Positions 1 through 43,022 of a stretch of DNA of 43,022 bases are shown here, piece after piece. The stretch covers positions 1 to 43,022 of the forward strand of contig CAIUAY010000067.1 in assembly GCA_903897335.1 (NCBI GenBank), given 5' to 3'. The position numbers were made by a program, and so were the translations under genes. The notes below the pieces were generated by a model. The model did not search any database. It saw only the letters and a list, made by a program, of their open reading frames with translations, and had not been told where the DNA came from. Source of the stretch: an uncultured Chromatium sp. Lineage in GTDB: Bacteria; Pseudomonadota; Gammaproteobacteria; Chromatiales; Chromatiaceae. How positions within the stretch are numbered: position 1 is the stretch's first letter; each line of letters opens with the position of its first letter.

Positions 1-41
1 AACAGATCATCACAAAGGCAGTACACGAATATAATTTGGGT

Positions 42-110
42 GTCCATCGGGGTTCCTCGCCGGTCGTTGTGCAGTAGGGGTACTCACAACGCTAGCAAAC
101 TCCGATGGAC
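42..110 (+). other. Nested inverted repeats in the pgk leader region
   Basis: No gene is visible in bases 1-201. The segment holds an outer perfect inverted repeat GTCCATCGG (42-50) with CCGATGGAC (102-110). Inside it is a second hairpin, CGTTGTG (65-71) with CACAACG (85-91), extended by AGTA/TACT around a GGGG loop with one bulged C at 72. The RNA would fold into a two-tier structure ending about 90 bases before the pgk start. It could be the terminator of an upstream gene outside the window (no T-run follows), an mRNA leader element, or the trace of a small mobile element. The structure is seen; the function is unknown. Confidence 0.5.
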
Positions 111-201
111 GCCGATCTATCAAGGTGGCAACTTGGGTTAAGTATTAGGAATTCAGCCCGCGTACCCTCACTCAATACAGACTCTGAGAGGAAACCTCAT
201 C

Positions 202-1383
202 ATGTCATTCATTAAACTCACTGATCTTGATCTGGCTGGCAAGCGGGTACTCATCCGCTCTGATCTCAACGTCCCGGTCAAGAACGGCAAAGTGACCTCA
301 GATGCCCGGATCACGGCATCCATGCCAACCTTCGAGTACTGCATCAAGGCCGGCGCCAAAGTCATGGTCATGTCCCATCTGGGTCGCCCGGAGGAAGGCG
401 TGTTCTCGGAAGAGGATTCGCTGAAGCCGGTTGCCGAAATGCTCGGCGTCAAGATGGGACGCGAGATTCGGCTGATTCGTGATTATCTCGATACCCCGCC
501 CGAAGTGGCTGACAGCGAGCTGGTGCTGCTCGACAACGTCCGCTTCAACAAGGGCGAGGGCAAGGATAACGAGGCGCTGTCCAAACAGTACGCCGCGCTC
601 TGCGATGTGTTCGTGATGGACGCTTTTGGCACCGCGCACCGTGCGCAAGCCTCGACTCACGGCGCGGGCAAGTTTGCCCCCGTCGCCTGCGCCGGTCTGT
701 TGCTGGCCGAAGAACTGGACGCGCTGCAAAAGGCGCTGGCCAACCCGGCGCGCCCGATGGTCGCCATTGTCGGCGGTTCCAAAGTCTCGACAAAATTGAC
801 CGTACTCGAAGCACTGTCCGAGAAGGTCGATCAGCTCGTGGTCGGCGGTGGCATTGCCAATACCTTCCTGGCGGCTGCCGGATTTCCGGTTGGCAAATCG
901 CTCTGCGAGCATGATCTGATCCCGACCGCCAAGATGTTGATGGAAAAGATGACCGCCCGTGGTGCCAGCATTCCGATTGCAGTCGATGTGGTCTGCGGCA
1001 AAAAATTTGACGAAAACGAACCGGCGATCGCCAAACTGGCCTCCGAGGTCTCCGAGGATGACATGATTTTCGACATCGGCCCGAAATCCGCTCAGGAACT
1101 GGCCGACATCATCGCCAAAGCAGGCACGATCGTCTGGAACGGACCGGTTGGCGTGTTCGAGTTCGACCAGTTTGGCGCAGGCACCAAAGCCATCTCAATG
1201 GCGATTGCCAATGCGGCTGGCTTCAGTCTGGCAGGTGGCGGCGATACCATCGCAGCGATTCAGAAATACGACATCTATGACCGTGTGTCCTACATCTCGA
1301 CGGCGGGTGGCGCTTTCCTCGAATATCTGGAAGGTAAGACCCTGCCAGCGGTGGCCATGCTCGAAGCGCGGGCGAAGGATTGA
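202..1383 (+). CDS. pgk: Phosphoglycerate kinase
   Basis: This 393-residue protein interconverts 3-phosphoglycerate plus ATP and 1,3-bisphosphoglycerate in glycolysis and the Calvin cycle, in the cytoplasm. The N-terminal substrate loop (IRSDLNVP, about residues 18-25), the SHLGRP motif (about 59-64), the [11 protein letters not shown] stretch and the C-terminal nucleotide loop around [10 protein letters not shown] are all present, and the length is normal for the bacterial family. The ATG at 202 follows a GAGAGGA ribosome site with about 9 bases spacing. pyk and fba follow on the same strand, so it belongs to a central carbon operon of the kind often linked to cbb genes in autotrophs. A long hairpin separates it from pyk. 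Confidence 0.97.
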
Positions 1384-1394
1384 TTTAACGGCGC

Positions 1395-1435
1395 TGGGTT
1401 CACTGGCGCTGACGCCGCGAACGCCAGTGAACCCA
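1395..1435 (+). promoter_or_regulatory. Perfect 14-bp stem-loop between pgk and pyk
   Basis: TGGGTTCACTGGCG (1395-1408) and CGCCAGTGAACCCA (1422-1435) are exact reverse complements around a 13-base loop. They fill most of the gap between the pgk stop (1381-1383) and the pyk ribosome site (GGAG, 1443-1446). No T-run follows, so it is not a standard intrinsic terminator. A processing or stability hairpin, or a partial attenuator setting the pgk:pyk ratio, is more likely. The repeat is seen; the role is inferred. Confidence 0.6.
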
Positions 1436-1453
1436 ACCGACTGGAGTTCAGAC

Positions 1454-2896
1454 ATGCCAAGACGCACCAAAATTGTTGCAACCCTGGGGCCGGCGACCGA
1501 CCCGATCCCGATCATGGATGACATTATTGCCGCTGGCGTCGATGTTGTCCGTCTGAATCTATCGCATGACAGCCATGCCCGGCACCGTGAACGCGCCGAA
1601 CGCATCCGCGAACGTGCGCTGGTGGCCGGTCACGCCGTTGCGTTGTTACTCGACTTGCAGGGACCAAAGATCCGCATCGGCAAGTTTATTGAGGGGGAAA
1701 TTGAACTCGCTTGCGGCGATGCCTTTGCCATTGATGTCCACTGCGGGATCGATGCAGGTGATCACTCGCGGGTCGGTACCACCTATGTCGAACTCGCCAA
1801 TGACGTACAGCATGGCGATACGTTGCTCCTGGACGATGGCGCGATCGAGCTGCTGGTCGAATCGGTCGCGAATGGCCGTATCGATTGCAGTGTGGTTGTC
1901 GGCGGCTTACTGTCCAATAACAAGGGCATTAATAAAAAAGGCGGTGGACTGTCGGCTCCGGCACTGACCGACAAGGACAAGGACGATATCCGGTTTGCCG
2001 CCGAAATCGATGCGGATTATCTGGCCGTTTCCTTTGTACGCAACGGCGACGATGTCCGGCTTGCCCGCGAACTGTTTTATGCCGCCGGAGGACGCGGTGG
2101 AATCGTCGCCAAGATCGAACGTGCTGAATCGCTCAATTGCATCGATGACATCATCAACGCATCGGATGCGATCATGGTGGCGCGTGGTGATCTGGGCGTC
2201 GAGATCGGCGACGCGGAACTGCCCGCCGTGCAGAAACGGCTCATCAGCCGAGCGCGCGATCTCAACAGCGTGGTGATCACGGCGACCCAGATGATGCAGT
2301 CGATGATTGAACACCCAATCCCAACACGCGCCGAAGTCTTCGACGTTGCCAATGCGGTGCTGGACGGCACCGATGCGGTGATGCTGTCGGCGGAGAGTTC
2401 CATCGGCAAGTATCCTGCGAAGGTCGTCGAAGCCTTGGATCGCATCTGTCTGGAAGCCGAGAAGGGCGTCACTCGTTCCGGGCATCGGCTCGATTCAGTC
2501 TTCGGGCGGGTGGACGAAGGCATCGCGATGGCGGCCATGTATACTGCGAACCATCTGGACGTGAAGGCGATCGCGGCGCTGACCGAAACCGGCTCGACGG
2601 TGAAATGGATGTCGCGCATCAGCTCCGGCATTCCCATTTATGCGATGACCCGGTTTGCGCCGACACGCCGCAAGGTGCGACTCTTTCGCGGCGTCTATCC
2701 AGTTAGCTTCGATGTCGCCACCACCGACATTCATGAGGTCAACTGCGAAGTGATCGAGGAACTGCTGCGCCGTGGCACGGTGCGTGACGGCGATCTGGTC
2801 ATCATCACCAAGGGCGACCGCTCTGGGGTGGAAGGCCAGACCAATATCATGAAGATCATGCGGGTTGGCGAGCATCGGCTCATGAACGAAGACTGA
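1454..2896 (+). CDS. pyk: Pyruvate kinase
   Basis: The 480-residue enzyme transfers phosphate from phosphoenolpyruvate to ADP, the last step of glycolysis. The frame is open further upstream into pgk, but ATG 1454 is chosen because a GGAG ribosome site (1443-1446) precedes it and the product then starts [14 protein letters not shown], a standard pyruvate kinase N-terminus. Other family hallmarks are [19 protein letters not shown], the KIERAES metal and substrate region, [11 protein letters not shown], and the signature around ATQMMQSM followed by [22 protein letters not shown]-terminal regulatory domain of normal size is present. It lies between pgk and fba on the same strand, so carbon flow through lower glycolysis and the Calvin cycle is probably co-expressed. 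Confidence 0.97.
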
Positions 2897-2976
2897 GACA
2901 AGCTGTCACCTGCGCGTTGACAACTTGGATACCTGATCCTGAACTGATAACTGCTGACAACAACGAGGAGTACAGA

Positions 2977-4044
2977 ATGGCTTTAATTTCAATGCGTCAA
3001 ATGCTGGATCACGCTGCCGAGCACGGCTATGGCGTCCCCGCCTATAACGTCAACAACATGGAGCAGATGCGCGCCATCATGGAAGCGGCCGAGGAGACCG
3101 ATTCACCGGTCATCGTGCAGGCGTCTGCCGGAGCCCGCAAGTACGCTGGAGCACCTTTTCTGCGTCATCTCATCCTGGCCGCCATCGAAGAATGGCCGCA
3201 GATTCCAGTCTGCATGCATCAGGATCACGGCACCTCACCGGCCGTGTGCCAGCGATCCATCCAACTTGGCTTTTCGTCGGTCATGATGGATGGATCATTA
3301 GGCGTGGACGGCAAGACCCCGACCACCTATGAGTACAACGTGGAAGTCACCCGCCGCGTGGTTGAGTTGTCGCATGACTGCGGCGTCTCGGTCGAGGGTG
3401 AGCTGGGCTGTCTGGGTTCGCTTGAAACCGGACAGGCGGGCGAAGAAGATGGCGTTGGCGCTGAGGGAACGCTGGATCACAGCCAGCTCCTGACCGACCC
3501 GGAAGAAGCCGCTGATTTCGTCAAAAAGACCGGCGTGGATGCTTTGGCCATCGCAATTGGTACCTCGCACGGTGCCTACAAGTTCACCCGTCCACCGACC
3601 GGCGATATTCTGGCGATCAGCCGCATCAAAGAAATCCATACTCGCATCCCGAATACCCATCTAGTGATGCACGGTTCGTCATCAGTGCCGCAGGACTGGC
3701 TGGCGATCATCAACCAGTATGGCGGCGCGATGGGCGAGACCTACGGTGTGCCGGTTGAGGAAATCGTCGAAGGCATCAAGCACGGCGTGCGCAAGGTCAA
3801 CATCGACACTGATTTACGCATGTCTTCCACCGGCGCGATCCGCAAGTTTATGGCCGAAAACCCCAAGGAATTCGACCCGCGTAAATATTTCACTGCGGCA
3901 ACCAAAGCCATGAAAGGCATCTGCAAGGCACGTTATGAAGCCTTTGGCACCGCCGGCAACGCCAGCAAGATGGGGCGTTCGCTGTCATTGGAAACCATGG
4001 CTGAACGCTATGCCAAAGGCGATCTGAACCCGAAAGTGAATTAA
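2977..4044 (+). CDS. fba: Class II fructose-1,6-bisphosphate aldolase (Calvin cycle type)
   Basis: The 355-residue zinc enzyme condenses dihydroxyacetone phosphate and glyceraldehyde 3-phosphate to fructose 1,6-bisphosphate; CbbA-like enzymes of this size also make sedoheptulose bisphosphate. The metal and catalytic region [10 protein letters not shown] (H81, D83, H84), the VEGELGCLG stretch, the [10 protein letters not shown] phosphate loop, [10 protein letters not shown] and VNIDTDLR are all present. The frame opens at 2917, but ATG 2977 has a GAGGAG site (2965-2970) six bases upstream and gives the usual N-terminus [10 protein letters not shown]. It is the last gene of the pgk-pyk-fba run and ends just before an intrinsic terminator. 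Confidence 0.97.
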
Positions 4045-4069
4045 ACCCACTTTGCAAGTTAGCGTCTAA

Positions 4070-4801
4070 TCACGGGGCATCCATCAGATGCCCCTGATTT
4101 TTTTGATCGATCCAGATATCCGGCTCGGCATCGACAACCTGATAACTGCTGATAGATGGTTCCCGACGCAGCGTCGGCATCAGTTCCGGTCGGTGAATGT
4201 GTATCCGTGCGTGTGCTGTCTGGACACGACCGCGATCTTCCTTGTCATGGATTGCCGCTGAGAGTTGCTGGAGAATGGTTGCGGCATCCGCAAAGTCATC
4301 CTCCCCACCAGCAACCTTGCCTGTCTGCATCGCCGCCAGGATCTGTTCCTCAATCTCCAGCACCGAATCGCTTTCACGCAACCGGACATAAGGCAGCCGA
4401 GCCGCAGCACAGATTCGGTCAAAGCGGTCTTTAGCAGGTGGCCTGCGTCGCCTTGAAGGTGACGCCAGATTGACGGCACAAGCGATGGTTGAGTCATGGG
4501 TGCAGATCAGGAAGTCGAAACAGTGATCACCAAGACGATCCAGCGCACGGTTCTGTTCCTGACGCGACAGGCGTGGCTGCAAACCGATGATGTCAGCGAC
4601 CCGCACCCGCCCATAGACGTGATAGTCCTTTCCGACAGCCTGTTCCAACACTGATTTGAAGACTTGCTGCACAGGCGTGAACAGCATGGTTTCAGCGCGA
4701 TACGGCAGCCGCAGACGACTTTTCAGGCTTTTGCGCAGACTAAGCGTCATCGCGCACAGCACGATCACGCCCAGGCTGATCAGAAAATAAAAATGTCCCA
4801 T
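4070..4801 (-). CDS. Membrane-anchored DUF2726 protein
   Basis: This 243-residue protein has one N-terminal membrane helix (about residues 4-21, YFLISLGVIVLCAMTL) followed by a DUF2726 domain. The domain begins LFTPVQQVFKSVLEQAVG and continues through the V-x-V-x-DI stretch, the DFLICTHDSTIACAVNL strand and the LPYVRLRES segment typical of the family. DUF2726 is thought to be nuclease-like or nucleic-acid associated, but its reaction is not established. The last seven residues are encoded by the fba terminator hairpin, so the C-terminal tail is probably unconserved. It is the last gene of a minus-strand run with ffh, mepA and another one-helix protein. The family call is from memory of the motif pattern. 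Confidence 0.75.
   Translation of the reverse strand: MGHFYFLISLGVIVLCAMTLSLRKSLKSRLRLPYRAETMLFTPVQQVFKSVLEQAVGKDYHVYGRVRVADIIGLQPRLSRQEQNRALDRLGDHCFDFLICTHDSTIACAVNLASPSRRRRPPAKDRFDRICAAARLPYVRLRESDSVLEIEEQILAAMQTGKVAGGEDDFADAATILQQLSAAIHDKEDRGRVQTAHARIHIHRPELMPTLRREPSISSYQVVDAEPDIWIDQKNQGHLMDAP
4074..4104 (+). terminator. Intrinsic terminator after fba
   Basis: GGGGCATC (4074-4081) pairs exactly with GATGCCCC (4087-4094) around a CATCA loop (4082-4086), and a run of seven T follows at 4098-4104. It would end the pgk-pyk-fba transcript. It lies inside the 3' end of the convergent minus-strand gene, whose last codons are formed by the hairpin. Confidence 0.9.
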
Positions 4802-4820
4802 TTACCGTGTCTCACGATGC

Positions 4821-5249
4821 TTATTGTCCCAGGCGGACACCATGATCGTGATACCAGGCGCGATCCAGTGACCAGACCACTGACTCAACATCCGGCTGGG
4901 AGGTCATCAGCTCAATGGCGCGCATCTCCTGTTTCCAGAAACGCTCCTGCGCGGCAAGCATGGCCGGATCGTCGGCAGACTTTCCGGCCAGATCTGGCTC
5001 GATTGCCTGCAAGAACGGTTCGATTGGAACCTCGGATTCATGCGGGCTAGTCAGCGTCACCACTCCGTTAATAAAGAGCACGGCGCGAAAACGGTATGGG
5101 TAGACTGCCAGGACGGGATCCTGTTGCAGAAGTTCGTTGAGCTGCCAGATGCGCGGGGTCATCCCGAAGCGGTTCCAGGCCAGAGAGAGTGCCAGCAAAA
5201 CCAGCACGATGGCAGAAATGACGATAGCGTTGCGCGTCAGGCGATCCAT
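4821..5249 (-). CDS. One-helix membrane protein of unknown function
   Basis: The 142-residue product has a single strong N-terminal membrane helix (IVISAIVLVLLALSLAW, about residues 9-25) after a positively charged start (MDRLTRN). A soluble domain follows that would face the periplasm, with no cysteines and many acidic and aromatic residues (for example FWKQEMRAIELM and a final RAWYHDHG). I do not recognise a family. It lies 20 bases before the DUF2726 gene and about 30 bases after mepA on the same strand, so it is probably co-transcribed with both. Possible roles are envelope assembly or scaffolding, but nothing in the sequence decides this. Confidence 0.7.
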   Translation of the reverse strand: MDRLTRNAIVISAIVLVLLALSLAWNRFGMTPRIWQLNELLQQDPVLAVYPYRFRAVLFINGVVTLTSPHESEVPIEPFLQAIEPDLAGKSADDPAMLAAQERFWKQEMRAIELMTSQPDVESVVWSLDRAWYHDHGVRLGQ

Positions 5250-5279
5250 GATCGGGTGTGGCCTCTAAAGTAAAAACTG

Positions 5280-6227
5280 TCAATCCAGAATGGATCGTTT
5301 CACGTCAGTCCGCAGGTGCTGACTGTCGGTCGATTCCAGTGGAGTTGGTGCATCGTGCAGAACCGCCTGACAAGCCGACGAGATGACAGGTTCAGGCCCG
5401 GACGGACTAGGTTTTTTTCTGATGGGTTGGCGCGCTTCAGGCGTCAACCACCAGTCAAGCTCGCTGCCACAGCCATCGCCAGGGGGTAATGGTGTCTGTG
5501 CGTCGCATTGCGGGCTATCTGCCGGGCAAACCAGACGCACATGGAAATGGGCATCATGTCCCTTCCATGGGCGCACCTTGCGCAGCCAGCCGCGATCACC
5601 ATGCGTACTCTGGCAGATCTCGCGCTTGATCGCTGCGTTGACGAACAAGCGGTCAACCAAAGGGTGATGGGCGACGGTTTCGATCAGAAAACGCTGATCT
5701 GCACCCCAATGCTGACTCACCGACAGCCCGTCTGGACTCACCATGCTTGGTGGATCAGGCTGATTATCCATCAATTGTCTAGCTTCTACAGGCGATGCGG
5801 CAAGCGTGAACCAGAGATCCACGTCGAGACCATTCTGATGGCTGCGATGCGATGACGACATCAGTCCGCCACGCGGCTGGCTGAGATCACCAACCAATAT
5901 CAGCATGCCGCGATGGCGCTGCTGGGTGCGCCCGATCTCCGCAATAAACTGGATGAGCGTCGGATGGCCGTAATAGCGGTTGCGATAGCGCCGGATGCTG
6001 ACAAAACCCGTGCCTGTTTCCGGCAGCATCTGCGCACCAGCAATGCAGCCGTTGGATACGCTTCCGATGACCCGGGTCGCTCCCGCGCTGGGCAAACGCA
6101 CCTCTCCCCAGGGTGTCGCCGCACCACCGCAGGGGAACAGGCCAAGCCCAACCAATGCAACCAGCAGAGCTGCCCGCGTGAGCCAATGGCCGTCAGACGG
6201 AGACAGGGTAGCGAGAGCGATGCGCAT
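5280..6227 (-). CDS. mepA: Penicillin-insensitive murein endopeptidase
   Basis: This peptidase family M74 enzyme cleaves D-alanyl-meso-diaminopimelyl cross-links of peptidoglycan in the periplasm. The zinc-site signature SSSHRSHQNGLDVDLW, the NGCIAGA region and the C-terminal GHDAHFHVRL motif (second zinc histidines) are present. The N-terminus has a hydrophobic signal segment (ALLVALVGLGLFP) ending near a small-residue cleavage site. Two starts are possible: a GTG at 6242 that overlaps the ffh stop, and ATG 6227, which has a GAGGG site eight bases upstream and is preferred here (315 residues). The protein is somewhat longer than the E. coli one because of a proline-rich C-terminal tail. It is translationally close-coupled to ffh. 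Confidence 0.93.
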   Translation of the reverse strand: MRIALATLSPSDGHWLTRAALLVALVGLGLFPCGGAATPWGEVRLPSAGATRVIGSVSNGCIAGAQMLPETGTGFVSIRRYRNRYYGHPTLIQFIAEIGRTQQRHRGMLILVGDLSQPRGGLMSSSHRSHQNGLDVDLWFTLAASPVEARQLMDNQPDPPSMVSPDGLSVSQHWGADQRFLIETVAHHPLVDRLFVNAAIKREICQSTHGDRGWLRKVRPWKGHDAHFHVRLVCPADSPQCDAQTPLPPGDGCGSELDWWLTPEARQPIRKKPSPSGPEPVISSACQAVLHDAPTPLESTDSQHLRTDVKRSILD

Positions 6228-6238
6228 GGACGATGCCC

Positions 6239-7639
6239 TCACATCGGGAATCCGCCGGGAGGCATCCCGTCTGGAGGCAAGCCGCCGCCAAATCCCGGCG
6301 GCAACCGTCCCTGCATGGAGCGCATCATCTTTGTCATTCCGCCACCTTTCATCTTTTTCATCATTTTCTGCATCTGCATGAACTGTTTCAGCAATTGATT
6401 GACATCCTGCACCTGAGTGCCGGAACCAGCCGCGATGCGCCGTTTGCGCGAGCCTTTAATCACCGCTGGGAAACGCCGTTCATTGGGTGTCATGGAATTG
6501 ATGATGGCAACCAGCTTGCCCATTTCCCTGTCGTTGGCGCGATTTTTAACATGATCCGGGATCTGTCCCATGCCGGGGAGCTTGTCCATGAGGCTGGCGA
6601 TACCGCCCATGCGGTTCATCTGCTCCAGTTGTTCCTTAAAATCAGCAAGATCGAAATCCTTGCCTTTTTTGAGCTTTTTGACCAGCTTTTCGGCCTGGTC
6701 GCGGTCAACCCTGGCCTGCACTTCCTCGACCAGGGATACCACGTCGCCCATTCCCAGAATGCGCGAGGCAATCCGGTCGGGATGGAAAGGTTCGAGCGCG
6801 GTGGTCTTTTCGCCGGTGCCGAGAAACTTGATCGGCTTGCCGGTGATCTGCCGGATCGACAACGCCGCGCCACCCCGTGCATCGCCGTCAGTTTTGGTCA
6901 GAATCACGCCCGTCAGCGGCAGTGCCTCATCAAATGCCTTCGCGGTATTAGCGGCGTCCTGGCCGGTCATGGCATCGACGACGAATAGCGTTTCAATTGG
7001 TTTTAGCGCGGCATGGATGGCCTTGATCTCGTCCATCATCGCCACATCGACATGCAGTCGGCCTGCGGTGTCGACGATCAGAACATCCTTGTAGTGTCTG
7101 CGGGCGCTGTCGAGCGCACCGAGGGCAATGTCGATCGGGTTCTGATCACTGCGGCTTGGATAACACTCTGCCCCGACTTCAGCGGCAACAGTTTTCAATT
7201 GTTCGATGGCAGCGGGACGATACACGTCACAACTAACCACCATCACCGATTTTTTCTGTTTGTCCTGGAGCCAGCGGGCGAGCTTGGCGACACTCGTTGT
7301 CTTGCCCGAACCCTGTAGTCCCGCCATCAGGACGACTGCCGGCGGCTGCGTGGTGAGATCGAGCTGTTCATTGGCCTGACCCATCAGACTGACCAGTTCG
7401 TCGTTGACGATCTTGACCAGCACCTGGCCAGGCGTCAGGCTTTTGGTCACGGTCTCGCCAAGCGCCTTGTCGCGGACATGCTCGATTAACTGGCGCACTA
7501 CCGGCAGCGCCACGTCCGCTTCAAGCAGCGCCAGACGCACCTCACGCAGGGTTTCCTGGATGTTGTCATCGCTCAGGCGACCCTGCCCCCGCAGATTGGT
7601 GACGACGCGCTCAAAGCGATCCTGGAGAGTCTCAAACAT
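6239..7639 (-). CDS. ffh: Signal recognition particle GTPase Ffh
   Basis: The 466-residue protein binds 4.5S RNA and signal sequences and targets ribosomes to the membrane through FtsY. The NG domain shows G1 GLQGSGKTT (107-115), DTAG (190-193) and TKTD (248-251). The M domain ends in a methionine-rich stretch (QFMQMQKMMKKMKGGGM) followed by a glycine and proline tail. Length and order are normal. The gene is divergent from ypjD, as in many gammaproteobacteria, but here a 520-base structured spacer lies between them. Its last codon and stop overlap the alternative GTG start of mepA, indicating one transcript. Confidence 0.98.
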   Translation of the reverse strand: MFETLQDRFERVVTNLRGQGRLSDDNIQETLREVRLALLEADVALPVVRQLIEHVRDKALGETVTKSLTPGQVLVKIVNDELVSLMGQANEQLDLTTQPPAVVLMAGLQGSGKTTSVAKLARWLQDKQKKSVMVVSCDVYRPAAIEQLKTVAAEVGAECYPSRSDQNPIDIALGALDSARRHYKDVLIVDTAGRLHVDVAMMDEIKAIHAALKPIETLFVVDAMTGQDAANTAKAFDEALPLTGVILTKTDGDARGGAALSIRQITGKPIKFLGTGEKTTALEPFHPDRIASRILGMGDVVSLVEEVQARVDRDQAEKLVKKLKKGKDFDLADFKEQLEQMNRMGGIASLMDKLPGMGQIPDHVKNRANDREMGKLVAIINSMTPNERRFPAVIKGSRKRRIAAGSGTQVQDVNQLLKQFMQMQKMMKKMKGGGMTKMMRSMQGRLPPGFGGGLPPDGMPPGGFPM

Positions 7640-7841
7640 AATCCAACCTCAGAAAAACATCGTGGTCTGCCTGGAAAGCAAGTTGTGAGTATAATATCGT
7701 GATGAAAAAATCTGGCGCCGTTAAATCGCTAACGCGGTCAGAATCAGTGTCACGCCATTGCACCATGATGTCGAGATTGTTAACGACCCCCGTCTGAAAG
7801 CGGGAGCGTGTCAAAGCACGTTCCGAAGTTGACCAGACCAC

Positions 7842-8145
7842 GCCCAGCGATGGGCAACATGACCTTGGAATCCGGCGCGAGCCGGTGTGATTAGGAACGA
7901 ATGGATGCTTCCTCAGTCCTGGACACTGTGGCAGGTGTTAAATCAGGCATACAGGGTACGAAGCCAGTGCCACGTCCAGGGACGGACGCGCAACGGATAA
8001 CCTGGTCGAGGGGAGCGATACCGCAAGGTATCCGTCACCAGGCTCTGACGGGCAGAGTCTCACGACCCGGCAGGTGGAAGCCTGTACTATTTGCAAGTGG
8101 CTGCACAGTTGCAGCCGCTATCCTTCCCCGCCTTGAAGGACGGGG
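7842..8145 (+). ncRNA. Structured RNA-like segment with an IS200/IS605 right-end hairpin
   Basis: The 520-base space between ffh and ypjD has no convincing gene but many hairpins. GCCCA/TGGGC (7842-7855), CCGGC/GCCGG (7872-7885) and GATACC/GGTATC (8017-8032) are each capped by a GNRA loop. CCTGG/CCAGG (8001-8042) encloses the third. CTCTG/CAGAG (8043-8057), GGCTGCA/TGCAGCC (8099-8116) and a terminal CCCCG/CGGGG hairpin (8126-8145) follow. The terminal hairpin and its flanks look like the right end of tnpB-bearing IS200/IS605 elements, where the 3' region makes the omegaRNA. No tnpB or tnpA frame remains. A TATAAT lies upstream at 7690-7695. The structure is seen; the family is recalled by appearance; function is inference. 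Confidence 0.45.
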
Positions 8146-8163
8146 ATTCTCGCGGAGGATCGG

Positions 8164-8970
8164 ATGACTCATACTCTTTTTGCTACCGTCGCCACGCTTT
8201 GCTATCTCGCCGCCGCCGCGCTGATCGGTCTGCGCCTGTTCCGTAAGGATGGCTGGATTCCTGAGCGCAATCTCGCCATCCTCATCGGTTTTGTTGGCTT
8301 GACGCTGCATAGTTGGCTGCTCTGGGACAGTATTTTCAGCAGCGCTGGACTCAATCTAGGTTTCTATCACGCGCTGGCCTTGACATCCTGGACGATTATC
8401 GCGCTGCTGCTGGTTTCCAGCCTGACCAAACCGGTTGACAATCTCGGCCTGATCCTCTTGCCTGCGGCAGCGTTGAGCCTGGTTCTGGAAGCCAATTTTG
8501 CCGACGTGGCCTTTATGCGTCCATCGGCTAGCTGGCCGCTGAAGATCCATGTGCTGCTCTCGATGCTGGCCTACAGCCTGCTGACACTCGCATCGGTGCA
8601 GGCGCTGCTGCTGGCGATTCAGGACAGTCATCTGCGCCGACGCCATCCAGGCGGATTTGTGCGTACACTGCCGCCACTGCAAACCATGGAAAGCTTGCTG
8701 TTTGAGATGATCAGCGCTGGTTTCGTGCTGCTGACGCTGGCGCTGCTAAGTGGCTTCGCCTTTCTGGAAAACATGTTTGCGCAGCATTTGGTGCACAAGA
8801 CGGTGCTTTCAGTGCTGGCGTGGCTGGTCTTTGGCGGGTTGTTGATCGGGCGTTTCCGCAACGGTTGGCGTGGTCGCACGGCGATCATTTGGACACTTGG
8901 TGGATTTGTCATGCTCATCTTCGCCTATTTCGGCACCAAGGTCGCGCTGCAATTCATGCTGCCGCGATAG
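8164..8970 (+). CDS. ypjD: CcsA/YpjD-family integral membrane protein
   Basis: The 268-residue protein has about eight membrane helices, for example FATVATLCYLAAAALIGL at the start and TLGGFVMLIFAYFGTKVAL at the end. It matches the cytochrome c assembly/HemX-like family that sits beside ffh in gammaproteobacteria (YpjD in E. coli). CcsA relatives handle heme for cytochrome c; the exact role of YpjD is uncertain, and the WWD heme motif of true CcsA is not evident. The conserved hydrophobic block containing LKIHVLLSMLAYSLLTLA is present. ATG 8164 has a GCGGAGG ribosome site that overlaps the end of the structured segment upstream. Confidence 0.85.
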   Translation: MTHTLFATVATLCYLAAAALIGLRLFRKDGWIPERNLAILIGFVGLTLHSWLLWDSIFSSAGLNLGFYHALALTSWTIIALLLVSSLTKPVDNLGLILLPAAALSLVLEANFADVAFMRPSASWPLKIHVLLSMLAYSLLTLASVQALLLAIQDSHLRRRHPGGFVRTLPPLQTMESLLFEMISAGFVLLTLALLSGFAFLENMFAQHLVHKTVLSVLAWLVFGGLLIGRFRNGWRGRTAIIWTLGGFVMLIFAYFGTKVALQFMLPR

Positions 8971-8976
8971 AGCTCT

Positions 8977-8993
8977 CCTGAAAAACCTTCAGG
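8977..8993 (+). terminator. Possible weak terminator hairpin after ypjD
   Basis: CCTGAA (8977-8982) pairs with TTCAGG (8988-8993) over a short AAACC loop right after the ypjD stop. Only a mixed CTCTTCCT tract follows, so any termination would be weak. Confidence 0.3.
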
Positions 8994-9006
8994 CTCTTCC
9001 TGCGTT

Positions 9007-9156
9007 TCAGACGGCTCTGGTTAGAGCGTGTTTCAAACGTCCTAACTGATCGCGTCTTCCGAGTATCACGTTGATCATGGCGATGTAGGTGATCGCTTCA
9101 CTGGACTGGGTCAGCACCTCATCGTCCTGGCTCAAGCGGCGGTGCGCTCGACGACT
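9007..9156 (-). pseudogene. C-terminal fragment of an IS5-type transposase
   Basis: Minus-strand translation from 9156 reads RRAHRRLSQDDEVLTQSSEA and then ITYIAMINVILGRR. This is the typical end of IS5-group DDE transposases, whose last helix has the pattern R-R-L-S-x-D-x-E, S-S-E, A-M-I. Only about 50 residues remain and no catalytic DDE core is present. The upstream edge abuts a different transposase fragment at about 9156, so one element probably inserted into or recombined with the other. It is non-functional. Confidence 0.6.
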
Positions 9157-9330
9157 CAGCGGTGCGCAAGAATCCGGTGCGGACAGTGCGAGGCATCCTG
9201 ACCGGTTTCGCGTCGCCGCCATGTGCGCACGGTGGCGCGATTCAGATTGTCTTCGCGTGCCAGTTCACAGTCCGACTTCGTCGATGCGCGCAACTCCTGA
9301 CGGATCGCGGGCGTTTTGATGCAAGGTCAT
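9156..9330 (-). pseudogene. Frameshifted N-terminal transposase fragment (helix-turn-helix)
   Basis: From the ATG at 9330 the minus strand reads MTLHQNAR. After a frame change near 9306 it continues IRQELRASTKSDCELARED, NLNRATVRTWRRRETGQDAS and HCPHRILAHR, then stops at 9156-9158. The pattern of a helix-turn-helix followed by W-R-R-R-E and the (S/H)xxPHR element is that of IS481-like transposase N-termini. The catalytic domain is missing. The rest of 9331-9500 has no recognisable gene. Together with the neighbouring IS5-type tail it marks this intergenic region as an old insertion site. Confidence 0.5.
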
Positions 9331-9513
9331 GGTCAGTTGTCCCGCCAGGTCGGTGAAGGCGTCGTCGGCAGCGGGCGCTTGTTCTCCTCAGTTCATCGCG
9401 CAGTGTGCGTAGTGCCTCGCGGGCTTGGAGCAAAGGATGGCTCCTTCTCGGAATATAATCACATGGGACGTGACCATTAACATTCTCGCTTTAGTAAAAA
9501 TTTACCCTGCCGA

Positions 9514-10836
9514 TTAGCGCACGACCGTTGCGCGAATCCGTTCCCCCCAAACTTGAGCTGCTGCAATAATCTGTCCGGCGTCGAGATGCGTTGGCATTCC
9601 GTCGCGGATCACTTGACGGCCCTGAATCCAGACCTGGCGCACCTGATTCCGGCTTGCCGCATACACTAATTGCGATAGCGGATGATACAGCGGTTGAGTG
9701 TGGCAATCGCGCAGATCGATTGCCACGATATCAGCCGATTTCCCCGGTTCCAACGAGCCAATCTCGTCTCCAAGTCCGAGCGCACGGGCACCATTGATTG
9801 TCGCCATCCGCAATGCGTCATTGGCGGACACGGCTGTTGCAGAACCTGACACGCCTTTTCCAAGCAGCGCCGCCGTGCGCATTTCTCCAAGCAGATTCAG
9901 ATCGTTGTTGCTGGCCGCGCCATCCGTCCCCAGCGCAACGTTGACCCCGGCTTCAAGCAATTTCGCAACAGGACAGAAGCCGCTTGCAAGTTTGAGATTC
10001 GATTCAGGACAGTGGACAACATGTGCGCCAACACTCGCCAGTCGTGCGATGTCTTGATCCTCAAGCTGAGTCATATGAACCGCGACCAGACTGGAATTCA
10101 TCATGCCTAACTGCTCAAGACGGTTGAATGGCCGTTCGCCATGATCCCGAAGCGATTGCATGATTTCGTCATGTGTTTCATGGAGATGGATATGGATTGG
10201 CACACCAATCTCATCAGCCAGTGTCTGTATCCGCAATAATGGCGTCTGGGACACGGCATAGGTTGAATGCGGCGCAAAGGCGACCCGAATGAGTGGATGG
10301 TCAAGATAGCGGTCATGCAATGTCAGACCTTTTGCAATGTAATCCTCCGCGCAGGCCGCGTAACCGGTTGGAAAATCCGCGACGATCATCCCGATCACGG
10401 CGCGCATCCCCGCATCTGCCGTGACCTGCGCGGTCACTTCAGGATAAAAATACATGTCGTTATAGCAGGTCACGCCGCCAAGCAGCATTTCCAGAACGGC
10501 CAGTTGTGTGCCAACGCTGACAAAACTGGCATCGACCCAGCGTTGCTCGGTTGGCCAGATGTGCTGATGCAACCAGGTCATGAGTGGCAGGTCATCAGCC
10601 AGACCGCGCATCAGCGTCATGGCCGCATGTGTATGCGCATTGATCAGTCCAGGTATCAGCAGATGTTCTGGTAATTCAATGACCTGTTCAGCCTGGATTG
10701 AACGCCGCGCCTCCAGTGAGGGCAGAACAGCAAGAATGCGGCCATCTGCAATCGCCAGCGCATGATCCATGAGCTGGCGATTTTCAGAGTCAACTGGCAG
10801 CAGGCATTGCGCGTGAATCAACAGCTCGGCTTGCAT
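9514..10836 (-). CDS. mtaD: 5-methylthioadenosine/S-adenosylhomocysteine deaminase
   Basis: This 440-residue amidohydrolase deaminates methylthioadenosine and S-adenosylhomocysteine to the inosyl forms (MtaD type of the TRZ/ATZ family). The metal and active-site motifs are visible: PGLINAHTHAAMTLMRG, the FAPHSTYAVS stretch, IHLHETHDE, the H-x-P-E-S-N-x-K-L-A-S-G region and LGTDGAASNNDLN. The C-terminus ends with the usual barrel-edge strand (VWIQGRQVIRDG). ATG 10836 has an AAAGGA site about seven bases upstream. It is divergent from mtnA with a 66-base gap, so both probably act in methylthio recycling. Guanine or chlorohydrolase activity of related enzymes cannot be excluded by sequence alone. 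Confidence 0.9.
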   Translation of the reverse strand: MQAELLIHAQCLLPVDSENRQLMDHALAIADGRILAVLPSLEARRSIQAEQVIELPEHLLIPGLINAHTHAAMTLMRGLADDLPLMTWLHQHIWPTEQRWVDASFVSVGTQLAVLEMLLGGVTCYNDMYFYPEVTAQVTADAGMRAVIGMIVADFPTGYAACAEDYIAKGLTLHDRYLDHPLIRVAFAPHSTYAVSQTPLLRIQTLADEIGVPIHIHLHETHDEIMQSLRDHGERPFNRLEQLGMMNSSLVAVHMTQLEDQDIARLASVGAHVVHCPESNLKLASGFCPVAKLLEAGVNVALGTDGAASNNDLNLLGEMRTAALLGKGVSGSATAVSANDALRMATINGARALGLGDEIGSLEPGKSADIVAIDLRDCHTQPLYHPLSQLVYAASRNQVRQVWIQGRQVIRDGMPTHLDAGQIIAAAQVWGERIRATVVR

Positions 10837-10877
10837 CGTTTCGTCCTTTGGTTGTGGCGTCGAATTTAAGAGAGAAT

Positions 10878-10891
10878 GCAGGTTAACCTGC
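10878..10891. promoter_or_regulatory. Perfect 14-bp palindrome between mtaD and mtnA
   Basis: GCAGGTTAACCTGC reads the same on both strands and lies in the 66-base divergent gap, 11 bases before the preferred mtnA start. Its position fits an operator for a dimeric regulator acting on both genes. No such regulator is encoded in the window next to them. Confidence 0.45.
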
Positions 10892-10902
10892 TACACGGAG
10901 CA

Positions 10903-11961
10903 ATGAATAAGATGATTGATCCTACCATCCCCTCCCCCGACGATGCGGCACTCTGGTATGCCGACCGACTCTATCTGGCCGATCAGCGCATCCTTCCTGA
11001 ACGCGCCGAATTTCTGTCATATGACCAGGCGGCAGACGTTGCAGAGGCCATTCATGCCATGGTGGTGCGCGGCGCTCCAGCGATAGGCGTTGCGGCGGCC
11101 TATGGGGTTGTTCTCGCCGCCCGCGCTGCCTATGCCGCCGCCGGTGCAAACTGGAAAGACGCGATTGAAGCAGATTTGCAACGTCTGGCGGCATCCAGAC
11201 CCACGGCAGTCAATCTGTTCTGGGCGATCCGCCGGATGCGCACCCTGATCGAACGTCTGGATCGCGCTGATCCCACCCCGGCGCTGTTAAATGAGGCGCA
11301 AGCGATTCACGAGGCCGATCGTGCGGCTAACCGGCGACTTGGCGATCTGGGAGCGGCTTTGATCACTGAACCCACCGACATCATCACGCACTGCAACGCT
11401 GGAGCCATTGCGACCGGCGGTTATGGCACGGCGCTCGGCGTGGTGCGCAGTGCCTTCGCGGCAGGCAAGATTCGGCGCGTGTTTGCCGATGAAACCAGAC
11501 CCTGGATGCAGGGCGCACGTCTGACCGCATGGGAATTGATGCATGACGGCATTCCAGTGACCCTTCAGGCCGACGGCGCGGCGGCAAGTTTAATGGCAGC
11601 GGGAACGGTGGGCTGGGTGATCGTGGGTTCGGATCGGATCGCTGCCAATGGCGACGTGGCCAACAAGATCGGAACCTACGGGCTGGCGGTCATGGCGCGT
11701 TATCACGGAATCAAGGTGATGGTTGCCGCACCGACATCAACCGTCGACATGGACGTGGCAACCGGTGCTGACATTCCAATTGAAGAACGGGATGCTGAAG
11801 AACTCTTAAGCTGCGGCGGTCGGCGTCTTGCCCCGATGGGATGCGCCGCACGTAACCCAGTCTTTGACGTGACGCCTGCCGCACTGGTTGATGCCATCGT
11901 CACTGAGCGCGGCGTGGTGCTGGAGCCAACCCCAGACAAAATGCGGGTATTGATGGCGTGA
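10903..11961 (+). CDS. mtnA: S-methyl-5-thioribose-1-phosphate isomerase
   Basis: The roughly 352-residue enzyme isomerises methylthioribose 1-phosphate to methylthioribulose 1-phosphate in methionine salvage or the MTA shunts. Family motifs are [16 protein letters not shown], the catalytic cysteine region [19 protein letters not shown], the [17 protein letters not shown] stretch and [19 protein letters not shown] with the catalytic aspartate. The frame opens at 10876, but that start would put the palindrome at 10878-10891 inside the gene. ATG 10903 or 10912, both just after CGGAG, are more likely; 10903 is used here. The divergent mtaD supports a salvage role. No mtnK, mtnP or RuBisCO-like gene lies in the window. 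Confidence 0.94.
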
Positions 11962-12003
11962 AGTTGGCTGGCGGCGCGGGTTCCTGCGCTGTCATCCGCA
12001 GAG

Positions 12004-12882
12004 CTAATCCGCCTGGAACAGGTCGCGTCCACTCCAGTCCCGCGCAAACTGCCAGGCGGTACGGCCACTGCGCGAGCCGCGCTGAAGCGCCCACTGGAGC
12101 GCCGCCCGTTCGATCTGTTCCCGGTCGGCGTGAAGGTAAAAACCTGGACTGAAACGGTCAAGCCAGTGCTGAACAATGGCCAGATATTGCGCCTGACTGA
12201 ACGGATGAAAGGCAATCCAAAGACCAAAACGGTCAGACAGAGACATCTTTTCCTCGACTGACTCGCCATGATGCAGCTCGCCGTCGACGTTCTGCGCCTC
12301 ACGGTTCTCAGACTGGAATTCGGGCAACAGATGACGGCGGTTGGACGTGGCATAGATCAGCACGTTGTCCGGGGTCACCGTCAGTGAGCCATCCAACGCG
12401 GCCTTGAGCGCCTTATAGCTGGATTCACTGGCATCAAATGACAGATCGTCACAGAACAGGATGAATGGCTCTGGCCGGTTGCCAACCCGTTCAAAAATAT
12501 CCGGTAATTGGATCAGATCATCCTTGTCGATCTCAATCAGGCGTAGACCGGCATCGCGATAGGCATTGAACACAGCCTTGACCAGCGATGACTTACCCGT
12601 ACCGCGTGAGCCCCAGAGCAGAATATTGTTCGCCTGCTTTCCAGCGAGAAACTGGCGTGTGTTGCGCTGTATCGCGTCTTTCTGATGATCCAGACCAAGC
12701 AGCGCATCCAGCGCAATCTGGTGAGGCGCATGAATGGGATGCAGCCAGCCATGCCCAGCCTGGCGACACCAGCGAAACGCATGAGCCAACCAGTCTGGCG
12801 GTGCGTCATGTGCCGGAAGCAGCGGCTCCAGACGGTCGAGCAACGACATCATGCGCGAGATCAGGAGTTCGGTTTTAGGCAT
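12004..12882 (-). CDS. DUF815-family AAA+ ATPase
   Basis: The 292-residue protein carries a P-loop GSRGTGKSSLVKA (about residues 90-102), a Walker B strand FILFCDDLSFD and a sensor-1 asparagine region VLIYATSNRRHLLPEF. The preceding block (LLGLDHQKDAIQRNTRQFLA) is the linker seen in DUF815 ATPases. The biological role of DUF815 is not known. Its start overlaps the ribF stop by eight bases, so it is translationally coupled to ribF at the end of the long minus-strand run. Confidence 0.85.
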   Translation of the reverse strand: MPKTELLISRMMSLLDRLEPLLPAHDAPPDWLAHAFRWCRQAGHGWLHPIHAPHQIALDALLGLDHQKDAIQRNTRQFLAGKQANNILLWGSRGTGKSSLVKAVFNAYRDAGLRLIEIDKDDLIQLPDIFERVGNRPEPFILFCDDLSFDASESSYKALKAALDGSLTVTPDNVLIYATSNRRHLLPEFQSENREAQNVDGELHHGESVEEKMSLSDRFGLWIAFHPFSQAQYLAIVQHWLDRFSPGFYLHADREQIERAALQWALQRGSRSGRTAWQFARDWSGRDLFQAD

Positions 12883-13846
12883 GGATGGTGCGCCTCATCG
12901 ACAGTGTCGTTTCCAGATAAGCGCGAGCGGTTTCCGCGTCGCGCTGAATCTGCCGTTGCAGCGCCTCGAATGAGTCAAAACGCTGTTCATCGCGGAGTTT
13001 GAGCCTGAATTCGACTTCAAGGTGTCGACCATAAATCTGTTCATTAAAATCAAACAGATGAACTTCAAGCCGGTCATCCTGGCCGTTCAGGGTTGGACGG
13101 TTGCCGATGTTCGCCACGCCTGGACGTGGATCCGCGCCAAGCCCATGCACGACCACGGCATAGACGCCTCGCAACGGGCTGAATCGGCGATGCAGATTGA
13201 TGTTCGCCGTCGGAAAACCGATCCGGCGTCCGCATTCGCTGCCGTGCACAACACGCCCACCCATGCGATAGCGGCGACCAAGCAGATGATGCGCCTGCTC
13301 CAGATGACCAAGGGCTAATGCCTCGCGGATACGGGTACTGCTGATGCGTTCATTCCCGTAGGTCATGGTATGCAGATTTTCGACCTGAAACCCTGCGCCA
13401 GTGTGGGCGGCTTCCTCGCCCATAGACTGCAACAGCGCATAATCACCCAGGCGTCCCTGCCCAAAGCGGAAATCATCCCCGACCAGCAGAAAACGCACAC
13501 CAAGCCCGTCCAGCAGCAGGCGTTGCACGAAAAGACGGGCATCCATGGCCGCGAGCTTGGCGCCAAACTCCAGCAACATCACCTGCTCAATCCCGTCATC
13601 GCGCATGGCTGCAAGCTTTTCACGCAGTCGCGTCAGGCGGGCAGGCGCGGTGTCTGGAGCAAAAAACTCCAGCGGTTGCGGTTCAAACGTAATGACTGTC
13701 ACCGGCAGACCCAGTTCACGTCCGCGTGTAATCAACCGCTGAAACACCGCACGATGGCCTAAATGAACCCCGTCAAAATTGCCGATGGTCGCCACGCAAG
13801 CGCCATGCGCTGTATGCAGATTATGCAAACCGCGAATCAATTTCAT
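12875..13846 (-). CDS. ribF: Bifunctional riboflavin kinase/FAD synthetase
   Basis: The 323-residue enzyme makes FMN from riboflavin and then FAD. The N-terminal nucleotidyltransferase part shows ATIGNFDGVHLGHRAV, LLVGDDFRFGQGR and SSTRIREALALG. The C-terminal kinase part shows GFPTANINL, GVYAVVV and the EVHLFDF stretch. Length is normal. Its ATG shares an ATGA with the stop of the upstream adenine methylase, so its translation appears coupled to that defence-type gene. This is an unusual setting for an essential gene; ribF is more often next to ileS, lspA or murJ. Confidence 0.97.
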   Translation of the reverse strand: MKLIRGLHNLHTAHGACVATIGNFDGVHLGHRAVFQRLITRGRELGLPVTVITFEPQPLEFFAPDTAPARLTRLREKLAAMRDDGIEQVMLLEFGAKLAAMDARLFVQRLLLDGLGVRFLLVGDDFRFGQGRLGDYALLQSMGEEAAHTGAGFQVENLHTMTYGNERISSTRIREALALGHLEQAHHLLGRRYRMGGRVVHGSECGRRIGFPTANINLHRRFSPLRGVYAVVVHGLGADPRPGVANIGNRPTLNGQDDRLEVHLFDFNEQIYGRHLEVEFRLKLRDEQRFDSFEALQRQIQRDAETARAYLETTLSMRRTIHA

Positions 13847-16800
13847 TGGATGAAACCCCGTTCGACATCGCGCCAGGCATTGAGCGCCGCGCTCTTGACC
13901 GGCTCGGCGACCAGCGGGAAGGTGGCGAGGATATGGGTGAACTCGGCTTCGGTGAGTCCATACAGATGGGCAATGAGTCCGTCCAGTTCGGCGCGTAGGC
14001 GGGCGCGTTCGGCAGGATCGGTGACGCCGTATGGCTCCCCTCCCCCGCCGGGAGAGGGGTTGGGGGTGAGGGGCTTCAGGCCGACTTCCTTTGCTAGATC
14101 GTCGAATTCAGGCGTGGTGCAGATCAAGCGGGCAGCGCGGGTGACGATTGGGGAAAAGGCAGCATCCTCAGAACAAAAGCGGGGTACCGGTAACTGATAG
14201 ATGTAAAAGAAGTTCAGTGTCGTAGTCACCTTTTGTCGCAACATCCAATCGATGACGAAGCTGTTCCAGATGGCACATAGAAACAACTGGGTTGCGCTGT
14301 TTATGGTCCGGTTTCCGGCATCATCAAACACCTTGATTGTTGGCAGCTTATTACCGTGAAAGACAGGTGGGATCAGCGCTGAAATCATCGTTCGTTCGTC
14401 TGTGTTACGGGCAATATCCCGAAACCCAAGGCGATAATCCTGATAAGCGAGTGTCTGCCCAATATCTTCTTTTCGACCAAGTAAAGCAGCGCGGGCTTCG
14501 ATCTGATCTAACCAGTATTTTGGTTTCCCCCATTCGTTTGTGAACTGATGAATCATCTTGCCTTCATACAACGGAAACCGCCCAGCCCCCGGCTCAGTCT
14601 TGAATAAATGATGATCGGCAGTCATATTAAATTCACTGGCAAGCTTCAGGTTCCATGTTCCATCAAGCGTTTCGCCCAACAGCGGAAACTTGAGCATCTT
14701 CTCGGCAATCTGAATATCTATCGCGCTTTTGAATTCCATCACCGAATGCGAATCGGGCGAGAGTCGCCGGATCAATTCAACCGAGAGCGGCAAGCCCATT
14801 TCGCCGGGAAATGCCGCCAGCTCCGCGACATCATGGCGCATGAAGGCGGCGGGAAACTGTTGCGTTTTGCCGCCCTTGGCAAAAGTCAGCACAACGAACT
14901 TAAAACTGCGATGGACACCTTCAAAAATCTCCTTGCGATTCTCGAAACAGAACAGCCCCGTCACTTGGTTGTGATTAAAGAGCAGATCGCGCAAGCCCTT
15001 CGCGCCCAGATCGGTATAAATCCCGGATGGAATGACAATGCCGCAGTCGCCGCCCTCGCGCAGCAGATTGACGCACTGCTCGATAAATAGTAGATAGAGG
15101 TTGATTTTTCCTGACGTTTGATTTGTGTATTGTGGCGCATATTTAAACCATTTTGAAACAGAATGAAAACGGCTTGAATAAGCAAGCCAAGATTTATTTA
15201 TTTTTGGCTCTTCCATGAGTTTAGAGAATTGCTTTTTCCAGTCTTCGAGTTTGATTTTGTTTTTCTGAATTGAAGAATCAAATTCTTTAAAGAATTCTTT
15301 TTCATCTGTCTGAAAAACTTCCCACGGCGGATTGGTAATGATGGCGTCAAAACCGCCGCGCCGGTTCAGGATCTCATCGAACTCGAAGCCCCAATGAAAG
15401 GGTTGCAGGGTCTCGATGTCGGCGATACGCAGATTGCGCTTCTTCGGCTTGCCCTGTTTGCATTTTGCCGCATCCCAGGTCGCCTCCTCAAATTTGATGC
15501 CCGCCTGGTGCCACTCATTCAGCAGGATTTCATTGAGTGTGGCCTGAGCCTCGGCTTTCTGGGTCTCGATCTGCCGTTTGAGGCTGGACAGATCGAGATC
15601 GCCCGCCCAGGTGACGGTATGGCGGTAGGTGTCGATCAGCCGGTTTTTATCATCCAGCACCTGACGGTAGCTTTTGCGGAAGAGATCGGCTTGATCGCCT
15701 TCGCCCTTGCTGGCGTCGAATTGTTTGGCATCGACCTGAATCAAACCAATCAGCGAATTGCCAGCCAGGATATTGAAATCGATGTTGGGCAGCGGCTCCA
15801 ATTGATCGACGGCTTGAGCCGATGACACCAACGCCAGAAAGAGTCGCAACTTGGCGATTTCGGTCGCCTCTTCCATGATGTCCACGCCGAACAGATTGTC
15901 AGTGATGATGGTGCGCTTGATGAAATAAGACAGGCTTTTATGTTCAGTCTCCCATTTTTTGACCTGTTCGATCAGGCTCTTGTCATTGAGACATTTGATG
16001 CGTCCGATGACCGCCGAATAGATGTTGATCAACGTCCGCATGGCCGCGACCAAAAAAGCACCGGAGCCGCAGGCGGGATCTAAGAGCTTGAGATGGGGTA
16101 AGACCTGAAACAGCAATTCGCGGCACAGACTGGCATCCAGATTGAGCAGCAGGTCGGCGAGACTCTGGAATTGACGGCCAGCGGCCAGCGGCAGATCGAA
16201 GGGGTTTTCAGTATTGAAGTGCGCCAGGATCAGGCGGTGAATGGTGCGCTCGCACAGATATTCGGTAATCTCCGGGCGGGTGTAATACGCGCCGAAGGCT
16301 TTTTGATTGATGTATTTCTCGAAGATATAGCCCAAGACATCCGGGTTGATTTCGTTGTCCCGCCCACCGGGAGTGTCGTCGAGATTCCAGGAATAACCGG
16401 CGAACAGATTGAACAGATTGTCAAAAGCGGTATCTGGAATGCGGATGGCCGCGCCGTAATCGCGTTCCAGACGATGCGGCAGAAACAGACCGCCATTGAG
16501 AAAGCGAATCTCGCCGATCAGTGCGCGGGTGGCGGGGCTGCGCTGATCCGGCATTTTGGCGAAGCCCTCGAAAAACAGGGCTTGCAGGAAGTCGGCATAA
16601 AAGCGGTCTGCTCCACGCTTGCGACTCTCAGCCAGCTTGTCGGTGAGATAGTTGGCGTTGCCGCCGTCGAGAAAGTGCTTGCGCTGAAGAAACCAGACGA
16701 ACATGAGCCGGTTCATTAGCACCGAGGCGTACCAGCGGCGGTCGCGTTCTTCGGGGATGCCCTGAATCAGTTCAATGAAAGTCAGGCGCTGGGCGTCGTA

Positions 16801-17316
16801 TTCTTTGAAGAATTTCTTGGTGACGCGCTCGACATCCAGCGCCGATTGCAGACGCTCGACGAGTTGGGCGAGTGGAAACTGACCTTGTTCGTCCAGCTCG
16901 TTGATGTCCACCACGATGCCGGACATCTTGGAGATGAACAGATCGCCGGGCTGACCCTTGACGTAAAGATGCTCGCGCGGGAAACGCTTGCTGCCCTCGC
17001 GCTTCACCCAGAGCCAGAGGCTTTGAGTGGCATCCGTGACATGATCCACGAAGATGATCAGATTTTCGTGAACCTGCTCGGACAGCGCCTTGTGAATCGC
17101 CAGACGGGTGTCCCGATCCGGCAGTCCCGCCACCAGAAAGGCGACTACGCCGGAGAGTTCGGCAATCGGCGTGGCCTGCCAGGTAGCGTCGCCGGTCTTG
17201 ATCGGAACAGGCTTGCCTCCTCGCACCTGCGACCAGCCGAGTTCTTCGATAAACAGCCGTTTGAAGTCGAATGACTGGAGACGGTCGCGGAGGCGTTCGA
17301 TTTGAAGTGTGTCCAT
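13843..17316 (-). CDS. Large Eco57I-type N6-adenine DNA methyltransferase
   Basis: This 1157-residue protein has the S-adenosylmethionine motif DPACGSGAF (413-421), the acidic NLFGVDIMEEA region (475-484) and catalytic motif IV NPPW (662-665), which together define an adenine-N6 methylase of the Eco57I/type ISP class. About 400 residues precede the methylase core (helical, with VKREGSKRFPREHLYVKGQPGDLF) and about 450 follow, where target recognition is expected. No nuclease motif is obvious. ATG 17316 gives MDTLQIERLRDRL and is preferred over a TTG at 17346 or ATG 17340. Codons for residues roughly 670-720 (15.19-15.32 kb) are AT-rich, suggesting recombination in the recognition region. A dispersed repeat is translated near the C-terminus. 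It pairs with the PLD-helicase gene upstream. Confidence 0.88.
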   Translation of the reverse strand: MDTLQIERLRDRLQSFDFKRLFIEELGWSQVRGGKPVPIKTGDATWQATPIAELSGVVAFLVAGLPDRDTRLAIHKALSEQVHENLIIFVDHVTDATQSLWLWVKREGSKRFPREHLYVKGQPGDLFISKMSGIVVDINELDEQGQFPLAQLVERLQSALDVERVTKKFFKEYDAQRLTFIELIQGIPEERDRRWYASVLMNRLMFVWFLQRKHFLDGGNANYLTDKLAESRKRGADRFYADFLQALFFEGFAKMPDQRSPATRALIGEIRFLNGGLFLPHRLERDYGAAIRIPDTAFDNLFNLFAGYSWNLDDTPGGRDNEINPDVLGYIFEKYINQKAFGAYYTRPEITEYLCERTIHRLILAHFNTENPFDLPLAAGRQFQSLADLLLNLDASLCRELLFQVLPHLKLLDPACGSGAFLVAAMRTLINIYSAVIGRIKCLNDKSLIEQVKKWETEHKSLSYFIKRTIITDNLFGVDIMEEATEIAKLRLFLALVSSAQAVDQLEPLPNIDFNILAGNSLIGLIQVDAKQFDASKGEGDQADLFRKSYRQVLDDKNRLIDTYRHTVTWAGDLDLSSLKRQIETQKAEAQATLNEILLNEWHQAGIKFEEATWDAAKCKQGKPKKRNLRIADIETLQPFHWGFEFDEILNRRGGFDAIITNPPWEVFQTDEKEFFKEFDSSIQKNKIKLEDWKKQFSKLMEEPKINKSWLAYSSRFHSVSKWFKYAPQYTNQTSGKINLYLLFIEQCVNLLREGGDCGIVIPSGIYTDLGAKGLRDLLFNHNQVTGLFCFENRKEIFEGVHRSFKFVVLTFAKGGKTQQFPAAFMRHDVAELAAFPGEMGLPLSVELIRRLSPDSHSVMEFKSAIDIQIAEKMLKFPLLGETLDGTWNLKLASEFNMTADHHLFKTEPGAGRFPLYEGKMIHQFTNEWGKPKYWLDQIEARAALLGRKEDIGQTLAYQDYRLGFRDIARNTDERTMISALIPPVFHGNKLPTIKVFDDAGNRTINSATQLFLCAIWNSFVIDWMLRQKVTTTLNFFYIYQLPVPRFCSEDAAFSPIVTRAARLICTTPEFDDLAKEVGLKPLTPNPSPGGGGEPYGVTDPAERARLRAELDGLIAHLYGLTEAEFTHILATFPLVAEPVKSAALNAWRDVERGFIQ
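14037..14073 (-). repeat. Dispersed GC-rich repeat inserted in frame in the methylase
   Basis: The plus strand CCCCTCCCCC near GGGAGAGGGG and the following TTGGGGGTGAGGGG form the widespread repeat normally found between genes. Here it is read in frame as PLTPNPSPGGGGE about 70 residues before the methylase C-terminus. The peptide is a recognised mark of such insertions in many bacterial proteins. A shorter copy forms the ahcY terminator at 34244-34265. Confidence 0.75.
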
Positions 17317-17342
17317 GTGAGAATTGCCGCTTCTAAACATGC

Positions 17343-17927
17343 TCAAATTTGCGGGTTCATTTGCACACGCGCATACAGATCGCGCAGTCGTAATTCGCAG
17401 GCAATCGACTCAATCACAATGGTTTCGTCCAAATTCTGATAATCCGTCAGCGACCAGCGGTGATCGGTTTGACGGGCATAATGTTCAACGCGGCATTCAT
17501 GCTGCGCCACCAATAGATAATCCTGTAAAGATGGCAGATTGCGGTAATGCAGAAATTTGGCACCGCGATCATAGCGTTCGGTGGAATCCGACAGCACCTC
17601 AATGATCAACAGTGGATTGAGCAGCGTATCAGTCTGCGTATCCTCAAATGCAGGCTCATCACACACGGCGACGATATCGGGATAGGTGTACATGCCGGTT
17701 TCATCGACTTTAACACGCATGTCATTGGCGTAAACCTCACAGGGTTTTCCGCGCAGTTGAGTAGAGAGACTCACGGTGAGATTGACGCAAATCAGATTAT
17801 GGTTGCGGCTGGCACCGGCCATGGCATGAATTTCGCCATTGACATACTCATTGCGCGTTTCCTGCCGACGCTCCCAGTCAAGATAGTCCTGTGACGTGAA
17901 GTGTCTTTGTAATTGTGGGCTGATCAT
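17343..17927 (-). CDS. Uma2-family (DUF820) putative PD-(D/E)XK nuclease
   Basis: The 194-residue protein has the Uma2 pattern: ERRQETRNEYVNGEIHAMAG at the N-terminus, the acidic TYPDIVAV strand, LLIIEVLSDSTERYDRG with the catalytic glutamate, and a following lysine (GAKFLHYR). Uma2 proteins have the restriction-endonuclease fold but no proven general role. It begins seven bases after the DUF2281-like gene and runs almost to the start of the methylase, so it lies within the defence-type operon. It is one of three Uma2 genes in the window. Confidence 0.85.
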   Translation of the reverse strand: MISPQLQRHFTSQDYLDWERRQETRNEYVNGEIHAMAGASRNHNLICVNLTVSLSTQLRGKPCEVYANDMRVKVDETGMYTYPDIVAVCDEPAFEDTQTDTLLNPLLIIEVLSDSTERYDRGAKFLHYRNLPSLQDYLLVAQHECRVEHYARQTDHRWSLTDYQNLDETIVIESIACELRLRDLYARVQMNPQI

Positions 17928-17933
17928 GAGCGT

Positions 17934-18140
17934 TTACCGTCCCTGGATGTCATCAATCGGCGGCTGAGTCGGGCGGTCGGGATAATCGGGAGCAATACCC
18001 CACGCCCGGTCTAACCATCCCGGTTCGGTTTGGCGCTCGTATTTCATGCGCAAGTAGCCAATAAAATCCAATATCTCACGTTGATATTGGGGCGGCAAAG
18101 CGCTGGCTTCCTGATCGATTGCTGCAATGATCTCGTTCAT
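17934..18140 (-). CDS. Small DUF2281-like antitoxin-type protein
   Basis: The 68-residue product starts MNEIIAAIDQEASALPPQYQ and continues REILDFIGYLRMKYE, the pattern of DUF2281 proteins, which are small helical partners often found next to PIN or Uma2-like genes. The C-terminal half (GWLDRAWGIAPDYPDRPTQ) is short and loop-rich. ATG 18140 is chosen because it forms ATGA with the stop of the truncated DUF5615 gene. An upstream alternative at 18185 lies within that gene. It probably acts with the adjacent Uma2 or toxin gene; this is inference. Confidence 0.65.
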   Translation of the reverse strand: MNEIIAAIDQEASALPPQYQREILDFIGYLRMKYERQTEPGWLDRAWGIAPDYPDRPTQPPIDDIQGR

Positions 18141-18316
18141 GGGCGTTCCAGAGCCTGGGTGATGAGGAAACGCTGCTCCGCACAAACAGCCTGCCAGATC
18201 TGATCATCTGGTTTTCCGGTCAAGTGCTCATCGCGCACCGTATCGGCATGGTGCCCATGGCGTTCCAGAATGCCAACCAGCCGCGCAGGCAGGTTCTCGT
18301 CCAACTTGATCTTCAT
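18137..18316 (-). pseudogene. Truncated DUF5615 PIN-like toxin
   Basis: Minus-strand translation gives 59 residues beginning MKIKLDENLPARLVGILERH, then GHHADTVRDEHLTGKPDDQI and WQAVCAEQRFLITQALERP. This is the N-terminal half of DUF5615, a PIN-like toxin of about 110 residues that normally continues after FLITQ with an aspartate-rich catalytic strand (DLDF). Here it breaks off at exactly that point. The start shares an ATGA with the DUF433 stop and the end shares an ATGA with the next gene, so the overlaps of a toxin-antitoxin operon remain although the toxin is probably inactive. The early acidic site (LDENLP) is kept. Confidence 0.7.
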
Positions 18317-18558
18317 GCCACGGCCGGGAGTGCCGACACCGGCAGGTCTTCTTCGGCGGAGATGGCGGCAAAAGCAATGACGGCAGGAATGGCCTCATGG
18401 CTGAGGCTGGGGAAATCTTGCAGCAGTTCTTCTACGTCCATGCCTTCCGCCAGACTGGCCAAAACCGTTCGCACGGTGACGCGGGTGCCGGTCACGACTG
18501 GCTCGCCACCGCAGATCGTCGGGTCGCGGGTGATGTAAGGTTTGTAGTTTATGTTCAT
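18313..18558 (-). CDS. DUF433 antitoxin
   Basis: The 81-residue protein contains the DUF433 signature: ITRDPTICGGEPVVTGTRVTV, then LASLAEGMDVEELLQDFPSL with a closing LSHEAIPAVIAFA. DUF433 proteins have a helix-turn-helix fold and are the usual antitoxin partner of DUF5615. ATG 18558 follows a TGGAGA site by six bases; a second in-frame ATG lies at 18570 right after the helicase stop. Its stop overlaps the truncated toxin start. The antitoxin looks intact while the toxin does not. Confidence 0.88.
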   Translation of the reverse strand: MNINYKPYITRDPTICGGEPVVTGTRVTVRTVLASLAEGMDVEELLQDFPSLSHEAIPAVIAFAAISAEEDLPVSALPAVA

Positions 18559-18570
18559 GGCAATCTCCAT

Positions 18571-21500
18571 TCAGACGCTCGGTTCAGCCAGTCCAAGTGT
18601 ACAGATCAGTCTCGGTTCCCGCGCCGCTTCCTCCTCGGCAATCAGACACAAGCGCCCATCCTCACGGAAGTTCAGCACCAGTTCTGCGAGCCTGTGGTCA
18701 TCGATACCGGATTTAAGCTGACGGTTGAGTGTGTCGGTGGCGCTTTGAAACAGTGGGTAGCGGTAAATCTCTTCCAGGACGCGCTCGATCTGTCGAACAT
18801 GCTCGTCGGTGATGAAGAGGTCGCGCTTGTCACCCAGGCTGGCACGGTAACGCTTGAGCCGCTCATAGGTCTTGAAACGTGCGCCGGTGGGACGCCCGAG
18901 CGCGCCGCCGAAGGATTGCTCTTCGGTCATGATGTGGGCAACGCCCTGTTCGGTCAGCGTGTGGTGCGGCGCCATGCGCGGCAGGGCGGCGGTGTCGGCG
19001 GCACAGGCGGCGGCCTTGAGAATGGTGAGCTGGGATTGGGTGACGGGATTGCCGGCGGCGTCGATCCAGGCGAGTGCATCATTGCCCTGCGGGGTGCGGG
19101 TGTAGACCAGTACGCCCGCTGGCGATCCGACGGCTGCCCGGTGGGCTTTGGTCGCGTAGACGACATCGGGCAAGGCTTCGATGGTTGCCGTCAGACTCGG
19201 ATCGGCATCGGTGGCGTTTTTCCAAATCTGATAGGCGTAGGAGGCCAGATCCACTTCGCTGTCACCGTCATCATCGAGAATGCCGTTGTTCTCCGTATAA
19301 AGATCACGAATCACCTGCGCATTGGCATCGTCATCAAAAAAAGTCTCATCGGAGCCGACCACTTCAGCATTCTGAATCAGACGCTGCTGGATGCGTCGCC
19401 GCAGATCGAGCAGCCGCTCGACCCCGTCCGCCGGGACGAATGAATAGCAGAGGATGCGCTCCGCACGCTGGCCGATACGATCCACGCGCCCAGCACGCTG
19501 GATGAGCCGGGTGATGGCCCAAGGCAGATCGTAATTGACGATGATGGCGCAATCCTGAAGGTTCTGACCTTCCGAGAGCACATCGGTGGCGATCAGCACG
19601 CGCAGTTCGTCGGCTGCCGTTAGGGTGTCACGCTTGCTATTCGCATTCGGCGCAAACCGCCAGACCAACTCTGTTGGGTTCGCACTCTGACCAGTGGCTG
19701 CCGCAATCTGGGTCACGCCACGCGCCGCGATCTGCTCGGCCAGATAGCGGGCGGTATCGGCAAACTGGGTGAAGATCAGGAGCTTTTCATTGCCGTGCTG
19801 CGTGGTGATGAGCTGGAGCAGTTCCGCGAGCTTGCTGTCTTGATCAGCATTCCAATCGCCGCAGGTCGCCAACAATCCGATCAGCGCCTGAGCATCGGTC
19901 AAGAGATCCTCTGCGAGTGCAGGTGCAAACAGTGCGCTGGGTAGCCAGCGGAAGCGCTTGCTGTATGGCCCGCGATAGGCGGTATAGGCCGTTTCGGCAC
20001 GGCGTCGAAAGCCCGTTTCAGTGCGCAGGCGATTCTGGGAGCTGACGCTGACATCTGGATCAGCGTTCAGTGCGTCATCGCTGTTTTCGTCTGCACCCGC
20101 CGAGGCCAGTGGGTCATCGGCATCCTCATCTGCGTCACGGGTGTCGAGTAATTCAGCGCCCTGTGTGCCAAGTGGAATCTCCAGTCCGTTTTCGATGGCA
20201 TGGAGCACGATGAAATTGCGCAGGATGTGCCGTTCGATGGACAGCAGAAAGGCCGGCCCTGCACTCTCCAGCCGTTTGAAGAGATTGGTGCGGCAGAAGC
20301 CCATGAGGCGGGTTCCCGCACGGGAGAGACCGGCGACGATCTGCGCCTGTTGGGCGGTCGGTGGTTGCGCAGGCGTTGGCGCCAGATAGTTCCCCAGACC
20401 ATAGCGCGGCAGTTGCAGCACGTTGATGGTTTCGACCACGGGGACAGAATAAAAGCGGGCGTAGGGGTCGTGAGGGTTCGCGTCGTCGATGCGGAATCTG
20501 ACGTTTTTTGGGATGCGCCGGGGAAAATAGGATTTGGTGCCATCAGTGAACCGAAGATAGCGCCCCTGCGCGTCCTCCTCGGCATAGTTCTGCATGATGA
20601 AGCCACGGGTGCGCCGCACCAGATAGAGCCGCATGAGATCGCGCCAGTCGTCCGGGTCGTCGCTTTTCTCAAAGGCGGCCAACGAGCGGACTGGACACTG
20701 ATGGTGCCGGATAAATTCGTGCTCGCCGCCCAGTTCGGAAATCCGCCGTTCCGGGCGGATGCCAAGGTCAACCTCTTCCTTTAGAAATAGTGCAAGCTGC
20801 GCCGAGAGGTCACGATAGGTTTTGTTGTAGGGCGTGGCGGAGAGCAGGATGCAACGGCTGTCATTGCGATCAATGTAGTCGCGGATCACGCCCCAACGTT
20901 TGCCTTCCTTGTTGCGCAGATTGTGTGACTCGTCGATCAGCACCACACGATAGCGTCGCGTTTTGTCTGGAAGTTCCGCCAGAACCTTGGACAGCGACAT
21001 GACCTTGGCATGGAGCCGATAGCGGTGAACGTAGTCCTCCCACATGGGGATGAGGTTCTTCGGGCAGATGATCAGTGTCTCGGTCGCGTGATCGTCCTCG
21101 AAAATCTTGGCAAGCGCGGTGGCCATCATCGACTTGCCCAGGCCCACGACATCACCGATGAGCACGCCGCCGCGTTTGTTCAGATGGTGCGCGGCGATCT
21201 TGACCGCTGCAACCTGGAAGTCAAAGAGCGCGTTGCCAAAGATGGCTGGAATGCGAAATTCAAGCAGACCAGTACGCGCCTCCTGTGCCAGGTGGTAGGC
21301 CATCTTCAGATAGACATGGTATGGAGACACCAGTCGATCCGCCGCCCAACTCTCGTCGATGATGGCGGCCAGCTCCTTGGAGATATCGATGCACCAGCGT
21401 TCCCGCCAGCGCGCCTCAAACCAGTCGGCCAGCTTGTTGCAGGCATCATGCTCCAGAACATCGAGATTCAGCTCACCCTGATGCGCCAGCTCCGCAAACG

Positions 21501-21990
21501 TCAGATTGCTGCTCCCGACAAACCCGGTCATGGGGTTGTTGGTGTCGTGGCGGTGGATCAGATAGAGCTTGGCGTGCAGCGGATATGCGAGGTGAACCTT
21601 GACGATGAGTTGCTTGGCGCGGAGTTGGACGGCAAGTTGGCGCAGCGCGGATTCATCGACATTGGTCGGGACACCGAAGACCAGTTGGCGTCGGAAATCC
21701 TCGGCCAGACGGCGCTTTTCCCGAAGCGCGGTTTGATTGTCCAGCACGTCATTCTGATCGCGCCGACGCATGGCATGGCGCAGTTCGTCTGAGGGCGAAC
21801 TCTGCATACCAACAAGCAGCCGACAACAGTGACCCTCGCCACCGACCCAACGCCCAACGGCATCCGCCAGATGTCGCCAACCTCGGAGATTGAAATAGCC
21901 AACGCAGAAATCGGCTCGCTCTCCAACCAGCAGAGTTTCCCGCAAGGCAGGCAACAGGCTGTGATCGATGTTGTCGAAGATTCTTGGCAT
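18571..21990 (-). CDS. PLD-nuclease/SNF2-type helicase fusion, defence-associated
   Basis: This 1139-residue protein joins two activities. Residues 1-200 carry a phospholipase D-type nuclease half-site, HAKLY (139-143) and GSSN (159-162). Residues 255-850 are a superfamily 2 SNF2-like helicase: P-loop GDVVGLGKS (279-287), DESH box (353-356), SAT (384-386), LLIFTQFADT (about 737-746) and QRAGRVDRIGQ (831-841). A very acidic linker lies at about 617-648. About 290 C-terminal residues have no assigned fold. Such fusions are found beside Eco57I-type methylases in restriction-like loci, and the methylase lies four small genes downstream on the same strand. Expected role: ATP-driven recognition and cutting of unmodified foreign DNA. 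The domains are seen; the role is inference. Confidence 0.88.
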   Translation of the reverse strand: MPRIFDNIDHSLLPALRETLLVGERADFCVGYFNLRGWRHLADAVGRWVGGEGHCCRLLVGMQSSPSDELRHAMRRRDQNDVLDNQTALREKRRLAEDFRRQLVFGVPTNVDESALRQLAVQLRAKQLIVKVHLAYPLHAKLYLIHRHDTNNPMTGFVGSSNLTFAELAHQGELNLDVLEHDACNKLADWFEARWRERWCIDISKELAAIIDESWAADRLVSPYHVYLKMAYHLAQEARTGLLEFRIPAIFGNALFDFQVAAVKIAAHHLNKRGGVLIGDVVGLGKSMMATALAKIFEDDHATETLIICPKNLIPMWEDYVHRYRLHAKVMSLSKVLAELPDKTRRYRVVLIDESHNLRNKEGKRWGVIRDYIDRNDSRCILLSATPYNKTYRDLSAQLALFLKEEVDLGIRPERRISELGGEHEFIRHHQCPVRSLAAFEKSDDPDDWRDLMRLYLVRRTRGFIMQNYAEEDAQGRYLRFTDGTKSYFPRRIPKNVRFRIDDANPHDPYARFYSVPVVETINVLQLPRYGLGNYLAPTPAQPPTAQQAQIVAGLSRAGTRLMGFCRTNLFKRLESAGPAFLLSIERHILRNFIVLHAIENGLEIPLGTQGAELLDTRDADEDADDPLASAGADENSDDALNADPDVSVSSQNRLRTETGFRRRAETAYTAYRGPYSKRFRWLPSALFAPALAEDLLTDAQALIGLLATCGDWNADQDSKLAELLQLITTQHGNEKLLIFTQFADTARYLAEQIAARGVTQIAAATGQSANPTELVWRFAPNANSKRDTLTAADELRVLIATDVLSEGQNLQDCAIIVNYDLPWAITRLIQRAGRVDRIGQRAERILCYSFVPADGVERLLDLRRRIQQRLIQNAEVVGSDETFFDDDANAQVIRDLYTENNGILDDDGDSEVDLASYAYQIWKNATDADPSLTATIEALPDVVYATKAHRAAVGSPAGVLVYTRTPQGNDALAWIDAAGNPVTQSQLTILKAAACAADTAALPRMAPHHTLTEQGVAHIMTEEQSFGGALGRPTGARFKTYERLKRYRASLGDKRDLFITDEHVRQIERVLEEIYRYPLFQSATDTLNRQLKSGIDDHRLAELVLNFREDGRLCLIAEEEAAREPRLICTLGLAEPSV

Positions 21991-22066
21991 GAGATGATCC
22001 TGAGTGGCCGTCAGCCGAACGCTTGCCGGGTCGATGCTTTCGGCGCGAAGCGGATAGGTGTCGTCG

Positions 22067-22552
22067 TTAAGCCAGAATCTCGACCAGCGTCCCGTTTGGT
22101 GTCTGGTCGAACAGTGCGATCAGATCCTGATTGTGCATACGGATACAGCCATGCGAACGCGGCTCGCCGAGTGGTTCGGAATCCGGGCAGCCGTGGATGT
22201 AGATATAACGGCGCAGCGTATCGACGCACCCGCCACGATTGCGCCCCGGTTCGCACCCCGTGAGCCAGAGAATGCGCGTTAGAATCCAGTCGCGTTCTGG
22301 CCAGACGGCGGCCAGCGCCGCATCATAGATTTCGCCAGTCGGTCGCCGTCCACGAAAGACCGTTCCCGGCGGACAGCCGTCACCAATCCGTAGCCGCACC
22401 CGATGCCGACCACGCGGTGTGCAGCCACTCCCAATCTGCTCACCTGCGCCATTGCGACCGGTTGCAACGGGATAGCTGGTGCGCCGGTTTCCAGCATCCC
22501 AGAGCGTCAGGATCTGACGCTCAATCTCCACCAGCAGCCGAGGTTCCATCAT
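22067..22552 (-). CDS. YkuD-type L,D-transpeptidase
   Basis: The 161-residue protein has the L,D-transpeptidase fold with the catalytic motif seen as YIHG, then RSHGCIRMHNQDLI, whose cysteine attacks the peptidoglycan stem peptide. An early strand pattern (LLVEIERQILTLWDAG) is typical of the domain. No signal peptide is visible, which is common in this short subgroup, so its location is uncertain. The start overlaps the VWA gene stop (TGATG), so it is translationally coupled to the MoxR/VWA run. A cell-envelope role for that run would fit. Confidence 0.88.
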   Translation of the reverse strand: MMEPRLLVEIERQILTLWDAGNRRTSYPVATGRNGAGEQIGSGCTPRGRHRVRLRIGDGCPPGTVFRGRRPTGEIYDAALAAVWPERDWILTRILWLTGCEPGRNRGGCVDTLRRYIYIHGCPDSEPLGEPRSHGCIRMHNQDLIALFDQTPNGTLVEILA

Positions 22553-23541
22553 CAGGTGCGCAGACGGACAACGGGACGGACAACGGAACCCAGCGCCAGC
22601 CCGACCGTCAGCAGCAGCGCTGCGGATGCTGGCCAGACAAACAGCGACCGCTGAGGTCGGAACGTGCGCTGATCGCGTTCGTTGGGTTCGAGTTGATCCA
22701 GCTCGGCATAGACGGCTTCGAGCTGTTCCAGATTCGTTGCCGCAAAGAAACGTCCACCGGTGGTCTCGGCGATCTGTTTGAGGGTTGTGGGGTCAAAGTC
22801 ATTGCCCTGACGCAGCAGACGCATTCCGAAGGGCGTGCGGATGCCGACCTCGCCACCGCCAATCCCAATCGTGTAGACCCGTACCCCGGACTGTGCGGCG
22901 AGCTTTGCAGCGGCGATGGGATCGAGCGCCCCGGCGGTGTTCTGGCCATCCGTCAGCAGCACCAGCACACGCTGTCCTTCTGGCTGTTCGCGCAGCCGCT
23001 TGACGGCAACCGCGATGGCGTCACCGATGGCCGTTTCACGTCCAGCCAGACCGATCACCGCTTCATTGAGCATGGTTGCCACGGTCGCACCGTCGAAGGT
23101 CAGTGGCGTCTGAAGATAAGCCTGACTGCCGAACAGGATCAGACCGAGCCGATCCTGATCGCGGCGTTTGACAAAGCGCGTCGCCACCGCCTGCACTGCC
23201 GCCAGCCGCGAGACCGCCCGCCCGTTCAGTTCATAGTCTTCCTGCTCCATGCTGCCTGAGATGTCGAGCGCCAGCATCAGATCACGTCCGGCGACCGGCA
23301 GGCCGATCGGCTCGCCGATCCACTGTGGACGTGCGGCGCCCAGCACCAGCAGAGCCCAGGCCACAAGCGCCACCAGCAGACGCCACCAGGAAAAGCGCGA
23401 GCGTTCACCAGTCACCGGCAGTTGCGCATAAAACGGCAGTCGCAACGCCGCACCGATCTGGGCGCGGACAGGTGGCAGCCAACGCGCCAGCAACGGCAGT
23501 GGCAGCGCGAGCAGAACCCAGGGCCAATCGAGTGTGATCAT
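22552..23541 (-). CDS. VWA-domain membrane protein (BatA/BatB-like)
   Basis: The 329-residue protein has an N-terminal membrane helix pair (LLVALVAWALLVLGAA), a von Willebrand A domain with the metal site LALDISGSMEQED, a TDGQNTAG loop, and a C-terminal membrane helix (ASAALLLTVGLALGSVV). This arrangement is that of BatA/BatB (aerotolerance-type) proteins, which work with MoxR ATPases, probably on envelope or enzyme assembly. It overlaps the DUF4381 gene upstream (ATGA) and the transpeptidase gene downstream. Confidence 0.9.
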   Translation of the reverse strand: MITLDWPWVLLALPLPLLARWLPPVRAQIGAALRLPFYAQLPVTGERSRFSWWRLLVALVAWALLVLGAARPQWIGEPIGLPVAGRDLMLALDISGSMEQEDYELNGRAVSRLAAVQAVATRFVKRRDQDRLGLILFGSQAYLQTPLTFDGATVATMLNEAVIGLAGRETAIGDAIAVAVKRLREQPEGQRVLVLLTDGQNTAGALDPIAAAKLAAQSGVRVYTIGIGGGEVGIRTPFGMRLLRQGNDFDPTTLKQIAETTGGRFFAATNLEQLEAVYAELDQLEPNERDQRTFRPQRSLFVWPASAALLLTVGLALGSVVRPVVRLRT

Positions 23542-24053
23542 CGGTGGATTTTCTCATTCTGGCTGGAAGCGGATTGCGCATTACGAATCCAGTCTGCGGC
23601 CAGTTTGTGCAGTTGTTCAGGATCGCCGTCTTGAGCCGTGGCATCCGCCCGATACGCTGCATCGGTGAACAACCGTCCCGCGCCCTGCGTGAAACCACCA
23701 TTGCCGCCAGTTGCATCGAGAAATGACAGCCATGCCTGCCCGGTCAGTCCAGCGATCTGCGCAGACGGGAAACGCACCAGCGCCAGACGGCGTAATAACT
23801 GCGCAACACCAGCGGCAAAGCGGCGCACATCGCCATCGGCTGTCAGCGCGGTTTGGAGTGCGTCAAGTTGACGCAGTGCGATTCGGGTGCTGGTGCGCTG
23901 TTGATGCCAGCGCCGCCAAACGTGCGCCGTGAGCAGCAGCGTTGCCAGCAGCACTCCGGCGACCAGCCACCAGCCCGGCGCTGGTGGCCACCAGGACACC
24001 GGATCGGGCAGATGCCAGTCGCGCAGATTGGACAGTGGATCCGCATTCATCAC
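23538..24053 (-). CDS. DUF4381 membrane protein
   Basis: This 171-residue protein starts LSNLRDWHLPDPVSWWPPAP, has one membrane helix (WWLVAGVLLATLLLTAHVW) and continues with a helical cytoplasmic or periplasmic domain that includes LRRLALVRFPSAQIAGLTG and AWLSFLDAT. This is the DUF4381 pattern, a standard member of MoxR-DUF58-VWA operons. Its start and stop both share ATGA overlaps with the neighbours, indicating tight coupling. Its biochemical role is unknown. Confidence 0.88.
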   Translation of the reverse strand: MMNADPLSNLRDWHLPDPVSWWPPAPGWWLVAGVLLATLLLTAHVWRRWHQQRTSTRIALRQLDALQTALTADGDVRRFAAGVAQLLRRLALVRFPSAQIAGLTGQAWLSFLDATGGNGGFTQGAGRLFTDAAYRADATAQDGDPEQLHKLAADWIRNAQSASSQNEKIHR

Positions 24054-24991
24054 CGTGAAGTCCCAAAACGTGCGCCCAGTTCATGCGCGAGCGTCGCGCC
24101 GACCGGCTGATGCGTCGCCAATTGCAGCAGGTGTGCGCGATGACGTTGCGCGAGCTGTTGCAGCCGATCCAACCGCTGCTGAAAGATGCTCCGATACGCT
24201 TCGCGCTGGCTGGCATGGGTCAGATCCAGTTGCTGCTGATGGCGACCATCCGTCACGGGATACCGACCAGGCGGCGGTACGTCGGACTCTAGCGCATCAT
24301 GAATCAAAATCAGCAGCAGCTCCTGATCCGTGGCCAGATGACTGAGCCAGACGCTGTGTTCTGGCTGGATGTCGGCAAAATCGCTGATCACTGCGACCAG
24401 GCTGCCGGGACGGATCTGGCGGGTCAGATGCGCCCCCGCCTCGCTGATGGAAGCGTAGCCAGCCCCGGAGGCGACTGGCGCGGCGCTCAGACGCTCCAGC
24501 AGCGGCAGGAGTCCGGCACCCCGGGACGCAGGCTGGCGTTGCAGAGAACGGGTTTCATCGAACACTAGCCCGCCCACGCGATCCCCCCGATCGACCGCCG
24601 CCCAGCCAAGCAGCGCTGCCGTCTGTGCTGCAATCACCGATTTGAAAGTCACCCGGCTGCCAAAGCGCATCGATGCGCCCTGATCGACCAGCAGCCAGAC
24701 CGGACGCTCGCGCTCTTCCCGAAACAGCTTCACATGCGGGATACCGGTGCGAGCCGTCACCCGCCAGTCCATGTTGCGTGGATCATCGCCCGGCTGATAA
24801 ACCCGCGACTCGTCGAACTCCATGCCGCGCCCGCGAAAGCGCGACAGATGCCCGCCGCTGCGGGTCGCCAGCACCCGTCCACGCGGCGCGAGATCAAGCC
24901 GTCGCGCCTGTTCACGGAGTGCGATCAGCGCCTTGAGATCAGGACGGATGCCGGCATTCGCGGCGGTCTGGCGTGGAATGACAGTCGTCAT
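24050..24991 (-). CDS. DUF58 protein of the MoxR/VWA operon
   Basis: The 313-residue protein contains the DUF58 signature: the RGMEFDESRVYQPGDDPRNM block followed by DWRVTARTG and LFREERERPVWLLVDQG, which is a degenerate VWA-like fold. DUF58 proteins are always close to MoxR ATPases and VWA proteins and are thought to be substrates or adaptors. It has no membrane helix. A DUF29 gene lies between it and the MoxR gene, which is unusual because these are normally adjacent. Confidence 0.9.
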   Translation of the reverse strand: MTTVIPRQTAANAGIRPDLKALIALREQARRLDLAPRGRVLATRSGGHLSRFRGRGMEFDESRVYQPGDDPRNMDWRVTARTGIPHVKLFREERERPVWLLVDQGASMRFGSRVTFKSVIAAQTAALLGWAAVDRGDRVGGLVFDETRSLQRQPASRGAGLLPLLERLSAAPVASGAGYASISEAGAHLTRQIRPGSLVAVISDFADIQPEHSVWLSHLATDQELLLILIHDALESDVPPPGRYPVTDGRHQQQLDLTHASQREAYRSIFQQRLDRLQQLAQRHRAHLLQLATHQPVGATLAHELGARFGTSR

Positions 24992-25006
24992 AAAGGTACT
25001 GAATGA

Positions 25007-25489
25007 TCAGTGATCCTGTGGGTCGGATGCTGGATAAAAGCGGTTGTCGAGCAGTTGATCTATGGAGTAAGGGCAATCGGTCGGGAAGGTTTCGGGCGGC
25101 AGGCCGGTTTCATCGCTGGCCAGTTGAACGGCATCGACATACGCCTCAGCAATCGTTTCGGCAAGCAATGACTTGAGACCGGGCGATTTTTTCAAATGTT
25201 TTGCCACGCGGTTGCGCTGTTCGATGATGGTGACGCGCCAACTACGACCATCGAATTCGCGCCAACGCTCGGACAGGGTTTGGAGTTGATATGCCCATTT
25301 CAACAGATGCGCGAGCAGGATGGTCAGCCGATTTTCCAGTTCGTGCTGATCGCTCTTGCTCATATCGCTCAGTTCTTCCAGTAGATGCTCGACATCCAGT
25401 TCCGCGTAGCGCCCCGTGCGCAGCAGTTCGGCATTCAGGGTTGCCCACGCGGAATAATCGGTTTGATAGAGCGTACTGAGTTCGGTCAT
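25007..25489 (-). CDS. DUF29 protein
   Basis: The 160-residue protein starts LYQTDYSAWATLNAELLRTG and contains DVEHLLEELSDMSKSDQHEL, then LTILLAHLLKWAYQ. This is the DUF29 pattern, a helical family abundant in cyanobacteria and phototrophic proteobacteria with no known function. It breaks the normal MoxR-DUF58 adjacency, with gaps of about 48 and 15 bases on either side. A stretch of seven or more C just before the start (plus strand) suggests a join. It is likely a later insertion that kept transcription going. Confidence 0.9.
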   Translation of the reverse strand: MTELSTLYQTDYSAWATLNAELLRTGRYAELDVEHLLEELSDMSKSDQHELENRLTILLAHLLKWAYQLQTLSERWREFDGRSWRVTIIEQRNRVAKHLKKSPGLKSLLAETIAEAYVDAVQLASDETGLPPETFPTDCPYSIDQLLDNRFYPASDPQDH

Positions 25490-25537
25490 GTTGCCCCCCC
25501 CGAGTCGGTTGTGCCATTTCGCATGTTGCCAGTGCGT

Positions 25538-26557
25538 TTAGGGCGCTGGCACCCGCGCTAGCAGCAGGTTGATGAAATCATCTGGGGTGCGTCCTTCCGC
25601 TTCCGATTCATAGGACAGCAGCACTCGATGGCGCAGAATGTCGGGAGCGAGTGCCTGCACATCGTCAGGCGAGACGTAATCGCGCCTATTCAGCCAGGCA
25701 TTTGCTCTGGCGCAGCGGTCAAGCGCAATGGTGGCGCGGGGACTGGCACCGAAGCGCAACCAGCCGCCGAGATCAGCGGCATAGGCGGTGGGACGGCGCG
25801 TGGCCATCACCAGATGCACCAGATAAGTCTCAATTTCTGGTGCCATGTAGAGATCAAGAAGCGCCCGCCGTGCCGCGAAGACATCGGCCTGACTGACCAC
25901 CACGCCTGAGCTGTCGAGCCGTTCGCCACGCGCCTCGTCACGGTTGAGCAACAGGATCGCACGCTCGGTGTCCAGATCGGGATAGTCCACGCGAACGTGC
26001 ATCAAAAAGCGGTCGAGCTGCGCCTCCGGCAGCGGATAGGTGCCTTCCTGTTCGATTGGATTCTGGGTGGCCATGACCAGGAACAGACGCGGTAGCGGAT
26101 AGGTTTCACGTCCGACCGTGACCTGACGTTCGCCCATCGCCTCCAGCAGCGCCGACTGCACCTTGGCGGGTGCGCGGTTAACCTCGTCAGCCAGCAGCAG
26201 ATTGTGAAAGATCGGGCCGCGATCAAAGCGGAAACTGCCGTCGTTGGGTCGATAGATCTCGGTGCCGGTGAGATCAGCCGGCAGCAGATCCGGGGTGAAC
26301 TGGATACGGTGAAAATCGCCTTCCAGTCCAGCGGCCAGCGCCTTGATGGCGGTGGTCTTGGCCAGCCCCGGCGCACCTTCGACCAGCAGATGTCCATCGG
26401 CAAGCAGCGCGGTCAACAGACGATCGATGAGCGTGCGCTGTCCGAGAATCGTCTGGGCAATGCGCTGGCGCAGTGCAGCGAACTGTGCAACAGCACGGGT
26501 TGAAGACGCGGCATCGCGGGTTGCTGCAAGCAGGTCAGGCGTGAATTGTTGATCCAA
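25538..26557 (-). CDS. MoxR-family AAA+ ATPase
   Basis: The 339-residue ATPase shows the MoxR P-loop EGAPGLAKTTAIKALA, the GDFHRIQFTPDLLPAD block, Walker B LLLADEVNRAPAKVQSALLE, MATQNPIEQEGTYPLPEAQL and the LDRFLMHVRVDYP sensor region. MoxR proteins act as chaperone-like ATPases with VWA partners, here the DUF58, DUF4381 and VWA proteins downstream. It is the first gene of the long minus-strand run; the 350-base region upstream is the place for its promoter. Confidence 0.95.
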   Translation of the reverse strand: MDQQFTPDLLAATRDAASSTRAVAQFAALRQRIAQTILGQRTLIDRLLTALLADGHLLVEGAPGLAKTTAIKALAAGLEGDFHRIQFTPDLLPADLTGTEIYRPNDGSFRFDRGPIFHNLLLADEVNRAPAKVQSALLEAMGERQVTVGRETYPLPRLFLVMATQNPIEQEGTYPLPEAQLDRFLMHVRVDYPDLDTERAILLLNRDEARGERLDSSGVVVSQADVFAARRALLDLYMAPEIETYLVHLVMATRRPTAYAADLGGWLRFGASPRATIALDRCARANAWLNRRDYVSPDDVQALAPDILRHRVLLSYESEAEGRTPDDFINLLLARVPAP

Positions 26558-26726
26558 GGTTATTGCTCTCCATCGTGGATCTGATCGGTGCCACCGTCGG
26601 CATCTGCCATAAGGTTCCAGAATACTGAAATTTTAATCCGATTCAACGTCAGTTCTGGATAAGCGTTCTGGGAGCAGAACTGGCCAGGATTTCTGGATGT
26701 CGCCACCGTTGGTTTGCGGAGACGCC

Positions 26727-26920
26727 ATGACCGAGTTCAACACGTTGTACTGCGATTTAGCTCAGGTTTGGAATGCCGCCAATGCCGAATCAGCCGAATG
26801 CTCAGCGGCGCCGATTGGGTGAATGCGGGAATTGCAGCTTTCGCGTTCCAGAAAGTGCTGCAACCGCAGCGGGTAAACGGAATCACCGGCTTTAGCCAGC
26901 ATCAATTAAGGCCGCAATGA
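26727..26920 (+). pseudogene. Possible frameshifted small gene
   Basis: The gap 26558-26905 holds one weak candidate. After a GGAGA site (26718-26722) an ATG at 26727 encodes MTEFNTLYCDLAQVW and continues to a stop at 26822. A different frame then continues WVNAGIAAFAFQKVLQ and stops at 26920, overlapping the convergent regulator gene. Joined, they give about 65 helix-prone residues. I do not recognise a family. It may be a broken small gene or chance. Nothing else is seen in the gap. Confidence 0.25.
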
Positions 26921-27625
26921 TCCCAGGCTTCCGATCGAGAACGGTTCTGGTTCCAGACGCGCTTCCAGTTCAGCGATGCGGATCAGTGCCTGGAGATCGA
27001 GGATCTCAACCTGATTTCCCTGCATTCGGATGACGCCCTGGCCGGTTAGCGACCGGATCACCCGCGAGAAGGTTTCAGGCTGAACTGACAGCCGCGAGGC
27101 CAGGATGCCTTTGCGGACATCGAGTTCCAGAGACGTTTGACCAGGCGGCAGGCGAGCGGCCAGATAGCGAGCAACGCGACTGGCGGCAGTATGCAGCGTG
27201 AGGTCGTCGATCTCCGCAATCAGACCACGCAGGCGCTGGCTTAGAACGCCAAGTAAGAGAAAACAGGTCTCGACCGATTCACGCAACATGCTGGAAAAAT
27301 CCGCGACATCCATGGCAATGAGTCGGGATGGACAGAGCGCAGATGCGCACACCGGATAGCGTGGGGCATTGAGAAACATCAGCGCCTCGGCAAAGGTCTG
27401 GCCGGGGCTGACGATCTCGATAACTTTCTCGGCACCCTCAGGCGAGAGTCTGAAGAGCTGCATCTGACCAGATAACAGCAGATAGAAACACCTGGCCGGA
27501 TCGCCCTGGCTGAACAGCAACTGCTCGGCGTCCAGCGTCACGCGCCGGGCGTGGCGACTGACGCGCTCAAGCTGTGCAGTGTCCAGACGGGATAACAGCG
27601 ATCCCTGGAGCAGTTCATCAATCAC
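26906..27625 (-). CDS. Crp/Fnr-family transcription regulator
   Basis: The 239-residue protein has an N-terminal cyclic-nucleotide-binding-like barrel (FSQGDPARCFYLLLSGQMQL and VIEIVSPGQTFAEALMF), a long dimer helix (CFLLLGVLSQRLRGLIAEID) and a C-terminal helix-turn-helix with recognition segment LASRLSVQPETFSRVIRSL. The four FNR iron-sulfur cysteines are absent, so it is not an oxygen-sensing FNR; the barrel lacks the clear cAMP-binding arginine-serine pair of Crp. It is closest to Dnr/NarR-like sensors. The DNA-binding helix (E-T-F-S-R) is typical. It is 62 bases from fbp on the same strand, so both may share transcription. Confidence 0.9.
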   Translation of the reverse strand: MIDELLQGSLLSRLDTAQLERVSRHARRVTLDAEQLLFSQGDPARCFYLLLSGQMQLFRLSPEGAEKVIEIVSPGQTFAEALMFLNAPRYPVCASALCPSRLIAMDVADFSSMLRESVETCFLLLGVLSQRLRGLIAEIDDLTLHTAASRVARYLAARLPPGQTSLELDVRKGILASRLSVQPETFSRVIRSLTGQGVIRMQGNQVEILDLQALIRIAELEARLEPEPFSIGSLGSLRP

Positions 27626-27687
27626 GGCTCGCCTGCCTTTGCGGTTTCATTCGTGCGCCCACCACAGGGAGGGCGCGACGCAGTGAG

Positions 27688-28701
27688 TTAATCCTGCTGG
27701 TGATAGCTCCGAATGCGCTCGACCTCATTCTTCGAGCCGAGGATGACGGGTACCCGCTGATGCAGTGATTCCGGCTGGAGATCAAGAATCCGCTCGGTGC
27801 CCGTGATGGAGCCGCCACCGGCCTGTTCCACGATAAATGACATGGGATTGGCCTCATAGAGCAGACGCAGCTTGCCCGCGGCACCCTTGGATTTCATCTT
27901 GGAATCGACCGGATACATGAAGACGCCACCACGGGTGAGGATGCGATGCACCTCGGCGACCATCGACGCAATCCAGCGCATGTTGAAGTCATCGTCACGC
28001 GGCCCATCCTTGCCATCCAGACATTCCTGCACATAGCGCCGAACTGGAGGCTCCCAGAAACGCAGGTTGGAGGCATTGATGGCGAACTCGCGGGTATCGA
28101 CAGGAATCGTCATGCTGGGGTGGGTCAGAATGAACTCGCCGATGTTCTGATCCAGCGTAAAGCCATTCACGCCATTGCCGGTGGTCAGCACCATCATGGT
28201 TGATGGGCCATAGAGCGCATAGCCCGCTGCGACCTGCTGCGTTCCCGCCTGTAGAAAATCGCGCTCGCTCGGAAGCTGACTGCCGCCCGGGCAACGTAGG
28301 ATGGAAAAGATAGTGCCAACCGAGACATTTACATCCATGTTGGATGAGCCGTCCAGCGGATCGAAGGTCAGGAGATATTTGCCACGCGGATACTGGCTTG
28401 GGATCGGATAGATGTCATCCATTTCTTCGGATGCCATCGCCGCCAGATGGCCAGCCCATTCATTGGACTTCAGGAACACATCATTGGAAAGAATATCCAT
28501 CTTCTTCTGGGTTTCGCCCTGGACATTTTCGCTCCCGGCGCTTCCAAGCACCCCGACCAGGGCGCCGTGGTTGACCAGATTGCTGATCACCTTGCAGGCG
28601 GTGACCACGTCATTGAGCAGAGATGTAAAATCGCCCGTTGCGCCGGTCGTGCGGCGCTGTTCTTCAATGATGAACTGGGTAATCGTGGTGCCGTTATGCA
28701 T
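27688..28701 (-). CDS. fbp: Class I fructose-1,6-bisphosphatase
   Basis: This 337-residue enzyme removes the 1-phosphate of fructose 1,6-bisphosphate in gluconeogenesis and the Calvin cycle. The metal site [18 protein letters not shown] (DPLDGSSN at 114-121), the SEEMDDI acidic pair and the C-terminal [12 protein letters not shown] and SFIVEQAGG blocks are present. The frame opens at 28725, but ATG 28701 follows a GAGG site and gives the normal start [11 protein letters not shown]. It complements fba and pgk at the window start. The 230-base divergent gap to pycA holds a palindrome. Confidence 0.97.
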
Positions 28702-28851
28702 GTCAATCCTCGTCTCGAAACACATCTTGTCAGTGTTGGTAAAGAGTCAGGCAGTATAGGGGTTTGAAAGGCGAACACAAAACCGCGTTTCCGCACGGCA
28801 TCAGTGGCGGCGCTGACAATCGCTTTGCATCATTCCTGCCTTCAGCTATAT

Positions 28852-28863
28852 TGCTGCGCAGCA
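28852..28863. repeat. 12-bp palindrome in the fbp/pycA gap
   Basis: TGCTGCGCAGCA is self-complementary and lies 69 bases before the pycA start, followed by AGCATAAACC. It could be a regulator site or a short stem; the rest of this divergent gap shows no gene. Confidence 0.3.
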
Positions 28864-28931
28864 GCATAAACCGCGAGTTCGTTCGTGACCGCCATTCTGG
28901 CCGTTGACGCGGCTACCTCAGAGGCCAACTG

Positions 28932-30350
28932 ATGCTTCGTAAAATCCTGATCGCCAATCGCGGCGAGATTGCGGTGCGCGTGATCCGCGCCTGCGCTGAA
29001 ATGGGGATTCGTTCAGCCGCGATCTATGCCGAAGCCGACCGTCATTCGCTCCATGTCAAGAAAGCCGACGAAGCCTACAGTCTCGGCAGCGATCCGCTGG
29101 CCGGTTATCTTAATGTGCATAACATCGTCAATCTGGCACTGGCCACCGGCTGCGACGCGGTGCATCCAGGCTATGGCTTTCTGTCTGAAAATCCAGAGCT
29201 GGCAAGAGCCTGCGTCCGGCGCGGCCTGACGTTCATCGGCCCGACGGCGGAGGTGATCGCCCGCATGGGCGACAAGACCGAAGCACGGTTGGCGATGCAA
29301 AAGGCCGGCGTTCCAGTCACGCCCGGCAGTCCCGGCAATCTGGAAAATCTCGACGAGGCGCTACGCTGCGCCGACGAGATCGGCTATCCGATCATGCTCA
29401 AAGCGACCTCCGGCGGCGGCGGGCGCGGTATCCGACGCTGCGATGATGCCAACGCGCTGCGTCACAATTATGAGCGGGTGATTTCGGAAGCGACCAAAGC
29501 GTTCGGTCGTGCCGAGGTGTTTTTAGAAAAGTGCGTCGTCAATCCTAAGCACATTGAAGTGCAGGTACTGGCCGATCAGCACGGCAATTGCGTACATTTA
29601 TTCGAGCGTGACTGCTCGATTCAGCGCCGCAATCAAAAGCTGATTGAAATCGCGCCATCGCCGCAAATTGATGAAGCTGAACGGCAATACGTTGGTGGGC
29701 TGGCGGTATTGGCGGCACGGGCGGTCGGCTATACCAATGCCGGGACGATCGAATTTCTGCGCGATGCGGATGGGCGTTTCTATTTCATGGAAATGAATAC
29801 CCGAATTCAGGTCGAACACACCATCACCGAAACCATTACCGGCGTTGATCTGGTTGAGGAGCAGATTCGTATTGCCGCTGGTTTGCCACTGCGCTTCAAA
29901 CAGCATGAGATTCAGCGTCGTGGGTTTGCGATGCAGTTCCGCATCAATGCCGAAGATCCAAAGAACAATTTCTTGCCGAGCTTCGGGCGCATTTCGCGTT
30001 ATTACGCACCCGGCGGCCCCGGCGTGCGCACCGATGGCGCGATTTACACCGGCTATACCATTCCGCCACATTACGATTCGATGCTCGCCAAGGTCATTGT
30101 CTGGGCATTGAATTGGGATGACGTGGTGAGTCGCGGACATCGGGCGTTGCGCGATATTGGCGTGTACGGCGTTAAAACGACGATTCCGTTTTATCAGGAA
30201 ATTCTGCTCAATCCTGATTTCCGCGCTGGCAGTTTCGATACCAGTTTTCTGGAGACACACCCGGAGTTGCTGGACTATTCCACCAAGCGCCGCCGCGAGG
30301 ATGTCGCCGCCGTACTCGCCGCAGCGATTGCGGCTCATGCCGGTTTATAG
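28932..30350 (+). CDS. pycA: Biotin carboxylase subunit, probably of pyruvate carboxylase
   Basis: The 472-residue ATP-grasp enzyme carboxylates biotin with bicarbonate and ATP. Visible are the N-terminal LRKILIANRGEIAVRVIRA, the HPGYGFLSEN motif, the ATP loop GGGGRG (161-166), the catalytic VEVQVLADQHGN-like strand (HIEVQVLAD) and EMNTRIQVEHTITE. This alone would also fit AccC of acetyl-CoA carboxylase. The partner 600 bases downstream is a carboxyltransferase with a biotinyl domain of the pyruvate carboxylase B type, so a two-subunit pyruvate carboxylase is preferred. No accB is adjacent. The C-terminal end (about 20 residues of alanine-rich helix) is variable in the family. Confidence 0.9.
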   Translation: MLRKILIANRGEIAVRVIRACAEMGIRSAAIYAEADRHSLHVKKADEAYSLGSDPLAGYLNVHNIVNLALATGCDAVHPGYGFLSENPELARACVRRGLTFIGPTAEVIARMGDKTEARLAMQKAGVPVTPGSPGNLENLDEALRCADEIGYPIMLKATSGGGGRGIRRCDDANALRHNYERVISEATKAFGRAEVFLEKCVVNPKHIEVQVLADQHGNCVHLFERDCSIQRRNQKLIEIAPSPQIDEAERQYVGGLAVLAARAVGYTNAGTIEFLRDADGRFYFMEMNTRIQVEHTITETITGVDLVEEQIRIAAGLPLRFKQHEIQRRGFAMQFRINAEDPKNNFLPSFGRISRYYAPGGPGVRTDGAIYTGYTIPPHYDSMLAKVIVWALNWDDVVSRGHRALRDIGVYGVKTTIPFYQEILLNPDFRAGSFDTSFLETHPELLDYSTKRRREDVAAVLAAAIAAHAGL

Positions 30351-30393
30351 CGCGGTCGTCATCAACCGCATCATCCATGTGAGTGCAAACATC

Positions 30394-30861
30394 ATGCAAT
30401 GGTCAGAGATCGTCGCCGATCCCGCGCTCAAGAATTTGCCGTACAAGATCGAAACCAACGAATACGGGCAGATCGTCATGTCACCGCACAAACGCATCCA
30501 TGCCATCTGGCAGGGTGAGATCGAATGGCAGTTGCGCCAGTGTCTGCCCAGGGGACGCACCGCGCCGGGGTTCGCGATCGATACGCGACTGGGCACCAAG
30601 ACGCCCGATGTCGTCTGGTACTCCCGGGAGCGCGAAGCCGACCTGCTGGCCGATCAGCGTTTGGCACCCGAAATCTGTATCGAAGTGCTCTCGGGGAGCA
30701 ACACCAATTACGAGCTGGCAACCAAGCAGACGCTGTACTTCGAGGCGGGCGCCCTGGAGGTCTGGCAATGTGACGAGACCGGCGCGCTCCGCTTTCATAC
30801 CCCGGCGGGTGAGCGGACGCAGTCCGTGCTGGCACCCAAGTTTCCGCGACAACTGACCTGA
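30394..30861 (+). CDS. Uma2-family putative nuclease between pycA and pycB
   Basis: The 155-residue protein has the Uma2 fold marks: LPYKIETNEYGQIVMSPHKR, RLGTKTPDVVWYSRER with the first catalytic aspartate, and APEICIEVLSGSNTNYELATK with the catalytic glutamate and lysine. ATG 30394 gives MQWSEIVADPAL; the frame is open further upstream in the pycA end but without support. It interrupts the pyruvate carboxylase gene pair, with 43 bases before and 79 after. The function of Uma2 proteins is unknown. Confidence 0.85.
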   Translation: MQWSEIVADPALKNLPYKIETNEYGQIVMSPHKRIHAIWQGEIEWQLRQCLPRGRTAPGFAIDTRLGTKTPDVVWYSREREADLLADQRLAPEICIEVLSGSNTNYELATKQTLYFEAGALEVWQCDETGALRFHTPAGERTQSVLAPKFPRQLT

Positions 30862-30862
30862 G

Positions 30863-30890
30863 GGGTCGGCCTGTTCGACCGCGCCGACCC
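30863..30890 (+). promoter_or_regulatory. Stem-loop between Uma2 and pycB
   Basis: GGGTCGGC (30863-30870) pairs exactly with GCCGACCC (30883-30890) around 12 bases. No T-run follows, so a processing site or weak attenuator before pycB is more likely than a terminator. Confidence 0.4.
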
Positions 30891-30940
30891 AGACCCGAGC
30901 ATCCATTTAACCGCTTGCCTCGCTTTTCGAGAACGCCACC

Positions 30941-32764
30941 ATGCCGAAAATCAACATTACCGATGTCGTTCTGCGCGACGCCCATCAGTCACTGCTTGCG
31001 ACGCGGATGCGCACCGAGGACATGCTGCCGATCTGTCCCAAGCTCGATGCCATCGGCTACTGGTCACTGGAATGCTGGGGCGGCGCGACCTTTGATGCGT
31101 GTGTGCGCTTTCTGAAAGAAGACCCGTGGGAACGGCTGCGCCAACTGCGCGAAGCCTTGCCAAAGACCCGGCTGCAAATGCTGTTGCGCGGCCAAAATCT
31201 GCTCGGCTACCGGCACTATTCCGATGACGTGGTGCGGGCTTTCGTCGCTCGTGCTGCCGATAACGGCATGGATGTCTTCCGCATTTTCGATGCGCTGAAT
31301 GACACCCGCAATCTCAAAACCGCGATTGAAGCGACCAAGGCGGCGGGTAAACACGCGCAGGGCACGATCTGCTATACGGTCAGTCCGGTACACAATGTCG
31401 CCGGTTTCGTGGCGATGGGGCGCGAGCTGGCGGCAATGGGTTGCGATTCGATTGCAATCAAAGACATGGCCGGACTGCTGACGCCCTACGTCACCGCCGA
31501 TCTGGTCAAGGCGCTGAAAGACAACGTGAGTCTTCCGTTGCATCTGCATTCACATGCCACCTCCGGGCTGGCCGACATGTGTCATCTCAAGGCCATCGAA
31601 AATGGCTGCGACACGCTCGACACCGCGATTTCATCGATGGCTGGCGGCACGTCGCATCCGCCGACCGAAAGCCTGGTCGCGGCGTTGCGCGGCACCGAGT
31701 ACGACACTGGGCTGGATCTGGAGGCCATTCAAGAAATCGGCTTGTATTTCTATCAGGTACGCAAGAAATATCATCAGTTTGAGAGCGAATTCACCGGCGT
31801 CGATACCCGCGTTCAGGTCAATCAGGTGCCCGGCGGTATGATTTCCAATCTCGCCAACCAATTGAAAGAACAGAATTCTTTGGAGCGGATGAGCGCAGTG
31901 CTCGAAGAAATCCCACGGGTGCGCAAGGATCTGGGCTATCCGCCGCTGGTCACGCCAACCTCGCAGATCGTCGGCACCCAGGCCGTGCTGAACGTGCTGA
32001 CTGACAAGCGCTATCAGACCATCACTAACGAGGTGAAGCTGTATCTGCAAGGGCGTTATGGCCGCGCTCCGGCGGCGGTCAATCCGACGCTCCAGCAGCA
32101 GGCCATTGGCAACGAAGAACTGATCGACTGCCGCCCCGCCGATCTCTTAAAACCGGAACTGGAACGTCTGCGCCACGACATCGGCGAACTCGCGCACTCT
32201 GATGAAGACGCGCTGATCTATGCGATGTTTCCCGAAATCGGGCGTAGCTTTCTGGAACAGCGCGCCGCCGGAACACTGCACCCGGAACCACTGGAACCGC
32301 TACGGACTGCCGATAGTCCGCGCACCGCGCCGACTGAATTCAACATCGCCGTCCACGGCGAGACTTATCACGTCAAGGTAACGGGTACCGGTCATCACAG
32401 CCAAGCCGACCGGCATTTCTATTTCACCATCGACGACGTGCCGGAAGAAGTGGTGGTCGAAACGCTCGATGAACTGGTCTTGACCGGCGGGACGCAGGGC
32501 GCGGTGAAAAAGGCCATCGTCGGTCGCCGTCCTAAGCCCAGCCAGCCTGGCCATGTCGCCACGTCAATGCCCGGCAACATCGTCGATGTGTTGGTGAAAG
32601 AAGGCGACAGCGTCACCGCCGGTCAGCCGGTGCTGGTGACGGAGGCGATGAAGATGGAAACCGAGATTCAGGCACCCATTGCAGGCACCGTCACGGCGCT
32701 GTTTGTGATCAAAGGCGATGCAGTCAATCCTGACGAAGTGCTGCTGGAGATCAGCCCGGCATAG
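30941..32764 (+). CDS. pycB: Pyruvate carboxylase subunit B (carboxyltransferase plus biotinyl domain)
   Basis: The 607-residue protein transfers CO2 from biotin to pyruvate to give oxaloacetate. The N-terminal carboxyltransferase barrel begins VLRDAHQSLLATRM, with the metal and substrate motifs FRIFDALND, IKDMAGLL and the LHLHSHATSGLADM histidines. After a hinge, the C-terminal biotinyl domain ends EAMKMETE with the biotin lysine at K571. The same architecture exists in sodium-pumping oxaloacetate decarboxylase alpha subunits, but no membrane OadB is present and a biotin carboxylase partner is next door, which favours anaplerotic pyruvate carboxylase. Its end overlaps the convergent metF end by 14 bases. 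Confidence 0.92.
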   Translation: MPKINITDVVLRDAHQSLLATRMRTEDMLPICPKLDAIGYWSLECWGGATFDACVRFLKEDPWERLRQLREALPKTRLQMLLRGQNLLGYRHYSDDVVRAFVARAADNGMDVFRIFDALNDTRNLKTAIEATKAAGKHAQGTICYTVSPVHNVAGFVAMGRELAAMGCDSIAIKDMAGLLTPYVTADLVKALKDNVSLPLHLHSHATSGLADMCHLKAIENGCDTLDTAISSMAGGTSHPPTESLVAALRGTEYDTGLDLEAIQEIGLYFYQVRKKYHQFESEFTGVDTRVQVNQVPGGMISNLANQLKEQNSLERMSAVLEEIPRVRKDLGYPPLVTPTSQIVGTQAVLNVLTDKRYQTITNEVKLYLQGRYGRAPAAVNPTLQQQAIGNEELIDCRPADLLKPELERLRHDIGELAHSDEDALIYAMFPEIGRSFLEQRAAGTLHPEPLEPLRTADSPRTAPTEFNIAVHGETYHVKVTGTGHHSQADRHFYFTIDDVPEEVVVETLDELVLTGGTQGAVKKAIVGRRPKPSQPGHVATSMPGNIVDVLVKEGDSVTAGQPVLVTEAMKMETEIQAPIAGTVTALFVIKGDAVNPDEVLLEISPA

Positions 32765-33617
32765 TTGATAAGCGGAGATCTGTCCAGAGTCGCCGCGTGG
32801 GCGCGGACTGGTTCATGGTATAGAAATGCAGTCCGGGCGCACCGCCGTCGATCAGCTGGCGACAGAGGTTTAGAACGACTTCGTGACCGAAAGCGCGGAG
32901 ACTTTTAACGTCATCGCCATACCCTTCGAGTCGGCGGCGAACCCAGCGCGGGATCTCGGCACCGCAGGTATCCGAGAAGCGGGCGAGCTGGGTGTAGTTG
33001 GTGATGGGCATGATGCCGGGAATGATGGGGATGTCGACGCCGACGGACTGACAGCTTGCCACGAACGCGAAATAGGCGTCGGCGTTGTAGAAATACTGGG
33101 TGATGGCACCATCGGCACCGGCATCGACCTTGCGCTTGAAGTTTTCCAGATCACGCGCCGGATTGCCTGATTGGGGGTGATATTCGGGATATGCCGCAAC
33201 TTCAATGTGAAAGGCATCAGCGAATTCAGTACGCACGAAGCTCACTAACTCATTGGCATAATGAAAATCGCCGCGATCACCGGCACCCATGCCCGACGGC
33301 ATGTCACCACGCAACGCGACCAGACGCCGGATACCCTGTTGCTGATACTGGCTCAGAAGCTCACGCACCTGTTCGCGGGTCGAGCCGATACAGGCCAGAT
33401 GCGGCGCGGTGTCGATGTTCAGGCCGCGCAACCAGGCGACCGTGTCCAGCGTACCCTCGCGGGTCGAGCCGCCCGCGCCGTAGGTCACTGAAAAATAAGC
33501 TGTATTAAGCGTATTAAGCTGATTGATTTCGAGCTTGAGCTTTTCCATGCCCTCGGCAGTCTTGGGCGGGAACAGCTCGACGCTGTAGAGCGGCGTGGAA
33601 CGATGTGACATAACCAT
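32751..33617 (-). CDS. metF: 5,10-methylenetetrahydrofolate reductase
   Basis: The 288-residue FAD enzyme reduces methylenetetrahydrofolate to methyltetrahydrofolate for methionine synthesis. Family marks are the SVELFPPKT strand, the FSVTYGAGGSTREGT block, a VALRGDMPSG motif, the AAYPEYHPQS and KVDAGADGAITQYFYNAD substrate region, and the IIPGIMPITN loop. ATG 33617 or 33611 can start it; 33617 has AGAGA nine bases upstream. It is on the same strand as ahcY with one Uma2 gene between, forming a methyl-cycle cluster. Confidence 0.96.
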   Translation of the reverse strand: MVMSHRSTPLYSVELFPPKTAEGMEKLKLEINQLNTLNTAYFSVTYGAGGSTREGTLDTVAWLRGLNIDTAPHLACIGSTREQVRELLSQYQQQGIRRLVALRGDMPSGMGAGDRGDFHYANELVSFVRTEFADAFHIEVAAYPEYHPQSGNPARDLENFKRKVDAGADGAITQYFYNADAYFAFVASCQSVGVDIPIIPGIMPITNYTQLARFSDTCGAEIPRWVRRRLEGYGDDVKSLRAFGHEVVLNLCRQLIDGGAPGLHFYTMNQSAPTRRLWTDLRLSTMPG

Positions 33618-33685
33618 GAATTCAATCTCTGTAAAATGGAACGCCGATGTCGTGTTAGCTCAATTAACCTATATTTAATCCGCAG

Positions 33686-34174
33686 TCACACCAACACCTG
33701 GCAACCGCATTCCATTTCAATCACGACAGGTGAAATTTGCCGCGTCGTCCGCTCTTTGCGGACATGCAAAACTAATAACGTCAGCGGGTCAAAGACGATC
33801 ACATCTTTCACGCCTTGAGACAGATAAAACGGCGGCCCGATTTCCAGATCCTTGGCTTCATAGCCTTTACTGACGACTTCAATCACAGCTTCTGGAATCA
33901 TGGTTAATGCCGAATCCTGTTCTTCCTCGCTTGGTTCTTGGCAAAAAATTGAAATATCTGGTCGCTTTAACCCATTTGGAAACTGGATATACACATCCAC
34001 GGCATGAACGCATTGACAAGCAGATCGAGCGGTTTCAGTGATTCCGCGCAGAATCCGCTCAATATGCTTTTGATGACGATAAACTGGTTGCGCTTCCCAA
34101 ATCGGAAGGCCATTAACAATCTCAAGACGAATGCCAAGTTCGCTAGCCTGAAGCAGGGTTGTCGGTAAGCTCAT
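33686..34174 (-). CDS. Uma2-family putative nuclease between ahcY and metF
   Basis: The 162-residue protein shows LRLE-type opening (LGIRLEIVNGLPIWEAQPVY), LKRPDISIFCQEP with the first catalytic aspartate, and IPEAVIEVVSKGYEAKDLE with the glutamate and lysine of the PD-(D/E)XK site. The YLSQGVKDVIVFDPLT region is a common Uma2 end. It is the third Uma2 gene in the window and again sits between two housekeeping genes. Base composition is lower in GC than its neighbours, which would fit recent arrival. Confidence 0.82.
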   Translation of the reverse strand: MSLPTTLLQASELGIRLEIVNGLPIWEAQPVYRHQKHIERILRGITETARSACQCVHAVDVYIQFPNGLKRPDISIFCQEPSEEEQDSALTMIPEAVIEVVSKGYEAKDLEIGPPFYLSQGVKDVIVFDPLTLLVLHVRKERTTRQISPVVIEMECGCQVLV

Positions 34175-34239
34175 GGGTAATTGGCTAATGTGCTGGCTAC
34201 GGGGTAGACGTTTGAAGATGCAATAATATCACCTGCGCC

Positions 34240-34265
34240 AAAACCTCTCCCCAATCGGGGAGAGG
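34240..34265 (-). terminator. Intrinsic terminator of ahcY built from a dispersed repeat
   Basis: CCTCTCCCC (34244-34252) and GGGGAGAGG (34257-34265) form a perfect nine-pair stem with an AATC loop 15 bases past the ahcY stop. Read on the minus strand it is followed by TTTT (plus AAAA at 34240-34243). The sequence resembles the repeat inserted in the methylase gene. Confidence 0.75.
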
Positions 34266-34279
34266 AAAACAAATTCCTA

Positions 34280-35677
<1,398 letters not shown>

Positions 35678-35686
<9 letters not shown>

Positions 35687-35718
35687 GGTTAATCACGTCT
35701 CGATGAATCGTGAGTGAG
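35678..35718 (-). promoter_or_regulatory. Predicted expression platform: riboswitch strand pairs with the ahcY start
   Basis: CTCACTCA (35718-35711, minus strand) at the 3' end of the riboswitch is exactly complementary to TGAGTGAG (35685-35678), the second base of the start codon onward; a G-U pair extends it to nine. The first three bases are also used in the SAH-dependent pseudoknot. The two pairings exclude each other, so a translational on-switch is predicted. Pairing is seen; the mechanism is inference. Confidence 0.6.
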
Positions 35719-35787
35719 CGCCGTTAAAAAAATTGACCGCAGCCCCCGAGCCTGGCCTGGATTACTCCAGGTCGCAACGCTCCTCGG
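35711..35787 (-). promoter_or_regulatory. SAH riboswitch
   Basis: Read on the minus strand, the leader has all parts of the SAH riboswitch: CCGAG (35787-35783) pairs with CTCGG (35750-35746); the conserved core GGAGCGTTGCGACC; the hairpin CCTGG/CCAGG (35771-35767 with 35760-35756); and the 3' strand AACGGCGCTCAC, whose CGCTC (35720-35716) makes the pseudoknot with GAGCG (35782-35778). It ends 25 bases before the ahcY start. SAH riboswitches are known upstream of ahcY in proteobacteria and raise expression when SAH accumulates. The match is by eye to the known consensus. Confidence 0.93.
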
Positions 35788-35798
35788 TGACGAGGTTT

Positions 35799-35845
35799 GA
35801 CCTGTCAGGTAGTCATTTTTGGGGTTTTCTCAAGACGACCTGTCA
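35799..35845 (-). repeat. Direct repeat TGACAGGTC upstream of the SAH riboswitch
   Basis: TGACAGGTC occurs twice on the minus strand, at 35845-35837 and 35807-35799, 38 bases apart, just before the riboswitch. Such spacing, near four helical turns, could suit a regulator binding two sites, or it may be a chance duplication. Confidence 0.4.
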
Positions 35846-35964
35846 TTAGGATAAGGCATGTACACACTTTGCGATATTTTAATGGATGAGTCGCACTGAT
35901 GCCAGATCTGAACAGCCGGGCGGGCGTTTTTCTCTGGGGTTGATGCATCCAGGCTTATCGGCCA

Positions 35965-36819
35965 TCACACATTCCGCTTCCGCCATTCCAGACTCCAGCC
36001 ATTAGCCTGAAGCGACCCATCAGCGAGGACGGCAGCGAGACGGGGCATGACCGCAGTCAGTCGTTCCGCAAACTGCCAGGGTGGGTTGATGATCGCCATG
36101 CCTGATCCATGCAGACCAAAATCATCAGTTTGCGGACGCACCTGCAACGTTGTCACCAGTAACGCCGGAACATGGCGCAAACAGCGACGTAGCAGGCTGT
36201 CTGCCTGATCACGCTGCACGCCAAGCCGGGGATGCCAGACGGCATAGACGCCGGTTGGCCAGCGTGCATAAGCGGCGGCGAGACCGTCCGCGACCCGCTT
36301 GTAATCGCTTTTGACTTCATAGGGCGGATCGATCAGCACCAGCCCCCGTGCCGGCTTTGGCGGGAGCAGCGCGGGCAATCCTTCAAAGCCGTCACGGTGA
36401 TGGAGATGAATGCGGGGATCACCCAATGCCGTCTGCCTTAGGGTTGCGATCTCGTTCGGGTGTAGCTCCATCAGGATCAAGCGGTCATGAGTGCGCAGAA
36501 GATGTCCGGCAAGCAGCGGCGAGCCAGGATAGCGGCGGCAGCCGCCATCCGGGTTATGTGCTGCAATGGCCGCCACATAGCTCGCCAGTTCCGGGAAAGC
36601 AGCGCGTTGTGCCCAGAAGCGTCCGATGCCGCCGGCACTTTCGCCGGTTTTGCCCGCCTGCCCGCTCTCCAGATCGTAGACTCCCGCACCGGCATGGGTA
36701 TCCAGATAGACCAGCGGCTTGGGTTTGGCCAGCAGCGCTTCCAGCAGCAGCGTCAATACCGCATGTTTGAAAACATCGGCATGGTTGCCAGCATGAAAGC
36801 CATGTAGATAACTCAGCAT
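35965..36819 (-). CDS. rlmJ: 23S rRNA adenine-2030 N6-methyltransferase
   Basis: This 284-residue enzyme methylates A2030 of 23S rRNA. It starts with the conserved MLSYLHGFHAGNHADVFKH, followed by VYLDTHAGAGVYDL (methyl donor site), ILMELHPNE and the catalytic motif VLIDPPYEVKSDY. The C-terminal MAIINPPWQ region is also typical. Length is normal. It is 54 bases downstream of the bciB-like gene on the same strand and could be read from the same promoter. Confidence 0.95.
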   Translation of the reverse strand: MLSYLHGFHAGNHADVFKHAVLTLLLEALLAKPKPLVYLDTHAGAGVYDLESGQAGKTGESAGGIGRFWAQRAAFPELASYVAAIAAHNPDGGCRRYPGSPLLAGHLLRTHDRLILMELHPNEIATLRQTALGDPRIHLHHRDGFEGLPALLPPKPARGLVLIDPPYEVKSDYKRVADGLAAAYARWPTGVYAVWHPRLGVQRDQADSLLRRCLRHVPALLVTTLQVRPQTDDFGLHGSGMAIINPPWQFAERLTAVMPRLAAVLADGSLQANGWSLEWRKRNV

Positions 36820-36873
36820 GACGATTGGCGCAGTGTCATGGCTGGCATCCAGTCGCGTCTCATGCTCGATGGC

Positions 36874-38148
36874 TCAGGCATCATCCGCCAGCGATGCCAA
36901 TGGCTGACCAAAGATCGTCTGATAACCCTCGGCATAGGGTGCTAATGCCTCATAGACATAATCCGGCACGATCCGCGCTTCATACTGCGGAAATTTACTG
37001 CGGACATGGTTGAGATTGCGCAGCAGTTTCATCTCAATGACGGCACGGGCGAACTCCAGACCGCGTGGACCTTTATTGCGTTGCAGCCAGGCAACCAGCT
37101 TGCGGATTGGATATGGCGGGCGTTTAGCACCCGGCGGATGGGTGAGACGTTCCATGAAGCGCGGCATGCCACGGGTGCGGTCGCCGCCGCTGGTCAGTGT
37201 GCCAAACTCCAGATCAGGACCCAGTAGTTCGACCAGCTCCGCACCCGTAGCAGTCCGCGCCAAGAGCCATTGCCAACCGAGTTCCGCACCCATGTAGCCC
37301 ACGGTCAGATCGCTGTGTGCATTGGGATAATCAAAGCAGGACAGACAGGCTGACGGAAAGATGCCGTGCAGTTTGTCCATTGGGAAATCGACATAGTTGA
37401 CCCGTTCGACATGACCATCGTCATGACGCATCCAGAACCGGAAATCCTGCATGAACTCGTGATGGGCGATGGTCGCTGGCGAGCGCGAGACCTGACTTAA
37501 AAAATAGGTCAGATCAGGATAGGTGACATTGTCGCTGCATGGAATGCCAATGACGATGAGCTGCTCCAGACCAAGTTCCGGCTCGATGCTACGTAGCGCA
37601 TGAACCTGACAGCTCGTGCCAATAAAGGCCAGCCGCCGGATGCCCTGTTCGCGCACGTCATCAAGCAGGCGCAGATTAGGCGAGAGACAGGGCTTGTTGC
37701 CGGCGGTCGCCAGCACTTCAGCGGGCGTGCGAGCCAGCACCGGGAGCGCCTGAAAGCGCGTTCCAGGCGCGGCACCGGTGGCGATAACGGCATCAACCCG
37801 ACCCTGTTCAAGTAGGCGGGCGGCGAGCGCGGTGACGATGCCCGTCCACTGTGCCTTGGGGTTGGGGTGACGCAGACGGGCGGCAAACTGGGTCTGATGG
37901 ATGCCAAAGCGCAGTTCATCGTCGTGGTGACGGCGGCGACCGTGGAGACGTTGTTCGATGTCTGCACTGCGATTCTCGACGAACATGCAGGCATGTTGCA
38001 TCGCTGGCTTGAATGTGCTGTCGCAGAGACCACAGTCGCTGCACAGACGCGGGCGACCCTGGAGACGTTCGTCGTGACTGAGCAGAGAGATCTGACCCAG
38101 TCCTTTCGATGGGCCATCGCCCACAGTGGTGAGTGTGGCGTCGCTCAT
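36874..38148 (-). CDS. bciB: BciB-type 3,8-divinyl chlorophyllide 8-vinyl reductase
   Basis: The 424-residue protein belongs to the F420-hydrogenase beta-subunit-like family that includes BciB, a ferredoxin-dependent enzyme reducing the 8-vinyl group of divinyl (proto)chlorophyllide. The N-terminal iron-sulfur motif is clear: LCSDCGLCD (C36, C39, C42) with HAC (C54). Further cysteines lie at 180, 204 and in ACLSCFDY (C268, C271). The FIGTSCQVHAL and VIGIPCSDNV strands are typical. Placing it divergently from bchI-bchD supports bacteriochlorophyll synthesis rather than F420 chemistry. In the absence of BciA or BchXYZ in the window it cannot be told whether it is the sole 8-vinyl reductase. Confidence 0.85.
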   Translation of the reverse strand: MSDATLTTVGDGPSKGLGQISLLSHDERLQGRPRLCSDCGLCDSTFKPAMQHACMFVENRSADIEQRLHGRRRHHDDELRFGIHQTQFAARLRHPNPKAQWTGIVTALAARLLEQGRVDAVIATGAAPGTRFQALPVLARTPAEVLATAGNKPCLSPNLRLLDDVREQGIRRLAFIGTSCQVHALRSIEPELGLEQLIVIGIPCSDNVTYPDLTYFLSQVSRSPATIAHHEFMQDFRFWMRHDDGHVERVNYVDFPMDKLHGIFPSACLSCFDYPNAHSDLTVGYMGAELGWQWLLARTATGAELVELLGPDLEFGTLTSGGDRTRGMPRFMERLTHPPGAKRPPYPIRKLVAWLQRNKGPRGLEFARAVIEMKLLRNLNHVRSKFPQYEARIVPDYVYEALAPYAEGYQTIFGQPLASLADDA

Positions 38149-38510
38149 GTCATGGCTCCATTATGATGTCTGGCGCGGGAATCGCGGGCGGGGTAAGGGA
38201 TCGACATCGGGGTGCGCGTCTCCTTGAAATAATCGGTGTAGTGAGCTTGCGGGCAAAGACATCCGAGGGCAGGGGTGCCCCGTGACCGTCGCGTCACAGT
38301 CTGGTAGTCTGCCGAAATGCACTAGCAGAGTCTATTGATTGCGGACAAATTGATCCAACCTCCTTGACCACGCTCAGGCATGGGCGCTAGGGTCGCAGGC
38401 TTGGTTGGAATCAGCTTCCGGTTCACTGCCACGCCGTTTCAATCTGCTGTGCCGGGTTCCCCGAATTTTTAGGTTTCTCAACTGAATCACAGTCACCAGG
38501 TCTATCGCGT
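38149..38510. promoter_or_regulatory. Divergent promoter region of bciB and bchI
   Basis: This 362-base gap has no gene. It contains a GGGCA/TGCCC hairpin (38267-38280) directly followed by an inverted repeat GTGAC-N6-GTCAC (38282-38297) that could be an operator. A TTGACC (38364-38369) with TAGGGT 18 bases later is a weak promoter candidate for bchI. No TGT-N12-ACA (PpsR/CrtJ) site was found by eye. Confidence 0.45.
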
Positions 38511-39530
38511 ATGCCCATCCCTTTTCCGTTTTCCGCTGTCGTCGCCCAAGAGGAGATGAAGCGTTCACTGCTGATTGCGGCTATCGACCCGTCGATTGGC
38601 GGGGTTCTTGTGTTCGGCGACCGGGGCACCGGCAAGTCCACCGCGATTCGCGGACTCGCCGCGCTGCTGCCCAAGATGCGGGCGGTCGATTGCACCTATA
38701 ACTGCGATCCCGACGCGCCAGAGGATGCGCTGTGCGCCGACTGCCGCGCCAAAAAAGGCCCGCTGAAGAGCCGTCAGGTGCCGGTGCCCGTGGTTGATCT
38801 GCCACTCGGCGCGACCGAAGATCGGGTCATCGGCGCACTGGATCTGGAGCGGGCGCTGACCAAGGGTGAAAAGGCGTTTGAGCCGGGGCTGCTCGCCCGC
38901 GCTCATCGCGGTTTTTTATACATCGACGAGGTGAATCTGCTGGAAGACCATCTGGTTGACTCGTTGCTCGACGTGGCCGCCTCCGGCGAAAATCTGGTCG
39001 AACGCGAGGGTTTAAGCATTCGTCACCCGGCGCGTTTCGTGCTGGTCGGCTCTGGCAACCCGGAAGAGGGCGAACTGCGTCCGCAGTTGCAGGATCGTTT
39101 TGGTCTGTCGGTTGAGGTCAAGACGCCACAGGATTTGCCGACCCGGATGAAAGTGGTGCGCCTGCGCGACGAGTTTGAGCGCGATCCTGCCGCGTTCGTG
39201 CACAAATGGAAAAGCAAGGACGCCAAAGTCCGCAAGCTGATCGAGAAAGCCAAGGATCTGCTGAAGACCGTCACCGTTCCTGATGCGACGCTCGAAGACG
39301 CTGGTCGTCTGTGCATCAAGCTCGGCACTGACGGTCTGCGCGGCGAGCTAACGCTGATTCGTGCGGCTCGGGCGCTCGCCGCGTTGCACGGTGACACCGA
39401 GGTCACGCAAAAACACCTGAAATCAATCGCGACGTCGGCCTTGCGTCATCGTCTGCGCCGCGATCCGCTCGATGAATCCGGCTCGACCAGCCGTGTCGAA
39501 CGTGCCGTTGTGGAGCTATTTGGCGCATGA
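38511..39530 (+). CDS. bchI: Magnesium chelatase ATPase subunit BchI
   Basis: The 339-residue AAA+ ATPase drives insertion of magnesium into protoporphyrin IX together with BchD and BchH, the first committed step of bacteriochlorophyll synthesis. It starts PFPFSAVVAQEEMKRSLLIA, has Walker A GDRGTGKS (36-43), the cysteine-bearing insertion CTYNCDPDAP typical of the I subunit, and Walker B YIDEVNLLEDHLVD (138-142). GNPEEGELRPQLQDRFGL follows as the sensor region. The gene overlaps bchD by four bases (ATGA), so the two are translationally coupled; bchH is not in the window. Confidence 0.97.
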   Translation: MPIPFPFSAVVAQEEMKRSLLIAAIDPSIGGVLVFGDRGTGKSTAIRGLAALLPKMRAVDCTYNCDPDAPEDALCADCRAKKGPLKSRQVPVPVVDLPLGATEDRVIGALDLERALTKGEKAFEPGLLARAHRGFLYIDEVNLLEDHLVDSLLDVAASGENLVEREGLSIRHPARFVLVGSGNPEEGELRPQLQDRFGLSVEVKTPQDLPTRMKVVRLRDEFERDPAAFVHKWKSKDAKVRKLIEKAKDLLKTVTVPDATLEDAGRLCIKLGTDGLRGELTLIRAARALAALHGDTEVTQKHLKSIATSALRHRLRRDPLDESGSTSRVERAVVELFGA

Positions 39531-41314
39531 GTACCGCTGTTGTGACTGGCGAGCGCCCGCCGCAAGCCGCCTCGCCCTGGGAGGATGCGGTGCTGGCCGC
39601 CGCACTGATGACGGTCGATCCGATCGGTACGGGTGGTGTTGCACTCCGCGCCCTAGCCGGGCCGGTGCGCGATCAATGGCTGTCGATCATGCGCGATCTA
39701 CAGCCGGAAGACGCGCCGCAACGCCGGATTCCGCTGCATGTCTCCGATGGCCGACTGCTCGGCGGACTGGATCTGGCCGCGACCTTGAGCGCCGGACGCC
39801 CAGTCGCCGAGCGCGGGCTGCTGGTTGAGGCGAATGGCGGCGTGATCGAGCTGGCGATGGCTGAACGCATCGCCCCCGGCACGGTGGCTCGCCTAACCAG
39901 CGCCTTCGATTTCGGCGAAGTCGTGCTGGAACGCGATGGTCTGGCGATGCGCAATCCGTCGCGTTTTGCACTGGTCGCGCTCGATGAAGGCGTAGGTGAG
40001 GATGAGGGTCTGCTGAATGCGCTGAGTGACCGCCTTGCTTTTCATCTCGAATTGACACATATCCGGGTACACGAGGCGATTGCCTGCGATTACGACGCCG
40101 CTGACCTGCTGGACGCTCGGACCCGTTTACCATCCGTCACCATCACCGACGAACAGATTGAGGCACTGTGCGGCACGGCGCTGGTGCTAGGCATTCCCTC
40201 GTTACGCGCCTCGATTTTCGCCTGTCGGGCGGCCTGCGCGGCAGCAGCATTGGCTGAACGGAGCGAAGTGACGGATGCCGATTTATCGGTCGCCGGACGA
40301 TTGGTGCTGGCGCCACGAGCAACACAATTGCCGCCGATGGAACCGCCGCCAGATGCCGAGCCACCGCCGCCTGAGCCGGAGGAACCGGATCAGAATCAAA
40401 ATCAGAACAACGAACAGCAAGAACCCCAAGAGCTGGAAGATCAGATTCTGGAGGCAACCAAGGCCGCGATTCCAGCCGGTCTGCTTGCACAGTTACAGAT
40501 GGGCAAGCTGCGTCGTTCGCGTTCGCGGGCGACCGGCAAAGCGGGTGCCGTTCAGAATGCGCAAACGCGGGGACGACCAGCAGGCGTCCTGCACGGCGAA
40601 CCGCGCGCCGGATTACGGCTCAACGTGGTCGAAACGCTCCGTGCCGCCGCGCCTTGGCAACGCTTGCGCCGCGAGGAACGCGCTCGCAGTGGTCAACCAT
40701 CGACCCGGATCGAGGTGCGTCAGGACGACTTTCGCATCACCCGTTTCAAGCACAAATCCGAGACCACGACCATCTTTGTCGTCGATGCCTCCGGCTCCTC
40801 GGCACTGCATCGTCTGGCGGAGGCCAAGGGCGCGGTTGAACTGCTGCTGGCGGATTGTTATGTCCGCCGTGACAAAGTCGCACTGGTCGCCTTTCGGGGT
40901 CAGGGCGCTGACGTGCTGTTGCCACCGACCCGTTCCCTGGTCAGAGCCAAGCGCAGTCTGGCTGGATTGCCGGGCGGTGGCGGCACGCCGTTGGCGTCGG
41001 GGATTGATCTGGGGATGATTCTGGCGGATTCGGTGAAACGCCGTGGCGGAACGCCGGTGCTGATTCTCATGACCGATGGACGGGCGAACGTGGCGCGGGA
41101 TGGTTCCGGCGGTCGCACTCGCGCCAACGATGAGGCGTTAGCCGCCGCGCGAGTGGTGCGTTCGCTGGAGATTACGGCGCTGGTGATCGACACCTCGCCG
41201 CGTCCGCAACAGCAGGGACGTGATCTGGCGCGTGAAATGGGCGCGGTCTATCTGCCATTGCCACATGCCGATGCCAACTCGCTGACCCAGGCGGTGCGCG
41301 CCACGTCAGGTTGA
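39527..41314 (+). CDS. bchD: Magnesium chelatase subunit BchD
   Basis: The 595-residue platform subunit has an inactive AAA-like N-terminal half (RIPLHVSDGRLLGGLDLAAT with no intact P-loop), a proline and acid-rich linker of about 50 residues (PPDAEPPPPEPEEPDQNQ and following Q/N/E-rich part), and a C-terminal VWA domain with metal site VVDASGSSAL (D420) and the MTDGRANVARD loop. The layout is normal for BchD, which forms the double hexamer with BchI. The linker is unusually rich in Q, N and E. It follows bchI directly. Confidence 0.97.
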   Translation: MSTAVVTGERPPQAASPWEDAVLAAALMTVDPIGTGGVALRALAGPVRDQWLSIMRDLQPEDAPQRRIPLHVSDGRLLGGLDLAATLSAGRPVAERGLLVEANGGVIELAMAERIAPGTVARLTSAFDFGEVVLERDGLAMRNPSRFALVALDEGVGEDEGLLNALSDRLAFHLELTHIRVHEAIACDYDAADLLDARTRLPSVTITDEQIEALCGTALVLGIPSLRASIFACRAACAAAALAERSEVTDADLSVAGRLVLAPRATQLPPMEPPPDAEPPPPEPEEPDQNQNQNNEQQEPQELEDQILEATKAAIPAGLLAQLQMGKLRRSRSRATGKAGAVQNAQTRGRPAGVLHGEPRAGLRLNVVETLRAAAPWQRLRREERARSGQPSTRIEVRQDDFRITRFKHKSETTTIFVVDASGSSALHRLAEAKGAVELLLADCYVRRDKVALVAFRGQGADVLLPPTRSLVRAKRSLAGLPGGGGTPLASGIDLGMILADSVKRRGGTPVLILMTDGRANVARDGSGGRTRANDEALAAARVVRSLEITALVIDTSPRPQQQGRDLAREMGAVYLPLPHADANSLTQAVRATSG

Positions 41315-41426
41315 CGGATCAGACTGCGGTTCTGCCAGAAGAGCGATTGCCCCGTCCACCCAGACCCGGCATGTCAACCACAGACCGGCACGCTGTATCC
41401 AGGCGGTGCCATTAGGGAGGTCGCTC

Positions 41427-41642
41427 GTGAAATCGATTGTCGTGGCGTGTTTTCTGGCAGCCATCCTTTCAGGATGCGCGGTTCTGGTCGGGCCGCCGGT
41501 GGCGCGAGTCGCCCCGGCCTATCCTGCACCAGCATGGTACGCGTGGATGCCTCATGTGAGATACGGCTGGGGCTGGTATCGCCCGTTTCACGGTTGGTAC
41601 GGCTACGGCTGGCGTCGTCCGCTCTGGGGCAGGCGCTGGTAA
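41427..41642 (+). CDS. Very small aromatic-rich lipoprotein
   Basis: The 71-residue product starts with GTG 41427, six bases after a strong GGGAGG site (41415-41420). A signal peptide (KSIVVACFLAAILSGC) ends in a lipobox ILSGC, so the mature chain of about 53 residues is lipid-anchored. It is dominated by W, Y, G, P and R (WYAWMPHVRYGWGWYRPFHG, then WYGYGW). I do not recognise a family. It sits between bchD and the SQR-like gene on the same strand, with about 50 bases to the latter. Such sequences suggest surface binding or structural roles, but no function is proven. Confidence 0.7.
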   Translation: MKSIVVACFLAAILSGCAVLVGPPVARVAPAYPAPAWYAWMPHVRYGWGWYRPFHGWYGYGWRRPLWGRRW

Positions 41643-41691
41643 CTGGATGCTCACGGCCAGGACGTGCAACATAAAATTTGGAGACTCTTAC

Positions 41692-42819
41692 ATGCATCAC
41701 GTCACGATCGTCGGTTCGGGTTTTGCCGCGCTTACCGCTATCCAGACCCTGCGCCAGACCAAAGCTGATATTGAGATCACACTGGTCAGCCGCACGGCTG
41801 AATTCATCTATTATCCCGGACTGATCTGGGTGCCCTGCGGATTGCGCACCGGTGATGATCTGCGTATCGACCTGACGCGCTTTTTCAAGCGCATGAATGT
41901 CCGGCACGTTGCCGCCGAGGCCACCGGTCTGAGCGCAGATGGCCGCATTCTGGAAACCACCGGCGGTTCAATTGAGAACGACGGTCTAATCATCGCCAGC
42001 GGCGGGCGTTTTATCAAAAAACTGCCCGGCATCGAACATGCCATCACGCCTTGCGAGGGGATCGCCTCTGCCGAAGCTATCCGCGACCGGGTGCGGGCGC
42101 TGGATCGCGGCACCATCGCCATGGGTTTTGCCAGCAATCCGAATGAACCCAGTTCGATGCGCGGCGGTCCGATCTTCGAGTTCCTGTTTGGAATGGATCA
42201 TCAACTGCGCAAGGAAGGGCGGCGCGACCGGATCAACTTAGCCTTCTTCACGCCCGCCGAGCGTCCCGGCAACCGGCTTGGCCCCAAGGCCGTCGGCGGT
42301 TTGCTGGCTGAGATGGCGCGGCGTGACATCGCCACCCACATCGGACACAAACTCAAATGTTTTTCGCCAGACAAAGTGACGACCGAGAGCGGCGAGTTCG
42401 ACGCTGACCTGATCATTTTCATGCCCGGAATGACCGGCAATCTCTGGTTCGACAACACCGCGCTGCCGCGCTCCTCTGGCGGCCTGCTCCAGGCCGATGC
42501 GCAGTGTCGCGTTCCCGGTTTCGAGCGGGTCTATGTTGCAGGTGACGCAGGCAGTTTCCCGGGGCCGGACTGGATGCCAAAACAGGCGCACATGGCCGAT
42601 CTTCAGGCGCGTGCCGCCGCTCGCAATCTGGTTGCCGAGTTCACTGGGCGTGAACCCACCGAGACGTTCAAGGTGGAACTCATCTGCATCGTCGATGCCA
42701 ACGGCAGCGGGATGCTCGTGGTGCGCACTGAGCGCTATAACCTGGTACTGCCTGCGCTGCGGATCTTCCACTGGATGAAACGCTTCTTCGAGTGGCTGTA
42801 TTTACGGCGTTTCCGCTGA
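41692..42819 (+). CDS. Sulfide:quinone oxidoreductase-like flavoprotein
   Basis: The 375-residue protein has the FAD fold opening HHVTIVGSGFAALTAIQTL, the YYPGLIWVPCG region, the second nucleotide motif near IASGGRFIKKLPG, the YVAGDAGSFPGPDWMPKQAH flavin-end motif and a membrane-binding C-terminal amphipathic tail (IFHWMKRFFEWLYLRRFR). These mark the SQR family, which oxidises sulfide and reduces quinone at the membrane. The first family cysteine (C121) and a late one (C332) are present, but the segment where the central catalytic cysteine is expected reads SSMRGGPIFEF with no cysteine. ATG 41692 is preferred over 41647. The exact SQR type is unclear. Its neighbours are bacteriochlorophyll genes. 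Confidence 0.85.
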   Translation: MHHVTIVGSGFAALTAIQTLRQTKADIEITLVSRTAEFIYYPGLIWVPCGLRTGDDLRIDLTRFFKRMNVRHVAAEATGLSADGRILETTGGSIENDGLIIASGGRFIKKLPGIEHAITPCEGIASAEAIRDRVRALDRGTIAMGFASNPNEPSSMRGGPIFEFLFGMDHQLRKEGRRDRINLAFFTPAERPGNRLGPKAVGGLLAEMARRDIATHIGHKLKCFSPDKVTTESGEFDADLIIFMPGMTGNLWFDNTALPRSSGGLLQADAQCRVPGFERVYVAGDAGSFPGPDWMPKQAHMADLQARAAARNLVAEFTGREPTETFKVELICIVDANGSGMLVVRTERYNLVLPALRIFHWMKRFFEWLYLRRFR

Positions 42820-42884
42820 GTTCTCAATTCCATTCAAGACCCGCTCTGCTGTCTTATCGCCATCGCATGTGATAACCGGACGTT

Positions 42885-42907
42885 GTGGCGGGTTTCAAAC
42901 CCGCCAC
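42885..42907. repeat. Perfect 11-bp palindrome downstream of the SQR-like gene
   Basis: GTGGCGGGTTT (42885-42895) and AAACCCGCCAC (42897-42907) are exact reverse complements around one base. It would form a very strong stem in either RNA. No T-run follows. Such palindromes occur as dispersed repeats or bidirectional terminators; only one copy was noticed in the window. Confidence 0.6.
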
Positions 42908-42966
42908 GATGCCAAGGCCATGTCTGGTAAAGTGGACCCCATGTCCAGGACAGTTTTTTCCCGAAT

Positions 42967-43022
42967 TTAAGTGGTGCTGGCCACCTCAATCGCAGCGGTT
43001 TGGCGCTGCCCCAGTTCCGATT
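42967..43022 (-). pseudogene. Probable 3' end of an IS3-type transposase, cut by the window edge
   Basis: From the window edge the minus strand reads SELGQRQTAAIEVASTT and stops at 42967-42969. Just outside lies AAGTGGACCCCATGTCC with AGGACAG, which resembles the terminal inverted repeat of IS3-family elements and their typical GTGGACCCC end. The assignment rests on that end sequence and on the short C-terminal peptide, so it is tentative; the full element would lie beyond the window. Confidence 0.45.

Follow-up and report, generated by a model that had tools for sequence, protein, structure and literature searches.

A gene-less 385-bp HEARO (IscB omegaRNA) element between the ypjD leader and the ypjD start codon in an uncultured Chromatium sp.

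OmegaRNAs of the TnpB type carry the guide on the 3′ side and have the TAM on the left flank, and work on IscB gives a guide length of 16 nt. HEARO elements, according to their 2009 description, are said to be located before ATGA or GTGA, so ATGA as a point of insertion probably has precedent. Standalone IscB omegaRNAs were reportedly described by Altae-Tran in 2021. Published work identifies HEARO as the omegaRNA of IscB (PMC9755519), reports standalone omegaRNAs working with IscB, and assigns an NTGA TAM to the OMEGA nickase IsrB (both in PMC9581776). Within the literature that our search covered, we met no account of IscB elements that sit at start codons or contain their own Shine-Dalgarno sequence, nor of an ORF-less class that combines the two or of its right-end relics.

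The element described here lies in a 43,022-nt stretch of DNA from an uncultured Chromatium sp., analysed as a whole and called the window. It shares with HEARO (Rfam RF02033) a full-length model match, a 5′ guide position and a 3′ ATGA, and its ORF-less copies covary; it differs in having no iscB behind the RNA, a sub-gathering score, and, after the HEARO core, a 3′ tail of ∼140 nt that contains a right-end hairpin and a Shine-Dalgarno sequence for a host gene. In common with standalone IscB omegaRNAs, it is set apart from any effector gene while an iscB is present elsewhere in the genome, whereas its layout is that of a defined mobile element placed at a start codon and ending in a Shine-Dalgarno sequence. 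The iscB-carrying HEARO elements of Chromatiaceae (G010, probably Rhabdochromatium marinum) are alike in omegaRNA family, hairpin and ATGA junction, but they possess iscB and a GCAAGACTG end where the window copy has GGAGGA-ACTG. The NTGA TAM of IsrB is akin to the ATGA found here; in contrast to IsrB, the one IscB detected in this genome (on contig C122) keeps its HNH domain. Relative to TnpB the order is reversed, with the variable flank 5′ and the constant ATGA 3′.

The gap that holds the element separates ffh (6239-7639, minus strand, from the ORF list) from the divergent ypjD (8164-8970, plus strand), which encodes a Cytochrom_C_asm protein (Pfam PF01578) and has orthologues in 33 of the 37 genomes searched. 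The ffh-ypjD distance is 524 bp in the window versus 140 bp in G003, 140 bp in G005 and 143 bp in G004, all of the same genus. The ypjD leader, which ends in CACCATGCTGTCGAGCTT in G003 and in CACAATGCTGTCGAGCTT in G004 and G005, joins ATGACTCATAC directly in these three genomes; in the window a similar leader ending in CACCATGATGTCGAGATT stops at 7778, and ATGACTCATAC begins at 8164. The three loci therefore represent the empty site, and the insertion is a mobile element of 385 bp with no ORF at 7779-8163 (plus strand), without target duplication, located exactly between the ypjD leader and ATGA. By the same comparison, it separates the final 16 nt of the host leader (7763-7778), which occupy the guide position immediately 5′ of the omegaRNA, from the ATGA at 8164-8167, the first bases past the element, which provide both the ypjD start codon and the TAM position. 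The element is also absent from G006 and G001 of the same genus, where the leaders are too divergent to align by eye. These boundaries gained support from a second empty site. Another copy precedes a saccharopine dehydrogenase gene, and its left flank is similar to sequence ending directly at ATGA in G006 and G002; the corresponding leader in G003 and G005 is longer and different. The response-regulator copy had no alignable leader in the search for a third such site.

An earlier note on this DNA had marked 7690-8150 as one structured segment; the element is real, but those bounds are wrong, as 7690-7778 is host ypjD leader. The TATAAT at 7690-7695, the probable ypjD promoter, occurs in the ypjD leader of all five same-genus loci (L049-L053) and thus belongs to the host rather than the element; a consensus promoter scan of 7600-8250 gave no sigma-70 site, the TATAAT having no recognised −35 partner. 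As that note had supposed, the gap has no effector gene and the element is non-autonomous, with no iscB between 8021 and 8163 and no Y1 transposase TnpA within the 385 bp. Its traits are those of the IS200/IS605 group, including the subterminal CCCCG/CGGGG hairpin at 8126-8145 that the note had compared with IS200/IS605 right ends, the lack of a target duplication, and ATGA on the right. The 3′ end also reaches the ypjD ribosome site, as previously suggested: GGAGGA at 8154-8159, within the right end, is 4 nt upstream of the ypjD ATG, and GGAGGA-ACTG-ATG is a Shine-Dalgarno arrangement of ordinary spacing. The window element had no match in a phage collection and a partial match to one record of a plasmid collection, Allochromatium tepidum plasmid pAt1, in which the matched stretch stops 4 nt before an annotated CDS, although the annotation also places another, hypothetical CDS over the element. 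In the window, short minus-strand ORFs at 9007-9440, downstream of ypjD and ahead of the gene that follows it, resemble broken transposase pieces, which is an impression only.

A permissive scan of 7600-8250 placed the HEARO / IscB omegaRNA core at 7779-8021 (plus strand; full RF02033 model 1-211, 54.4 bits, E 2.8e-10). This score is under the RF02033 gathering cut-off of 83 bits, a curation threshold rather than a biological feature, and the element was missed when the window was scanned against Rfam at gathering level. The sole entry of that scan was a SAH riboswitch at 35709-35791 on the minus strand (61.8 bits versus a gathering score of 37). The window RNA is a diverged HEARO omegaRNA of IscB and not of the TnpB type. 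An omegaRNA had thus been correctly anticipated, and the option of a new structured RNA class falls away. The three hairpins with GNRA loops, the further stems, the terminal hairpin and the TATAAT of the earlier note could all be read in the sequence. Helix 1 of the omegaRNA (7779-7833) pairs 7779-7784 with 7828-7833 and encloses two hairpins, according to the sequence and the consensus structure; the GNRA stems are GCCCA-GCGA-TGGGC (7842-7855), CCGGC-GCGA-GCCGG (7872-7885) and GATACC-GCAA-GGTATC (8017-8032); and the 3′ tail hairpin (8098-8118) and the right-end hairpin correspond to consensus helices 13 and 14, respectively.

The segment 7690-8160 folded more stably than its shuffles (z −4.04, 0/100 as low). 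Alignment A1 combined the window copy with eleven ORF-less copies from other genomes and six from its own genome, and RNAalifold predicted 73 pairs, 19 of them with double changes; 96.8% of the alignment cells were able to pair. The covariation check on homologues gave a score for these 18 ORF-less copies of 0.247 versus 0.127 when shuffled (0/500) and at most 0.067 when slid, where the structure tested was derived from the same alignment. Pairs with a double change numbered 19 versus 14.1 shuffled (1/500), many of these changes splitting two groups of copies and so reflecting few events, and further pair types (51 versus 48.5 shuffled, 73/500) were not distinct. Related ORF-less elements of like layout are present outside this genome as well, and their RNAs covary. 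A protein-coding origin was rejected: ORFs of 88 aa (plus strand) and 69 aa (minus strand) overlap the gap, and the related copies covary as RNA.

The strongest competing account is that the window copy is a decayed relic, formerly mobile and with no working omegaRNA, whose right end was kept as the ypjD translation start region. Its 54.4 bits compare with 92-116 bits for nine of the better copies in its own genome, and 62 of the 70 consensus pairs that could be scored are present in it, four of the eight missing ones being in a single helix of eight. On the other hand, the copy is full length and retains most of its pairs, including helix 1 and the hairpins of the tail, and nine of ten ORF-less elements from other genomes reach 94-109 bits for HEARO, with one (L209) under the cut-off. 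The decay proposed by the earlier note is thus visible to some degree in this copy, while the ORF-less copies, taken together, covary. We regard the relic as unlikely, and the truncated elements described below also bear on it.

A blastn search with the segment returned 24 matches in the genome, the window included. The HEARO model gave 16 matches at E up to 0.01, ten of them over the cut-off, and 15 were kept as credible. The match that was dropped, on contig C137 (24.6 bits), is beside a TNB-domain match; of the 18 right ends that were read across the genome, its own is the only one that does not abut ATGA. At 15 of the 17 ATGA-abutting right ends, the ATG begins an ORF of 100 aa or more, compared with a background of 24% for ATGA words of the GTDB loci (n = 3761; binomial 5e-8) and 76 of 418 ATGA words (18%) in the window. 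A Pfam family was recognised in 13 of these 15 proteins, comprising response regulators (two), DUF6858, RuBisCO-like, saccharopine dehydrogenase, RmlD, DUF2491, radical SAM, STAS, DsrE, ATP-grasp, GrpE and the ypjD protein. Last iscB codons persist between omegaRNA and right end in nine of 12 own copies checked, which identifies these nine as deletion derivatives of iscB elements; the remaining three, the window copy among them, carry no such codons. Five of the 17 right ends are on copies 5′-truncated to about 75-200 bp (L013, L014, L015, L017 and L019) that keep the hairpin and the ATGA junction, and four of the five precede ORFs of at least 100 aa, as the relic account would expect. One copy, at C104:7344-7726 (L033; 83.3 bits), has a long insert of repeat pieces inside the RNA.

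The distribution of copies also bears on a second alternative, an element-derived cis-regulatory leader of ypjD that acts like a riboswitch or an attenuator. The RNA is in the 5′ leader, is highly structured and has a Shine-Dalgarno sequence at its end, all of which would suit such a role; however, it precedes many unrelated genes, and none of the five readable same-genus loci has it in front of ypjD, so the RNA follows the element and not the gene. A ypjD-specific leader was rejected because 14 further ORFs of 100 aa or more in the genome are preceded by related right ends, and we consider cis-regulation of ypjD quite improbable.

A 19-nt right-end pattern that did not include ATGA hit 109 GTDB contig stretches; the 80 of these that were examined contain 81 matches, many of them from Chromatiaceae. 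Among the matches listed, 66 of 81 have ATGA within 12 nt; the 15 without it comprise two with a hairpin, followed by ATGG and GTGA, and 13 with no hairpin by eye. The ATGA-bearing ends occur in two main forms. In the matches listed, iscB adjoins 26 of 29 ends of the form GCAAGACTG followed by ATGA (GCAAGA ends) versus one of 36 ends of the form GGAGGA-ACTG followed by ATGA, to which the window copy belongs (36 of the 66 ATGA right ends in the GTDB loci being alike in this respect); Fisher's test gave 9e-14, with the matches not independent, as a single genome contributes 12 of the 26 GCAAGA ends that carry iscB. When three ends with under 100 nt of upstream sequence were left out (L200 and L215, GGAGGA; L232, GCAAGA), the numbers were 1/34 and 26/28 (5e-14). 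The remaining GGAGGA ends listed are 13 ORF-less HEARO copies from six genomes, ten of them nearly whole at 370-412 bp, and 22 right-end pieces from 13 genomes, both kinds being present in three; a single GAAGA end listed is a right-end piece.

L184, which is cut 6 codons past ATG, was left out of this tally and of the next two. Among the listed ends with ATGA, gene starts of at least 60 aa were found behind 31 of 36 GGAGGA ends versus 16 of 28 GCAAGA ends (p 0.012), and at 100 aa behind 26 of 36 versus 14 of 28 (p 0.12). A looser tally, with a loose hairpin filter that kept 72 of the 81 matches, gave p 0.06 and 0.21 at the same two lengths. Shine-Dalgarno ends are thus modestly enriched at gene starts. 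ORFs of at least 100 aa follow 17 of 22 right-end pieces versus 11 of 25 iscB-carrying ends among the matches listed (p 0.036). In four elements of ∼45 bp from other genomes (L173, L218, L230 and L246) the left start TCAAYTACCCC is fused to a GGAGGA-bearing right end that immediately precedes a start codon; these, too, are of the kind that decay to a translation start region would leave.

A TnpB omegaRNA relic, the type favoured by the earlier note, has a right-end hairpin of like style and 14 TNB-domain matches in the genome to recommend it, the right end on the contig of one (C137) having a similar hairpin, but is rejected as scarcely credible by the RNA family, by the guide on the 5′ flank and the TAM on the 3′ side, which are those of IscB, by the GCAAGA ends beside iscB, and by the C137 right end, which has no ATGA behind it.

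One RRXRR/IscB gene was detected in the genome, on contig C122 (L040 1495-2841), and encodes a 448-aa protein with RRXRR and HNH (PF01844) domains. Its HNH motif is IENIQP, compared with IEH or VEH in all 15 other readable IscB proteins of relatives (17 loci, one of which could not be read), and the His replaced by Asn is presumably the catalytic one. The omegaRNA of this iscB (L040 1258-1446) is directly behind the upstream gene and, by eye, is without the GTCAACTACCCC start and the guide side. An active IscB partner is accordingly not assured, because of the Asn in place of the HNH His and the 5′-truncated omegaRNA. The C122 protein is perhaps a natural HNH-altered IscB; the Asn codon may instead be a sequencing error, or the 277 contigs may lack further iscB copies. 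If HNH catalysis is lost, RuvC nicking would be expected by analogy with IsrB. Seven Y1_Tnp matches were found in the genome, none at a locus with an IscB-type end, and no link of a TnpA partner to the C122 IscB was found. Among relatives, HEARO was present in 12 of 92 genomes under strict filters and RRXRR in 14 of 92; in genomes rich in both, HEARO versus RRXRR numbers lay closer together (22/29 in G010, 7/4 in G001 and 5/5 in G038) than the 15 to 1 here.

Seven genomes were searched for the guide position, as 16 nt (7763-7778) plus ATGA, allowing at most three mismatches. The match fell exactly on the ypjD start in G003 with two mismatches and in G004 and G005 with three each; these differences from the known empty alleles speak against the reading given below. 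G005 had one further match at an ATGA site and G002 had two at TTGA sites, all with three mismatches; the genome of the window itself contained the interrupted locus and one ACGA site, and a reversed-pattern control in the seven genomes gave no match.

We conclude that the insertion is probably an IS200/IS605-style IscB (HEARO) element that is non-autonomous, is transcribed from a host promoter, guides IscB in trans to empty sites and supplies a start signal. Its anatomy and insertion site, the pattern of copies and the covariation were observed directly; transcription, activity in trans and a role as ribosome-binding site are inferred. The ypjD host promoter would transcribe leader, omegaRNA and ypjD together, so that the end of the leader would become the guide. 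IscB encoded elsewhere would take up this omegaRNA in trans and bind the uninterrupted ypjD start (guide plus ATGA) on a sister or incoming chromosome. Because IscB would cut or nick at guide plus ATGA in the empty ypjD start, the filled allele would be favoured, leading to retention or copying of the element. TnpA, also in trans, would move the element, and although insertion would part ypjD from its leader, the right-end GGAGGA would take over the translation start.

A broader proposal, which we put forward tentatively, is that these are ORF-less IscB guide elements specialised on start codons, with a Shine-Dalgarno sequence that outlasts the omegaRNA and with several omegaRNAs for one HNH-altered IscB. 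In such a case ATGA would be both TAM and landing site, host promoters would make the guide RNA, and the right-end Shine-Dalgarno sequence would persist as a host translation start region after decay of the omegaRNA, down to ∼45 bp. The omegaRNAs acting in trans would serve an HNH-altered IscB that lacks a complete omegaRNA of its own.

These results suggest how a guide-RNA transposon may enter the start codon, the point at which a gene is most sensitive, without silencing the gene, and how guide RNAs may spread apart from their nuclease. The presence of empty and filled alleles in one genus makes IscB-favoured retention of the element testable. Should the right ends prove to be genuine translation signals, purple sulfur bacteria would translate a set of their genes from transposon DNA.
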